NCBI GenBank assembly: GCA_016936355.1
Contig: JAFGYB010000066.1
Coordinates: 62,001-126,000 of the forward strand
Direction of reading: 5' to 3'
DNA length: 64,000 bases
Origin: Bacteroidales bacterium
Lineage (GTDB): Bacteria > Bacteroidota > Bacteroidia > Bacteroidales > F082
Shown: positions 1 through 64,000 of the stretch, piece by piece
Layout of the letters: every line of letters begins with the position of its first letter
Numbering within the stretch: the stretch's first letter is position 1
Notes under the pieces: model-generated
What the model was told of the DNA's origin: nothing
Database searches by the model: none
The model's input: the letters and a program-made list of their open reading frames with translations, nothing else
Program-made: the position numbers and the translations under genes

Positions 1-635
1 GTGGCCGGGAAGATTTGTCGGATGTGGGATTCGTTGTTTTTGTGGGCGGTTTCTCCAATTCCGATGTCCTGGGTTCTGCCAAGGGTTGGGCCGGTGCCTT
101 TCTTTACAACAGCAAAGCAAAAGATGCCCTCGATCGGTTTTACCATCGTGAAGATACACTCAGCTTAGGAGTGTGTAATGGGTGTCAGTTGATGGTGGAA
201 TTAAACCTGATCTATCCCGACCATCCGGAGCATATTGAAATGGAGTTGAATGATTCGGGGAAATTTGAATCCGGTTTTATCAATGTGAACATCCATGAAA
301 ACAATTCGGTGATGCTGAAATCCCTGGCAGGAAACCGGTTAGGTGTGTGGGTGGCCCACGGAGAAGGAAAGTTTAGTTTCCCTTATTACAAGGATAAATA
401 TCATGTTCCTTCGTCGTACACTTATGATCTGTATCCGGGTAATCCCAATGGTTCAGACTGGGGTGCAGCCGCTATTTGTTCCAACAACGGCCGGCATCTG
501 GCGATGATGCCTCATTTGGAACGATCTGTTTTTCCGTGGCAATGGGCTCACTATCCTGAATCAAGAAAAAGTGACCAGGTTACCCCATGGATTGAGGCGT
601 TTGTGAACGCCAGACAGTGGCTGCAAAAGTTTTGA
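1..635 (+). CDS. purL: Phosphoribosylformylglycinamidine synthase, C-terminal glutamine amidotransferase domain (5' truncated by window)
   Basis: Frame 3 is open from the window edge: GREDLSDVGFVVFVGGFSNSDVLGSAKGW, catalytic LGVCNGCQ, AHGEGK, YPGNPNGS, MMPHLER motifs. The TTG at 15 is not a real start. Confidence 0.95.
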   Translation, partial: GREDLSDVGFVVFVGGFSNSDVLGSAKGWAGAFLYNSKAKDALDRFYHREDTLSLGVCNGCQLMVELNLIYPDHPEHIEMELNDSGKFESGFINVNIHENNSVMLKSLAGNRLGVWVAHGEGKFSFPYYKDKYHVPSSYTYDLYPGNPNGSDWGAAAICSNNGRHLAMMPHLERSVFPWQWAHYPESRKSDQVTPWIEAFVNARQWLQKF

Positions 636-818
636 TTTTCGCTAAAGAATCTGGCTGAACCTTTTCACATTGTTGGTTCGTATCTTCTCAATTGCGTGTA
701 GAGAACCGGTGGCTGTTGATTGTTGATTTTGAGCAGGCAGCAAATTTCTTTTTCAATAAAAGGGGGACAAGTTTAATTTTTTATAAATTAGCCTCAATAT
801 TAACCAAATTTATTTACC

Positions 819-2417
819 ATGAGAAAAATTACAATTACCTTGCTGGCTTTCATGTTAGCCGTTAACCTGGGCTATGCAGGTGGTTTGGTGACCAATACCA
901 ATCAAAGTACTGCATGGGCCCGTATGATGGTACGTGATGCTTCAACAAGTATTGACGCTGTTTACTACAACCCGGCAGCGCTCACCAAATTGTCAGATGG
1001 GCTTCACATTTCTTTGAGTAATCAAACAATTTCTCAAACACAAACCATTACCAGTACTTTTCAGTTCCTGAATAACAAGACTTACGAAGGAAAAGTATCT
1101 GCACCGATTTTCCCTGATGTTTACGTGGCTTACAAAACAGGTCGCTGGGCATTTTCTTTGGGTTTCATGCCGATTGGTGGTGGTGGTGGCGCCGAATTCG
1201 CCACAGGAATTCCCATGGCTGAAATTCCCATTGCAGCTACCGCAGCCGGACTCTCAGGTTTGGGAGTTACCGGATATTCCATGGACATGTATCTGAAAGG
1301 ATCTTCCGTGTACTTCGGCTTACAGGCTGGTATCAGTTTTGCTGTTTCCAAAAACTTTTCCCTCTATGGTGGGGTTCGTTATGTGATGGCAAACAACTCA
1401 TACTCAGGTTATGTTAAAGACATCAGGTTTACTACTGCCGGAGGTTCTGTGGTTCCTGATACTTATGTGAATGGCGTTGCAAAGGGATTACAGGATGCTT
1501 CGAATGGATTGGCTTATCTGGTGAGCCAGGGTGCCGGAGCTTACACTTTAAGTCAGGCTGTTACTGATCCTACCCAATTGGCTCAACTCCAAGCTGCATT
1601 GACTGCTGCAGGTGCTACTCCTGATAATTTGTCTACAATGACTATTTCTGATTTGAATACAAACTTTTCACCCGTATTGGTTGCTACTTCTCAATACTTA
1701 AGTTCAGTAGCTCAGTCACTGGGTGCCTTGTTGGGTGATCAGCAGATTGATGTGAAACAAAAAGGTCATGGTTTTACTCCTATTTTCGGAGCCAATCTGT
1801 CGTTGTTGAACAACAAACTCGACATTGGTTTGAAATATGAATTCATTACCCACATGACCCTGACCAACAGCACCCCTGCCGGTAAAGGTTATTTGATTGG
1901 TATGAATACAGACGGTTCACCTATTTACATGTTCCCCGATGGTGAAAAAATCAATGCTGACATGCCTTCTATGCTGTCAATTGGTGTGAACTATAAAGTA
2001 AACGACATGATCTCCTTGCAGGGAGGCGCTCACTTCTACGGTGACCGCAATACCGGCTGGAAAGACGTGAAAAGTACAGTAGGTAAAAACTATCAGGAAT
2101 ACGGCTTGGGTGCCGAAGTTAATGTGACTCCCAAACTGTTGCTGAGTGCCGGTTATTTGATTACCATTACCGGTGTAAATCAATCCTATCAGAGCGATTT
2201 GAGCTACAGCTTGAATACAGGTACCGTTGGTGCTGGTGGTGCTTACAAGATCAATGATAACATTACCTTGCAGTTGGGTGGATACCTTACCAACTACACT
2301 CCAAAAACCTATGATTATTCCTACACTGTAGGTTCAACATCGATCCCATATAAGAATACTTATAAAAAGAGTACTTTTGGTGTTTCCGTTGGCCTCGATT
2401 TCAAAATTGGAAAATAA
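819..2417 (+). CDS. OmpP1/FadL/TodX-family outer membrane transport protein
   Basis: Signal peptide, then GGLVTNTNQSTAWARMMVRDASTSIDAVYYNPAAL (FadL N-terminal hatch-like motif); beta-rich C-terminus ending GVSVGLDFKIGK. Confidence 0.88.
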   Translation: MRKITITLLAFMLAVNLGYAGGLVTNTNQSTAWARMMVRDASTSIDAVYYNPAALTKLSDGLHISLSNQTISQTQTITSTFQFLNNKTYEGKVSAPIFPDVYVAYKTGRWAFSLGFMPIGGGGGAEFATGIPMAEIPIAATAAGLSGLGVTGYSMDMYLKGSSVYFGLQAGISFAVSKNFSLYGGVRYVMANNSYSGYVKDIRFTTAGGSVVPDTYVNGVAKGLQDASNGLAYLVSQGAGAYTLSQAVTDPTQLAQLQAALTAAGATPDNLSTMTISDLNTNFSPVLVATSQYLSSVAQSLGALLGDQQIDVKQKGHGFTPIFGANLSLLNNKLDIGLKYEFITHMTLTNSTPAGKGYLIGMNTDGSPIYMFPDGEKINADMPSMLSIGVNYKVNDMISLQGGAHFYGDRNTGWKDVKSTVGKNYQEYGLGAEVNVTPKLLLSAGYLITITGVNQSYQSDLSYSLNTGTVGAGGAYKINDNITLQLGGYLTNYTPKTYDYSYTVGSTSIPYKNTYKKSTFGVSVGLDFKIGK

Positions 2418-2436
2418 TCGATGATAAATTGTAATG

Positions 2437-2465
2437 AAGAGCCACGGAATTAATTCGTGGCTCTT
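2437..2465 (+). terminator. Rho-independent terminator after the FadL-like gene
   Basis: AAGAGCCACG-gaattaatt-CGTGGCTCTT followed by TCTTTTT; perfect 10-bp stem. Confidence 0.85.
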
Positions 2466-2481
2466 TCTTTTTACTTTATAT

Positions 2482-3177
2482 ATGAAACGTTTTGCTCTTT
2501 TCCTGATTCTCATTTTTATGACCGCCGGTTTGCTTTCGGCGCAGCAAATACAGAATGATCCCTATTTTGCCGTGTCAACGCACCCCATTACGGTTATGTC
2601 TATTGGTTCGTATCCCGATTCACTGGTGCTGGTTCTGTCCATTGAAAATCAGTTGGCCAATGGATATTTCTGTGTGAACAGGAAAGTCTATGCCGAGAAC
2701 CTTAAAACCAAAAACAGGACGTACATGTTAAGCGAACGGGGACTTCCTTATTGTCCGGAGGTGTACCACTTTAAATGGAAAGGAGAGCAGAAAATCTTTT
2801 ATCTGGTGTTTCCTTCTTTAGGGAAAGATGTTCGTTACGTAAATGTGGTGGAGGATTGTAAGGATCAGTGTTTTGAATTGTTTGGACTGGTACTGGATCC
2901 AAAAATGAATGCAGAGATTAATAGAGCATATGATGCCTATAAGATCGGTAATACTTCCGAGGCACTGAATCTTTTTGAGCATGTGATCCAAACATATCCT
3001 GATTATCCGTACGGAACTTTTGTGGATCATGTAATCAAAATTTTATTGGAACAAGGCCAGTATAAGGAAGCGGGAAAGTGGTACAAAAAACTACAATTTT
3101 CCAGTTTTCTGGACAAAAAACCTCTTCTGATCCAGGTACGTTCCTACGAAGGTTTTGACCGGATCCCTCAAAATTAA
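2482..3177 (+). CDS. Secreted TPR-like hypothetical protein
   Basis: Signal peptide MKRFALFLILIFMTAGLLSAQQ; C-terminal TPR-like YKIGNTSEALNLFEHVIQTYPDYPYG. Start moved from 2434 to 2482 because 2434 lies at the upstream terminator. Confidence 0.7.
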   Translation: MKRFALFLILIFMTAGLLSAQQIQNDPYFAVSTHPITVMSIGSYPDSLVLVLSIENQLANGYFCVNRKVYAENLKTKNRTYMLSERGLPYCPEVYHFKWKGEQKIFYLVFPSLGKDVRYVNVVEDCKDQCFELFGLVLDPKMNAEINRAYDAYKIGNTSEALNLFEHVIQTYPDYPYGTFVDHVIKILLEQGQYKEAGKWYKKLQFSSFLDKKPLLIQVRSYEGFDRIPQN

Positions 3178-3224
3178 CCTGTATTGACAGGCGGTTCTGT
3201 CGTTTTCATCTATGGAAAATTTCA

Positions 3225-3232
3225 TAGTTTTG
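3225..3232 (+). promoter_or_regulatory. Candidate Bacteroidota -7 box (TAGTTTTG)
   Basis: Matches TAnnTTTG, 22 nt upstream of the TonB receptor ATG; no clear -33 element seen. Confidence 0.4.
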
Positions 3233-3254
3233 CCGCCTTTTCAATAGGGAAAAT

Positions 3255-5231
3255 ATGAAGTTTCGAATTCTTTTAGTAATTCTTTTTGTGGGGATCAGGC
3301 TTTCCGTGTCCGCACAAAATGATACCATCATAAAACTCTCAGAGGTTAAGATTACGACACCTGCAAATCCGGTTCTCTTTGACCGGAGCGGACGATTTAT
3401 TCAGGTGATCGGTCAACACGAAATTAAATCAGCACCGGTGAATAATCTGGAGGGCATCCTGAGTCAGTTCAACGGTTTTGATGTGCGCAGCCGTGGACCG
3501 TTTGGCGTACAATCCGACTTAAGCATACGGGGCGGTTCTTTTGATCAGAATGTGATTCTGCTCAATGGTATTCCCTTGGATGATCCTCAAACCGGACACA
3601 ATGCACTGGATTTTTCTCTGGCTCCCGATAACATTAAAAAAATTGAAGCCATCCTGGGGCCGTCCTCCCGATGGTTCGGACCCAATGCTTTCTCGGGTGG
3701 GATCAATATAATTACCCAACCGGATAGCACGAACAAACTGGATCTTCATATAACAGGTGGCCAATACGGTTTGTTTTCAGGTTTGTTGTCCGGCAACTAT
3801 CACTGGGGTAAAATAAAAAACCTGACTTCGGTTCGGTACAGTCGGGACGATGGCTATCAGAGAGATACCGATTTTAAAACAGCCGGACTGTTTCACCAAT
3901 CAGTATACCACTACAAGCATACCCTGATGCAGCTTCAGCTATCTTTTCAGGACAAGGCCTACGGTGCCTATGGATATTATACGGCGCAGTATCCCGATCA
4001 GTTTGAACATACACGAAACCTGTTTTCTTCTTTCGATGTTTCAACCGGGCATAAGATCAAGTGGGAGGGAAGTGTTTCCTGGCACAGAATGTACGATCGT
4101 TTCGAACTGTTCAGGCAGGGAAAAAACTGGTACGAGAAACAAGGCAACTGGTATGTCATGGGGCAGGATAGTGCGGGTTATCATACCCCTTTTGGTTTTT
4201 TCCCCTACACGGGCCCCAATTTTCACCGCACTGATGTGTTTTATGGTCGCGGACAAATGCATTTTTCATCGGTTTTGGGAAAGAGTGCCGTCAGTGTATC
4301 GTTCAAAAAAGATCACATTATTAGTAATGTGTTGGGCACTGTAACCACCGATACCCTTTATTCTTCCGGTGGGGCTTTTTACGATCACAGTGCTGAACGA
4401 AGCGAAATAAATCTGAATGCCAACCAGTTGTATTCGAAAGGTGCTTTTAGTGCCTCGGCAGGCTTCAACCTTTTTTATAATAATCAGTTTGGAATGCTTT
4501 TTTCACCAGGAGTGGATTTGAGCTATTCGTTAAACGCGCGGTACCGGCTTTTTGCTTCGGCAAACCGTGCCATCCGGCTTCCTACATTTACCGATTTGTA
4601 TTATCAGGGTCCTGATCACATCAGTAATCCTGACTTGAAAGCGGAGCAGGTAACGGGGTTTGAAACCGGAGTGAAATACTTCTCACGCCGCGTGGGGGCT
4701 ACATTTTCGGTATTCGACCGGTTAGGTGTTAATATGATCGACTGGGTTAAAGCAACTCCTCAGGATCAATGGAAGAGTGAAAATATTACCCGGTTGAATA
4801 CTTTTGGTTTGGCTTTAGCGGTTGAGTACCGCGCGCCCACAAGTCAAAAATTCCTTCAGTCACTCATCTTTAATTACACCTATTTGACAAGCAACAAAAG
4901 CGCTTCGGGTTTTATTTCACTTTATGCCTTGGATTATCTGAAACACGACGTTGGCATCATCATGACCAATCGGCTGGCAAATCATGTAACGGCCTCTTGG
5001 AGGGTGAAAGTACAAGACCGTAATGGGGGTTATTTTGATTATCAGACAGGTCGGGTTTTGCCTTATGAGACCGCTGTATTGCTCAATGCCAAGTTGAGTT
5101 ACAGATGGGGGAAAAGCCAGCTGTTTATTCAGGGTGATAATTTGTTGAACAAAAGAGTCCACGACATCGGAAGTGTTTTGTTACCCGGCATCTGGATGAC
5201 GGGAGGTGTTTCGTATCAGCTGGGCCCTTAA
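3255..5231 (+). CDS. TonB-dependent outer membrane receptor
   Basis: Signal peptide; plug motifs LSEVKITTPAN..., DLSIRGGSFDQNVILLNGIPLDDPQTGHNALDFSLAPDNIKKIEAILGPSSRWFGPNAFSGGINIIT; C-terminal beta-barrel. Confidence 0.9.
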   Translation: MKFRILLVILFVGIRLSVSAQNDTIIKLSEVKITTPANPVLFDRSGRFIQVIGQHEIKSAPVNNLEGILSQFNGFDVRSRGPFGVQSDLSIRGGSFDQNVILLNGIPLDDPQTGHNALDFSLAPDNIKKIEAILGPSSRWFGPNAFSGGINIITQPDSTNKLDLHITGGQYGLFSGLLSGNYHWGKIKNLTSVRYSRDDGYQRDTDFKTAGLFHQSVYHYKHTLMQLQLSFQDKAYGAYGYYTAQYPDQFEHTRNLFSSFDVSTGHKIKWEGSVSWHRMYDRFELFRQGKNWYEKQGNWYVMGQDSAGYHTPFGFFPYTGPNFHRTDVFYGRGQMHFSSVLGKSAVSVSFKKDHIISNVLGTVTTDTLYSSGGAFYDHSAERSEINLNANQLYSKGAFSASAGFNLFYNNQFGMLFSPGVDLSYSLNARYRLFASANRAIRLPTFTDLYYQGPDHISNPDLKAEQVTGFETGVKYFSRRVGATFSVFDRLGVNMIDWVKATPQDQWKSENITRLNTFGLALAVEYRAPTSQKFLQSLIFNYTYLTSNKSASGFISLYALDYLKHDVGIIMTNRLANHVTASWRVKVQDRNGGYFDYQTGRVLPYETAVLLNAKLSYRWGKSQLFIQGDNLLNKRVHDIGSVLLPGIWMTGGVSYQLGP

Positions 5232-5360
5232 GTATTGTTTGGTATGAAATAGGATTCGGGGATAATTCAAACAAAAACAGATTGTTAAATTCTCAGTAAT
5301 TCATAGTAACAAACCGGAAAGTAAAATTTTATATATTAGCGACTCATTCAAATTTACACC

Positions 5361-6119
5361 ATGAAAAAAACAGTTCTGATTACGGGAGCCACCAGTGGTA
5401 TTGGCTATTCCTGTGCTGAAAAATTTGCCGAACAGGGACATCGTTTGATCCTCACAGGAAGAAGAGAAGAAAGGCTCAATGAAATAGCTACTTCACTCAA
5501 AGAAAAATATGGAGTTGATGTATTGTCTCTGGTTTTTGATGTGCGTCAAAAAGAGGCTGTGGAGCTGGCTGTTCAAAGTTTATCTGACACCTGGTCCGAT
5601 ATCGATGTGTTGATCAACAATGCCGGACTGGCTGTGGGGCTTTCCACCATTCAGGAGGGCGATACTGATGACTGGGAACGCATGATCGATACCAATGTGA
5701 AAGGACTGTTGTACATCAGCCGTGCTGTGCTCCCCCTGATGGTGAAGCGCAAGAAAGGTCATGTGGTAAATATTGGTTCCATCGCCGGTAAAGAAGTCTA
5801 TCCCAACGGAGGCGTTTATTGTGCCACCAAACATGCTGTGGATGCTCTGACCAAGGGCATCCGTATCGATACGGTTCACCACGGTATTAAAGTGACCCAG
5901 ATTGCCCCCGGTGCTGTAGAAACCGAGTTCTCCATGGTCCGCTTCAAAGGCGATAAAGAAAAAGCCGATGCCGTATACAAAGGATACGAACCGCTGCATC
6001 CGGAAAACATTGCCGATGTGGTGTATTTTGTAACCGACCTGCCTTCTAATGTAAACATTAACGACCTGGTGATCATGCCTACCGCACAGGCAAGCGCCAC
6101 GGTTTTCCATAAAGAATAA
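5361..6119 (+). CDS. SDR-family NAD(P)-dependent oxidoreductase
   Basis: TGATSGIGYSCAEKFAEQGH (TGxxxGIG), NNAGLA, YCATKHAVDALTKG (YxxxK). Confidence 0.93.
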   Translation: MKKTVLITGATSGIGYSCAEKFAEQGHRLILTGRREERLNEIATSLKEKYGVDVLSLVFDVRQKEAVELAVQSLSDTWSDIDVLINNAGLAVGLSTIQEGDTDDWERMIDTNVKGLLYISRAVLPLMVKRKKGHVVNIGSIAGKEVYPNGGVYCATKHAVDALTKGIRIDTVHHGIKVTQIAPGAVETEFSMVRFKGDKEKADAVYKGYEPLHPENIADVVYFVTDLPSNVNINDLVIMPTAQASATVFHKE

Positions 6120-6167
6120 CAAAAACAGACGTTGCTTGCCTTGAGGGCAAGGGTAAAAAATTGAACT

Positions 6168-7940
6168 ATGAAAGTTAGAAGATTGTTTGACCTCATGGAA
6201 TACTATGAGGAATCATTTCTTCCCAAAGAGGATGTGCTGGCGGGAAAAGTTGAGGGGAAATGGGAAAAATTTGATATTAAGACCATTCGGGAAATGGCCA
6301 ACAACATCAGCTATGGTTTGATGAAGCTGGGCGTTAAAAAAGGCGATAAAATTGCTACGATTTCTCCCAACCGTCCCGAATGGAATATACTGGACATGGC
6401 CATTTTACAAATGGGGGCTGTACATGTGCCCATTTATCCTACGATTAGCGAAAACGACTACCGTTATATTCTGGAACACTCGGAAGTGTTGTACATTTTC
6501 GTTTCGGGATGGGATTTATACCGGAAAATCAAACACATTGTGCCGGATGTGCCTAATATCAAAGGGCTATATACGTTCAAGCATTTTGATGATGTTCCGC
6601 ACCTGCAGGAGCTGATTGACCTGGGGAAGAACAATGCTTTATCCAACAAGCTGGAAGAAACCAAGGCCTCGGTTTATCCTGAGGATATCGCAACGATCAT
6701 TTATACATCGGGGACAACCGGAAATCCGAAAGGGGTAATGTTGTCGCATGAGAACATCCTCAGCAACGTGATGAATCTGTATCATATTTTTCCGGTGGAC
6801 CAGTACAGTCGTGCGGTAAGCTACCTGCCCTTGTGCCATGTGTACGAACGCACCTGTGTTTACATCCTGATGTATTTGGGCGTGTCCATTTATTATGCTG
6901 AAAATATGGGTACCATTGCCGCCAATATTCTGGAAGTAAAACCCCATGTGCTCACTACTGTACCCCGGTTACTGGAAAAAGTGTACGATAAGATTATGGC
7001 CAAAGGCCGCAACCTGAAACCGGTTCCTAAAAAACTGTTCTTTAATGCGGTAGCTTTGGGCGATAAATATTCCTACGATAAAAAGAATCCGGTTTATCAT
7101 GCCCGCAGGAAGTTTTACGACGGCATCATTTTCTCCAAATGGAGAGCTGCTCTGGGCGGGAATATGAGGGCTATTGTTTCCGGAGGAGCAGCCCTGCAAC
7201 CCAGGCTGGCCAGGGTGTTCAATGCAGCCGGTATTCCGCTGGTCGAAGGATACGGGATGACCGAAACCGCACCGGTGATTGCCTGCAATACCTTTGAGCC
7301 GGGGCAGAGAAAAATTGGAACCGTAGGTCCCCCGTTGAAGAACATGGAAGTCAAGATCTCGGATCAGGGTGAAATTCTGGTAAAAGGGAACAATGTGATG
7401 ATGGGCTATTTCAAGGATCCCGATTTGACGAAAGAAACGGTTGTGGACGGCTGGATGCATACCGGTGATGTAGGCTATCTGGATGAGGACGGTATGTTGA
7501 AGATCACCGGAAGGGTGAAAGAAATTTTTAAAACCTCTATGGGGAAATATATTTCACCGGCTCTTATCGAAAATAAGTTCAAAGAATCACCGTTTATCGA
7601 TCAGATTATGGTGGTGGGCGAGAATCAGAAATTTGCTGCTGCCTTGATTGCCCCTGATTTTGAGCACCTGCAAGGCTGGTGTAAACTGAAGGATTGTCCC
7701 TTTGCTTCCAATGATGAGATCATCAAACACCCTGAAATTATTAAACGTTTCAAGGAAGAGATCAATAAGTACAACAAATTTTTCGGCGATACCGAAAAGA
7801 TTAAAAAGTTTGAACTGATCAACGATGAATGGACAATTGAAACCGGGGAGATCACTGCCAACCTGAAACTCAAAAGAAAATTCATTCAAACGAAATACGA
7901 AAACCTGATTATATCCATGTTTAACCAGGGCGCTGACTAA
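6168..7940 (+). CDS. Long-chain acyl-CoA ligase (AMP-binding)
   Basis: IIYTSGTTGNPKGVMLSHENI, GYGMTETAPV, WMHTGDVGYLDEDGMLKITGR, KEIFKTSMGKYISP. Confidence 0.93.
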   Translation: MKVRRLFDLMEYYEESFLPKEDVLAGKVEGKWEKFDIKTIREMANNISYGLMKLGVKKGDKIATISPNRPEWNILDMAILQMGAVHVPIYPTISENDYRYILEHSEVLYIFVSGWDLYRKIKHIVPDVPNIKGLYTFKHFDDVPHLQELIDLGKNNALSNKLEETKASVYPEDIATIIYTSGTTGNPKGVMLSHENILSNVMNLYHIFPVDQYSRAVSYLPLCHVYERTCVYILMYLGVSIYYAENMGTIAANILEVKPHVLTTVPRLLEKVYDKIMAKGRNLKPVPKKLFFNAVALGDKYSYDKKNPVYHARRKFYDGIIFSKWRAALGGNMRAIVSGGAALQPRLARVFNAAGIPLVEGYGMTETAPVIACNTFEPGQRKIGTVGPPLKNMEVKISDQGEILVKGNNVMMGYFKDPDLTKETVVDGWMHTGDVGYLDEDGMLKITGRVKEIFKTSMGKYISPALIENKFKESPFIDQIMVVGENQKFAAALIAPDFEHLQGWCKLKDCPFASNDEIIKHPEIIKRFKEEINKYNKFFGDTEKIKKFELINDEWTIETGEITANLKLKRKFIQTKYENLIISMFNQGAD

Positions 7941-8941
7941 GCAACGTATTTCATAATAAATTCTTTCAAAGGGCCGTACGACAACGAATCTGATGTGTTG
8001 AGGCCCTTTGTTTTTAAGTCCAGGTCGTGGATTTCGACCATGATTCTTTTGATATCTGTGATGGAATAATTACGGGCAGCAACCTGGTATTCCCGAAGGA
8101 AAAAGGAGCTGATTCCCAGTTTGGCAGGCAACAGTTTGGGGTCTTCTTTTTGAAATTGATGGTAGAGCAGCACCTTCACAAAAAATGAATAAATCACCGG
8201 TATAATTACAAAGAGCGGACTTTGTTTCGGATTGGATTCAAAGTACTGAACAATACGCAGAGCACGGAAGACATCCTTGGCTCCCAACGCTTTGTTTAAC
8301 TCAAAAACATTGAATTCCTTACTGATGCCAATGTGTTCTTCAATGTGATCGTTGGTGATGGTTTCACCGGGTTTCAGGCTGATGGCCAGTTTTGAAAATT
8401 CGTTGTTAATACGACTCAGGTCGTTGCCGATGTGTTCGGCCAGCAACAGTGCCGACTGGGGCTTGATGAGGAAGTTCAGTTCCTGTGCCCGCTGGGTGAT
8501 CCATCCGGGAACCTTGTCATCATACAGTTTGGCCGACTCAAATACCACCGTTTCTTTGCTTTTGGTCAGTGTTTTGTACAACGATTTCCGTTTGTCCAGC
8601 TTTTTGTATTTGTAATTGATCACCAGGATGGTGGTGGCCGAAGGTTTCTGAAAGTATTTTTCCAGGGCGTCCCATTGTTCAATCTCCTGAGCCTCCTTTA
8701 CGATCACAACCTGATAATTACTCATCATCGGGAACCGGCGGGAAACGTCTACCACATCCTGGGCATCCACATCCCGGCCGTACAGGATCTGCTGGTTAAA
8801 ATCCCGGTTTTCTTCATCCAGTGCATGGTGTTCGATATACGCGGTGAGTTCGTCAATGTAAAAGGGTTCCTCACCGTAGAAAAAGTATACGGGTCGAAAA
8901 ATCTTGTTTTTAAAATCCTGTAGAATTTCCCGTGCGGTCAT
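7937..8941 (-). CDS. holA: DNA polymerase III subunit delta
   Basis: YFFYGEEPFYIDELT, KTSATTILVINYKYKKLDKRKSLYKTL-type region, EHIGNDLSRINNEFSKLAI. Confidence 0.9.
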   Translation of the reverse strand: MTAREILQDFKNKIFRPVYFFYGEEPFYIDELTAYIEHHALDEENRDFNQQILYGRDVDAQDVVDVSRRFPMMSNYQVVIVKEAQEIEQWDALEKYFQKPSATTILVINYKYKKLDKRKSLYKTLTKSKETVVFESAKLYDDKVPGWITQRAQELNFLIKPQSALLLAEHIGNDLSRINNEFSKLAISLKPGETITNDHIEEHIGISKEFNVFELNKALGAKDVFRALRIVQYFESNPKQSPLFVIIPVIYSFFVKVLLYHQFQKEDPKLLPAKLGISSFFLREYQVAARNYSITDIKRIMVEIHDLDLKTKGLNTSDSLSYGPLKEFIMKYVA

Positions 8942-9711
8942 TAAAATCTCAGGTGTTTAACGGTCAGGCCTTTGTTGATGAGCAGTTCCAGTGATTTGAT
9001 CCCGATCTGAACATGTTGTTCCACATAATCAGCACTGACTTTCTTGTCGCTTTCGCTTGTTTTGATTCCTTCGGGAACCATGGGCTGATCGGATACCAGC
9101 AACAGGGCACCGGTGGGAATTTTGTTGTAGAAACCCACCGTGAAAATAGTGGCTGTTTCCATATCGATGGCCATACTGCGGGTCTGGCGCAGTTTCTTTT
9201 TAAACTTATTGTCGTGTTCCCATACCCTGCGGTTGGTGGTGTACACCGTTCCGGTCCAGTAATCTCTGGATGCCTGGCGAATGGTACTCGATATGGCTTT
9301 CTGCAAATTAAAAGCCGGAAGCGCCGGGACTTTGGTACTGAAGTAGTCGTTGGAGGTACCATCACCACGGATGGCCGCGATGGGCAGGATCAGATCCCCT
9401 ACCTGATTTTTCTTTTTCAGACCACCGCATTTTCCCAGAAACAACGCGGCCTTTGGGTTGATGGCAGAAAGCAGGTCCATTACCGTGGCTGCATTGGCAC
9501 TGCCCATCCCGAAATTGATGATGGTAATATCATCAGCGGTGGCGGCTACCATCGGCTTGTGCTCATCATAAACGGAAGTGTTTTTCAGTTGGCAAAACAG
9601 ATCAACATATTGACTGAAATTAGTCAGTAAGATGTATTCGCCAAAAGCTTCCAGCGGCATACCTGTGTAGCGGGGAAGCCAGTCCTTAACTATTTCCGAT
9701 TTCGTGATCAT
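8941..9711 (-). CDS. amn: AMP nucleosidase
   Basis: INFGMGSANAATVMDLLSAINPKAALFLGKCGGLKKKNQVGDLILPIAAIRGDGTS; SMAIDMETATIFTVGF; PUP family. Confidence 0.9.
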   Translation of the reverse strand: MITKSEIVKDWLPRYTGMPLEAFGEYILLTNFSQYVDLFCQLKNTSVYDEHKPMVAATADDITIINFGMGSANAATVMDLLSAINPKAALFLGKCGGLKKKNQVGDLILPIAAIRGDGTSNDYFSTKVPALPAFNLQKAISSTIRQASRDYWTGTVYTTNRRVWEHDNKFKKKLRQTRSMAIDMETATIFTVGFYNKIPTGALLLVSDQPMVPEGIKTSESDKKVSADYVEQHVQIGIKSLELLINKGLTVKHLRF

Positions 9712-9822
9712 AATTTTTTTACACGCAAATTTACAACAAAGTAGGCTTCGGACTTTTTATTTTTCATCGATTTTAAGAAAATAAGGTGTCCGGATTTTTC
9801 TATTTTTACCAAAAAATGAAAG

Positions 9823-10278
9823 ATGCAGTTGAATTTGCCGGATGCCTCCTTGCGCCATCGAACCAACGAAACGGGGAGCTTGGAAGTTTATGATGTTTTT
9901 CGGAAAAAGTATGTCCGGTTCACACCCGAAGAACAAGTAAGGCAACAGTTTCTTCATTTCCTGACTATCGAAAAGCGGTTCCCCCTGAGTCACATCAGTG
10001 TGGAGCGTCGGCTGTGGGTCAACCGAATGCCCCGGCGGTTCGATGCGGTGGTGTTTCGTCCGGATGGAAGTCCTCTGGTACTGCTCGAGTTTAAGGCCCC
10101 CTCTGTGAAGTTAACCCAGGCGGTATTTGATCAGATTGCAGCCTATAATTTTGTGTTGAAAGCCGATTATCTGATGGTGAGCAATGGCTTGGCTCACTAT
10201 TGTTGCCGAATGGATTATGAGAACCACAGGTACTCCTTTCTGGAAACCATTCCCGACTTTGGTGTGCTGGATGCTTAG
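9823..10278 (+). CDS. Orphan type I restriction HsdR N-terminal-like (PD-(D/E)xK) protein
   Basis: VRQQFLHFLTIEKRFPLSHISVERRL...RRFDAVVFRPDGSPLVLLEFKAPSVKLTQAVFDQIAAYN; D...ExK nuclease-like motif; no hsdM/hsdS nearby. Confidence 0.8.
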   Translation: MQLNLPDASLRHRTNETGSLEVYDVFRKKYVRFTPEEQVRQQFLHFLTIEKRFPLSHISVERRLWVNRMPRRFDAVVFRPDGSPLVLLEFKAPSVKLTQAVFDQIAAYNFVLKADYLMVSNGLAHYCCRMDYENHRYSFLETIPDFGVLDA

Positions 10279-10348
10279 GATTTATTCTGTGCTTTCGAAA
10301 AAAGTATGCAGAATTGAAACAAAATTCCTCTTTAATAATAAAAAGTTA

Positions 10349-10356
10349 TAAATTTG
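10349..10356 (+). promoter_or_regulatory. Candidate Bacteroidota -7 box (TAAATTTG)
   Basis: TAnnTTTG match 19 nt upstream of the ATG at 10376. Confidence 0.4.
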
Positions 10357-10375
10357 TCCGGTAAAATATTGAAAC

Positions 10376-10975
10376 ATGAAATATAAAATTTTTCAAGTAA
10401 TTCTCATTGTCATCGCGATTGTTTTAGCTTACCTGATCTATGACAGTATTATGCAACCGGTAAGGTTCAACAAAGAAAAGGACGCCCGTGAAGCTGTAGT
10501 GATTCAGTATTTGAAAGACATCCGGCAGGCAGAGGCTATCTACAGACAACTAAACAACCGGTATACAGGATCGTTTGATACCCTGATTAATTTCATGGGA
10601 ACCGCAAAAATTCCTGTGGTAAAAATGGTTCCGGATCCTACGGATACTACCTACCGTCGTACCATTAACGATACCATTGGCTATGTTCGCGTGGCTGATT
10701 CTCTGTTTGGAAAACGTTCGGGCTTCAATTACCAGAATATCGACCTGATTCCTTACTCCAACGGCGATAAATTCAGTTTGAAAGCCGGTATCATTAAAAA
10801 AGGTGGTGTGGATGTAAATGTATTCCAGGTGGAAGCTCCCTATACTACTTTCCTGAAAGGAATGGATGAACAAACGGTGATGAACCTGATTGCCAGTAGA
10901 AAAGAACTTAAAAAATATCCCGGACTGAAAGTAGGGTCAATGACTGAGCCTTCGACTGATGGTAACTGGGAATAA
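10376..10975 (+). CDS. Membrane-anchored hypothetical protein
   Basis: N-terminal TM helix IFQVILIVIAIVLAYLIYDSI; coding-like ORF; no catalytic motif recognised. Confidence 0.7.
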   Translation: MKYKIFQVILIVIAIVLAYLIYDSIMQPVRFNKEKDAREAVVIQYLKDIRQAEAIYRQLNNRYTGSFDTLINFMGTAKIPVVKMVPDPTDTTYRRTINDTIGYVRVADSLFGKRSGFNYQNIDLIPYSNGDKFSLKAGIIKKGGVDVNVFQVEAPYTTFLKGMDEQTVMNLIASRKELKKYPGLKVGSMTEPSTDGNWE

Positions 10976-10986
10976 AAGTTCCCGTT

Positions 10987-11859
10987 ATGCCATTAAGCAT
11001 AAAACCACATATCAGTTTTCTGGATAAATCGTTTAAAGAAAACAATACAAGATCATATGTAATGGCCATGCAATTGAATTTGCATGGCCTTGCTTTTGTT
11101 CTTTTTTACCCAGAGAAGAACAAAGTGATCGGGCTTCAGACCTACCGGTTCGAGGGCAAAAAACAGGCTTCGGATATACCGATGTTGTTTGATTTGATCC
11201 TGAATCAGGCCGGTTGGTTTGCTTATCCTTATCAGAAAGTATATTTTCTGACCCAGAATAATTTCAATACGATGATCCCGCTTCCGTTGTTCGATAAGGA
11301 CAACAAAAATCTGTACCTGGGGTTTAATCAGCCTTTTCAGGAAGACCACAGGATCGTGTATGATCAATTGAAAAATGTGGAAACGGCCAATGTGTATTAC
11401 CTGGCCAACCCGGTGGCAGAAAAGGTAAAAGAATTCTGGCCCAATGTGGGAATTTGTCATTATTCCACGGCTCTTGTTGAGAGTTTGATGGTCGGATTCA
11501 AAAACAAACTGAATACCCATCACCTGTTTCTGGATGTACACGAAGACAACTTCGACTTGGTTACCTTCAAGGATAACAAACTGTATTACTACAACAACTT
11601 CGCGTATCATACCCAGGAAGATTTTATTTATTTCCTGCTTTCCACCATCGAGCATTTGTCGCTGAACCCGGAAACGGTTCAACTCATTATGATGGGAGGG
11701 CTGGACAAAAGCAATCCCAAATACGAAATGATCTATCGCTACATCCGGCACAGCGAATTCATCCAGCGAAACGAAAACATCCAGTATTCCCATGTGCTTG
11801 AAAATGTGTTGCACCATCAGTTTTATACACTGTATAATGTTTTGCAATGCGAATTATAG
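10987..11859 (+). CDS. DUF3822-like family protein (next to rsmD)
   Basis: Full-length ORF overlapping rsmD start; position next to rsmD matches the DUF3822 neighbourhood in Bacteroidota as I recall it. Confidence 0.7.
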   Translation: MPLSIKPHISFLDKSFKENNTRSYVMAMQLNLHGLAFVLFYPEKNKVIGLQTYRFEGKKQASDIPMLFDLILNQAGWFAYPYQKVYFLTQNNFNTMIPLPLFDKDNKNLYLGFNQPFQEDHRIVYDQLKNVETANVYYLANPVAEKVKEFWPNVGICHYSTALVESLMVGFKNKLNTHHLFLDVHEDNFDLVTFKDNKLYYYNNFAYHTQEDFIYFLLSTIEHLSLNPETVQLIMMGGLDKSNPKYEMIYRYIRHSEFIQRNENIQYSHVLENVLHHQFYTLYNVLQCEL

Positions 11860-12401
11860 GCGGTACACATAAACGCAGGCAGCTCCATCCTCCCAAAAAC
11901 CTTCCCGTGCGGCCTACCACCGATATGGCCAAAGAGGCCCTGTTCAGTATTCTGAATCAGTGGATCGAATGGGAAGACACGGAAGCCCTTGATTTATTTT
12001 CCGGAACCGGTTCCATAGCTTTTGAGCTGATGTCGCGGGGGTGTCCTCGGGTAACGGCCGTGGATATGAACCGGAACTGTGTGCTGTGGATTAAAAAAGG
12101 AGCCGCCGAACTCGAAATGAATTCCCTGCAGGTGGTGCAATCGGATGTGTTTCGGATGTTGGGGCGTTCTTCGGGCCGAACCTACGATTTGATCTTCGCC
12201 GACCCGCCTTATGCTTTGGAAAAGATGGACAGTCTGCCGCAACTGGTTTTCGAAAATAACTGGTTGAACCCGGAAGGATGGCTGGTGATGGAGCATCCTG
12301 TTTCCATAGATTTTTCCACCCACAAATATTTTGTCCGCCACAGGAAATACGGAAAAGTAAATTTCAGCTTCTTTCAGTATTCCTCTGTCCAACACGATTA
12401 G
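11847..12401 (+). CDS. rsmD: 16S rRNA (guanine(966)-N(2))-methyltransferase RsmD
   Basis: MRIIGGTHKRRQL, RPTTDMAKEALFSIL, LDLFSGTGSIAFELMSRG, DLIFADPPYAL. Confidence 0.93.
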   Translation: MRIIGGTHKRRQLHPPKNLPVRPTTDMAKEALFSILNQWIEWEDTEALDLFSGTGSIAFELMSRGCPRVTAVDMNRNCVLWIKKGAAELEMNSLQVVQSDVFRMLGRSSGRTYDLIFADPPYALEKMDSLPQLVFENNWLNPEGWLVMEHPVSIDFSTHKYFVRHRKYGKVNFSFFQYSSVQHD

Positions 12402-12490
12402 CCGTACTTTCAGTCGTTTTATCTTTCGTGATCAGGCCATCCTGTAAAGGGATAAATTTTTTAACTTTACTGGATTCTAACCCTGATCTC

Positions 12491-14077
12491 ATGAATAGAC
12501 AGACCAATCTGGAAAAAATCAAACAAGGCTACCCCTGGGACGTGATTGTTATCGGAGGAGGTGCCACTGGTTTGGGTTGCGGTGTGGAGTCGGCCACCCG
12601 TGGATTCAAAACCCTCTTACTCGAACAGCACGATTTTGCCAAAGGTACTTCCAGCCGGAGTACCAAACTGGTGCACGGTGGCGTACGCTACCTGGCTCAG
12701 GGCGATGTGTCGCTGGTACTGGAAGCCCTCAAAGAAAGAGGGCTGATGCGGCAGAATGCCCCCCATCTGGTACGCAACCAATCGTTTATTATCCCTAATT
12801 ACGACTGGTGGGGCGGCCCCTTTTACACGCTGGGGCTGAAGGTGTACGATATGATGTCGGGAAAGCTGGGGCTGGGACCTTCCGAGCACATCAGCACCAA
12901 AGAAGTGATGCAGGCCATTCCCAACCTGAAGAAAAAAGGATTGAGTGGTGGTGTGATTTATTTTGACGGTCAGTTTGATGATGCTCGTCTGGCAGTGAAT
13001 CTGGCTCAAACCCTGGAAGACAATGAAGGCGTTGCCATCAATTATATGAAAGTAACCGGACTGATCAAGGATGAAGAGGGTTTTGTTTCCGGAGTAAAGG
13101 TGGAAGATCAGGAATCGGGTGAAGCCTACGAATTACAGGCCAAAGTGGTAATCAATGCCACCGGCGTTTTTGCCGATTCCATAATCCGTATGGACGAGCC
13201 GGGTGCCCTCAAAACCATTGTCCCTTCTCAGGGAGTACACATTGTACTGGAGAAAAAATTCCTTCAGGGTGATTCGGCCATTATGATCCCCAAAACTTCC
13301 GACGGGAGGGTGTTGTTTGCTGTTCCCTGGCATGGAAAAGTGATTGTGGGAACCACCGATACGCAAATGGAAGAGATTTCGCTGGAACCCAGGGCGCTGA
13401 AAGAAGAAATTGATTTCATTCTGTCCACAGCCGGTCAGTACCTGACCTATCAACCCAAACGCAGTGATGTACTGAGTGTATTTGCCGGATTACGGCCTCT
13501 GGCAGCACCCGGGGAAGAAGGAGAAAAGACCAAGGAAATTTCGCGGAGTCATAAGGTAACCGTTTCTCCTTCCGGACTGGTGAACATCATTGGCGGTAAA
13601 TGGACAACGTACCGGAAGATGGGAGAGGATACGCTGGATAAGGCCGTCATGGTCGCCGGACTGGAGGAAAAAAGTTCGGTGACAGCCGACATGCCCATTC
13701 ATGGGTACGTGAAAAATATCAACGAAGAAGATCATCTGCATTACTATGGTTCCGATGCGTCCAAGATCAAGGATTTGATTGTGAAGGATCACAGTTTGGG
13801 CGAGAAATTAACAGAGCGATATCCCTACCTGAAAGCGGAAGTGGTATGGGCCGTTCACCATGAAATGGCGCGGACCGTGGAAGATTTCCTGGCCCGAAGA
13901 ACGCGGTTCCTGTTGCTGGATGCCCGCGAAAGCATCAAGGCGGCACCGGTGGTGGCCAAACTCATGGCCGAAGCACTCGGACGCAGACGCCGCTGGCAGA
14001 AGGAGCAGGTGGAAGCCTACACCACATTGGCCGGTGAATATATATTAAGTGATGAAAGCCCCGAAACCGATGAGTAA
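12491..14077 (+). CDS. glpD: Glycerol-3-phosphate dehydrogenase
   Basis: [59 protein letters not shown]; start set to MNRQTNLEK (12491), because the 12278 start lies inside rsmD. Confidence 0.93.
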
Positions 14078-15557
14078 TAAAAAATACATTCTTGCTCTGG
14101 ATCAGGGAACAACGAGTTCACGGGCTATTTTATTTGATGCGACCGGAACCATCTGCGGTGTGGCGCAACAGGAATTTTCCCAGTATTTTCCCAAACCCGG
14201 TTTCGTGGAACACGATCCGGAAGATATTTACCGGTCTCAGGTACAGGTGGCCCGGAAAGTGCTGGAAAAAACAGGGATTACGTACCGGCAGATTGATTCC
14301 ATCGGCATTACCAACCAGCGGGAAACGACCATCGTGTGGGATCGCAAAACCGGTAAGCCGGTGTACCGCGCCATTGTATGGCAGGACCGTCGTACGGCTC
14401 CCTTCTGTAACCGCCTGAAAAAGGAAGGGTATGTCGATCTGATCCGGATGAAAACAGGACTGGAGATTGATGCCTATTTTTCGGGAACCAAAATTAACTG
14501 GATCCTCGACAATGTCGCGGGGGCGCGCCAAAGAGCTGAACGGGGAGAACTGGCCTTTGGCACGGTGGATACCTGGCTGATGTGGCATCTTTCGGGAGGA
14601 AAAGTGCACCTGACCGATGTATCCAATGCTTCCCGCACGCTGTTGTTTAACATCCATACCTTGCAGTGGGACGACGAGCTGTTGAAGATTTTTAACATCC
14701 CGGTATCGATGTTGCCCGAAGTGCGTTCCAACAGCGATCTGTTTACGGAAACTTCGGTTTTCCGGGGACCTGTTCCGGTTACGGGTGTGGCCGGGGATCA
14801 GCAGGCAGCCTTGTTTGGTCAGATGTGTATTCACCAGGGCATGGTGAAAAACACATACGGAACCGGTTGCTTTATCATGCTGAATACGGGCAACGAGCCG
14901 GTGGTTTCCAGTCATCGGTTGCTGACGACAGTGGGCTGGCAGCTGAACGGCGAAACCACCTATGCGCTGGAAGGCAGTGTTTTTGTAGGGGGAGCCGTTA
15001 TCCAGTGGCTGCGCGATGCACTGGAGTTTATCAATGATTCTTCGGAAAGTGAAGCGTTGGCAGCCTCGGCTGAAGACAACGGCGGCGTGTATTTTGTGCC
15101 GGCTTTTACGGGGTTGGGGGCTCCCTACTGGAACCCGGATGCCCGGGGACTGATCTACGGTTTGAGCCGGGGCAGTACCAAAGCGCACATCATGCGGGCG
15201 GCGCTGGAATCCGTCGCTTTTCAAAGTTATGATGTGCTGAAAGCCATGGAACAGGATGCTGGTTTCCCCATCGATACCCTGCGTGTGGACGGTGGCGCTT
15301 CTGCCAACAACCTGCTGATGCAGTTTCAGTCTGATCTTTTGCAAACCGCTGTACAAAGACCCAAAGTAGTGGAAAGTACCTCGCTGGGCGCTGCCTATTT
15401 TGCCGGGCTGCACACCGGTTTCTGGTCCGGCGTGGAAGAAATTGAAAAACAATGGGCCGTTGAACGAACCTTTCTTCCCCTGCAGGAACCCTCGGCTGTT
15501 CAGCCGCTGCTGGAGGAGTGGAAGAAGGTGGTTAGTGTGCTAAATGGGGCGTATTGA
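14070..15557 (+). CDS. glpK: Glycerol kinase
   Basis: [74 protein letters not shown]; start at MSNKKY overlaps glpD stop by 8 bp. Confidence 0.95.
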
Positions 15558-15570
15558 TTCTCCTTTCTCT

Positions 15571-15593
15571 CGTCCTCGTTTGTAACGAGGATG
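15571..15593. repeat. REP-like hairpin CGTCCTCGTT-TGT-AACGAGGATG
   Basis: Stem TCCTCGTT/AACGAGGA with 3-nt loop in the glpK 3' intergenic region; not followed by a T-run. Confidence 0.5.
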
Positions 15594-15870
15594 CCCGTTT
15601 TCATTTCGTTACATGCAAAAAACCTTTCGTAACTACATGTTTTACTTTTCCAGGATTTGCTTTTTGTTTTTTAACTAAAAATATTAATGCTGCTTTATTC
15701 ATTTTTCCCGTGGTAGTTTAATGTTTTACTGCTGGAATTTCATTTTTCCCACTTGGTACTGTTTATTTAAATGCCGGGGGCTGAAGCCTTCGTTTGGTAA
15801 CTAAATGGTTTCATGCTGCTTTATCCAGATTTCCTCCCGTAATTACATAATTACATGTTGTTATTCCGGA
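15594..15870. repeat. Degenerate ~40-bp intergenic repeat region
   Basis: Similar modules read by eye: gtaactacatgttttacttttccaggattt, ttaactaaaaatattaatgctgctttattcatttttcccgtg, gtagtttaatgttttactgctggaatttcatttttccc, ggtaactaaatggtttcatgctgctttatccagatttcctccc, gtaattacataattacatgttgttattccgg. Confidence 0.5.
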
Positions 15871-15918
15871 ATAAGGAAAATTGTGCGTGCATCCGGACTC
15901 TCGCACAATGAATGTTCT

Positions 15919-16599
15919 TCAGATAAACTGCTCCGGAAAGTTCGTGAAAACAGCATCGGCCCCGGCATCGGAAATCCGTTCCAAAGTTTGGGTGTCGTTC
16001 ACCGTGTACACCCACACCTGCAACCCCTGCCGGTGGATGCGGTCCACCCGTGAAGGATGGATCATTTTGGCGGAAAGGTGGAGGGAAAAGGCATGGAGTT
16101 TCCGGGCTTTGGCTTTGTAGAAGAAAGGCCGGAAACTGTATAATATACCTATCCTGACTTCTGGCAGGAGCCTGTGGAAGCGGTTTAGTTCTTTGTGGTA
16201 GAACGATGAAATCAGAAAATCTTCCGTATGCCATATGTTTTCGGCAGTATTGTGTTTGATAAGGTCGGCAACCGGCCGGGCCGTATGTTTTCCTTTGAGC
16301 TCGATGTTGATCTGTGCCCTGCCCTGAACCAGATCCAATACTTCCTGCAGCGTGGGTATTTTCTCTCCGTTTCCGGCATCCAGTTGTTGTAGTTCTGTAA
16401 GAGTTAAATCAGCAATTTTCCCCTTGCCGTTGGTGGTTCGGTTCACCGTTTCATCGTGGATGACTACCAGTTCGCCGCTTCGGCATACATGCACATCCAG
16501 CTCGAGGGCTTTGGCTCCCGCGTCCAATGCTTTTTGAAAGGAAGCCGGTGTGTTTTCGGGTTGGGTGCCGCTGGCACCTCTGTGTGCAACAATCAGCAT
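15919..16599 (-). CDS. Glycerophosphodiester phosphodiesterase
   Basis: IVAHRGASGTQPENTPASFQKALDAGAKALELDVHVCRSGELVVIHDETVNRTTNGKG. Confidence 0.94.
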   Translation of the reverse strand: MLIVAHRGASGTQPENTPASFQKALDAGAKALELDVHVCRSGELVVIHDETVNRTTNGKGKIADLTLTELQQLDAGNGEKIPTLQEVLDLVQGRAQINIELKGKHTARPVADLIKHNTAENIWHTEDFLISSFYHKELNRFHRLLPEVRIGILYSFRPFFYKAKARKLHAFSLHLSAKMIHPSRVDRIHRQGLQVWVYTVNDTQTLERISDAGADAVFTNFPEQFI

Positions 16600-16603
16600 G
16601 GTT

Positions 16604-17524
16604 TTAGAATATGGAGAGTCCCGATTTGGTGGTAAACAGTTCCAGCGCTTTCATGCCCATGATGGAGTTTCCTTTTTCGTTGAGCAGCGGACTCCATACG
16701 GCAATGGTGAATTTTTCGGGAAACAGGGCCACGATGCCCCCTCCCACGCCACTTTTCCCGGGAAGGCCCACCGTAAAGGTGAACTCACCCGATTCATCAT
16801 AAAACCCGCAGCTTTGCATGAGGGCATTTTGTCGTTTGGTCTGACTGGGAGTGAGGATTGGTTTGTCCGTGCCGGGTACTTTTCCATGGTTGGCAAAGAT
16901 CCTGAAACTCTGGGACAGTTCCTCGCAGTTCATGTCGATGGAACACATGTCATAATAAAGATCCAGAACTTCTTCTACCCTGTTGTTGATGTTGCCGAAA
17001 TCTTTGAGTAAATTGGCTACGGCAGCATTGCGGTAACCGAATTGTTTCTCTGAATCGGCGACCCTTTCGTTGATGTAAATTTCCTGTTTACCGGCCAGCA
17101 TCCGGATGTATTCCATCAAATCTTCTTTGGGGTGGGAGAGTTCGGAGATGAGCATGTCCACCACTACCAGTGCTCCGGCATTGATGAATGGATTACGGGG
17201 GATGCCTTTTTCGTATTCCAGCTGCAACAGGGAATTAAAGGCGGTTCCCGAAGGTTCCACACCCACCCGTTGCCACACTTTTTCACCCAGCAGCGAAACG
17301 GCCAGACTCAGGGCAAAGACCTTGGATATACTTTGAATGGAAAACCGGGTAAAGGCGTCTCCGGTGTGATAGGCGGTACCGTCCATCATGCGGAGGTAAA
17401 TTCCGAATTGACCGGGAACCACTTTGGCCAGTTCGGGAATGTAATCGGCAATTTTTCCCTTTCCTTTCAGAAACGCTGTTTCTTCAACAATTTCATCCAG
17501 AATCCGTTGATAATCGATGCTCAT
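16604..17524 (-). CDS. glsA: Glutaminase A
   Basis: GKIADYIPELA, FSIQSISKVFALSLA, NPFINAGALVVVDML, FANHGKVPGT, GLPGKSGVGGGIVALFPEKFTIAVWSP. Confidence 0.95.
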   Translation of the reverse strand: MSIDYQRILDEIVEETAFLKGKGKIADYIPELAKVVPGQFGIYLRMMDGTAYHTGDAFTRFSIQSISKVFALSLAVSLLGEKVWQRVGVEPSGTAFNSLLQLEYEKGIPRNPFINAGALVVVDMLISELSHPKEDLMEYIRMLAGKQEIYINERVADSEKQFGYRNAAVANLLKDFGNINNRVEEVLDLYYDMCSIDMNCEELSQSFRIFANHGKVPGTDKPILTPSQTKRQNALMQSCGFYDESGEFTFTVGLPGKSGVGGGIVALFPEKFTIAVWSPLLNEKGNSIMGMKALELFTTKSGLSIF

Positions 17525-18522
17525 TCCTGATGATCTTTAAACATAGATACTCCACTGAAGCCTTCGGATGTGGCATAGCCGCGAAACATGCCGGAGGTAT
17601 TAAACGTCAGGGCAAAATTACCAAATTTGTCCACGGCAATAATGCCTCCTTCGGCTTTTTGTTTTTTCAGTTTATCCAGAATCACGTAGTTGGCGGCTTC
17701 TTTCAGGCTGAGCTGGTTGTATTTCATCAGGGCACCGATGTCGTAGGCCACCACATTACGGATGAAATACTCCCCGTGGCCGGTACACGATACGGCACAA
17801 CTGGCATTGTCGGCATAGGTTCCGGCTCCGATGATGGGGGAATCGCCCACGCGGCCCGGCATTTTGTAGGTCATCCCGCCCGTGGAGGTACCGGCAGCCA
17901 GGTTTCCGTGCATGTCCAGTGCCACACAGCCTACCGTTCCGTGTTTTTCTCCCGGTTCCATTTTCGCTTTAACCCGAAGGTAAGACTTCCAGCGACTCTC
18001 GGTAAAAAAGTAGGAGGGATCGACCATTTCCAACCCCTGTTTCCGGGCAAAGTCTTCCGCTCCTTTGGTGATGAGCAATACGTGTGGCGTGTGTTCCATA
18101 ACCGCCCGCGCTGCCAGAATAGGATTTTTGATGCTGTGGACGTTGGCTACGGCTCCGGCCATTAGATTGGAACCGTCCATAATGGAAGCATCCATTTCGT
18201 TCACACCATCGGCATTGAAGACAGCACCTTTCCCGGCGTTGAACAACGGCGAGTTTTCCATCATGGTAATGCATTTGGTTACCGCATCCAGTGCCTTTCC
18301 TCCGTTTTTCAGGATGTAAGTGCCGCTGTCCAGCACCTGTTGAAGTTTGACCCTGTATTGCTGTGCGATGGAATCGGGCAGGGTGTTTTTGTCGATGCTT
18401 CCCGCACCGCCGTGTATGACCAGGGTGTACTTTCCGGTTGTTTTACCGGAATTATGGGTGCTTTGTTTGCAGGCAGTCAGAGCCAAAAAGGCAAGGAAAA
18501 GAAGGAGTAAAGTTTTTTTCAT
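17521..18522 (-). CDS. Isoaspartyl peptidase / type 2 L-asparaginase (Ntn hydrolase), lipoprotein-like signal
   Basis: LALTACKQ lipobox; LVIHGGAGSI; GKAVFNADGVNEMDASIMDG; HGTVGCVALDMHGNLAAGTSTGGMTYKMPGRVGDSPIIGAGTYAD (catalytic GTVG). Confidence 0.95.
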   Translation of the reverse strand: MKKTLLLLFLAFLALTACKQSTHNSGKTTGKYTLVIHGGAGSIDKNTLPDSIAQQYRVKLQQVLDSGTYILKNGGKALDAVTKCITMMENSPLFNAGKGAVFNADGVNEMDASIMDGSNLMAGAVANVHSIKNPILAARAVMEHTPHVLLITKGAEDFARKQGLEMVDPSYFFTESRWKSYLRVKAKMEPGEKHGTVGCVALDMHGNLAAGTSTGGMTYKMPGRVGDSPIIGAGTYADNASCAVSCTGHGEYFIRNVVAYDIGALMKYNQLSLKEAANYVILDKLKKQKAEGGIIAVDKFGNFALTFNTSGMFRGYATSEGFSGVSMFKDHQE

Positions 18523-18533
18523 AGGAATAGAGT

Positions 18534-19331
18534 TTAGTGAGCGGCATTCTGAACCAAAGGAGCAATAATAGCTTTGAGATCATAGAGTCCGAATAGCTGG
18601 CCCGTAGTTACCAGTACCACGATGACAATTACCCATTTTACAAAGTTTACCCCCTTTTTAACGGCCATTCGGGAGGCAATCCAGGCGCCGGCCATGTTGC
18701 CAATGGCCAGGGTGAGGCCATACTTCCAGTCGATCTGATGGTTGTAAAAAAAGATAAACAGGGTAAAGGGTGTGTAGGCCAATACAATGAGTACTTTGAT
18801 GGCATTGGCTTTGACTAGGTCAAAACCGGCCCCCAGCAGGATGCCCGCCAACAGGAAGTAGCCCACTCCCATTTGAATAAATCCGCCGTAAATTCCAATA
18901 AAAAAGAAGACGATGTAAACTTTCCAGTTAATGGGCCTGTCCTGAACCTCCGCTTTGCCATAGATGTATTTTTGCGGTTTGAACAAAATAAAAACCAGCA
19001 TGAGCAGCATGATGATGCCAATCGCAATCTGGAAGTCCCTTTCGTTGATGTCTGCAGCAATCTGTGCCCCGATAAGCGATCCCGCTATGGCAGGTACAGC
19101 CAGCTGAAGTCCTTTTTTCCAGCTCAATACTTTTTGCTGTTTGAAACTGGAAACGGCTACCACATTTTGCAGCCCCACTGCGATGCGGTTGGTTCCGTTG
19201 GCAAGAGTGGCCGGTAGTCCCAGCATAATGAGAATGGACAATGAAATAATACTCCCGCCTCCGGCCAGCGTATTGATGAATCCTACAAGCAAACCCGAAG
19301 AGATCAGCACAATAATTTCAACAGCGTTCAT
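18534..19331 (-). CDS. TauE/SafE-family sulfite exporter-like permease
   Basis: Polytopic; GFINTLAGGGSIISLSILIMLGLPATLANGTNRIAV; FFIGIYGGFIQMGVGYFLLAGILL; start set at MNAVEIIVLISSG. Confidence 0.88.
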   Translation of the reverse strand: MNAVEIIVLISSGLLVGFINTLAGGGSIISLSILIMLGLPATLANGTNRIAVGLQNVVAVSSFKQQKVLSWKKGLQLAVPAIAGSLIGAQIAADINERDFQIAIGIIMLLMLVFILFKPQKYIYGKAEVQDRPINWKVYIVFFFIGIYGGFIQMGVGYFLLAGILLGAGFDLVKANAIKVLIVLAYTPFTLFIFFYNHQIDWKYGLTLAIGNMAGAWIASRMAVKKGVNFVKWVIVIVVLVTTGQLFGLYDLKAIIAPLVQNAAH

Positions 19332-19332
19332 G

Positions 19333-21096
19333 TCAGTCCCTGATGATGAATTGATGCAATACCTGGAACAGTTCGTCCGGTTTAAACGGTTTGGCAATAA
19401 ACCCATCCATTCCGCTTTCCATAGCCTTTTCCCGGTCTTCACTCAGTGCATTGGCCGTTAAGGCAACAATATACGTGTGCCTGTTTTTGTTTTCTTTTTC
19501 GTGGGTACGGATTTTCCTTGTTGCTTCGAGGCCATCCATGATGGGCATCTGAATGTCCATCAGGATCAGGTCGTAAAAGTTTCGTTGGTATTTCTCATAG
19601 CATTCTTCCCCGTTATTTGCCACATCCACACTGCACCCTTCTTTCTGAAGGGTGAGTTTGGTGATCTTCTGGTTGATCAGATTGTCTTCAGCCAGTAAGA
19701 TTCTGAAGTCTTTCAAAACATTGAGAACCATATTTTTGTCGTAAGATAAGCGTTCTTTTTCTTCGTGCACTTCCAGGGGCAAAGTAAACCAAAAAGTCGA
19801 TCCCCTGGTCCATTCACTTTCCACTCCGATTTCGCCTCCCATCATCTCCACCAGTTTTTTGGCAATAGAAAGTCCCAGTCCCGTTCCCTGGTAAACTTTG
19901 CTGGCTGAAAGATCCAGCTGGATGAAACTTTCAAACAGTTTGTTCAGCTGTTGTTTTTGTATCCCGATGCCGGTGTCTTGCACTTCAAACTGCAACAGTA
20001 CTTTCCCTTTTTTGATTTCTTTTTTGTTCAGGATGCGCAGGGTAACGCTTCCTTCTTTGGTAAACTTGATGGCGTTGGAGAAGAAATTATCCAGGATTCG
20101 TTTGATCAGCAGCGGATCCCCAATCATGATCTCGGGAATGTTCGGATCCAGATCAGTTTTTACCGATAATTTTTTGTGCGCAATTTTTTCTTCGTGTTGT
20201 TTGGTTACTTCCTGGACAATTTCTGTGATCTTGAATTTTTTCAGGGTGGGAGAAATTTCCCCTTTCTCAATAGAGGAATATTCAAATACATCGTTGATAA
20301 TGGACACCAGGTGCTCTCCCGATTCTTTCAGCATGCCCAGGTATTCCCCCTGTTCTTTGGTGAGTGATGTTTTTTCGATCAATTCGGCCATACCCATTAC
20401 CCCGTTGAGCGGCGTACGGATCTCATGGCTCATATTGGTAAGGAACTTGTCCTTGATGTGTTCGTTTTGTTCGGCCAGTTCTTTGGCTCGTGTCAGCGCT
20501 TGTTCGTAGTTTTTTTGGTCGGTAACGTCCCAGGATACACCGATCAGGCCAATGATTTTTCCCTCGTCGTTGCGAACCGGAGCAATGTTCGTCTGAACCC
20601 AGATGATTTCCTCATTTTTTTCCAGTTGTTCTTCGATGTTGAAGAAAAATTTTCCCTGAGAAAGGACCATCTCTTCTCTTTTTTCATAATCCCCGATGGG
20701 GAGATAATTCCTGAATACCTCTTTGAGGGTTTTTCCCATCAGCTCGTCGCGTTTCACGGCTGAAAAATCGAGAAAGGCTTTGTTGGCCACCCGGTAACGC
20801 AGGTGTTCATCCTTAAAATAAACCATTGCCGGAATGGTGTCCAGGAGTATGTTTAGTTCGTCGGCCTGATTTTTGATTTGTTTGAGGGCCTTTTTCAGGT
20901 CATCCGATGTTCGGGCCAGTAAGGAATTCAGAATGTTTTTGTCCTTAAGCGATTTGGATATTTTAAAGTCGGCAATACTGATCTCCTGAGCTAATTTTTC
21001 AATATCCTGAAGCATTTCAAGCTTCACCCGTTCCATGGAACCGGCCTTTTCCAGGGTATTTATTCTATCGGTGAGGGATTGAAGAATTTTTTTCAT
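19333..21096 (-). CDS. PAS-containing hybrid sensor histidine kinase/response regulator
   Basis: PAS (YFKDEHLRYRVANKAFLDFS), H-box [21 protein letters not shown] boxes NFFSNAIKF, DTGIGI, GTGLGLSI, C-terminal receiver DLILMDIQMPIMDGLEATR...FIAKPF. Confidence 0.93.
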   Translation of the reverse strand: MKKILQSLTDRINTLEKAGSMERVKLEMLQDIEKLAQEISIADFKISKSLKDKNILNSLLARTSDDLKKALKQIKNQADELNILLDTIPAMVYFKDEHLRYRVANKAFLDFSAVKRDELMGKTLKEVFRNYLPIGDYEKREEMVLSQGKFFFNIEEQLEKNEEIIWVQTNIAPVRNDEGKIIGLIGVSWDVTDQKNYEQALTRAKELAEQNEHIKDKFLTNMSHEIRTPLNGVMGMAELIEKTSLTKEQGEYLGMLKESGEHLVSIINDVFEYSSIEKGEISPTLKKFKITEIVQEVTKQHEEKIAHKKLSVKTDLDPNIPEIMIGDPLLIKRILDNFFSNAIKFTKEGSVTLRILNKKEIKKGKVLLQFEVQDTGIGIQKQQLNKLFESFIQLDLSASKVYQGTGLGLSIAKKLVEMMGGEIGVESEWTRGSTFWFTLPLEVHEEKERLSYDKNMVLNVLKDFRILLAEDNLINQKITKLTLQKEGCSVDVANNGEECYEKYQRNFYDLILMDIQMPIMDGLEATRKIRTHEKENKNRHTYIVALTANALSEDREKAMESGMDGFIAKPFKPDELFQVLHQFIIRD

Positions 21097-22244
21097 AGCT
21101 GCTGAGAAGAATTATCTTTTAAAAGTATGAGGGTCAACGTCTGGTTACAAAAGCGGCTCTTTCCATTGTTGCTTTTTCCCGTCTCTCCGTACCCAAAGAA
21201 CCCTGCCAGGGGAACTTTCCATTTAATGGGAGCCAGTTTGACTTCCGTAGTGACCAGTGGTCCCAGTGCCACATTGCGGGCTACGCCGGAAAAGATGAGC
21301 AGAAAATCAGCCTCCTGGTAACGGGAGTGAAAATCAATAATCTTTTCACGGGTGCTTTCCAGAATCTCGAAACCCGGTGAAGCAGAGAAACTAACCTTGC
21401 TTTTGTTGGGAACGGAACCGGACAGTATGATGCTCCTCTTTTTTCTGTCGATACCGGTGATCATGCGGGTGGCAAAGGTTTCATCGGATTGTTTCATCAT
21501 CAGTGGATATTCCACACCAATGGCCGGCAAATCATCTTCGGAGATGCTCAGGTAACTGGTGTATAAATCCAGTGCTGAAAGGTGGTTGATTTCGTAGATG
21601 ACGTTATCCTTGCTGGAGGTAATGGTGAATTCGTTCCCCAGCCCGATCCAGCCACTGGTGGTCACACCATGGATGTCGATCTTATCGTTGTCGAGTACCA
21701 GATAAACAATTCCTTTTTCCAGTATGTTGGTTTCAGTAAAGATGTACGTGTGCTGAAATTTCAGGTCGTCGCCTGCCATGCTGCCATAAAGTTCCAAATC
21801 CTGGCCTGCTGTGTATAAAATACCTTCGGTAAGCGCATGACCATCGGTTTCCAGTCCTCCGGTAAAAAAAATGGCGGCGGGGTTTCCAAACAGTTTTTTA
21901 ATCTTTTTCCCGGTTTCTTTCCCTAAGTCACACCAGCTTTTGTTTTTTTGTTCCTGGCTTTCCAGGTGAAACAACTCCGGATTCAGGTTGGTCAGGACGA
22001 ACAAACCACCCTTTTCTATAATCTGATCTTCTTTTGGGGTAAAATTCAGGGCTCCGGCTGTGGTGGTTCCCATCAGGCGGATGTTTCGCGACTTGAAATA
22101 ATCCATGATGTCGGATAAAGGGAAGTCGGAGGAAACAAATGCAAATGCCAGGGTAGGAGCAAAATCGACATGCTGCAGCGATTGTTCCAATTGGGTTTTG
22201 AACTCACCGAAGATTTTTACTGAAAAACTATACGACCTGATCAT
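21093..22244 (-). CDS. FIST N/C-domain sensory protein
   Basis: FVSSDFPLSDIMDYFKSRNIRLMGTTTAGAL, GGLETDGHALTEGILYTAGQDLELYGSMAGDDLKF, VPLAGFFGYGETG; overlaps the kinase start by 4 bp (ATGA). Confidence 0.85.
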   Translation of the reverse strand: MIRSYSFSVKIFGEFKTQLEQSLQHVDFAPTLAFAFVSSDFPLSDIMDYFKSRNIRLMGTTTAGALNFTPKEDQIIEKGGLFVLTNLNPELFHLESQEQKNKSWCDLGKETGKKIKKLFGNPAAIFFTGGLETDGHALTEGILYTAGQDLELYGSMAGDDLKFQHTYIFTETNILEKGIVYLVLDNDKIDIHGVTTSGWIGLGNEFTITSSKDNVIYEINHLSALDLYTSYLSISEDDLPAIGVEYPLMMKQSDETFATRMITGIDRKKRSIILSGSVPNKSKVSFSASPGFEILESTREKIIDFHSRYQEADFLLIFSGVARNVALGPLVTTEVKLAPIKWKVPLAGFFGYGETGKSNNGKSRFCNQTLTLILLKDNSSQQL

Positions 22245-22394
22245 GGCTCATTATGAAGACATCAATAACAAAAATAGTAAACTTTTTGGTTTTGAGTATC
22301 TTTATTTGATGCGATCAGACAGACCAGGTTGCACTGATCCGGAAGTCGTTTCAGTGAATAAATTTTTGGGCTCGGAAATAACGCGGATGCGATT

Positions 22395-23435
22395 CTATTT
22401 TTTCAGTCCGTCCCAGCCCTGTGCTTTCAGCTCAATAACCTGATTGCCACTGGTGATGAGCCTGTTTCCTTCGGAAGCATCGGTGATGTAACCAATGATG
22501 GTAACGCCCTCAACGTTGCTTATTTTTTCAAAATCGTCTTGTTTCACAGTGAACAACAGTTCGTAGTCTTCACCACCGTTCAGCGCGGCAACAGCCGGAA
22601 CAATTTTAAACTCGCCGGCTGTGTCGAAAGTATTTTGGTCAATGGGTATTTTTTCTTCGTAAATGGCAACCCCCACCTCCGACGAATTGGCAAGGTGTAT
22701 GGCTTCGGAAGCCAGACCATCCGAAATATCGATCATGGAAGTGGGAATGATGTCGTTTTCCACCAGTTTTTTCACCACATCGGTACGGGGTTCCGGTTTC
22801 AGTTGCCGTTGCAGAATGTATTCTTTCCCTGCCATATCCGGCTGGATGTTCGGGTTGGCCTTGAATCCCTGTTTCTCTCTTTCGAGCACGAGCAATCCCA
22901 TGTAAGCACCCCCCAAATCTCCGGTAACACACAGCAAATCGTTGGGTTGTGCTCCTTTGCGGTAAGTGATTCGGCTTTCTTCCACCTCTCCGATGACGGT
23001 TACCGAGATGAACAATCCGTGCAGGCTGCTGGTCGTATCGCCTCCAACAAAGTCGACACCGTATACTTCGCAGGCTTTTTTCATGCCTTCGTAAATTTCC
23101 TCAATGGCTTCCACCGAAAATTTGCTGGAGATGGCCATGCCCACCACCATTTGTTTGGGAACGCCATTCATAGCAGCCATATCGGAAAAATTGACCACGG
23201 CCGATTTATATCCAATGTGTTTCAGTGGAGAGTAAACCATATCGAAATGAACTCCTTCAACCAGCAAATCCTTGGATACGAGAGTATATTTCCCGCTGTC
23301 GGTTTTCAGAACGGCGGCATCGTCGCCGACACCCAGAACGGTGGACAGGTTCTTTGGTTTCAAATCAGCAGTCAGTCGATCAATCAGGCCAAATTCGCCC
23401 AGTTCGGAAATGGATGTCAGTTTGGAAGTGCTCAT
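22395..23435 (-). CDS. thiL: Thiamine-monophosphate kinase
   Basis: SELGEFGLIDRL, GVGDDAAVL, DLLVEGVHFD, GGDTTSS, DISDGLASEAIHLA, GGEDYELLFTV; start at MSTSKLTS. Confidence 0.94.
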   Translation of the reverse strand: MSTSKLTSISELGEFGLIDRLTADLKPKNLSTVLGVGDDAAVLKTDSGKYTLVSKDLLVEGVHFDMVYSPLKHIGYKSAVVNFSDMAAMNGVPKQMVVGMAISSKFSVEAIEEIYEGMKKACEVYGVDFVGGDTTSSLHGLFISVTVIGEVEESRITYRKGAQPNDLLCVTGDLGGAYMGLLVLEREKQGFKANPNIQPDMAGKEYILQRQLKPEPRTDVVKKLVENDIIPTSMIDISDGLASEAIHLANSSEVGVAIYEEKIPIDQNTFDTAGEFKIVPAVAALNGGEDYELLFTVKQDDFEKISNVEGVTIIGYITDASEGNRLITSGNQVIELKAQGWDGLKK

Positions 23436-23508
23436 AAATAAATTTTTTGCAAAAATAAACATTCCATAAGCTCTGATTACCATCCGGATCATCAAAAAAG
23501 AAATGTGT

Positions 23509-23516
23509 TACTTTTG
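23509..23516 (+). promoter_or_regulatory. Candidate Bacteroidota -7 box (TACTTTTG)
   Basis: TAnnTTTG match; too close to ATG 23521 (4 nt) but well placed for ATG 23539. Confidence 0.4.
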
Positions 23517-23538
23517 AGCGATGTTTAGACGAAAGAAA

Positions 23539-23997
23539 ATGCACAAAAAATCCTGGCTCTTCCTTTTTCTTATTCTTCCTTTTTTCTGGGGTTGCGGTAA
23601 GGGAAATTATAATCCGGATATTAAGCCTGCACAGGTTCAAATCGATATTGACCCGGGTTCCACCTTGTATCAGAAGCTGAATACTGTGGGAGGCTGCATT
23701 TATGTAAAAAACGGCGATCCGGGTGTGTATCTGAGCAGCGAGTCGAGAGGGGTGATCATTTACCGCGTGGGCATTTCTGATTTCAAAGCCTATGACCGCA
23801 TTCCTCCCAACAATCCCAATCAGTGTGGTAGTACTACGCAGCTGGTTGTGGGGGATAACTTTCCTTTCGCCAAGGATCCCTGCACGGGGAATGAATACAA
23901 TTTACTGGACGGAACTTTATACAGTGGTTCGGGCACCTACCCCATGATCAGTTATCAGACGCAATACGACGGACAACTTCTTCATGTTTATAACTAA
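23539..23997 (+). CDS. Lipoprotein-like hypothetical protein
   Basis: MHKKSWLFLFLILPFFWGCGKGNYNP signal/lipobox; ORF track start 23521; internal ATG 23539 preferred from promoter spacing. Confidence 0.7.
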   Translation: MHKKSWLFLFLILPFFWGCGKGNYNPDIKPAQVQIDIDPGSTLYQKLNTVGGCIYVKNGDPGVYLSSESRGVIIYRVGISDFKAYDRIPPNNPNQCGSTTQLVVGDNFPFAKDPCTGNEYNLLDGTLYSGSGTYPMISYQTQYDGQLLHVYN

Positions 23998-24000
23998 TAA

Positions 24001-24029
24001 AAAACCCGGCCTTTGAGCCGGGTTTTTTA
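24001..24029 (+). terminator. Rho-independent terminator
   Basis: AAAACCCGGC-ctttga-GCCGGGTTTTTT. Confidence 0.9.
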
Positions 24030-24047
24030 TTTGAACAGTCGTGTGGA

Positions 24048-26777
24048 TCAGCCACATTTGGAATAACCGCAGGAGCTGCAGGTAAGGCAACCGTCCTGGT
24101 AGATCAGGGAAGACTCGTGGCATTCGGGACATTCGTTATCCACCAGTTTTTCGCCGTCTTCAATGTACCGTTTCAGTGCCCGTACCACTCCGTTTTTCCA
24201 GGTGTTGATGTTGTCATCATCCAAATTTAACTTGGCCACTAGGTTGGTGACATAGGGCAAGGGCATACCGTGACGCAGCAATCCGGAAATCAGCTTGGCA
24301 TAATTCCAGAAGGTTTTGTCAAAGGAACGGGACAATCCCTCAACCGTAATTTTATAACCTTGTTTGTCTTCAAACTGGAAATCGTAGCGTGAAATTTCCC
24401 CTTTGATCTTGTTTTTGATGATCCAGCCGTTTTCAATATGCGGCGGCAGGTAAAAGTCATCAGCCTTACCGGTAAAGATTTCGTAAGGACGGTTGTCCAT
24501 GATGCCAACCACAGCAATCCATTTTTCGTAGTTGTTCTGGAAACGAAGCACATTGGCCTCCAGAACTTTTGGACGGGGCGGGGCACTGGTTTCTTTGAAA
24601 GAAGTATCGTCTTTATCTTTTTCAGTGTTGCTGACCAGTACACCGGAACGGGAACCATCCCGATAGATGGTCATGCCTTTACAGCCGCTTTCCCAGGCGG
24701 TCATGTAAATCTGGCTCACCACATCTTCGGTAACGCTTTCGGGGATGTTCACGGTAACACTGATGGAATGATCCACCCATTTTTGAATACTGCCCTGCAT
24801 TTTTACCTTGCTTACCCAGTCGATATCGGCCGAAGTAGCTTTGTAGTAGGGCGACTTTTTGATGATGGTTTGTAATTCTTCTTCCGGTTTATTTTTTACT
24901 TCTTGCACGTTGTATCCGTTAATCTTGAGCCAGGTTTCAAATTTAGGATGGAATACATTGTATTCTTCCCATGAATCGCCCACTTCATCCACAAAAGTAA
25001 CGTTGACATTTTTGTCGTTGGGGTTCACCTTTCTGCGGCGTTTGTAGGAAACCAGGAATACGGGTTCAATTCCGGATGTGGTTTGAGTACAAATGCTGAT
25101 GCTGCCGGTAGGGGCGATGGTCATCATGGCGATGTTGCGCCGACCCACTTTGGTCATTTTGCTGTACAAATGCGGAGCGTTTTCCTTGATGCGCAGAATA
25201 AAGGGATTGTTGGCTTCGCGTGCGGCATCAAAAATGGGGAAAGCACCTCGTTCTTCAGCCAGATCCACAGAATTGCGGTAGGCTTCCAGTGTCAGCAGTT
25301 TGTGTACTTCAACCGAGAAATTGATGGCATCTTCCGATCCGTAACGAAGCCCCAGCGCAGCCAGCATATCGCCTTCGGCAGTAATACCAATACCGGTTCT
25401 CCTGCCCTGGATTGATTTTTCGCGAATTTTTTCCCACAGTCTTCTTTCGGTCATTTTGATTTCTTCCGATTCCGGATCGGCATCGATCTTACTTAGAATG
25501 GCATCAATTTTTTCAATTTCCAGATCCACAATGTCGTCCATCATGCGGTGGGCAATGCGGGTATGTTTGCTGAACAGTTCGCCGTTGAAATAGGCTTCTT
25601 CGGTGAAGGGATTTTCTACATAGCTGTACAGATTAATGGCCAGCAACCGGCAGGAGTCGTAAGGACATAAGGGAATCTCTCCGCAGGGGTTGGTCGATAC
25701 CGTTCGGAATCCTTTGTCGGCATAACAGTCGGGAACCGATTCGCGGATGACAGTATCCCAGAACAAAACACCGGGTTCGGCAGAAGACCATGCGTTGTGA
25801 ATGATTTTATCCCATAGTTCTTTGGCCATGATTTCTTTTTTGTACATGGGCTGATCCGAATTCACCGGGAATTTCTGCAGATAGCTTGTGTTGTTTTTCA
25901 CCGCTTCCATAAACTCATCGTCCAGTTTTACGGAAACATTGGCGCCGGTAACTTTGCCCTGTTCCATTTTGGCATCGATGAAATTTTCCGAATCGGGATG
26001 TTTGATGCCGATGCTCAGCATAAGGGCACCGCGGCGACCGTCCTGAGCCACTTCGCGGGTTGAATTGGAGTACCGCTCCATAAAAGGAACCACTCCGGTC
26101 GAGGTCAGGGCTGTATTGTTCACCGGACTTCCTTTGGGGCGGATGTGGGTGAAATCATGACCTACGCCCCCTCTTCGTTTCATGAGTTGAACCTGTTCCT
26201 GGTCCACTTTCATGATCCCGCCGTAGGAATCGGAATTCCCATCATTACCAATCACAAAACAGTTGGAAAGAGAGGAAATCTGGTAGTCGTTTCCGATGCC
26301 AGCCATTGGGCTGCCGGCAGGGATGATGTATTTAAAATGATCCAGTACTTCAAAAAGTTCTTCTTCACTCAGGGGGTTGGGGTATTTTTGTTCGATGCGG
26401 GCAATTTCACTGGCAATGCGCCGATGCATTTCTTCCGGTGTTTTTTCAAAAATATTTCCTTTACTGTCTTTTAATGCATATTTGTTAGCCCAAACAGCTG
26501 CCGCCAACGAGTCACCATCGAAATACTCAGTGGCTGCCTGTACAACTTCATCGTAGGATAAGGGTTTGTCTACCGGTGCTGATTCTGAAAGATTTACACT
26601 CTTTAAATCCAAAGATTTGACGGTGAAACCCTGTTGATTTTTCTGCATTTGTTCAGTCTTTCTACGCTCTTCCAATACCTTATCGTAAAATCCTTTTTCT
26701 TCATTCTTCTCAACTGGCAATGCAGTGGTTTCCGGTTCCGGCTCATCGTTAAACTGGAGGTATAAATTGTTATCCAT
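24048..26777 (-). CDS. nrdJ: Adenosylcobalamin-dependent (class II) ribonucleoside-diphosphate reductase
   Basis: SSLSNCFVIGNDGNSDSYGGIM, RRGGVGHDFTHIRPKGSPVNN, STNPCGEIPLCPYDSCRL, MTIAPTGSISICTQTTSGIEPVF, C-terminal zinc ribbon CPECHESSLIYQDGCLTCSSCGYSKCG. Confidence 0.93.
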   Translation of the reverse strand: MDNNLYLQFNDEPEPETTALPVEKNEEKGFYDKVLEERRKTEQMQKNQQGFTVKSLDLKSVNLSESAPVDKPLSYDEVVQAATEYFDGDSLAAAVWANKYALKDSKGNIFEKTPEEMHRRIASEIARIEQKYPNPLSEEELFEVLDHFKYIIPAGSPMAGIGNDYQISSLSNCFVIGNDGNSDSYGGIMKVDQEQVQLMKRRGGVGHDFTHIRPKGSPVNNTALTSTGVVPFMERYSNSTREVAQDGRRGALMLSIGIKHPDSENFIDAKMEQGKVTGANVSVKLDDEFMEAVKNNTSYLQKFPVNSDQPMYKKEIMAKELWDKIIHNAWSSAEPGVLFWDTVIRESVPDCYADKGFRTVSTNPCGEIPLCPYDSCRLLAINLYSYVENPFTEEAYFNGELFSKHTRIAHRMMDDIVDLEIEKIDAILSKIDADPESEEIKMTERRLWEKIREKSIQGRRTGIGITAEGDMLAALGLRYGSEDAINFSVEVHKLLTLEAYRNSVDLAEERGAFPIFDAAREANNPFILRIKENAPHLYSKMTKVGRRNIAMMTIAPTGSISICTQTTSGIEPVFLVSYKRRRKVNPNDKNVNVTFVDEVGDSWEEYNVFHPKFETWLKINGYNVQEVKNKPEEELQTIIKKSPYYKATSADIDWVSKVKMQGSIQKWVDHSISVTVNIPESVTEDVVSQIYMTAWESGCKGMTIYRDGSRSGVLVSNTEKDKDDTSFKETSAPPRPKVLEANVLRFQNNYEKWIAVVGIMDNRPYEIFTGKADDFYLPPHIENGWIIKNKIKGEISRYDFQFEDKQGYKITVEGLSRSFDKTFWNYAKLISGLLRHGMPLPYVTNLVAKLNLDDDNINTWKNGVVRALKRYIEDGEKLVDNECPECHESSLIYQDGCLTCSSCGYSKCG

Positions 26778-27294
26778 AACAGTAAAATAGATCAAAAATT
26801 ATTTATAATATATAGTAAATCAGGAACCTGATTTTTTCGGGTGCCTATCCCTGATTTTGTTGCAATGTACAACACAAAACCAATGATTGGACCAAAATTT
26901 TATTCACTGCAATGTGTTAATAAATATTAAATAACGCAGAATTAAAATATTACGCATTTAATTCGATGTGAATATCACTGAAAAAATTTTTTGGCACAGT
27001 TTTTAGTGTCTTTTACCCTCTCTGTAGAGCCTTGTAATTTAGTTATTTATCAATATTATATAGAACTCTTTTAAATACAATCTTTGTATCCATTGATAGT
27101 AAAGGGATTCAGGAATCTGTGAAATTTAATATGCATTTTCCGAAAAGGTTTGCGGAAAAAATAAAGTCATTTTTTCTGCCAATATTTATGCTTTGTTTGG
27201 GGGCAATAATTAACAATTCAATGCTAATAAAATCTTGGCGAATCACCCGGATACCGTTTTCAGGTCTTGTAAATTTGAGTCAGAAACTAAATTT

Positions 27295-27642
27295 ATGCGG
27301 TTTTTCCCCGATACCATCGAAAATGAGATCCAGGCTCGCCTGAATTACAAAAGACTGGCTGTTCTGTATCACCCGGACCGGGGCGGCAATGAAGAAATCA
27401 TGCGGGCGATCAATCAGGAATATGATCTGATCAAGAAAAAACTAAAAAAACAACGTCAGGGCCTGCAAAGTGTGCAGGTGGGCGACAGGGTTCGTGTTAA
27501 CGGAACCGAGTGTGAAGTAACAGCTGTTTTTAAAGATAGTTTTGTCGCTAAGGCGGTCGGTCGTCACCGGCTGGCTGTTTTCGATAAAAAAACCGGTATT
27601 GCATTGTACGATCATAAATTCAAGGCAGAGGTCATTCTTTAG
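27295..27642 (+). CDS. Small J-domain (DnaJ-like) protein with C-terminal beta-rich segment
   Basis: MRFFPDTIENEIQARLNYKRLAVLYHPDRGGNEEIMRAINQEYDLIKKKLKK (HPD motif). ATG 27295 chosen; the 27235 start gives an unconvincing extension. Confidence 0.75.
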   Translation: MRFFPDTIENEIQARLNYKRLAVLYHPDRGGNEEIMRAINQEYDLIKKKLKKQRQGLQSVQVGDRVRVNGTECEVTAVFKDSFVAKAVGRHRLAVFDKKTGIALYDHKFKAEVIL

Positions 27643-27805
27643 TATACTAACTCCTTTTAAATCATATCCATATTTGTTTTCTGAACGAAGCGGATTCCAT
27701 TTTTTCTGAATTTCAGGAATGAAGCTGTGTTGCTTTTTCCCCTGAAAGTTGCAGGGAAGGTAAGGTCATCGCGGAAAAATACATATATTGCAGTAGTAAA
27801 TATCA

Positions 27806-27831
27806 TACCGGATTTTGAAAATTATCCGGTA
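27806..27831. promoter_or_regulatory. Perfect inverted repeat TACCGGAT-N10-ATCCGGTA upstream of the chemosensory operon
   Basis: 8-bp perfect arms with a 10-nt spacer, 28 nt upstream of the likely STAS start (27859). Confidence 0.5.
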
Positions 27832-27858
27832 CAAACAGACCGTATTTACAGCAAAGCT

Positions 27859-28170
27859 ATGATGCAGATTCAGGACGAGGAAAAAGGAAAAACTCAATAT
27901 TTATTTCAAGGTGATCTGGGAGTTTCGGCCTTGCAGGAAATCTATTCGCAACTCAGCGAACAGAAGATTCAGAAAGGAACCCATTATTTCCGGGTCAGTG
28001 AAGTAGAACATTTGGATATGAGTTTTTTTCAGGTATTGTATGCTTACATTCAGCAACTGAGAAAAGAAGGAAAGGAAGTAATAGTAGATTTTCAGCTGGA
28101 TGAAGAAAATGGCCGGGTGTTTGATCGTTCGGGCCTGAGAAAAGCATTTGATCACTTAATAAACGGTTGA
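27859..28170 (+). CDS. STAS-domain-like protein of the chemosensory operon
   Basis: HYFRVSEVEHLDMSFFQVLYAYIQQLRKEGKEVIVDFQ...FDRSGLRKAFDHL resembles MlaB/SpoIIAA-like STAS; ORF extends to 27727 but ATG 27859 fits domain size. Confidence 0.65.
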   Translation: MMQIQDEEKGKTQYLFQGDLGVSALQEIYSQLSEQKIQKGTHYFRVSEVEHLDMSFFQVLYAYIQQLRKEGKEVIVDFQLDEENGRVFDRSGLRKAFDHLING

Positions 28171-28172
28171 AT

Positions 28173-28538
28173 ATGAGGAAAACAATACTCATTGTGGATG
28201 ATTCATTCAGTATCCGTAATTTATTACAGGTTGTACTGACAGGGGCCGGATACCAGGTGTTGGTGGCTGAAGACGGTAAGGATGCGTTGCCCTACCTGGA
28301 GCGAGGGGATTTGAGCTTGCTGATTACTGATTTACACATGCCCAATATGAACGGACTGGAATTGATCCGACATGTACGGCAAACCGAAATCCATCGTTAT
28401 CTTCCCATTTTGTTTCTCACTACCGAAACCAATTCGGAAATAAAATTGGAGGCAAAAAATGCCGGTGCTACCGGGTGGATCACCAAACCATTCAGGAATG
28501 AAAAATTATTGCAGATCATAAACAGGGTATTGCGTTGA
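28173..28538 (+). CDS. cheY: CheY-like response regulator
   Basis: ILIVDDSFSIRNLL, LLITDLHMPNMNGLELI, FLTTE, WITKPF. Confidence 0.9.
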   Translation: MRKTILIVDDSFSIRNLLQVVLTGAGYQVLVAEDGKDALPYLERGDLSLLITDLHMPNMNGLELIRHVRQTEIHRYLPILFLTTETNSEIKLEAKNAGATGWITKPFRNEKLLQIINRVLR

Positions 28539-30589
28539 TGGAAGAACTGCGTGCAAAATTTCTGGAAGAAGCCCGTGAGTTAATGGGGAAACTTGAGGCT
28601 GCATTGCTGGAACTGGAAGCCAATCCTAATGACAAAGAAAGGATTGATGAAGTATTCAGGGTGATGCATACACTGAAGGGTTCTGGAGGTATGTTTGGTT
28701 TCAATGCATTGAGTGAGCACACCCATGACCTCGAGAGCGTTTACGATCTGGTCCGGTCCTCGAAGCTGCCTCTGACTAGGGAACTGATCGATGTTACTTT
28801 CCGTAGCATGGACCTGATAGGGAAGTTGTTGGAATCTCCCGAGGATCCTTCAATCCTGAAACTGAAAGATGATTTTGCTGAAAATATTAAGGAAAGGTTT
28901 TTGAACCATCCTGTAGGCGCTCCGGATACGCGGTCTGATTTCACGGTACGTCAGAAGGACGACAACACATCAAAAGTTACCTACCACATTCATTTTCAGC
29001 CCGGAGAAGGCGTGCTGAAAGACGGAACCCATCCCTTGTATTTGTTGGATGAGTTGCTTGATTTGGGGACTGGAAAAGCTTTTGTTCATATGGATAAGCT
29101 TCCTGAATTTGAGTCGCTGGTTCCTGATCTGGCCTATTTTTACTGGGATTTCCTGTTGGCAACTGCTGAAGCAGAGTCTGATATAAAAGATGTTTTCATT
29201 TTTGTGGAAGACAACAGTGTGGTTGAAATCAATAAAATAGCTGAAGAAGATCTGTTGCAAAACGAGTTTTTTAATGCGGAAATTGAAAACTTAAAGCTGG
29301 AGGAAACATTTACCCGCGATAAACTGGACCGGTTGGTGGAAGTGTTGCAAAATAAAAAGCCCGCCGAACCAGAAGAGACAACAAATGAAGAGAAGATGCC
29401 TCCCCCTCAAGCCGAAAGACCGCAGGTAGGGGAACTAAACAGTATCAGGGTTTCGTCTGCCAAGCTGGACAATATGATGGACCTCGTTAGCGAGCTCATA
29501 ACGGCTCAGGCGCGACTGGAACACATGGGGCGAAAACTGAAAAGTAGTGAATTGCAACGGGTGGCCGAAGATTTTGAAAAATTATTCAGGCAACTCAGAT
29601 CCAATACGCTGGAGATGCGACTGATTCCTATCTACACGTTGCTGGCCCGGTTTAAACGAATGGTCAGGGATTTATCGCATGATCTGAACAAACAGGTCCG
29701 GTTTCAGACCACGGGAACGGAAACGGAACTGGATAAATCAGTGATTGAAATGCTGTATGACCCGTTGATGCACATCATCCGCAACAGCCTTGATCATGGC
29801 ATTGAATTGCCCGATGAAAGAGTGAAGCTGGGTAAGCAACCCGAGGGACTGATTGAGATAGTGACGTATTATTCCGGTTCCTATGTGGTCATAGAAGTGC
29901 GGGATAACGGACAGGGAATGGATCCCGAAGCGATTCGCCAAAAAGCCCTGGAAAAAAACCTGATTTCCGCTTCGGATAAGCTGGATCACGATGAACTGTT
30001 AAACCTGGTATTTCACCCGGGTTTCAGTACTTCAAAACAAGTCAGTCAGTTATCGGGGCGGGGTGTGGGCATGGATGTGGTTCGGAAGAACATTACAGAA
30101 TTGAGAGGTTATGTGGAACTGAACAGCATAAAAGGTAAAGGAACGACCGTACGCATCCGTCTGCCCCTGACACTGTCCATTATTGACGGACTGCTGGTAT
30201 TGATCGGAAATGCGCGTTACCTGGTTCCGCTTGAAAACATTGTTCACATTTATCCTCTGGAAAAGAAAGAACTGGAAAAGGCTGGTTTCAGTGGCGCTGT
30301 GGTCAAGGAAGGAAACCAAATTCAATTTGTTCATTTGATCCATGAATTCGGGGATACCCGTTTCGTTTTTGAAAAAGGATATTTACTGGTATTCCGGTTT
30401 GAAAACAAGGAAATTGGTTTTGTGATCAACGAAATTGAGGGAAAACACCAGGCGGTAATCAAGCCACTCAATCAATTTGTAAAAGGTAAGGAACTGTTTT
30501 CGGGAGCCACTGTGCTGGGTGACGGAAAAGTAGCCCTGGTGGTCGATCCGTATAGGATGATGCAACAATATACAAATACACTGCAATGA
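28538..30589 (+). CDS. cheA: Chemotaxis histidine kinase CheA
   Basis: P1 MHTLKGSGGMFGF; dimerisation/P4 HIIRNSLDHGIELPDER, DNGQGMDPE, FHPGFSTSKQVSQLSGRGVGMDVVRKNI; CheW-like P5. Confidence 0.95.
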   Translation: MEELRAKFLEEARELMGKLEAALLELEANPNDKERIDEVFRVMHTLKGSGGMFGFNALSEHTHDLESVYDLVRSSKLPLTRELIDVTFRSMDLIGKLLESPEDPSILKLKDDFAENIKERFLNHPVGAPDTRSDFTVRQKDDNTSKVTYHIHFQPGEGVLKDGTHPLYLLDELLDLGTGKAFVHMDKLPEFESLVPDLAYFYWDFLLATAEAESDIKDVFIFVEDNSVVEINKIAEEDLLQNEFFNAEIENLKLEETFTRDKLDRLVEVLQNKKPAEPEETTNEEKMPPPQAERPQVGELNSIRVSSAKLDNMMDLVSELITAQARLEHMGRKLKSSELQRVAEDFEKLFRQLRSNTLEMRLIPIYTLLARFKRMVRDLSHDLNKQVRFQTTGTETELDKSVIEMLYDPLMHIIRNSLDHGIELPDERVKLGKQPEGLIEIVTYYSGSYVVIEVRDNGQGMDPEAIRQKALEKNLISASDKLDHDELLNLVFHPGFSTSKQVSQLSGRGVGMDVVRKNITELRGYVELNSIKGKGTTVRIRLPLTLSIIDGLLVLIGNARYLVPLENIVHIYPLEKKELEKAGFSGAVVKEGNQIQFVHLIHEFGDTRFVFEKGYLLVFRFENKEIGFVINEIEGKHQAVIKPLNQFVKGKELFSGATVLGDGKVALVVDPYRMMQQYTNTLQ

Positions 30590-31071
30590 AAGAAACAACA
30601 GCCACCGAATCCAATCATTATATTTCATTCTCGCTGGCGGGTGAATTTTTTGCTATTGATGTACAGCATGTTACGCAGGTGATGCGGGCCAGCTCATTCA
30701 CATCGGTACCTCAGGCACCGGATTTCTTAAAAGGAGTCACGAACTTCAACGGGAAGATTATTCCGGTTGTAAACCTGTATCAGAAATTTGGCTTTCACGA
30801 ACCGGAGGAAAAAGAGCATCAGCTTATCATTATCCTGACTGTGCTGTTTCAGGATGCAGAAGTGGAAATTGGCATTCTGGTAGATTCTTCTGATGAGGTT
30901 TTTGAATGGAACCCGACCGATGTTAAACCCTATCCGGTTTCGGGAAACCAGGAAAAAGGCGCCTATATTGAAGGGGTGATTCACCGAAAGAATCGATTCT
31001 CATTTGTCCTGAAAGTCAATAGTTTGTTTGCTGATAACGAAATAAAAAATTTAACGAATACGGAACAATAA
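30586..31071 (+). CDS. cheW: CheW-like coupling protein
   Basis: ISFSLAGEFFAIDVQHVTQVMRASSFTSVPQAPDFLKGVTNFNGKIIPVVNL; ATGA overlap with cheA. Confidence 0.92.
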   Translation: MKETTATESNHYISFSLAGEFFAIDVQHVTQVMRASSFTSVPQAPDFLKGVTNFNGKIIPVVNLYQKFGFHEPEEKEHQLIIILTVLFQDAEVEIGILVDSSDEVFEWNPTDVKPYPVSGNQEKGAYIEGVIHRKNRFSFVLKVNSLFADNEIKNLTNTEQ

Positions 31072-31082
31072 ATCTTTGAATC

Positions 31083-32705
31083 ATGAAAAGTCTGACGTAT
31101 AAAACAAAAATGATCCTCATGCTGGTGTTTGTCCTGGTGGTCATATCCTTCATGTGGTTCTATAATCTGGGCCAGTTTGGCGTTTTTTACCACGATACGG
31201 AAAACCTTTCGAAAAGCGATCAGGTGGATGTGGAACTGACCACACAGTTACTGATTCCTTTTATGGATCAGGTGGAATATCCCCTGCTTAGTTCACAACA
31301 TAAACAACTTTCTTTGGACCAACTGATTGTATTAAAACAAAACATTTCAAAACTTCAGGAAGATGTAAAAAGGATCTCCTCAATAAAGACCAACAGCCAG
31401 GTTCAGGAGATGGCTGCCGATTTTCACCAGGTTTTGCTTTTGGCCGATCAGTATATTGCCTTGCTGGACAAAAAAGGACAGGAGGATTTGAAGGTTCAGA
31501 CCCTGACAGCCTTCCTGAGCCAGGGAAAATCATTGAAACAAAAAGTAAGAAACTATATCAACAGTAAGAAGACTGCTGCGCTGGACCGGGTGTCATTTCT
31601 GAGCCAGCGATATAATAGTATCAAGACCAACGACCTGATTGTCGGGCTGACCTCTTTCCTGATTGTTCTGATTTTCGGAGCATGGTTGATTAGTGGAATA
31701 GCCAGAAAGTTCAAGATTGCCATAAAAATTCTGCACAAACTTTCTGAAGGTGAAATTACCGTAAAGATACCCCAGGTTCCGAATGATGAACTGGGGTTGG
31801 TGATCAGAAAAATATCGACCTTGCGCGATCAGCTGGCACTGACTTTGAATAAAGTGTATGAGATGGTGGACAATCTGACTGTTGCCAGCCGCGACCTGAG
31901 TGCTTCATCACAGAGTATTTCACAGGGAGCAACTGAACAGGCATCGTCCACAGAAGAAGTCTCCTCATCGATGGAAGAAATGGTAGCCAATATTCATCAG
32001 AATTCGGAGCATTCGAAGAAAGCGGCCGGTCTTTCTGAAAAAATGGCCGAAGGGGTTCAGGATATTGTGGTAGCCGCCGGAAATAGTCAGCAAAAGATTA
32101 AGGAAATTGCCAAAAAAATTGGCATTATCAATGAAATTGCCTTCCAAACCAATATTCTGGCGCTGAATGCTGCAGTAGAAGCCGCCCGTGCCGGAGAACA
32201 CGGTAAGGGATTTGGTGTGGTAGCTGTGGAAGTAGGTAAGCTGGCAGACCGGAGCAAAGAAGCGGCAGCTGAAATTGAAGAACTGGCCCGAACCAGTGTT
32301 GAAGTCATTCATGATGCCGGAAATCTGATCGATGAAATTGCGCCTACAATCAGTACCAGCGCACAGATGGTGAACAATATTTCCACTGCCAGTGAAGAAC
32401 AAATTCTGGGGGCTGAACAGATTAACGATGCCATTCAGCAACTCAATGAAATTACCCAGCAGAATGCTGCGGCTTCGGAAGAAATTGCCACCAGTTCAGA
32501 GGAACTGAATGCCCAGTCAGAGGCCTTGATGGATGCCCTTTCATTCTTTAAACTGGATGTGCAAACAACGATCAATGCCAGCAAAAAGGTTTCCGGTGAA
32601 AAAAAGAAACTGCCCGAAGCCAAAAATGCCAAACGAAACACTTCAGGAGTACGCATTGATCTGGGGAAACCCGATGCCATGGATGATGAATTTGAACGCT
32701 TCTGA
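31083..32705 (+). CDS. Methyl-accepting chemotaxis protein, two TM, HAMP
   Basis: Two TM segments; HAMP; signalling tip NEIAFQTNILALNAAVEAARAGEHGKGFGVVAVEVGKLADRS. Confidence 0.95.
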   Translation: MKSLTYKTKMILMLVFVLVVISFMWFYNLGQFGVFYHDTENLSKSDQVDVELTTQLLIPFMDQVEYPLLSSQHKQLSLDQLIVLKQNISKLQEDVKRISSIKTNSQVQEMAADFHQVLLLADQYIALLDKKGQEDLKVQTLTAFLSQGKSLKQKVRNYINSKKTAALDRVSFLSQRYNSIKTNDLIVGLTSFLIVLIFGAWLISGIARKFKIAIKILHKLSEGEITVKIPQVPNDELGLVIRKISTLRDQLALTLNKVYEMVDNLTVASRDLSASSQSISQGATEQASSTEEVSSSMEEMVANIHQNSEHSKKAAGLSEKMAEGVQDIVVAAGNSQQKIKEIAKKIGIINEIAFQTNILALNAAVEAARAGEHGKGFGVVAVEVGKLADRSKEAAAEIEELARTSVEVIHDAGNLIDEIAPTISTSAQMVNNISTASEEQILGAEQINDAIQQLNEITQQNAAASEEIATSSEELNAQSEALMDALSFFKLDVQTTINASKKVSGEKKKLPEAKNAKRNTSGVRIDLGKPDAMDDEFERF

Positions 32706-32717
32706 TATTGATGAATT

Positions 32718-33584
32718 GTGACTTCAGCGAAAAAACATAGCACTCCCAAGTTTACTTCACCTTTTGGGAACCTGAAGCCGGCAGATTTTAACAGACTGAG
32801 TCAGTTTATTTACACTGAGTTTGGCATCCATCTTCCGGAGAAAAAACTGTATTTGGTCCAGAACCGGTTGACTAAAAGGCTCCGTGAACTGAATATGGAG
32901 AGTTATACTGAGTATGCCGACTATGTGCTTCAGGGCAACAAAGAAGAAGTACTGAAAATGATTGAGGTGATCTCCACCAACAAAACCGACTTTTTTCGGG
33001 AACAACGTCATTTTGATTTTTTGTCGGAGGTGATTCCTGAAAAGTGGAAGGGAGAAAACCTAAAGCTGTGGAGTGCCGGATGTTCTTCCGGTCAGGAAGT
33101 GTATTCCCTGGCCATGTTGCTGGAGAATTTTCGCGAAAGAAACATCATTGGCGATTATCAGGTGTGTGGTACCGATGTGTCTGCTAGGGTGCTGGAACAG
33201 GCTCAACTGGCTGTGTATCCGTATAAATATGCTGAAGATATCCCTGAACCTTACCGAAAGAAATATCTGTTGAAAAGCAAGGATCAGACCCATTCCAAAA
33301 TCCGAATAGCTCCGAATATCAGAAAGAAAACGTGTTTTACCTGGATGAATCTGGCTACCGGAATGTATAATTTCCCCGAGGATTTTCATATGATTTTTTG
33401 CCGAAATACCCTGATCTATTTTGACCTGACTGTTCAGCAAAAAGTTGTAAACGGATTGCTGGAACATCTGCTGCCCGGTGGATATTTGTTTGTGGGACAT
33501 TCCGAAGCATTGATAAATATGAACATCAAGGGGCTGAAACTGATCAGTCCGTCTGTATACCAGAAAATTGAATACCATGAATGA
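32718..33584 (+). CDS. cheR: CheR methyltransferase (GTG start)
   Basis: ISTNKTDFFREQRHFDFL, LKLWSAGCSSGQEVYSLAMLLE, MIFCRNTLIYFDLTVQQKVVNGL, GYLFVGHSEAL. Confidence 0.93.
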   Translation: MTSAKKHSTPKFTSPFGNLKPADFNRLSQFIYTEFGIHLPEKKLYLVQNRLTKRLRELNMESYTEYADYVLQGNKEEVLKMIEVISTNKTDFFREQRHFDFLSEVIPEKWKGENLKLWSAGCSSGQEVYSLAMLLENFRERNIIGDYQVCGTDVSARVLEQAQLAVYPYKYAEDIPEPYRKKYLLKSKDQTHSKIRIAPNIRKKTCFTWMNLATGMYNFPEDFHMIFCRNTLIYFDLTVQQKVVNGLLEHLLPGGYLFVGHSEALINMNIKGLKLISPSVYQKIEYHE

Positions 33585-34428
33585 AACAACCAATCAACAA
33601 CTCATCCGGCTTAAAGAAGAGAACAGAAGGCTGGAAAAACAGTTGGAAGAACTAAACAAAAAGCTTCTGGAAGCTGAAGCGTTCAAGAGCCACTTCATTT
33701 CCAATGTTACCAACGAAATCGTTAATCCCTTCGCCTCCATTCTCGGGTTGTCGAAAAGTATGATGACTGCTGAAGAACATCAGAAAGAGGAAGTTTGTCA
33801 CCTGGCGGGTCTTATCTATTCCGAAGCCTCGTTCCTCGATTTTCAGCTGAACAATACTTTTACCGCTGCCAAACTGGAAGCGGGCGAAGTATTTGTTGAG
33901 GTAAGCCCTGTAGAACTAGGGCAATTGATGGAAGAAGTACTGGAAAGTGTGCACCCCGATCAGGAGCGTAAACAGATGAATATCAACTTTGAACTGCTTC
34001 CCGAATCTCCGTTGTATCTTCATACCGACAGGGAGAAGTTAAAGCTGATTCTGATCAATCTGATCAGCAACGGTATCAAATTCTCAGACAACGGGAAGTC
34101 AGTAAGGATTACGCTTAAAGTATCAGAAAAGAATCTTGAAATACAGGTGGCGGATGAGGGTATCGGCATGGATGAGAAGGAAGTTGGGAAAATCTTTGAT
34201 CGTTTTCATCGTGCCGACAAAAGAATTCATTCCCTCAACCCGGGTAATGGGCTGGGCCTGGCTGTTGTAGACGGATTGGTACATGTGCTGGATGGATCTG
34301 TTACGGTGAAAAGCAGTCCCGGTAAGGGCAGCACCTTTATTGTCAGTCTGCCGGAATCGCTCAGTGAATCCGATTTTTTTGATGAAGATGGTTTGTTTGC
34401 AAAAGATGAAGAGCAAGAATTTTTTTAA
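33577..34428 (+). CDS. Soluble histidine kinase-like protein with His-to-Asn H-box (pseudo-kinase candidate)
   Basis: Coiled coil, FKSHFISNVTNEIVNPFASILGL (canonical SHE.R.P position occupied by TNE.V.P), HATPase motifs LINLISNGIKF, ADEGIGMDE, GNGLGLAV. Confidence 0.88.
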   Translation: MNETTNQQLIRLKEENRRLEKQLEELNKKLLEAEAFKSHFISNVTNEIVNPFASILGLSKSMMTAEEHQKEEVCHLAGLIYSEASFLDFQLNNTFTAAKLEAGEVFVEVSPVELGQLMEEVLESVHPDQERKQMNINFELLPESPLYLHTDREKLKLILINLISNGIKFSDNGKSVRITLKVSEKNLEIQVADEGIGMDEKEVGKIFDRFHRADKRIHSLNPGNGLGLAVVDGLVHVLDGSVTVKSSPGKGSTFIVSLPESLSESDFFDEDGLFAKDEEQEFF

Positions 34429-34907
34429 TGAATCAGGGCGAATACAGTAAATATTACCTCTATCCGGGAAGTTTGTTTGCCGACAGACAGCCTTATTATA
34501 TCACCACCCTTTTGGGTTCGTGTGTATCGGTTTGTTTGTACGACAGGCGACAACACATCGGAGGCATGAATCATTTTTTATTGCCGATGTGGAACGGTAA
34601 GGGACTGGCCTCGCCCAAATATGGAAATATCGCTGTTCAGCAGCTTGTCGAAAGGATGCATCAACTGGGAAGCCGCACGCCCGATTTGATCGCTAAGGTA
34701 TTTGGCGGGGCTTCTGTGCTGGAAAGCCAGAATAATGTGTTTTTTATTGGAGACCGAAACATTCGGATTGTGCAGGAGTTACTCGAAAAGGAAATGCATA
34801 TTAAAATTGTGGCCTCCAGTACGGGAGGCAATCTGGGCAGGAAAATAGTTTTTGATACACTGACTGGCGAGGTAAGACAAAAGTATCTCGGGAATGGAAA
34901 AACCTGA
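34428..34907 (+). CDS. cheD: Chemoreceptor glutamine deamidase CheD
   Basis: ITTLLGSCVSVCLYDRRQHIGGMNHFLLP (Cys/His), KVFGGASVL, GRKIVFDTLTGEV. Confidence 0.94.
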   Translation: MNQGEYSKYYLYPGSLFADRQPYYITTLLGSCVSVCLYDRRQHIGGMNHFLLPMWNGKGLASPKYGNIAVQQLVERMHQLGSRTPDLIAKVFGGASVLESQNNVFFIGDRNIRIVQELLEKEMHIKIVASSTGGNLGRKIVFDTLTGEVRQKYLGNGKT

Positions 34908-34916
34908 AAAATATTT

Positions 34917-35984
34917 ATGGGGAATAAGAAGTTTAAAGTACTGATTGTGGATGACTCAAGGATTGTGAGCGAGTTGTTGACTGAGCTGGTGGAAAGCGAC
35001 GCTGATCTCACCGTGATGGGAACGGCTGTCGATCCCTATGAAGCAGTCAGGCTGATTCAGAACGAAACTCCGGACGTAATTCTGCTGGATATTGAAATGC
35101 CCAAAATGAACGGAATTACTTTTCTGAAAAAGATCATGAGTCAGCATCCCATTCCGGTGGTCATCTTTTCCGGCGTAGCGGAAGTCCATTCCCAAAATGC
35201 AATGGACGCCCTTCGGTTTGGGGCACTGGATGTTATTCCTAAGCCCAAAAGTGTTGATCCCAGGGCAATAGAGGAAACGCGAACACGAATTCTGTTTTCC
35301 TTAAAAGCAGCGGCTCTTTCCAGGAACCGGTTGCATTTGATCCGCAGTCAAAGACCGGAGCAATATGATGGTTCCCAAAAAGAGCACCCGAAGGTCCGGT
35401 TGACAGAAAAGGAAGTCAATAAGGTGATCGTTATGGGTGCTTCTATTGGAGGAACCCAGGCAATTGAATACATTCTTACACGACTCAAACCTACTGCTCC
35501 ACCGATCCTCATCACGCAACACATGCCCGGAGGTTTTACCCGTTCGTTTGCCGAGCGATTGGAAAGTATCTGTCCGCTTACCGTATCGGAAGCAGAAGAA
35601 AATCAGGTGCTGGAGCAGGGTCATGTGTATATAGCCAACGGATACTATCATTTACAGTTGGCCAGAACCGGTATGCATTATAAAGTCAGATTGACCGATG
35701 ACGAACCGGTAAACCGACACAAACCTTCAGTGGATGTATTGTTTTGGTCGGCTATTAAAAGTGTATCCCCCGAGAAGTTAGTGGCCATCTTGCTCACAGG
35801 TATGGGGGAAGACGGAGCCCGGTCCATGCTCGACCTGAAACACGCTGGTGCCCTGACCATAGCACAGGACGAAAAGTCTTCGGTGGTGTGGGGAATGCCC
35901 GGAAAAGCGGTAAAAATTGGGGCTGCAACACAGGTTCTTTCCCTTTCCGAGATAACCGAGGTCCTTAACAAATTGAAATGTTGA
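34917..35984 (+). CDS. cheB: CheB protein-glutamate methylesterase
   Basis: Receiver VILLDIEMPKMNGITFL; esterase GASIGGTQAIEY, ITQHMPGGFTRSFAERL, LLTGMGEDGARSM. Confidence 0.95.
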   Translation: MGNKKFKVLIVDDSRIVSELLTELVESDADLTVMGTAVDPYEAVRLIQNETPDVILLDIEMPKMNGITFLKKIMSQHPIPVVIFSGVAEVHSQNAMDALRFGALDVIPKPKSVDPRAIEETRTRILFSLKAAALSRNRLHLIRSQRPEQYDGSQKEHPKVRLTEKEVNKVIVMGASIGGTQAIEYILTRLKPTAPPILITQHMPGGFTRSFAERLESICPLTVSEAEENQVLEQGHVYIANGYYHLQLARTGMHYKVRLTDDEPVNRHKPSVDVLFWSAIKSVSPEKLVAILLTGMGEDGARSMLDLKHAGALTIAQDEKSSVVWGMPGKAVKIGAATQVLSLSEITEVLNKLKC

Positions 35985-36023
35985 AAAAAAGAGTACTTTT
36001 AAAAATTAAAATCAAACCATAAG

Positions 36024-37589
36024 ATGACGGTAGAAAAGAAAAAAACCAGGATTCTGGCTGTGGATGATATGCAGGTGAATTTGGATTTGATTTCTCAGGT
36101 ACTGGGTCAATTGGAAGATTATGTTGTGGTTACAGCTTCCGATGGAAAAACAGCCATCAGAAAGGCCCGGTCGAACCATTTTGATCTGATTTTACTGGAC
36201 GTAATGATGCCCGAAATGGATGGTTTTGAGGTGTGTCGCGTTTTGATGAATGATACGATTACACAAGATGTTTCTGTGATTTTCCTTACAGCTTTAAACG
36301 ATCCTCCAAATATACAGAAAGCTTTTCGTGCCGGGGCCGTGGATTATATTTCCAAACCTTTTTCAAAAGAGGAATTAATATCCAGAGTAAGTTTGCATAT
36401 CCGGTTAAAACAAAATATGAATGAGCTCGTACAGGCCAGAAAACAAGCCGAAACAGCTGTAGAAGCGAAAGCTATTTTTCTCGCCAATATGTCTCATGAA
36501 ATCCGAACGCCCATGAATGGAATTATTGGCACGGTGGATATATTGAGACGAACTCCGCTTACAGAAGAGCAGCAGGAATATTTAACAATAATCGAGTCGT
36601 CGGGTGAAAGCCTGCTGACCATTATCAATGATATTCTGGATTATTCAAAGATTGAGGCAGGACGAGTGGAATTGGAACAAATTCACTTTGTTTTATCGGA
36701 TGAACTCAACAGTATGATGCGTATGTTGCAGATCGTTGCTGGTAAGAAGGGGCTCAAGCTGGAAATGGAGCTGCAGGATGACCTTCCAAAGGTCGTAGGC
36801 GACCCTGTGCGTCTCAAACAAATTATAATTAACCTGGTGAACAATGCAATTAAATTTACGGAAGAAGGAAAGATCACTCTGTCAGTGAAACTGCAAAAAC
36901 AGGTTGGATCGGATCACGGAATCTTTATTTTCAGTGTAACCGATACGGGAATTGGTATTTCAAAGGAGGGGCAGAAACGACTGTTTCAATCTTTCTCGCA
37001 GGTGGACAAATCCACAACCCGAAAATACGGAGGTACCGGACTTGGTCTGGCCATCTGTAAAAACCTTTCCGAAATGATGGGCGGAGAGATCGGGGTAGAA
37101 AGCGAAGAAGGAAAGGGAGCCTGTTTCTGGTTTACAGCCCGGCTGGGTATATCAAAAAACAGTGATCAGAAAACCGTTAAGCCCGTTCGCGAAGAACCTC
37201 ATTGTAACCAAGTAAAAAATGTCCTGCTGGTGGAGGATAATGTAATTAACCAGAAAGTAGCTTCTGCTTTTTTAAAGTATTTAGGCCATAATGTAGACAT
37301 TGCAAATAACGGGGCAGAAGCATTTGAAATGGTGAAAAAGCAGGCCTATGATATTGTGTTGATGGATGTGCAGATGCCGGTTATGGATGGAATGGAAGCA
37401 ACCCGTGAGATCAGGCAGTGGGAAGAAAGAGAAGGCAAGTCAGAAAAGCTTGTCATTGTCGCTATGACAGCAAATATCCTTCAAAACGATCGAGATAAAT
37501 ATATCGAAGTTGGTATGAACGATTTTGTGAGTAAACCCTTTAAAGAAGGGGAGTTATTGTCGGTTTTTAAAAAATTTACTAAAGAATAA
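36024..37589 (+). CDS. REC-HisKA-HATPase-REC hybrid kinase
   Basis: N-terminal receiver [18 protein letters not shown]-box [34 protein letters not shown]-terminal receiver [19 protein letters not shown]...FVSKPF. Confidence 0.94.
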
Positions 37590-37599
37590 TCCTACAGGA

Positions 37600-37986
37600 A
37601 TGGAAAAATTAGACAAATTCGATTTTAATGACAAAACGATCTTAGTGGTGGAAGATACAGAAACCAGTATTCGTTTTTTCGATGCTGCATTGAAAAGAAC
37701 CAATGCAAAAACTTTGTTCGCAGAAGATGGTGACGAAGCCATTAAATTGTTTGATGAAAATGAGATCGATCTGGTTTTGCTGGACCTGAACCTTTTCACA
37801 ACCAGTGGTTTTGATGTGTTGCGACACATTCGCTCCAAAGACAATAGTACCCCTGTAATTGTTCAAACAGCATACATTTTGTCGGGTGAAGAACAGATCA
37901 GCCGTGAAATGGGAGCCAATGATTTTATGGCGAAACCCATCAAGTTAAACAGCTTGCTTCAGTCGCTGAACAAGTTTTTACAATGA
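37600..37986 (+). CDS. Stand-alone response regulator receiver
   Basis: TILVVEDTETSIRFF, LVLLDLNLFTTSGFDVL, VQTAY, FMAKPI. Confidence 0.9.
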   Translation: MEKLDKFDFNDKTILVVEDTETSIRFFDAALKRTNAKTLFAEDGDEAIKLFDENEIDLVLLDLNLFTTSGFDVLRHIRSKDNSTPVIVQTAYILSGEEQISREMGANDFMAKPIKLNSLLQSLNKFLQ

Positions 37987-38070
37987 AAAGCAAAAATGTT
38001 ATCTCAGCCCGTCTGTGTGTTGAGAACCAGGTTGTTACCGCGGTGGGAATCTTAGAAAAAAGTCACTAAA

Positions 38071-38108
38071 AATAAACGCTTTGAAGAGACTTCTTCAAAG
38101 CGTTTATT
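38071..38108. terminator. Bidirectional terminator-like perfect 17-bp hairpin
   Basis: AATAAACGCTTTGAAGA-gact-TCTTCAAAGCGTTTATT, with flanking A/T runs, between the convergent receiver gene and tRNA. Confidence 0.85.
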
Positions 38109-38111
38109 TTG

Positions 38112-38186
38112 TCGGAGTGGCAGGACTCGAACCTGCGACCACTTGCACCCCATGCAAGCATGCTAGCCAACTGCACCACACCCCGA
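38112..38186 (-). tRNA. tRNA-Pro(GGG)
   Basis: Reverse complement TCGGGGTGTGGTGCAGTTGGCTAGCATGCTTGCATGGGGTGCAAGTGGTCGCAGGTTCGAGTCCTGCCACTCCGA-type fold: acceptor TCGGGGT/ACTCCGA, anticodon stem CTTGC/GCAAG with loop ATGGGGT (GGG), T-loop GGTTCGA; no encoded CCA. Confidence 0.92.
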
Positions 38187-38241
38187 ATTGAAAGAACCTG
38201 TTTCAGATATTTCTGAAAGAGGCTGCAAAATTAATAAAAAT

Positions 38242-39108
38242 TTATTTTGCTGGACTTTTTGTGTCTGAATCTTTTTTGAGAAAATTTTCGCCTTTCTGCC
38301 TGGCCGCCCAGATCAGAACTCCAATGCCCAGAATAATCAAAGGAATACTCAGAATTTGCCCCATATCAAACCACAGATGCTTTTCCCAGGCTTCCTGCGG
38401 TTCTTTCAGGAATTCAATCAGGAAACGGGCCAGGAAGATCAACAACATAAAATAACCGAATAACTTTCCCGGTTTTAAACTGGTTTTGTGTGTTTGATAG
38501 TAGCGATAGAGAAATACGAAAATAAGCAGGTAGGAAAGGCCTTCGTATATCTGTGTTGGATGATGGGGGCCGACAGCCAGTGCAGGAATATCAGAACGAA
38601 CAAAGATAAAACCCCAGGGCATGTGCGTGGGATAACCAAAAATTTCCGAATTCATCAGGTTCCCCATACGAATGAAAAATCCTGCCAGCGGAACCACAAT
38701 GGCAATACGATCCAGAACCCATATATAGGTTTTTTTATGCTTACGTGCAAACAGATACAATCCCAGCAAGATTCCAATAGCTGCCCCGTGACTGGCGAGT
38801 CCGCCGTGCCAGATTTCCAGAATCTGTAACGGATGGGTAAAATAGTAATGCGGTTCATAAAACAACACATGACCCAGTCGGGCACCGAGAATGGTGAAAA
38901 TAAACATGTAGGTAAACAAGTCATCTGTCAGTTTTTGATCGATGCCTTCTTTTTTAAAAATCTTCTGAAGGATCAGATAACCCAGCACAAAGCCAGTGGC
39001 AAACAGTACGCCGTACCACCGCAAGGTAAATCCACCAATCACAGGCACACTGTCGGGTACAGAAAAAATGTCAGGACTTACATTCCAAACAATATAATTT
39101 AAGAGCAT
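38242..39108 (-). CDS. lgt: Prolipoprotein diacylglyceryl transferase
   Basis: LRWYGVLFATGF, ARLGHVLFYEP, WHGGLASHGAAIGILLGLYLFARKH, RMGNLMNSEIFG. Confidence 0.95.
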   Translation of the reverse strand: MLLNYIVWNVSPDIFSVPDSVPVIGGFTLRWYGVLFATGFVLGYLILQKIFKKEGIDQKLTDDLFTYMFIFTILGARLGHVLFYEPHYYFTHPLQILEIWHGGLASHGAAIGILLGLYLFARKHKKTYIWVLDRIAIVVPLAGFFIRMGNLMNSEIFGYPTHMPWGFIFVRSDIPALAVGPHHPTQIYEGLSYLLIFVFLYRYYQTHKTSLKPGKLFGYFMLLIFLARFLIEFLKEPQEAWEKHLWFDMGQILSIPLIILGIGVLIWAARQKGENFLKKDSDTKSPAK

Positions 39109-39125
39109 TTTGTCTACGATTTATG

Positions 39126-40058
39126 TTATAACAATAATCCCACACCAAAGAGTAGGGAAAACAACAGGCTGGAAAGGGCCAGTTTTTTCAGGAACGGATC
39201 CAGGTTGTTCTTCTCCTTCATTTTGAAAATATGAACCAAGTCGAGGATAAACAGGGGGGAAGAAAGCCAGAACAAGTAATTAATGAATTGGGACTTATGC
39301 ATCGCAACGAAAATAGTAGCCGTGGCAAAGGCTCCGACAATCATCAGCAGATGATACACCCGGGCAGTGTTGTAGCCCATCATCCCGGCAACGGTCCGTT
39401 TTCCTGAATTATGGTCGTTGTCCATGTCGCGCATGTTGTTCAGGTTCAGTACTCCCGTGCTCAGGAGCCCTAATGAAGCTGCCGGAAGTAGGACATCCCA
39501 ATGCCATTCCAGGGTGTTTAGATACCAGGTGCCGGCCACGCCCAACAGGCCAAAGAATAAAAAGACAAACATATCGCCCATTCCCTTGTATCCATAAGCT
39601 TTAGATCCAATGGTGTAACGAATGGCTGCTGCAATGGCAGCTAGGCCCAGCAGCATAAATATGAACACTTCAATCAGTCGGTCACCCAAAGCCAGATAGA
39701 GCAATACAAGTCCCGATAAAAAAGACAAAATCGTGAAAATAATGATGCCGTTTTTCATTTGTTGCGGACTGATGCGTCCGCTTTGAACCGTCCGCTGCGG
39801 ACCGGTTCGGTGTTCATTATCGGTTCCCTTAATGGCATCACCGTAATCGTTGGCCAGGTTAGATAAAACCTGCAAAAAAATAGTCGTGATGACTGCAAAA
39901 ATCAGTGTCGACCATTGGTATTTCCCCTCATCAAAAGCCAGAAACCCGCCGGTAATGATACTGGCCAGAGCCAAAGGCAGAGTACGCAACCTGAATGCTT
40001 CGATCCAGGCTCCTGCATTAGATTTTCCCGTTTGTTGAAGGGTAGTTTTTTTCGCCAC
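39126..40058 (-). CDS. menA: 1,4-dihydroxy-2-naphthoate polyprenyltransferase
   Basis: AFRLRTLPLALASIITGGFLAF, NLANDYGDAIKGTDNEHRTGPQRTVQSG, NNMRDMDNDHNSGKRTVAGMMG. Confidence 0.94.
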   Translation of the reverse strand: MAKKTTLQQTGKSNAGAWIEAFRLRTLPLALASIITGGFLAFDEGKYQWSTLIFAVITTIFLQVLSNLANDYGDAIKGTDNEHRTGPQRTVQSGRISPQQMKNGIIIFTILSFLSGLVLLYLALGDRLIEVFIFMLLGLAAIAAAIRYTIGSKAYGYKGMGDMFVFLFFGLLGVAGTWYLNTLEWHWDVLLPAASLGLLSTGVLNLNNMRDMDNDHNSGKRTVAGMMGYNTARVYHLLMIVGAFATATIFVAMHKSQFINYLFWLSSPLFILDLVHIFKMKEKNNLDPFLKKLALSSLLFSLLFGVGLLL

Positions 40059-40061
40059 TGT

Positions 40062-40883
40062 TTACGGGAATTTGGGATACTTGTGAAAATCGGGATCGCG
40101 TTTTTCTAGGAATGCATTTTTGCCTTCCTGAGCTTCGTCGGTCATGTAGTACAGCAGCGTTGCATTTCCGGCAAACTCCTGAATGCCCACTTGTCCGTCC
40201 AGCTCGGCGTTCATGCCCAGTTTGATCATGCGCAGCGCCATAGGGCTACGTTTGTGCATGGTGAGACACCATTCTACTGTTTCGTCTTCTAATTGATCTA
40301 AGGGGACAACTGTATTGACCAAGCCCATTTCCAATGCTTCCTGAGCCGTATATTGTTTGTTCAAAAACCAGATTTCACGGGCTTTTTTCTGGCCCACAAT
40401 GGCCGCCAGGTAGGATGAGCCTAAACCGGCATCGAAACTACCTACTTTGGGACCGGTTTGGCCGAAACGGGCATTGTCTGAAGCAATGGTCAGGTCGCAA
40501 ACCACATGCAGCACATGTCCCCCGCCAATGGCATAACCGTTGACCATGGCAATAACCGGTTTGGGAATGGAACGGATTTTCCGTTGTACATCCAGTACAT
40601 TCAATCTCGGTACACCGTCTTTTCCGATGTATCCGCCTTTTCCCTTTACATTCTGGTCACCGCCGGCACAGAAGGCTTTATCGCCTTCCCCGGTAAAAAT
40701 CACCGAATAAATGTCCATGTCTTCACGGCAGATATCCATCGCTACCGCCATTTCGGTAGTAGTGGTGGGCGTGAAAGCGTTGTAATAGCGGGGACGGTTG
40801 ATGGTGATCTTGGCAATGTGGTTCCATTTTTCGAATTTAATTTCTTCAAACTCTCTGATGGTTTCCCAGTTTCTTTTGCTCAT
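40062..40883 (-). CDS. menB: 1,4-dihydroxy-2-naphthoyl-CoA synthase
   Basis: [82 protein letters not shown]; start at [12 protein letters not shown]. Confidence 0.95.
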
Positions 40884-41067
40884 GATTGATACTTTTTTGC
40901 GCCAGCGAAGGTAATACTTTTTACGCATTGACAGATTTCTATATGTTTATAAAAATGGTTAAAAAGCCAGTTCGTTGATGCTTAAATGTTGTGTTGAATG
41001 GGGTTTCTGAAACCGTTATTTTCCCAGGAAGATTCTGAAGAATTTTTTAGTTTCGCAAAAAGAATCA

Positions 41068-41760
41068 ATGGAATTCAACACATCACTGATCCCCGGGAGG
41101 CTGATCAAAAGATACAAACGCTTTTTGGCCGATGTCCGGCTGGAGGACGACAGTATTGTCACAGCCCACTGCACCAATTCGGGAACCATGAAAACCTGCC
41201 TCGAAGAAAACGCCCCTGTTTATCTGACTCCGGTGAATGATCCTAAGCGAAAAACAAAATTTACCTGGGAGATGATTTTTATCAACGGAGACTGGATCGG
41301 CATCAATACTTCCATTCCCAATATTCTGGCTTTTGAAGCCGTTCGTGATGGAACGATCGAAAAACTGAAAGGCTACAACAGAGTGGAAAGGGAAGTGCAA
41401 TTTCAGGACAGCCGTTTTGATGTGTATGCTGAAAATGATACAGAGCGTTGTTTTATTGAGGTGAAAAATGTGACCATGAAAGAAGGTACATTTGCCTTGT
41501 TCCCCGATGCGGTCACTACCCGGGGAAGAAAACACCTGGAGACCCTTATCCGGGCAAAGGAAACTGGTTTCCGTTCCGTGATGCTGTATGTGATCCAGCG
41601 CATGGATGTGGAAAAGTTTGGCCCTGCCAGGGCGATTGATCCGGAATATGCAGATGTACTGGAAAAGGCTTACTCTGCAGGAGTAGAGATTATTCCTGTG
41701 CAGGCAAAAGTAACTCCCGAAAAGATCGAAATTGTGAAGGAATTGCCCTTTGAATTGTAA
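41068..41760 (+). CDS. sfsA: DNA/RNA nuclease SfsA family
   Basis: PGRLIKRYKRFLADVRL, AHCTNSGTMKTC, RFDVYAENDTERCFIEVKNVTM, FPDAVTTRGRKHLETLI. Confidence 0.93.
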   Translation: MEFNTSLIPGRLIKRYKRFLADVRLEDDSIVTAHCTNSGTMKTCLEENAPVYLTPVNDPKRKTKFTWEMIFINGDWIGINTSIPNILAFEAVRDGTIEKLKGYNRVEREVQFQDSRFDVYAENDTERCFIEVKNVTMKEGTFALFPDAVTTRGRKHLETLIRAKETGFRSVMLYVIQRMDVEKFGPARAIDPEYADVLEKAYSAGVEIIPVQAKVTPEKIEIVKELPFEL

Positions 41761-41777
41761 AAAATAAAAACTGAAGG

Positions 41778-42743
41778 ATGAAAATTACCATTTTGGATGA
41801 CTATCAAAAGATAATCAGTAAGTTGAATTGCTTTGATATGTTATCTGGACAAGAAGTTCAGGTTCTGCATGAAACTGAAAAGAACCCGTTGAAACTGGCA
41901 GCGCAGATTCAGGACACCGAAATACTGGTTTTGACCAGAGAAAGAACCAAAATATCGGAAACCTTACTCCAAAACCTTCCTCATTTGAAACTCATCAGTC
42001 AAACCGGCAAAATATCCCGGCATATTGATCTGGAAGCATGCACAAAACACCGTGTTGCTGTGGCTGAAGGAGTAGGTTCGCCCATTGCAACGGCAGAGTT
42101 GACCTGGGCGCTGCTGATGAATACGGTCAGGCAAATACCGCAGGCGATCGAGGGTATGAAAGCCGGAAAGTGGCAGGTGAACATCGGTCAAACCGTACAT
42201 GGAAAAACCATCGGAATCTGGGGATACGGGAGAATCGGGAAGATCATAGCACAGTATGCGAAGGCGTTTGGTGCACAGGTCCTCGTTTGGGGAAGGGAGA
42301 ACTCCAGAAATCAGGCAGTGACAGATGGATTTGATCAGGCTGAATCCAAAACTCATTTCTTTGAACATACGGATATTGTATCGTTGCACTTACGGCTGAA
42401 TGAGGCGACAACGGGCATCGTAACGGAAGCAGATCTGCTCAGGATGAAAGCAAATGCCTGTTTGATCAATACTGCCAGGGCCGAACTCATAGAGTCAGGA
42501 GCCTTGATAAATGTACTCGAAAGCGGAAAACAAATTTTTGTGGGTGTGGATGTGTATGAAGAGGAACCCGTTGACGATCCCAACTACCAATTGCTGCACA
42601 TGGATCATGTAGTGTGTACACCCCACCTGGGTTATGTGGAAAAAAACGGCTACGAATTATATTTCAGTAAAGCTTTTGAAAACGTGCTTAATTTCATCAA
42701 GGGACGGCCAACTAGTATAGCGAATGAAGAGACTCTGATATGA
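41778..42743 (+). CDS. D-2-hydroxyacid dehydrogenase family protein
   Basis: GKTIGIWGYGRIGKIIAQYAKAFGAQVLVWGR, ADLLRMKANACLINTARAELIE, VCTPHLGYVE. Confidence 0.92.
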   Translation: MKITILDDYQKIISKLNCFDMLSGQEVQVLHETEKNPLKLAAQIQDTEILVLTRERTKISETLLQNLPHLKLISQTGKISRHIDLEACTKHRVAVAEGVGSPIATAELTWALLMNTVRQIPQAIEGMKAGKWQVNIGQTVHGKTIGIWGYGRIGKIIAQYAKAFGAQVLVWGRENSRNQAVTDGFDQAESKTHFFEHTDIVSLHLRLNEATTGIVTEADLLRMKANACLINTARAELIESGALINVLESGKQIFVGVDVYEEEPVDDPNYQLLHMDHVVCTPHLGYVEKNGYELYFSKAFENVLNFIKGRPTSIANEETLI

Positions 42744-42784
42744 TCCGTATGCGTAAATAGTCTTACTTTAGTCAGCAAAAAAAC

Positions 42785-44735
<1,951 letters not shown>

Positions 44736-44911
44736 CAGAGAACATATTATCAAGCAACTATACTGATCTTTTCAGGAAATTTATTTCCTGATTACGAAAG
44801 TTATTTTCCAAAATCTTTTCCTACATTTAGCCGTTAAAAGGAAAGCCAACTTCCTTTTTCCTGCTTTCCATCTGTTCAAAACAAATAAATCAAAGGTGAA
44901 AACTTTTTAAT

Positions 44912-45496
44912 ATGAAACTGCGAATTAAAGATACAGAAACCACCCTAAAAGTCATTGGCGTTTACCAGATTGTTGGGGGAATTATTGGCTATTGGATGAT
45001 TGCTCGGTTGCTGATGGGGATTGAAAATATTAACGGCCCTTTGTTGGTCCTTATTCTGATTCCCCTGTTTTTGTTCGGGTTCTCGATTCAGTCAGGTAAT
45101 TTATTGCTGCAAAAGGAAAAAAGAAAAAAAGGATTGATTTTTTCTTCCATTCTGCAGGCAATGCAGATGTTTGCTTTTGGAGTAGGAAAATATGCTTTTC
45201 TGTTTTTTTCAGGCATAAAGCTGATTGTCGGATTTAACATTACAGACAGTTTTAATATCAAGTTCTCAGCCTGGTTGTCAGACTACAGTGCAAAGTATAA
45301 TTCGGATAATGAGGTCTATTATTTCTATTTAAATCTTGTTGCCGTTTTTCTCCTGTATGTTTTGATTGACATTTATGAGGAGTTTACGAAAGAAAATAAA
45401 AGAAATCGTATTTCCGTGAGTGAGTACGGACCTGAGTTGACGGATAAAGGAACCGATGATTCTATTGTTTACGAAACAAATGAAAACTTTCATTAA
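44912..45496 (+). CDS. Polytopic membrane hypothetical protein
   Basis: Four hydrophobic segments; no family recognised. Confidence 0.65.
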   Translation: MKLRIKDTETTLKVIGVYQIVGGIIGYWMIARLLMGIENINGPLLVLILIPLFLFGFSIQSGNLLLQKEKRKKGLIFSSILQAMQMFAFGVGKYAFLFFSGIKLIVGFNITDSFNIKFSAWLSDYSAKYNSDNEVYYFYLNLVAVFLLYVLIDIYEEFTKENKRNRISVSEYGPELTDKGTDDSIVYETNENFH

Positions 45497-45520
45497 TTTT
45501 AAGCGGAAATACAGAACAGT

Positions 45521-45850
45521 ATGGCATCGGATCAGTCGTTTGTGGATTTTGTTTTGGATCAAATTGAATATGCTGGTGAGATTCATGCCCGGAAAATGTT
45601 TGGTGAGTACGGTGTGTTTGCCGACGGAAAAATTTTCGGCCTGATCTGTGACAACAAGTTGTTTGTGAAACCCACCGTTTCGGGGAGGAAATTTATTGGG
45701 AATGTAGTGGAAGCACCACCTTATCCGGGAGCCAAAAACAGTTTTTTGATTGAAGAGAACATTGAGGACAGAGAATGGTTAAGTGAACTGATTCAGATCA
45801 CTGTTGCCGAACTTCCAGAGCCTAAACCGAAGAAGAAAAAGCGACACTGA
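45521..45850 (+). CDS. TfoX N-terminal domain protein
   Basis: VLDQIEYAGEIHARKMFGEYGVFADGKIFGLICDNKLFVKPT...PPYPGAKNSFLIEE. Confidence 0.88.
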   Translation: MASDQSFVDFVLDQIEYAGEIHARKMFGEYGVFADGKIFGLICDNKLFVKPTVSGRKFIGNVVEAPPYPGAKNSFLIEENIEDREWLSELIQITVAELPEPKPKKKKRH

Positions 45851-45925
45851 TCTCAGCAACAGCTAAAACTGGAAAGTATCGGAAAACCTTCGGATAGGAA
45901 AAATTATTGGACAAACTGTACGATC

Positions 45926-46885
45926 ATGAAAAATAGTCTACTCATTCTTTTACTGACAGTTCTTTTGCTGCCTCAATGCAAGACGGAACAAACAACTGAA
46001 ATTGACCTGAAGCAGACCCCTGCTAGGGCGGAATTGTTTGGTGAGGGGGTTGTCTCCACCCCTTTATATGAAAGGGATATGGCCATATCGCCTTCCGGTG
46101 ATGAACTGATTTTTACGCTGGCCGATTACAAGCAGTCAATCATGTGTTTGGTGCGAATGGTACAAAAAGATGGAAAATGGAGTCAAAAGGAACTGTTGCC
46201 TTTTTCGGGACAGTACAAGGATATTGAGCCCTGTTTTTCAGTGGATGGGAGTCGGTTGTATTTTGCTTCTACCCGCCCCATGGATGGGGATACCACAAGA
46301 AAAGATTACAACATCTGGGTTTCGGAAAAGGCTGGTTCATCCTGGGGAGCTCCCCGTCCGCTTTCGCCGGTAGTTAATTCAACTAACAATGAATTTTATC
46401 CATCCGTTGCCCGAAACGGTAGTTTGTATTTTACGTCCGTCAGAAAGAACGGCTTTGGGCAGGAGGATATTTTTTTGAGCCGATTTGTGGATGGAATCTA
46501 TCAGGAACCTCAGCCGTTGGATACGACGATCAATACCGGCCATTTTGAATTTAACGCTTATGTGACTCCGGATGAAGATCTTATTGTTTTCGGTTCGTTT
46601 GGCAGGAAAGATGGTTTGGGTGGCGGCGATCTGTATTACAGTAAAAAGGATGTTCAGGGTCATTGGCAGCGGGCGGTCAATATGGGGCCAAAAGTCAATG
46701 GAGCTGGGTTGGACTATTGTCCGTTTATCGACATGCAACGGGGTAATTTCTATTTTACCAGTAGCAGAATGATTGTTCCAAACAAGGTCAATAGTCCGGC
46801 AGATCTGGAAGACTTGGCTAACAAAACATTGAACGGGATGGGAAATATTTACCGGATTGGATTGAAAGAACTGGATTTACAATAG
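45926..46885 (+). CDS. PD40/WD40-like beta-propeller lipoprotein
   Basis: Lipobox LLLPQC; repeats EPCFSVDGSRLYFASTRP, NEFYPSVARNGSLYFTSVRKNGFGQEDIFLSR, FNAYVTPDEDLIVFGSFGRKDGLGGGDLYYSKK. Confidence 0.85.
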   Translation: MKNSLLILLLTVLLLPQCKTEQTTEIDLKQTPARAELFGEGVVSTPLYERDMAISPSGDELIFTLADYKQSIMCLVRMVQKDGKWSQKELLPFSGQYKDIEPCFSVDGSRLYFASTRPMDGDTTRKDYNIWVSEKAGSSWGAPRPLSPVVNSTNNEFYPSVARNGSLYFTSVRKNGFGQEDIFLSRFVDGIYQEPQPLDTTINTGHFEFNAYVTPDEDLIVFGSFGRKDGLGGGDLYYSKKDVQGHWQRAVNMGPKVNGAGLDYCPFIDMQRGNFYFTSSRMIVPNKVNSPADLEDLANKTLNGMGNIYRIGLKELDLQ

Positions 46886-47075
46886 CCCTTTTATTATGTG
46901 TTTCATTCATAATAAAGTATTGTTAGACAGAGTGTTTGCTGGACGTAAGCCGAAATCCAATTTTGAAAGTTTGCAGTAAGAATTGGCAATTCAATCCAGT
47001 GTTGAATGTCAACATCGGACCAATCCATATTCTTTCTAATTTTAGATCTGATTTCTAAATTTAACTCTGTATAAT

Positions 47076-47444
47076 ATGAAATTTCTTGGCAATCTTATCT
47101 GGTTAATTTTCGGTGGGCTCACCATTGCTTTGGAATATTTTGTTTCCAGTATTGTGTTGTTTGTTACCATTGTGGGTATTCCTTTCGGATTGCAGACCCT
47201 GAAACTGGGAGTGCTGGCTTTATGGCCTTTCGGTAGTGAAGTCAGATCGGTGCCGCAGCCTACGGGTTGTCTGACAACCCTGATGAATGTTATCTGGATA
47301 CTTATTGGCGGGATTTGGATTTGCCTCACCCACATTGCCTGGGGCATTATCCTGACCATTACCATTATTGGAATTCCTTTTGCCAAACAACATTTCAAGC
47401 TGGCAGGCCTGGCCCTGACCCCTTTTGGAAAAGAGATTGTTTAA
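47076..47444 (+). CDS. YccF-domain inner membrane protein
   Basis: MKFLGNLIWLIFGG, duplicated GIPFGLQTLKLGVLALWPFG / GIPFAKQHFKLAGLALTPFGKEI. Confidence 0.9.
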   Translation: MKFLGNLIWLIFGGLTIALEYFVSSIVLFVTIVGIPFGLQTLKLGVLALWPFGSEVRSVPQPTGCLTTLMNVIWILIGGIWICLTHIAWGIILTITIIGIPFAKQHFKLAGLALTPFGKEIV

Positions 47445-47622
47445 ATCTACCGATCTATATCTGATTGTCATATTCAAGGTTAGTGTAGAACATTAAATTT
47501 GTGGATATGACTGTAAAATGATGGCTCACAGATTAAAATCACTAAATTTGTGGCTAATGTTATCACTTTCGAGTTCTGAAAGTGGTGTAGAGCCTAAACC
47601 AAATCAATAAAAAAACAAACAA

Positions 47623-48270
47623 ATGAAAAAATTCTTGATTACTGCAATTTTTGCATTTTTGGGACTCACCGTATTTGCTCAAACCCGGTTATATGTAAAT
47701 CCGAAATTTGGTGAAATTGCCAAAACACAAAAAATTATTGCCGTTTTACCTTTTAAAGTAAGCATCACTTTGCGGCCGAATCAAATGAAAAAAATTACTC
47801 CCGAGCAGCTGAAAGATATGCAGTTGAATGAGGGAAGCGGAATTCAGACAGCCATGGTTTCCTGGTTTATGAAGCGCAGTGAAAAAGGGAAGTTGCTGGT
47901 ACAGGTACAGCAACCGGTGGTTACCAATGCCATACTGAAAAAGGCCGGAGTGGATAATACAAATATAGATTCTTACACACCGGCGCAGCTTGCCAAGATA
48001 TTGAAAGTAGATGCTGTAATCATGGGGACCTTTCAAACAACCAAACCGATGTCGGAAGGTCTTTCGGCCGCTATGGGTGTTTTATTCGGTGTTTGGGGGG
48101 CTACCAACCGGGCTACCATGAATTTGTTTATATATAATGCGGGAGACAACCAGGTGTTACTCAACTACAACAAAGGATTGGTGGGGAGTTTGGGAAGCAG
48201 TACACAGGATTTGGTCAATATTCTGATGCGAAAAGCATCCCGAAGAATTGCCTACGTATCTACTAAATAA
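47623..48270 (+). CDS. Secreted hypothetical protein (CsgG/LpoB/GNA1162-like flavour)
   Basis: Signal peptide; KIIAVLPFKVSI ... LAKILKVDAVIMGTFQTTKP; family by resemblance only. Confidence 0.7.
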   Translation: MKKFLITAIFAFLGLTVFAQTRLYVNPKFGEIAKTQKIIAVLPFKVSITLRPNQMKKITPEQLKDMQLNEGSGIQTAMVSWFMKRSEKGKLLVQVQQPVVTNAILKKAGVDNTNIDSYTPAQLAKILKVDAVIMGTFQTTKPMSEGLSAAMGVLFGVWGATNRATMNLFIYNAGDNQVLLNYNKGLVGSLGSSTQDLVNILMRKASRRIAYVSTK

Positions 48271-48284
48271 AAGGAGGAATTATC

Positions 48285-48461
48285 ATGTCGAACAAAACAC
48301 AACACGGATGTAATGGAGTGTACGGTCTTGGATTTATCGGGGCTGCCATTTATTTTATTTCACAAGCCACAGGTTTCTGGATGGGAGTGCTGGGATTTTT
48401 GAAAGCGGTTGTATGGCCTGTGTTTTTGGTTTACGAAGCTTTCAAATCGTTGGGAGCTTAA
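48285..48461 (+). CDS. 58-aa small membrane protein (below ORF-track cutoff)
   Basis: AAGGAGG RBS at ~48271, ATG, MSNKTQHGCNGVYGLGFIGAAIYFISQATGFWMGVLGFLKAVVWPVFLVYEAFKSLGA*, then terminator. Confidence 0.75.
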   Translation: MSNKTQHGCNGVYGLGFIGAAIYFISQATGFWMGVLGFLKAVVWPVFLVYEAFKSLGA

Positions 48462-48473
48462 AAAGAATTCTAC

Positions 48474-48509
48474 AAAAAGAGGCTGCCTCATTGAGACAGC
48501 CTCTTTTTG
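48474..48509 (+). terminator. Rho-independent terminator, possibly bidirectional
   Basis: AAAAAGAGGCTG-cctcattgaga-CAGCCTCTTTTT. Confidence 0.9.
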
Positions 48510-48511
48510 TA

Positions 48512-50044
48512 TTACAAAGGAATGTTTCCGTGTTTTTTGGGTGGATTGGATTCCCTTTTGTTGTGGGTCATTTCCAGTGCCTGGATGAGCTTCTTTCGGG
48601 TATTGTGCGGATAGATGATCTCATCGATATAACCGATTTCAGCTGCTTTGAAAGGACTGGCAAAGTTATCGCGGTATTCCTGAACCTTGGCTTTCCGTTC
48701 TTCTTCGTTCAGGTTTCTGAAAATGATGTTTACAGCGCCTTCGGGACCCATTACTGCGATTTCAGCAGAAGGATAAGCGAAGTTCACATCGGTACCAATG
48801 TGTTTGGACGACATTACATCGTAAGCACCGCCATAAGCTTTCCGGGTAATCACGGTGATCTTTGGTACCGTTGCCTCAGCAAAGGCATACAATAACTTGG
48901 CCCCGTGTTTGATAATTCCACCGTATTCCTGAGTGGTTCCTGGAAGGAAACCGGGAACGTCTTCAAACGTGATCAACGGAATATTGAATGCGTCGCAGAA
49001 ACGGACGAAACGGGCTGCTTTGGTGGAGCTGTCAATGTCGAGTACACCGGCCAGTACCTGTGGCTGGTTGGCGACGATTCCAACCGAATGCCCGTTCAGC
49101 CTGGCAAATCCCACGATAATGTTTTGTGCATAATGGGGTTGAACTTCCAAAAAATGACCATTGTCAACAACCGAATGAATGATCTCCTTCATGTCGTAGG
49201 GTTTGTTGGGATCGGAAGGAATAATTTCATCCAGTTTTTTGTCGACCCTCAGCGGATCATCATCGGAGGGTTTTACCGGCGGATCTTCCATGTTGTTGAG
49301 CGGCAGGAAGCTCATCAGCTCACGGATCATCATCAGTGACTGTTCTTCGTCCTCAGCCATGAAATGTGCAACCCCGCTTTTTTTGTTGTGGGTGAGGGCA
49401 CCACCCAGTTCTTCTTTGGTCACTTCCTCGTGGGTTACGGTTTTGATGACATCCGGACCGGTAACGAACATATAAGATGTTTCTTTGGACATCATGATGA
49501 AGTCGGTGATGGCCGGAGAATAAACGGCACCCCCGGCGCAGGGTCCCAAAATGGCTGAGATCTGTGGGATCACACCTGAGGCCCGCACGTTGCGATAGAA
49601 AATATCAGCGTATCCAGCCAAGCTTTGCACGCCTTCCTGAATACGGGCACCACCCGAGTCATTCAATCCGATGACAGGTGCCCCCATTTTCATGGCCATG
49701 TCCATAATCTTGATGATCTTATTGGCATTGGCACGACTCAGAGAACCACCAAATACCGTAAAATCCTGTGCAAATACATACATCAGTCGGCCGTCAATTT
49801 TTCCATATCCGGTCACGACGCCATCACCAAGGATTTTGTTTTTTTCCATGCCAAAATCGGTGGCTGTATGGGTGACAAATTTGTCGATTTCCACGAAAGT
49901 ACCCGGATCCAGGAGCAACTCGATCCGCTCGCGGGCTGTTCTTCTGCCGGCTTTGTGTTGTTTCTCTATCCGTTCTTTACCACCGCCCAGTTCGGCTTTG
50001 ATATGTTTTTCTTCTAAAATTTTAATCTTTGATTCCAGTGACAT
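48512..50044 (-). CDS. Acyl-CoA carboxylase carboxyltransferase subunit (propionyl-CoA carboxylase beta-like)
   Basis: [97 protein letters not shown]. Confidence 0.94.
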
Positions 50045-50094
50045 CTTTTTCGTTTTTAATTACTACTTAAAAGAGTTGATTTATGCATAGAAAC

Positions 50095-50607
50095 CTATTC
50101 CAGTGATTCAAAAATAACCAGCGGTTGATTGCTGTCAATTTTTTCTCCTTCTTTCACCAAAACTTTTTGAACCACCCGATCAGTGGTTACTTTGTACTCA
50201 CTTTCCATTTTCATAGCCGAAACAACAACAATGGTATCACCGGCTTTCACCTCCTGGCCTTCTTTTACCAGAACTTTTACCACCTGGCCGGGCATGGGGG
50301 TTGAAATATGGTCAGCATCATCGTCGTGAGAACCTTTTCTGTTTTTGCTGTACCGACTTTCGGGATCGATAATTTCCACATCAAGGATTTCAGAAAAAGT
50401 ATTCACCTTATACTTTTTAGGCTCGTAAGCCTGCAGTTCGTAGTTATAGGTTTTTCCGTTGCGGAGTACTACATAAATTCCGGGTTCTCTTTCAAAAACA
50501 TCCAGCTCATAGGTTGCTTTACCCATTTGAACCTTAATTTTGTTTCCGTCCCTGTTCAAAATCTGAATGGGCTGTGTTTCTCCGTTAATACTTATCTCGT
50601 ATGACAT
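50095..50607 (-). CDS. Biotin carboxyl carrier subunit
   Basis: [40 protein letters not shown] (biotinyl-Lys AMKM). Confidence 0.93.
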
Positions 50608-50625
50608 TTTCTTCAGTTTAATGGT

Positions 50626-52131
50626 TTAGATTAAAAAGCGGAATTTTCTTCCCGATTCTTTCCATTTGCTGGAAGCCGACTCTTCATTTATTGACGAAAG
50701 CTTGGCTTCCCTTTTGTTCATATAGTCAAGAAACGCAACAATGGTACCTATTTCTGCACATTCCATATTGCAATCGGCACGCATCTTAAGTTCCTGTTCA
50801 TTGTTTTGAATAAAGTGGGTCGTGTATCTGCCTTTTACAAAAGATTCGACCTCCATAATCTGATATAAAAACGGGATGGAAGTTTTAACTCCATTGATCT
50901 TAAATACTTTTAACGCCCGTTTCATCCTTTGGATGGCGTCGCTTCGGTTGGCGCCCCATACCACTAGTTTGGAAATCATCGGATCGTAGTAAATAGGAAT
51001 TTCAAACCCGTTATATACATAGGTATCGTTGCGAATGCCGGGGCCCAGCGGAAACTGAATGTGTTCAATTTTTCCCGGGTTAGGCATGAAATTATTGTCG
51101 GGATCCTCAGCATAAATCCGAACCTCTATGGCATGACCCCGCTGTCCCAAATCTTCCTGTTTGAAACTGAGCTTTTCTCCGTTGGCAATTTTTATCTGCT
51201 CTTTCACCAGATCCAGACCGACTACTTCTTCGGTGATGGGATGTTCCACCTGTAACCGGGTATTCATTTCCAGGAAGTAATAATTCAGGTTGTCATCGGT
51301 GATGAATTCGATGGTACCGGCTCCCGAATAATTTACGGCTTGGGCAGCAGCAACAGCGTGCTTTCCCATTTCTTTCCGTACTTCTTCAGTCATAATGGGA
51401 GAAGGCGTTTCTTCCACCACTTTCTGGTGCCGGCGCTGAACAGAACATTCGCGTTCGAATAAATGAACACAATTGCCGTGGTTGTCGGCCAGCACCTGGA
51501 ATTCAATATGGTGAGGAGAGCTGATGTATTTTTCCACGTACACAGCATCGTTACCAAAAGCAGACAATGCTTCCGATTTGGCTGCCTTTACCGAGGAAAT
51601 GATGTCTTCTTCTTTTTCCACCAGCCGCATTCCTTTACCACCGCCACCGGCACTGGCTTTTACCATGACAGGTAGTCCGATTTCCTTGATTACCTTTACG
51701 GCATCATCCAGATCCGTGATCGGTTCTTTGGTTCCCGGTACTACCGGAACACCGGCATCCATCATCGTTTTACGTGCGGTGATTTTATCGCCCATGGTGT
51801 CGATGGCATAGGGGGCGGGACCTATGAATATGATGTTTTCGTCTTTACAACGTTGAGAGAATTTGGCATTCTCCGATAAGAAGCCGTAACCCGGATGGAT
51901 GGCATCTGCCCCGGTTTTTTTGGCTACTTCAATAATCTTTTCTATGTTGAGATAACTTTCTGCCGAAGGTGCAGGACCGATGCAATAGGCCTCATCAGCA
52001 TAGGAAACATGTAATGAACTATAGTCCGCTTCCGAATACACGGCCACGGTTTGGATGCCCATCTCGCGGCATGTGTTCATTACCCTAATGGCTATCTCTC
52101 CACGGTTGGCTATCAGAATCTTTTTTATCAT
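50626..52131 (-). CDS. Acetyl/propionyl-CoA carboxylase biotin carboxylase subunit
   Basis: KKILIANRGEIAIRVMNTCREMGI, HPGYGFLSENAKF, KASAGGGGKGMRLV, FERECSVQRRHQKVVEETPSP, MNTRLQVEHPITE. Confidence 0.95.
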   Translation of the reverse strand: MIKKILIANRGEIAIRVMNTCREMGIQTVAVYSEADYSSLHVSYADEAYCIGPAPSAESYLNIEKIIEVAKKTGADAIHPGYGFLSENAKFSQRCKDENIIFIGPAPYAIDTMGDKITARKTMMDAGVPVVPGTKEPITDLDDAVKVIKEIGLPVMVKASAGGGGKGMRLVEKEEDIISSVKAAKSEALSAFGNDAVYVEKYISSPHHIEFQVLADNHGNCVHLFERECSVQRRHQKVVEETPSPIMTEEVRKEMGKHAVAAAQAVNYSGAGTIEFITDDNLNYYFLEMNTRLQVEHPITEEVVGLDLVKEQIKIANGEKLSFKQEDLGQRGHAIEVRIYAEDPDNNFMPNPGKIEHIQFPLGPGIRNDTYVYNGFEIPIYYDPMISKLVVWGANRSDAIQRMKRALKVFKINGVKTSIPFLYQIMEVESFVKGRYTTHFIQNNEQELKMRADCNMECAEIGTIVAFLDYMNKREAKLSSINEESASSKWKESGRKFRFLI

Positions 52132-52338
52132 CCTAAATGATTTAATTAACTGAAATAGAATAATTTAAGTTATTTTATGTGTGAATTTCGCGGGGTAAAG
52201 ATAATAAAAACTAAAAGAGATGTATTGAAATGTGAAATTCGCCATTGAATTCAAAAGGGAGAAAACAGGGGGGTGAAAACAGTCAAATTTCAGCTTATTG
52301 CAGCAGAGTCCCGACCCGATTCGCTGGGTGAAAAATAC

Positions 52339-52346
52339 TATCTTTG
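52339..52346 (+). promoter_or_regulatory. Candidate Bacteroidota -7 box (TATCTTTG) for the hotdog-menF-menD operon
   Basis: TAnnTTTG match 15 nt upstream of ATG 52362. Confidence 0.45.
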
Positions 52347-52361
52347 CGTTAAAATAAAATC

Positions 52362-52787
52362 ATGTCAGACAAAATCTTTGATCCGGTGCAGGTCAACGAA
52401 CTCAACAAAGGCACTTTGATGGAGCAGTTGGGTATCGAATATCTGGAAGCTCGCGAAGGATATATGAAAGCTCGTATGCCTGTCGATGAACGGACCTTTC
52501 AACCGTACAGGATATTGCATGGCGGAGCCAGCATAGCCCTGGCCGAAACACTGGCCAGTGTGGGATCGGCCCTTGCCGTTGATAGGGAGAAGTATCTGGT
52601 AAAGGGGCAGAATGTAACGGCAACTCATGTAAGGAGTGCCACCAGCGGATGGGTGTTTGGTGAAGCGGAGCTGATACATAAAGGAAGAACTACCCATCTG
52701 TGGAATGTGGATATCAAAGACGAAAAAAATCGGTTGCTTTCCACATGCCGTTTGACCATTTTTATTGCACCCATCAGTAAACCCTGA
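52362..52787 (+). CDS. Hotdog-fold thioesterase (DHNA-CoA hydrolase candidate)
   Basis: LGIEYLEAREGYMKARMPVDERTFQPYRILHGGASIALAETLASVGS; upstream of menF-menD. Confidence 0.88.
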   Translation: MSDKIFDPVQVNELNKGTLMEQLGIEYLEAREGYMKARMPVDERTFQPYRILHGGASIALAETLASVGSALAVDREKYLVKGQNVTATHVRSATSGWVFGEAELIHKGRTTHLWNVDIKDEKNRLLSTCRLTIFIAPISKP

Positions 52788-52798
52788 GTTGGGAATCC

Positions 52799-53902
52799 AT
52801 GATTTTTCAGGAACTCATATCGAAAAATATTCCGTTTGCTGCCTGGCGCATGCCCGGCGGTAATGAATCTTTTCTTACAGTTCAGAAAAAGAGAGATAAT
52901 CAGCGCATTCCCTTAACCGAACTGGAATTCAAAAGTGGTTTTGTCGTGGCTCCTTACGCTAGTTATCTGGATGGAAATCTATTTTTGATTGAACCGGATT
53001 TTCAGTTAAGACTTTCGGAAGCAAAAGAGATCCTTCAGCCCTGGCTTGTTGATATTCCTTCTCAAGAAAAACAGCTGGGGATCAAAACGGTGGCCATCGA
53101 ACACGATTCGTATATAGATAAGGCAGGTTTTCTGATCTCGGAAATGCAACAGGAGAAAGCGCACAAAGTGGTTTTTTCAAGAGTGATGCATGAGAGATTG
53201 CCCGAACACTTTTCACCCGATGATTTTTTTGATTTGCTGGAGTCAACCTATCCAAGAGCTTTTGTTTATCTTTTTTTCCTTCCGGGTGAAGGCCTTTGGT
53301 GTGGTGCTACACCCGAAACATTACTCAGTAAAACGAAGGGTTCTTTTGAAACTATGGCATTGGCGGGGACTCAGTTGAAACCAGCACAGGAAGCAGCACC
53401 TCTTATCTGGGAGGAAAAAGAAAGGCAGGAGCAGGCTTATGTGACACTTTTTATTGATGAACAACTGAATAATCTGAAAATACACTCGTATGACAAAAAG
53501 GGTCCTGAAACGGTTTTTGCCGGGCAACTGGCTCATTTGTGTACACGATTTTCCATCCCGGAACGAGAAGTCGGAAATAAAGCTGGATTGCTCATTAAAG
53601 CATTACATCCCACTCCGGCAGTATGCGGATTGCCCCGGAAAAAGGCTGCCGAACTGATCCGGCAAACAGAAATACATAGCCGTAGTTTTTATACAGGTTT
53701 TCTGGGGCCGTGGCAACAACAGAATGTTTCCCAGTTGTTTGTGAATCTTCGTTGTGCTAAAATACTGGACAGTGAACTGGAGCTCTATGTAGGAGGTGGA
53801 CTTACAGCCGACTCGGTCCCCGAAAAAGAGTGGCAGGAAACGCAGTATAAATCGCGAACGATGTTGAGTGTTTTGGAAAAAATGAGGAATTTTGCACCAT
53901 GA
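52799..53902 (+). CDS. menF: Isochorismate synthase
   Basis: VFSRVMHERLP, GLWCGATPETLLSKTKGSFETMALAGTQ, LHPTPAVCGLPRKKAAELIRQTEIHSRSFYTGFLG. Confidence 0.93.
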   Translation: MIFQELISKNIPFAAWRMPGGNESFLTVQKKRDNQRIPLTELEFKSGFVVAPYASYLDGNLFLIEPDFQLRLSEAKEILQPWLVDIPSQEKQLGIKTVAIEHDSYIDKAGFLISEMQQEKAHKVVFSRVMHERLPEHFSPDDFFDLLESTYPRAFVYLFFLPGEGLWCGATPETLLSKTKGSFETMALAGTQLKPAQEAAPLIWEEKERQEQAYVTLFIDEQLNNLKIHSYDKKGPETVFAGQLAHLCTRFSIPEREVGNKAGLLIKALHPTPAVCGLPRKKAAELIRQTEIHSRSFYTGFLGPWQQQNVSQLFVNLRCAKILDSELELYVGGGLTADSVPEKEWQETQYKSRTMLSVLEKMRNFAP

Positions 53903-55587
53903 CAAGCGATATAAAAACAGTCAGCCTGCTGGCTGACCTTTTTGAAAAAAAAGGACTTACAGATATTGTTATTTCTCCCGGATCCCGCAATGCTCCATTG
54001 ATTATTGCCTTTGGCGGAAATAACGCTGTTGATGCTTACACGGTGGTGGACGAGCGCAGTGCTGCCTTTTTTGCACTGGGACTGGCTCAAAAAAGCGGTA
54101 AACCGGTAGCCATCAGCTGCACGTCTGGCAGTGCAGCATTAAATTATGCTCCGGCCATTTCGGAAGCCTATTATCAGAAAATTCCTTTGCTGATCCTTAC
54201 CGCAGACCGGCCGCCAAACATGATTGATGTGGGTGATGGACAAACCATCCGGCAGGAAAATGTTTATGCTTCCTATGTGAAGAAAAGTTATTCGCTCCCA
54301 CTGAATGTGGATAATGCCAATGATTATGACCGGGCCAATCATACGATTAATGAAGCTATCGATGAGTGTATGTTTCCCGAACCGGGACCGGTACATATTA
54401 ATATTCCGTTGGATGAGCCTTTGTATAAAACAACCGATTGGGGCCTTGAGGGTACGGTGGAAAATACTACTGAACCAATGCCTGCTGTTTCGGAAAATCT
54501 AAAGAAAGAGTTTGCCGGTTTGTTGAATTCCGGCAAAAAGATTTTGATTCTGGCTGGTCAATCGGAGCCATCGAAGGAAAAGGAAACTTTACTTTCTCAA
54601 TGGGCTGCCATGGATCAGATCGTTGTGATGACGGAGACTACGTCTAATTTAAACAACGATCGTTTTATCGACAACATTGACAATGTACTGACAGCCATTC
54701 CCGAAGGTGAAGAGCAGAATTTTGCACCACAGATTCTGATCACAACCGGTGGCGCCATTGTTTCCAAAAAAATCAAGAAGTATTTACGCGAGTACAAGCC
54801 GGAACAACACTGGCATATATCGGCATCGGGCGAGAAGCTGGACACTTTTTATTCCCTCTCTAAGGTAGTGCAGGCAAAGCCACTTGATTTTCTGTCCTCC
54901 ATTCGGGGAACAGTGCAATCCGTCTCTGGTGATTATGGAAAACGCTGGCTTGATGTGAAGAAACACGTAAGCAAGCTAAGGGCAGAGTACCTAAGGGAGT
55001 TGCCCTACTCGGATCTGAAGGTTTTTGAAGTATTATTGAAACAGATGCCTGAAAACAGTGTTTTGCACCTTGGAAACAGCACTCCGGTGCGATATTCCCA
55101 GTTATTCGGCAGCAGTCGGAAGTTTGAATACTTTTCCAACAGAGGGGTGAGCGGTATCGATGGCCAGTTGTCCACAGCGGCCGGGTTTGCGTTGAAAAGC
55201 GATAAAGTCAATACATTGATTACCGGAGATCTGGGTTTCTTTTATGATTCCAACGCTTTGATGAACAGGCATCTTACCCCTAATTTAAGGGTCATCGTTA
55301 TCAATAACGGCGGTGGTGGAATTTTCAGATTTATTCCCGGTCCGGATACTACCGAACAACTGGAACGGTTTTTTGAAGCACAACATTCCTGGAAAGCAGA
55401 AAAATTGGCAGCAGCCTTTGATATTCCTTATTTCAAAGTGGAAAATCAACAAGAACTTGAGTTAATAGTGCCTGAATTTTATAAGGACTTATCCAAACCG
55501 GTATTACTGGAAATTTTTACTCCCGGTAAGCTAAATGCCCAATTGTTGCGTGATTATTTCTCGTTTTTAAAAAACTCGAGCCACTGA
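53899..55587 (+). CDS. menD: 2-succinyl-5-enolpyruvyl-6-hydroxy-3-cyclohexene-1-carboxylate synthase
   Basis: DIVISPGSRNAPLIIAF, VVDERSAAFFALGLAQKSGKPVAISCTSGSAALNYAPAISEAYYQKIPLLILTADRP, GVSGIDGQLSTAAGFA; ATGA overlap with menF. Confidence 0.95.
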   Translation: MTSDIKTVSLLADLFEKKGLTDIVISPGSRNAPLIIAFGGNNAVDAYTVVDERSAAFFALGLAQKSGKPVAISCTSGSAALNYAPAISEAYYQKIPLLILTADRPPNMIDVGDGQTIRQENVYASYVKKSYSLPLNVDNANDYDRANHTINEAIDECMFPEPGPVHINIPLDEPLYKTTDWGLEGTVENTTEPMPAVSENLKKEFAGLLNSGKKILILAGQSEPSKEKETLLSQWAAMDQIVVMTETTSNLNNDRFIDNIDNVLTAIPEGEEQNFAPQILITTGGAIVSKKIKKYLREYKPEQHWHISASGEKLDTFYSLSKVVQAKPLDFLSSIRGTVQSVSGDYGKRWLDVKKHVSKLRAEYLRELPYSDLKVFEVLLKQMPENSVLHLGNSTPVRYSQLFGSSRKFEYFSNRGVSGIDGQLSTAAGFALKSDKVNTLITGDLGFFYDSNALMNRHLTPNLRVIVINNGGGGIFRFIPGPDTTEQLERFFEAQHSWKAEKLAAAFDIPYFKVENQQELELIVPEFYKDLSKPVLLEIFTPGKLNAQLLRDYFSFLKNSSH

Positions 55588-56741
55588 TCGGCCATGATTA
55601 GTGGTTTTAACAGGGAGCGTTTCGGTGAACGAAGCAGTTCCCTTGAGGTGGGGAGCAATGAAATCATGACCGGCAGAGCGCCAAATGCCAGTTCCAATCC
55701 ATGATAGAAATTTCCGAACCCGTTCTGATTTAAAAAGCTTCGGACTTGTTTGTTGCGTAATTCCACACTCAGAGCAGAAAAAGCTACAATAATAAACAAG
55801 GCACGTACCATCATTTCCAAGCCGATAAAGAATCCTTTTTCGCTGAGCCATTGGTGTCCTGGTTTCCCCACATCCCAAAACAAAGTGGATAGCAATACGA
55901 TGATGAGTAACTGGGACCAGAATATTGGCTTGCGCAACCGTTGCAATGCCTTTCGATAGAAAAAACCTGAACTGATTAGGTAAAAGGCTACAAACATATA
56001 CCCAAAGATTTTGTACGGACTGTTAACCAGATATAGTCCGAACGGAATGGAGATCAAATGAATGAACAGCAAAAAAAGTGAAGTGTCGCTGCTATCCTTT
56101 AGGGAGAAAAACTCCTTTTTGTTTTGTTCAGCCTGGTGGATAAAAACCTGGTCGGTTTGTATTTGGAGTGCCTTTTTGCCGATCACATAACCCAACACCC
56201 CGGCAAGGGTTCCCATAACTAAATAAACAGCCAGCAAAACCAGTAAGATCTGTACATCAGAAGCTACACTGATACCCATTTGTTTCAATCCGAAGTTGAT
56301 AATGTTTACGTAAATGGTCACGATGTTGAACCCATACACAATGATGATGCTGATGATCTTATGAAACAAGGCGCTGGAAAGGCTGAAGACACCTGATACG
56401 GAATAGGCAAAAAGGTTGTTTCCCAAGAGAAGGATAAAAACTTCAATGAGTAATGCCTCCATAAAAATACCGGTCATGGGACCCAGAATGAGGGCACTGG
56501 GAGAAACTGATTTCATCAAGGCGGTGATCAGTCCGGCCCGGATGATGACCCCCCGCTGAGGCCACAATTGGTAAAATCCGATAAGTAATACGGTTCCGAA
56601 GAAGGCCAGGATGGAGCCAGCGAAGGGGATACGCGTGTTGTGCAGGAAGCTTCCGATGATGATTTCCACCGAAGCCCAAAGTCCGCCAACCACAGCTGCC
56701 TTGAGCCAAAGTTCATCGCCGGAATGTTCAACACGTTTCAT
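55554..56741 (-). CDS. Polytopic membrane protein, possible ECF-transporter S-component/EcfT-like fusion
   Basis: ~10 hydrophobic segments; N-terminal half S-component-like; C-terminal MVRALFIIVAFSALSVELRNKQVRSFLNQNGFGNFYHGLELAFGALPVMISLLP resembles CbiQ/EcfT region; ATGA overlap with mobA. Confidence 0.55.
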   Translation of the reverse strand: MKRVEHSGDELWLKAAVVGGLWASVEIIIGSFLHNTRIPFAGSILAFFGTVLLIGFYQLWPQRGVIIRAGLITALMKSVSPSALILGPMTGIFMEALLIEVFILLLGNNLFAYSVSGVFSLSSALFHKIISIIIVYGFNIVTIYVNIINFGLKQMGISVASDVQILLVLLAVYLVMGTLAGVLGYVIGKKALQIQTDQVFIHQAEQNKKEFFSLKDSSDTSLFLLFIHLISIPFGLYLVNSPYKIFGYMFVAFYLISSGFFYRKALQRLRKPIFWSQLLIIVLLSTLFWDVGKPGHQWLSEKGFFIGLEMMVRALFIIVAFSALSVELRNKQVRSFLNQNGFGNFYHGLELAFGALPVMISLLPTSRELLRSPKRSLLKPLIMADQWLEFFKNEK

Positions 56742-57337
56742 AACCCGAGATTTTGGGCTTTTTCGAGGTCTTCAGGACTGTTGAGGTTCAGAAACAAATA
56801 TTCGGTGAAGAAAGGTTGCCAATCAATGGAAATGGTTCTGAAACGAATGGTTTTCAGGAAATCCATCATCTTGTAATTTCCTTCTCCAATGACATGTTCC
56901 ATGTCGTTGATTACATTAGTATTGTAATAAGCGCTCAGGGGTTCAATCAGAAAAGTGTGGTGGGCTGGGGCAACCACCTGATCTTTTTCCACCGCTTCAA
57001 TTATTTTTCTGAATACATCGGTTGTAACAAAAGGCGTATCACACGACAACACAAGGTTGTGCTGGGTATGCGATTTTCTCAAACAGGACAAAATCCCACC
57101 CATAGGGCCAATATTCCCGATTTCATCGGCAACAACCGGAAATTGAAATTCGGCGTATTTTTCAGGAAAATGGTTTGCTGAGATCATCAGATTGCCACAA
57201 AGCGGACGCAGTGTTTCGATGGCATAGGACACCAGTGCTCTGCCTTTAAAATCGCAGAGTCCTTTGTCTTTTCCCATCCGGCTGCTTTTTCCTCCGGCCA
57301 GAATGATGCCTGTTATTTCTTCTTTGTCTGCTTTCAT
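56738..57337 (-). CDS. mobA: Molybdenum cofactor guanylyltransferase / NTP transferase
   Basis: TGIILAGGKSSRMGKDKGLCDFKGRALVSYAIETL, GPMGGILSCL, VLSCDTPFV. Confidence 0.88.
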   Translation of the reverse strand: MKADKEEITGIILAGGKSSRMGKDKGLCDFKGRALVSYAIETLRPLCGNLMISANHFPEKYAEFQFPVVADEIGNIGPMGGILSCLRKSHTQHNLVLSCDTPFVTTDVFRKIIEAVEKDQVVAPAHHTFLIEPLSAYYNTNVINDMEHVIGEGNYKMMDFLKTIRFRTISIDWQPFFTEYLFLNLNSPEDLEKAQNLGL

Positions 57338-57397
57338 AGAAACAAACACAAATTTAGAAATTTCAGCGATCTTAAAACCAATAAGGAATTGAAAAGA

Positions 57398-58612
57398 TCA
57401 GGGAAGGAACAGACAACTGTCTCCGTAACTGAGGAAGCGGAAATTGTTGTTCAATGCATACTCGTAGGCATCTTTCCAGGAATCACCCACCAAAGCTGCA
57501 ACCAGAAGTAACAATGTGCTTTTGGGCTGATGAAAATTGGTGATCAGTCCCTGTGCAAAGCGGTATTGATATCCGGGTACGATGATCATTTGGGTAGCTC
57601 CTTCCAGCAGGTCTTTCTGTTCGTCTTCCAGCGTCTGAATAAGCACTTCCAGGGCATTCTTGGTGGTAAAGCCTTCGGGGATATTCGTTTCATAGGGAGC
57701 CCATTGATCCACAACGGTATAATTTGTTTTCCCGTTGAGTTTGTTGAGTGCCATCCAGAACAGACTTTCCAGGCTGCGCATGGAAGTAGTTCCCACGGGG
57801 ATGATCTTTTTATCGGAAGCTGCCAGAAGATTTTTCAGTGTTTGCAACGACACTTTAATTTTCTCTGTGTGCATCTCATGGTCTGCGACTTTTTCCTCAG
57901 ATACCGGTTTAAAGGTTCCGGCTCCAACATGTAAGATCAGTTTTTCGGATCGAATGCCTTTACCTGAAATTTGCTGGAGCAGCTTGTCTGTAAAATGCAA
58001 TCCGGCCGTTGGGGCAGCTACCGAGCCATTTAACCGGGCAAATACAGTTTGATACCGGTCTTTGTCAGAAGCTTCTGCCTGGCGGTGCAGGTAGGGTGGC
58101 AACGGGGTGAGGCCAGCGGTTTCAAGTATCGACAAAAAGTCAACTTCTTTGGGCTCCCATGAAAATTCCACCAGAAATGCATCGCTGAGCCGTTCTTTTA
58201 TTTCGGCATAAAGCATCACTGCCTGGTTTTTGATTTGGAGTATGGTGGCTATCTTTCCCGATTTCCATTTCTTTGCATTTCCTACCATGCATTTCCAAAC
58301 GACCGGTGATTGTTGTTGCATGGCCAGTTGGAAGTCGCTGACCGGCTCCACAGGTTCCAGACAGAAAAGCTCAATTTGTGCTCCTGTTTCTTTACGAAAC
58401 AGTAAGCGGGCTTGGATTACCCGGGTTTCATTGAAAACGAGCAACGAATCTTCGGGGAGAATGTCTGCAATTTCGAAAAATTTCCGCTCCTGAATTCGCC
58501 CCTTGTTGAACCAAAGTAATTTGGACTGGTCTCTTTCAGCCAAAGGATATTTGGCAATGCGGTCATCCGGTAAAGGATAATTAAAGTCTTCTATGGTGAG
58601 TGATAGATTCAT
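57398..58612 (-). CDS. queA: S-adenosylmethionine:tRNA ribosyltransferase-isomerase
   Basis: FNYPLPDDRIAKYPLAERDQSKLL, ARLNGSVAAPTAGLHFT, LHVGAGTFKPVSEEKVADHEMHTE, LITNFHQPKSTLLLLVAALVGDSWKDAYEYAL. Confidence 0.92.
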   Translation of the reverse strand: MNLSLTIEDFNYPLPDDRIAKYPLAERDQSKLLWFNKGRIQERKFFEIADILPEDSLLVFNETRVIQARLLFRKETGAQIELFCLEPVEPVSDFQLAMQQQSPVVWKCMVGNAKKWKSGKIATILQIKNQAVMLYAEIKERLSDAFLVEFSWEPKEVDFLSILETAGLTPLPPYLHRQAEASDKDRYQTVFARLNGSVAAPTAGLHFTDKLLQQISGKGIRSEKLILHVGAGTFKPVSEEKVADHEMHTEKIKVSLQTLKNLLAASDKKIIPVGTTSMRSLESLFWMALNKLNGKTNYTVVDQWAPYETNIPEGFTTKNALEVLIQTLEDEQKDLLEGATQMIIVPGYQYRFAQGLITNFHQPKSTLLLLVAALVGDSWKDAYEYALNNNFRFLSYGDSCLFLP

Positions 58613-58638
58613 GCGTGCAGTTTGGGCTGCAAAAATAT

Positions 58639-58676
58639 AAAAACCCTTGCTGTCAATGAAGATAGCAAAGGTTTTT
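58639..58676 (-). terminator. Rho-independent terminator of the SQR-like operon
   Basis: Minus strand: AAAACCTTTGCT-N12-AGCAAGGGTTTT then TATATTTTT. Confidence 0.8.
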
Positions 58677-58709
58677 CTCTACGGGATAAGTGTAATTGTC
58701 AGGAAATCA

Positions 58710-58874
58710 CTACGAGTGTCCTCCGGCAACAATTCTGAGGATTTTGATGTTTAAAATCAGCCAACGCCAAGCCTGGTAGGGCCAGAAGCGCCTCCAAAAC
58801 AAGGTGTTTTTGGTAGGCATGGGAGGATAGGATTCTTCAGAGTAAGCGATGGTTCTGTGTTCTCCTTGTTTCAT
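58710..58874 (-). CDS. 54-aa small protein downstream of SQR-like gene
   Basis: MKQGEHRTIAYSEESYPPMPTKNTLFWRRFWPYQAWRWLILNIKILRIVAGGHS; same strand, 29-nt gap, followed by terminator. Confidence 0.65.
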   Translation of the reverse strand: MKQGEHRTIAYSEESYPPMPTKNTLFWRRFWPYQAWRWLILNIKILRIVAGGHS

Positions 58875-58903
58875 GATCTTAATTTTTTGTTTTTCAAAAT
58901 GAT

Positions 58904-60361
58904 TTATTCGGGCAGCATCCACCACAAAGGATAACCTTTGGCTTTGTGCAGGAACATGTAGTGCATAAACCATTTCAGCCAGTGTCCTGCCAGACCTGCT
59001 TCTCCCACAGTGTATTTGATGTTGCGACCGTAAGTGGGGTATTTTTCCCAGTCCTGAACGATGGGGGAAACAGTCATTGTGGCGGCAGCTCCGTTAAGCA
59101 TACCGTAGCCGGCAGAAACGATACAGGCAGCTCCCATTTTCGACATAGTCGCCCGGTGTTTCAGCGAGGTGTCGCCTTTCTTGATCCAGTCGATGAGGTT
59201 TTGAGCAATTACTTTTCCAATAACACCCGAAGGCATTCCTGTTCTGGGAGGAGCCGGGAAAATACCGGTTCCGTTGGGGCTGAACATAGGTTTGGAAATG
59301 GGATGTGGTGGAGCAAAAGCGATGCCGGCGGCAAAGATGTTTTTGTATAAAGGATTCTGATAAGTAGAGGGCCAGTCGGAAGCTTTCCATTCTTCGAATG
59401 GTTTTTTACTGTAGTCGGCATCCACCTTCATAAACCCATTCGGCGCAAACAGATCACCGGTGATGTCTTCTGAAATTTTGTTAAATGCTTTGATGCCGTG
59501 GCCGGTAAAACCGGGAATCAGCATGGCGAAATCAAAGCTTTCTTCGTGTTCGGATCCGTCCAGTAACTCATAGTGAATTTTGCCTTTTTCCACTTTTTTT
59601 ACCCCGGCTCTTTTGATCCAGGCAATGTCGCGTTCTTTCAGGAACGATTCTGTAAATGTTTTGGTGGAAGTGATGTATCCTCCTCTTTTTACATAGGCAC
59701 CACCCATTCCAAAATCACCCAGTTCAAACTCGTTGGTCAGCCATTTGATCTCTGCCTTATCAAGCAGTTTTCTTCGGGCAATTTCGTGGTACACATTCAG
59801 GATGTACTCAAAAGCAGCACCCTGACAAGTAGCTCCGGGATGTCCCGTACCAATGACGAACTTTTGTTTTTCACCCTTTTCCATCTTAGTAATGGATTCC
59901 TGCAGTTTTTTCCAGGCTTCTTCGGCATGATCAAAGGAACAAACGGAAACGGTGTTTTTTCCGGGTCCGATGCCTTCAGTGCCTTCAAAGTTCAGTTTGG
60001 GTCCGGTAGCATTGATCAGAAAATCATATTCTACCTTTTCTACTTCTCCGGCTTTGTTTTGGCCGGTGTATTCAATAGTGACAAATCCTTTGTCAATCAT
60101 TTTGTCACCTTCGGGATGAACCGAAACAGCCTTGGCTTGTTTGAATTCAATGCCCACCCTTTTGTAACGGGGTTCCAGTTCAAATTTCACTTGTTTTGGG
60201 GTCATTCGCCCCACTCCGATCCAGATGTTGGATGGGATCCAATGGTAATGTTTGGTGGGAGCCACCACAACAACCTCATGTTTTTTTGAGAGTTTTTTAC
60301 GGAGCCAGGTGGACGCAGTATGCCCAGATATCCCTGCTCCCAGGACTAAAATTCGTGCCAT
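58904..60361 (-). CDS. FAD-dependent oxidoreductase, sulfide:quinone reductase-like
   Basis: ARILVLGAGISGHTASTWLRKKL, KHYHWIPSNIWIGVGRM, TGPKLNFEGTEGIGPG, GTGHPGATCQGAAFEY. Confidence 0.88.
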   Translation of the reverse strand: MARILVLGAGISGHTASTWLRKKLSKKHEVVVVAPTKHYHWIPSNIWIGVGRMTPKQVKFELEPRYKRVGIEFKQAKAVSVHPEGDKMIDKGFVTIEYTGQNKAGEVEKVEYDFLINATGPKLNFEGTEGIGPGKNTVSVCSFDHAEEAWKKLQESITKMEKGEKQKFVIGTGHPGATCQGAAFEYILNVYHEIARRKLLDKAEIKWLTNEFELGDFGMGGAYVKRGGYITSTKTFTESFLKERDIAWIKRAGVKKVEKGKIHYELLDGSEHEESFDFAMLIPGFTGHGIKAFNKISEDITGDLFAPNGFMKVDADYSKKPFEEWKASDWPSTYQNPLYKNIFAAGIAFAPPHPISKPMFSPNGTGIFPAPPRTGMPSGVIGKVIAQNLIDWIKKGDTSLKHRATMSKMGAACIVSAGYGMLNGAAATMTVSPIVQDWEKYPTYGRNIKYTVGEAGLAGHWLKWFMHYMFLHKAKGYPLWWMLPE

Positions 60362-60444
60362 AATGAATAGATTAGCTACTATAGATTACACAAATCTAAG
60401 ACTTTTTTTCAATTATGCACCTCAATGCAAGTATTATTTCAAAC

Positions 60445-60469
60445 GTTTGTTAAGCAGTGATTAACAAAC
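60445..60469. promoter_or_regulatory. Perfect 9-7-9 dyad GTTTGTTAA-gcagtga-TTAACAAAC
   Basis: Perfect inverted repeat in the intergenic region between the divergent SQR-like and pssA genes. Confidence 0.6.
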
Positions 60470-60536
60470 AGATTGAAAAACACCAAAGGAAGGTTAAGCG
60501 AGAAAAAAATATCCATTAGTCATTCCGGTTTATGTT

Positions 60537-60544
60537 TATATTTG
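60537..60544 (+). promoter_or_regulatory. Candidate Bacteroidota -7 box (TATATTTG) for pssA
   Basis: TAnnTTTG match 16 nt upstream of the ATG at 60561. Confidence 0.45.
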
Positions 60545-60560
60545 AACAAACATTTTTACC

Positions 60561-61301
60561 ATGGCATTCAAAAATCATATCCCCAATACCATCACATTAC
60601 TGAGCATGACTTCCGGTATTGTTGCCGTATATTATGGAGTGAAGGGGAGTCCTGAACAGCTGACTTATGCGGGCATGTTTATTTTTCTGGCTGCAGTGTT
60701 TGATTTCCTCGATGGCTTTGCTGCCCGGTTGTTGCATGCCAGTTCAGAAATTGGCATTCAATTGGATTCCTTGTCGGATTTAATTTCGTTTGGCCTGGCC
60801 CCCGGATTTATTTTATTCCAGATGCTCAATCTGAGTCACGGAAAGCCTAGTGATACGCTGGATGGGGTGAATGTGATTCCGTTTTTGGCACTCTTGGTTC
60901 CTCTTCTTTCCGGATTGCGGCTGGCAAAGTTTAACCTCGATGAGGAACAGCAATACAGTTTTAAAGGGTTGCCCACTCCGGCATTGGCCTTACTGATTGC
61001 CAGCCTTCCGCTGATTCGTCAAAATTTATACGCCGATCAGGGGTTGTTTTATATGGTCATTACCAATACCTATTTCCTTCTGGCTATTGCCGTGTTCGGA
61101 TCGATGTTGCTGGTGTCCCGTTTCCCCATGTTTTCGCTAAAGTTTCATGGATTCGGGTTTGCCCAAAACAGCATCAAATATGTTTTTATGGGAATATCGC
61201 TGGTGTTGCTGATTTTGCTTCAGGTTACAGCGGTTCCATTTATTTTTGCCCTGTATTTGTTTGTGTCACTGGTATTGTATCTGACCGATATCCAGACGTA
61301 A
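60561..61301 (+). CDS. pssA: CDP-diacylglycerol-serine O-phosphatidyltransferase
   Basis: IPNTITLLSMTSGIVAVY, DFLDGFAARLLHASSEIGIQLDSLSDLISFGLAPG (CDP-alcohol phosphotransferase motif). Confidence 0.94.
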   Translation: MAFKNHIPNTITLLSMTSGIVAVYYGVKGSPEQLTYAGMFIFLAAVFDFLDGFAARLLHASSEIGIQLDSLSDLISFGLAPGFILFQMLNLSHGKPSDTLDGVNVIPFLALLVPLLSGLRLAKFNLDEEQQYSFKGLPTPALALLIASLPLIRQNLYADQGLFYMVITNTYFLLAIAVFGSMLLVSRFPMFSLKFHGFGFAQNSIKYVFMGISLVLLILLQVTAVPFIFALYLFVSLVLYLTDIQT

Positions 61302-61305
61302 AAGC

Positions 61306-62046
61306 TTATTCTTTTTTGCCTTTTTTCCTCAACTCAAAGTTTTTTCCCAGATACACACGGCGTACGTGTTTGTCTTCGGCCAGTTCTTCAGCGGTTCCGT
61401 ATTTTAGTACCGATCCTTCAAAAAGCAGATAAGCCCGGTCGGTGATGGTCAGTGTTTCGTGTACATTGTGATCGGTGATGAGGATCCCGATGTTTTTATT
61501 TTTTAAAGTAGAAACGATGGACTGAATATCTTCTACGGCAATGGGGTCTACTCCTGCGAACGGTTCATCCAGCAATATGAACTTAGGGCTGACAGCGAGG
61601 GTGCGGGCGATTTCCACGCGTCGACGTTCCCCGCCCGAGAGCTGAATACCTTTACTCTTTCTGATGTGCTGTAATCCGAACTCATCCAACAGCGATTCCA
61701 ATTTGATTTTTTGCTCGTTTCTGGACATTTTTGTGAACTCCATCACCGATTTAATGTTGTCTTCCACACTCAAATGACGAAAGACAGAGGCTTCCTGTGC
61801 CAGGTATCCTACACCCAGTTGGGCTCTTTTGTACATGGGGAGTTCGGTGATGTCTTTGTTGTCCAGATAGACGTTCCCGGCATAAGGCTTAATCAACCCG
61901 GTCATCATGTAAAAAGTAGTGGTTTTACCCGCTCCGTTGGGTCCCAGCAACCCAATGATTTCTCCCTGGTTCACTTCAATAGAAACATTGTTGACAACGG
62001 TACGCTGACGGTATTTTTTGACCAGATCTTTTGTCCAGAGTTTCAT
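61306..62046 (-). CDS. lptB: LPS export ABC transporter ATP-binding protein
   Basis: [78 protein letters not shown]. Confidence 0.95.
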
Positions 62047-62050
62047 ACGA

Positions 62051-62410
62051 TTAATCTTGTTCAGAGGTTAATGCTTCCCAAAATTCAAGGGCCCGACGGG
62101 TATGGGGTATGACAATGGTTCCGCCCACCAGATTGGCGACACCGAACAATTCCATCATCTCTTCAGTGGTAACTCCCTGCTCATGGCAGCTTTCCAGATG
62201 GTAATAAATACAGTCGTCACATTTTAATACCATGGAGGCCACCAGCCCCATCATTTCCTTGGTTTTTGTGTCCAGTGCACCGGGCATGTATGTATTGGTG
62301 TCGATATTAAAAATCCTTTTGATAATCTTATTGTTGGGAGCAGCCATTAGTTTTTCATTCATTTTGGCCCTGTAGTTATCAAACTCCTGTACTTTTTTTG
62401 CTTTCATCAA
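62051..62410 (-). CDS. Carboxymuconolactone decarboxylase/AhpD-family protein
   Basis: [42 protein letters not shown] (CxxC..H). Confidence 0.92.
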
Positions 62411-63372
62411 AGTATTCCTTCTTTTAAAATATCATGTAAATGGATGACCCCCACATATTTCTCTTTCTTCAAAACGGGCAGCTGGGTGATGTTGTTTTCT
62501 TTCATCAGGGTCAATGCATCCACAACCAGACTGCTGTCTTGAATTGTCCTGGGGTTGGCAGTCATTACATCGGATGCTATCAGAGAACGATAATCGGGGT
62601 GTTTTTGAAGCATTCGGCGCAAATCGCCGTCGGTAATAATACCAACCAGCTTATTGTTTTCAAGAACGGCTGTGGCACCCAGCCTCTTGGACGAAATTTC
62701 GAGGATGATTCTGTCCATTGATTCATTGCTCAAAACTACGGGCATCTCGTTGTTTACAAACAGATCCTTAACCCTTAAGTACAGCCTTTTCCCCAACGTT
62801 CCTCCCGGATGAAAACGGGCAAAATCTTTGGAGGAGAAGTCTCGTACTTCAATCAAAGCCACGGCCAAGGCGTCACCCATTACCAGTTGGGCTGTGGTGC
62901 TGGTGGTAGGGGCCAGGTTATTCTGGCAGGCTTCTTTTTCAATGGTTACATCCAGAATTTTGCTGGCTTGCCGTGCCAGATAGGATTTTTTATTGCCCAC
63001 GATGGCAATAACCGGATTCCCTGCTGATTTGATCAGCGGAACCAATACTTTTATTTCAGGTGTTTCCCCGCTTTTGGAGATGATGATTACAATGTCTTCC
63101 GTGCGGATCATACCCAGATCGCCGTGAATGGCATCAGCAGCATGCATAAAAACCGAAGATGTACCGGTGGAATTAAATGTGGCCACTATCTTTGACGCAA
63201 TGTGGGCGCTTTTTCCAATACCGGTAACGACCACCCGACCTCTTGATTTGTAAATCATTTCCACCGTATCAGCAAAATCCTGATTTATAGAATCTTTTAA
63301 TGATTCAATAGCTTTGCTTTCAATAGATAAAGTTTGAAGTGCGGACTTTATTATTTGGTTTGAAGCGATCAA
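62407..63372 (-). CDS. kdsD: KpsF/GutQ (KdsD)-type arabinose-5-phosphate isomerase with CBS pair
   Basis: GRVVVTGIGKSAHIASKIVATFNSTGTSSVFMHAADAIHGDLGMI, SKSGETPE, FHPGGTLGKRL, two CBS domains. Confidence 0.94.
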   Translation of the reverse strand: MIASNQIIKSALQTLSIESKAIESLKDSINQDFADTVEMIYKSRGRVVVTGIGKSAHIASKIVATFNSTGTSSVFMHAADAIHGDLGMIRTEDIVIIISKSGETPEIKVLVPLIKSAGNPVIAIVGNKKSYLARQASKILDVTIEKEACQNNLAPTTSTTAQLVMGDALAVALIEVRDFSSKDFARFHPGGTLGKRLYLRVKDLFVNNEMPVVLSNESMDRIILEISSKRLGATAVLENNKLVGIITDGDLRRMLQKHPDYRSLIASDVMTANPRTIQDSSLVVDALTLMKENNITQLPVLKKEKYVGVIHLHDILKEGIL

Positions 63373-63517
63373 ATTTTTAAAAATTTTATGATTTAGTTAT
63401 CTGAGATTATTCTTATATTTGTAATAAAAGGTAATCGTTGGTAAAAAAACAGTTCATGTGTTTTTACGCTTAAAAATTGCAGGTCAAAAGTACTAAATAT
63501 TAATATATCCCACCGAA

Positions 63518-64000
63518 ATGGGAGAGATTAACGATAAATATGGTTTGAGGCCGTTTTTGAAAAGTTTTTTCGGTTTTTCAAAATTCAAAGGGAATCAGGA
63601 AGAGATCATCAACAACTTAATGGACGGACGCGATACGTTTGTGGTTATGCCCACAGGCGGTGGTAAGTCGCTGTGCTATCAGTTACCCGCTTTAGCAAAC
63701 CCGGGTACGGCCATTATTGTATCTCCGTTGATTGCCCTGATGAAGAACCAGGTGGATATGATCCGCAACTTTGGTTCAGAAACGGGCATTGCTCATGTGA
63801 TGAATTCGTCATTATCCAAGTCGGAACTGACCGAGGTCCGCTCTGATCTGATGTCGGGGAAGACCAAGTTGCTGTACATGGCTCCCGAATCGTTGACAAA
63901 AGAAGAAAACATCACTTTTCTCAGAAACATCGACATTTCATTTTATGCCATAGACGAGGCTCATTGTATTTCGGAATGGGGGCATGATTTCCGGCCTGAA
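63518..64000 (+). CDS. recQ: ATP-dependent DNA helicase RecQ (3' truncated by window)
   Basis: [59 protein letters not shown]...[12 protein letters not shown]...[19 protein letters not shown]. Confidence 0.95.

Follow-up and report, generated by a model that had tools for sequence, protein, structure and literature searches.

A pseudo-histidine kinase conserved in Bacteroidales chemosensory operons as a candidate CheY~P phosphatase

RESULTS

A kinase-like gene between cheR and cheD

The window, a 64,000-nucleotide stretch of Bacteroidales DNA, carries a chemosensory operon encoded on the plus strand. Next to cheA (28535-30589; Hpt, dimerization, HATPase, and CheW domains by Pfam) lies cheY1 (28167-28538), a single-domain response regulator that is 53 to 88% identical to the counterparts adjoining cheA in related loci and that we propose as a substrate of the protein described below. 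Pfam also identifies cheW (30586-31071), a chemoreceptor gene (MCP; MCPsignal; 31083-32705) whose product has the C terminus EFERF, cheR (32718-33584), cheD (34428-34907), cheB with REC and methylesterase domains (34917-35984), a REC-HisKA-HATPase-REC hybrid kinase with SHEIRTP intact (36024-37589), and a second single-domain response regulator (37600-37986). Between cheR and cheD lies the pseudo-histidine-kinase gene that is our subject (33577-34428; here called pHK). Farther upstream, the ORF before cheY1 (27727-28170) matches no Pfam family, resembles a STAS protein by eye, and has a homologue in 15 of 80 related loci by blastp; a small ORF just upstream of the operon (27235-27642) resembles a J-domain protein by eye.

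The 8-bp overlap of pHK with cheR (33577-33584) and the TAATG at its junction with cheD (34426-34430), both reported in the first-pass annotation of this DNA, are present as described. Operon context was counted in 80 related loci, the best 80 of 274 relatives. At these loci cheR is the upstream neighbor in 76 and cheD the downstream neighbor in 77, at median gaps of 22 bp and 9 bp, respectively; neighboring genes there typically adjoin without overlap. Only a minority of related loci has a close homologue of the hybrid kinase.

Domain structure and H-box of pHK

The confirmed reading frame encodes a soluble protein of 283 amino acids, without a sensor domain and with orthologues in other genomes. 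HisKA and HATPase_c are its only Pfam domains, the latter scoring 93 bits and the former 24.2 bits, just below the cut-off of 26.9; there are no PAS input domains and no match to CheC or CheX. An N-terminal helix (residues 1-35; 33577-33681), heptad-like in sequence and predicted to form a coiled coil, leads into helix 1 of the HisKA-like DHp domain (residues 36-104; 33682-33888), and the AlphaFold2 (AF2) model has a helix over residues 3-63 with pLDDT values of 79 to 92 within the part covering residues 1-35. The HATPase_c (CA) domain follows (34027-34356) with N, G1, F, and G2 boxes all intact, in line with the first reading of the sequence, in which the ATP-binding motifs looked intact, and the protein ends in a conserved acidic tail that is predicted to be disordered (34381-34425). 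Structure prediction, one of the checks that the earlier annotation had called for, returned an ordinary DHp-CA subunit (pTM, 0.76) with a disordered ATP lid and tail (pLDDT of <50 across residues 265-283), and the best structural matches were histidine kinases. The closest of these, obtained with an earlier AF2 model built on a shallower alignment, were HK853 complexed with RR468 and DivL (4q20); likeness to HK853 in its regulator-bound form is a weak pointer to the state of pHK.

The H-box reads KSHFISNVTNEIVNPF, with Asn46 (AAC, 33712-33714) at the position of the phosphoacceptor His, Glu47 (33715-33717) directly after it, Val at +3, and Asn50 (33724-33726) at +4, the position of the phosphatase residue in HisKA proteins and the equivalent of N375 in CrdS (PMC3510030). 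The first-pass annotation had read both the Asn and the Val-Asn pair correctly, although the peptide that it quoted, SHFISNVTNEIVNPFAS, starts at 33688 and not at 33691, one codon off. It was also right that SHEIRTP is retained by both remaining HisKA kinases of the window, namely the hybrid kinase that starts at 36024 and one on the minus strand near 19762-20502.

Fixation of Asn in a distinct family

Searching 60 related genomes with the whole protein, and so without bias toward the H-box, recovered 18 orthologues (36 to 73% identity, all stand-alone proteins of about 270 to 305 amino acids). Asn occupies the phosphoacceptor position in all 18, ruling out a sequencing error or a mutation in a single strain. 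The wider survey covered 84,980 species genomes and yielded the 274 relatives from which the best 80 were taken. Selection in this survey was in part on the H-box, since NEI formed part of one of the two patterns used; the survey is evidence for the breadth of the family and not for the Asn itself, and the 18/18 result of the unbiased search counters the concern that the pattern was the source of the Asn.

Among the 89 distinct family members, N46, E47, N50, and P51 (N-E-x-x-N-P) are invariant, and the +3 residue is I, V, Y, or M and never basic. Of the ATP-binding boxes, N, F, and G2 are wholly or almost wholly preserved, and a small number of members deviate in G1. Both Asn codons are used at position 46 (AAT, 49; AAC, 30), indicating that the constraint acts on the residue. 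The 50 most similar paralogous kinase domains all keep the His, and 48 of them have Thr at +4, which makes the Asn at +4 a trait of this family. Conservation peaks in the two DHp helices, the expected docking site of a response regulator (mean of 0.88 for helix 1 and 0.84 for helix 2, versus 0.66 for the CA domain). One pHK (L021, genome G048) lacks the G1 box (ENEGEII) and keeps NEIINP, a hint that its lineage may be able to dispense with nucleotide binding.

The family is one clade: in a maximum likelihood tree, a branch with support of 100/100 sets 26 representative members apart from the other sequences. A phylum-wide sample of 396 genomes contained no orthologue beyond the window's own genome (next best match, 186 bits versus 395 for the family), a result that speaks to the separateness of the family and adds no members to it. 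Cultured genera with pHK are Marinilabilia, Labilibacter, Carboxylicivirga, Breznakibacter, and Perlabentimonas; a plasmid search gave no match. The original description of a pseudo-kinase tied to a Che operon stands, and it applies far more widely than a single gene could show, the substitution being fixed in a family found in many Bacteroidales. Of the three observations that it had set against its own reading, orthologues with His and degraded HATPase motifs across homologues did not occur; for the third, a nearby alternative conserved His that autophosphorylates, His39, present in 87 of 89 members, is an imaginable candidate.

The conserved C-terminal tail

The last 15 residues of pHK have a consensus of GNE, a hydrophobic residue, FF, an acidic residue, and E[ITV]F-COOH, and the terminal Phe is found in 86 of 89 members. 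The C-terminal pentapeptide through which CheR and CheB bind chemoreceptors has the form x-[HFYW]-x-x-[HFYW]-COOH. W2 and F5 predominate in such pentapeptides (PMC7390727). None of the 89 pHK tails fits this form, and we did not adopt the idea of an MCP-type CheR/CheB pentapeptide, although the two kinds of tail share an E-x-F end. More probably, the tail serves to dock pHK onto a partner. Chemoreceptor tails encoded in the same operons fit the pentapeptide form in 46 of 51 cases; the same-operon MCPs (31083-32705 in the window; loci L038-L117) have a tether-like, acidic-aromatic end, D[YF]E[KRS]F, with Tyr or Phe for the usual Trp.

Co-occurrence with CheA

CheA was detected in 19 of the 60 related genomes, and 18 of these 19 also carry pHK. 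The sole CheA genome without pHK has a weak CheA match of 24.6 bits, and in the one genome with pHK where CheA went undetected, a contig end cuts the CheA gene short. Three genomes (G052, G045, and G051) have several CheA genes, with 5, 3, and 2 matches to PF02895, respectively, some of them partial, yet one clear pHK each. CheC, CheX, and CheZ were each found in 0 of the 60 genomes by Pfam-based searches, which recovered all three in control genomes and may miss diverged phosphatases. Against a phosphatase reading of pHK, many chemosensory systems do without any CheY phosphatase of their own.

DISCUSSION

What the H-box pattern predicts

Work on CrdS separates the demands that kinase and phosphatase activities place on the H-box. 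Kinase activity requires the His and an acidic residue at +1, and full kinase activity requires a basic residue at +3; Asn or Thr at +4 serves phosphatase activity exclusively, and replacing the Asn abolishes it (PMC3510030). A His mutant of CrdS still acts as a phosphatase, giving CrdA~P a half-life of 2.6 min versus 53.5 min unaided (PMC3510030). In every member of the pHK family, the His is gone, +3 is no longer basic, and +4 is still Asn, as one would expect if the protein were a phosphatase and not a kinase. The invariance of Glu47 is not explained by CrdS alone, where Glu at +1 is a kinase-only residue. Together, Glu47 and Asn50 spell E-x-x-N, which is also the motif used by CheY phosphatases of the CheX type (PMC3510030) and is here invariant and on a different fold. 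Glu is catalytic in ExxN phosphatases, so its retention in pHK fits CheX-like chemistry better than CrdS chemistry.

CheC acts together with CheD in other bacteria, and the position of pHK beside cheD recalls that pair; the analogy suggests that CheD may regulate pHK. Of the three roles that the first-pass annotation had offered, scaffold, phosphatase, and trans-kinase, the sequence favors the second. We judge the chances to be about even that pHK is a kinase-dead, HisKA-fold phosphatase of CheY~P (or CheB~P), set beside CheD in a CheC-like place. Such a protein would not autophosphorylate at the canonical site, His having become Asn. CheY1~P would dock onto the DHp four-helix bundle, where Asn50, perhaps with Glu47, would position a water molecule that hydrolyzes the aspartyl phosphate. 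This activity may be tuned by nucleotide bound to the CA domain, which is intact, and by a partner, for instance CheD. In this role pHK would fill the place of CheC, CheX, or CheZ. A fuller version of the proposal, to which we commit ourselves more tentatively, is that a histidine kinase was turned lineage-wide into a dedicated CheY~P phosphatase, with Asn for His, an ExxN motif placed on the HisKA bundle in convergence with CheC and CheX, CheD as its pair, and T9SS gliding as the probable output of the chemosensory systems concerned.

Other readings of the same protein

A possible, if less probable, reading takes DivL as the model, with pHK acting as a phospho-sensor or scaffold. Its DHp domain would bind CheY~P (or CheB~P) without hydrolysis and relay this state through the CA domain or the tail to CheA, CheR, CheB, or CheD as feedback. 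DivL, the best-characterized pseudo-histidine kinase, has neither kinase nor phosphatase activity and binds DivK~P (PMC4211667), and its structure is among the top matches to the pHK model. The integrity of the CA domain would suit an interaction hub, as would a tail that is disordered and conserved, and pHK sits amid the adaptation genes cheR, cheD, and cheB. Pure binding, however, need not fix Asn at +4, where related kinases have Thr, and it leaves CheY~P without a known phosphatase. Precedent also counsels care: PhyP, once called a histidine kinase-type phosphatase, proved to be a phosphotransferase (PMC5898713), and together with DivL, which binds without hydrolyzing, it illustrates that assignments of this type can fail. 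PhyT acts through a His (PMC5898713), one that pHK does not have.

It is improbable that pHK is still a kinase, either by using His39 as an alternative phosphoacceptor or by phosphorylating a partner kinase from its CA domain in a heterodimer. The ATP-binding boxes are conserved, Glu is kept at +1, and the well-conserved His39 shares a helix face with Asn46, which it precedes by seven residues. His39 is nevertheless Asn in two members, is two helical turns removed from the site of catalysis, and has Phe rather than an acidic residue after it, and the basic +3 residue is gone. As for a partner, CheA comes with Hpt and HATPase domains of its own, and no close homologue of the neighboring hybrid kinase is conserved across loci. 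The completeness of the CheA kinase apparatus and the absence of that homologue from most loci make trans-phosphorylation the least likely of the three roles, and we reject the idea that pHK generally works as a partner of the REC-HK-REC kinase. That pHK is a decaying or redundant kinase without function, as loss of the catalytic His alone might suggest, is contradicted by the conservation of near-perfect ATP boxes, tail, and operon position over many Bacteroidales families, and we dismiss it.

Output and significance

GldL, of T9SS gliding, was found in 57 of the 60 related genomes, FliM in none, and PilT in none above the cut-off. With gliding genes present and FliM and PilT not found in this set, the chemosensory output is probably T9SS gliding, or else something other than motility, and a possible route from chemoreceptor to gliding is indicated.

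Two questions meet in pHK: how cells that lack CheC, CheX, and CheZ turn CheY~P off, and whether a His-less HisKA protein with E-x-x-N can be a pure phosphatase. An affirmative answer would provide a natural separation of kinase from phosphatase within the HisKA family. Cultured Marinilabilia, Labilibacter, Carboxylicivirga, and Breznakibacter are organisms suited to such tests.

Comparison with known systems

Of the features that mark an active HisKA kinase, pHK has the DHp and HATPase_c fold with its N, G1, F, and G2 boxes, and Asn replaces the phosphoacceptor His in 89 of 89 members. The mark of a HisKA-type phosphatase, Thr or Asn at +4, is present as Asn in the same 89. DivL of Caulobacter resembles pHK in combining a HisKA and HATPase_c fold with a retained ATP domain and a replaced phosphoacceptor His, in its case by Tyr. 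Unlike pHK, it has PAS input domains, serves cell-cycle control, and is without phosphatase activity (PMC4211667); pHK for its part has no sensor domain, carries Asn at both 0 and +4, lacks a basic +3 residue, and is encoded in a chemosensory operon. CrdS and HK853 share the DHp-CA architecture, and there Thr or Asn at +4 drives phosphatase activity (PMC3510030), but both are active bifunctional kinases that have their His. The ExxN motif links pHK to CheC, CheX, and FliY, whose fold is unrelated and with which no sequence homology was detected. CheA3 of Rhodobacter sphaeroides is, like pHK, a kinase-related chemosensory protein, and it is the needed CheY phosphatase where CheZ is absent (PMC2924250); it differs in belonging to the CheA proteins, with an Hpt domain that can be phosphorylated and a phosphatase region apart from it, rather than to the HisKA pseudokinases. 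No curated NCBIfam model names the pHK family, and searches of the open-access literature found no description of it, so it appears to be undescribed. Pseudo-histidine kinases and HisKA phosphatases are both kinds already known. What pHK adds to them is a conserved, near-obligatory chemosensory component, and with it a core part of Bacteroidales chemosensory pathways.
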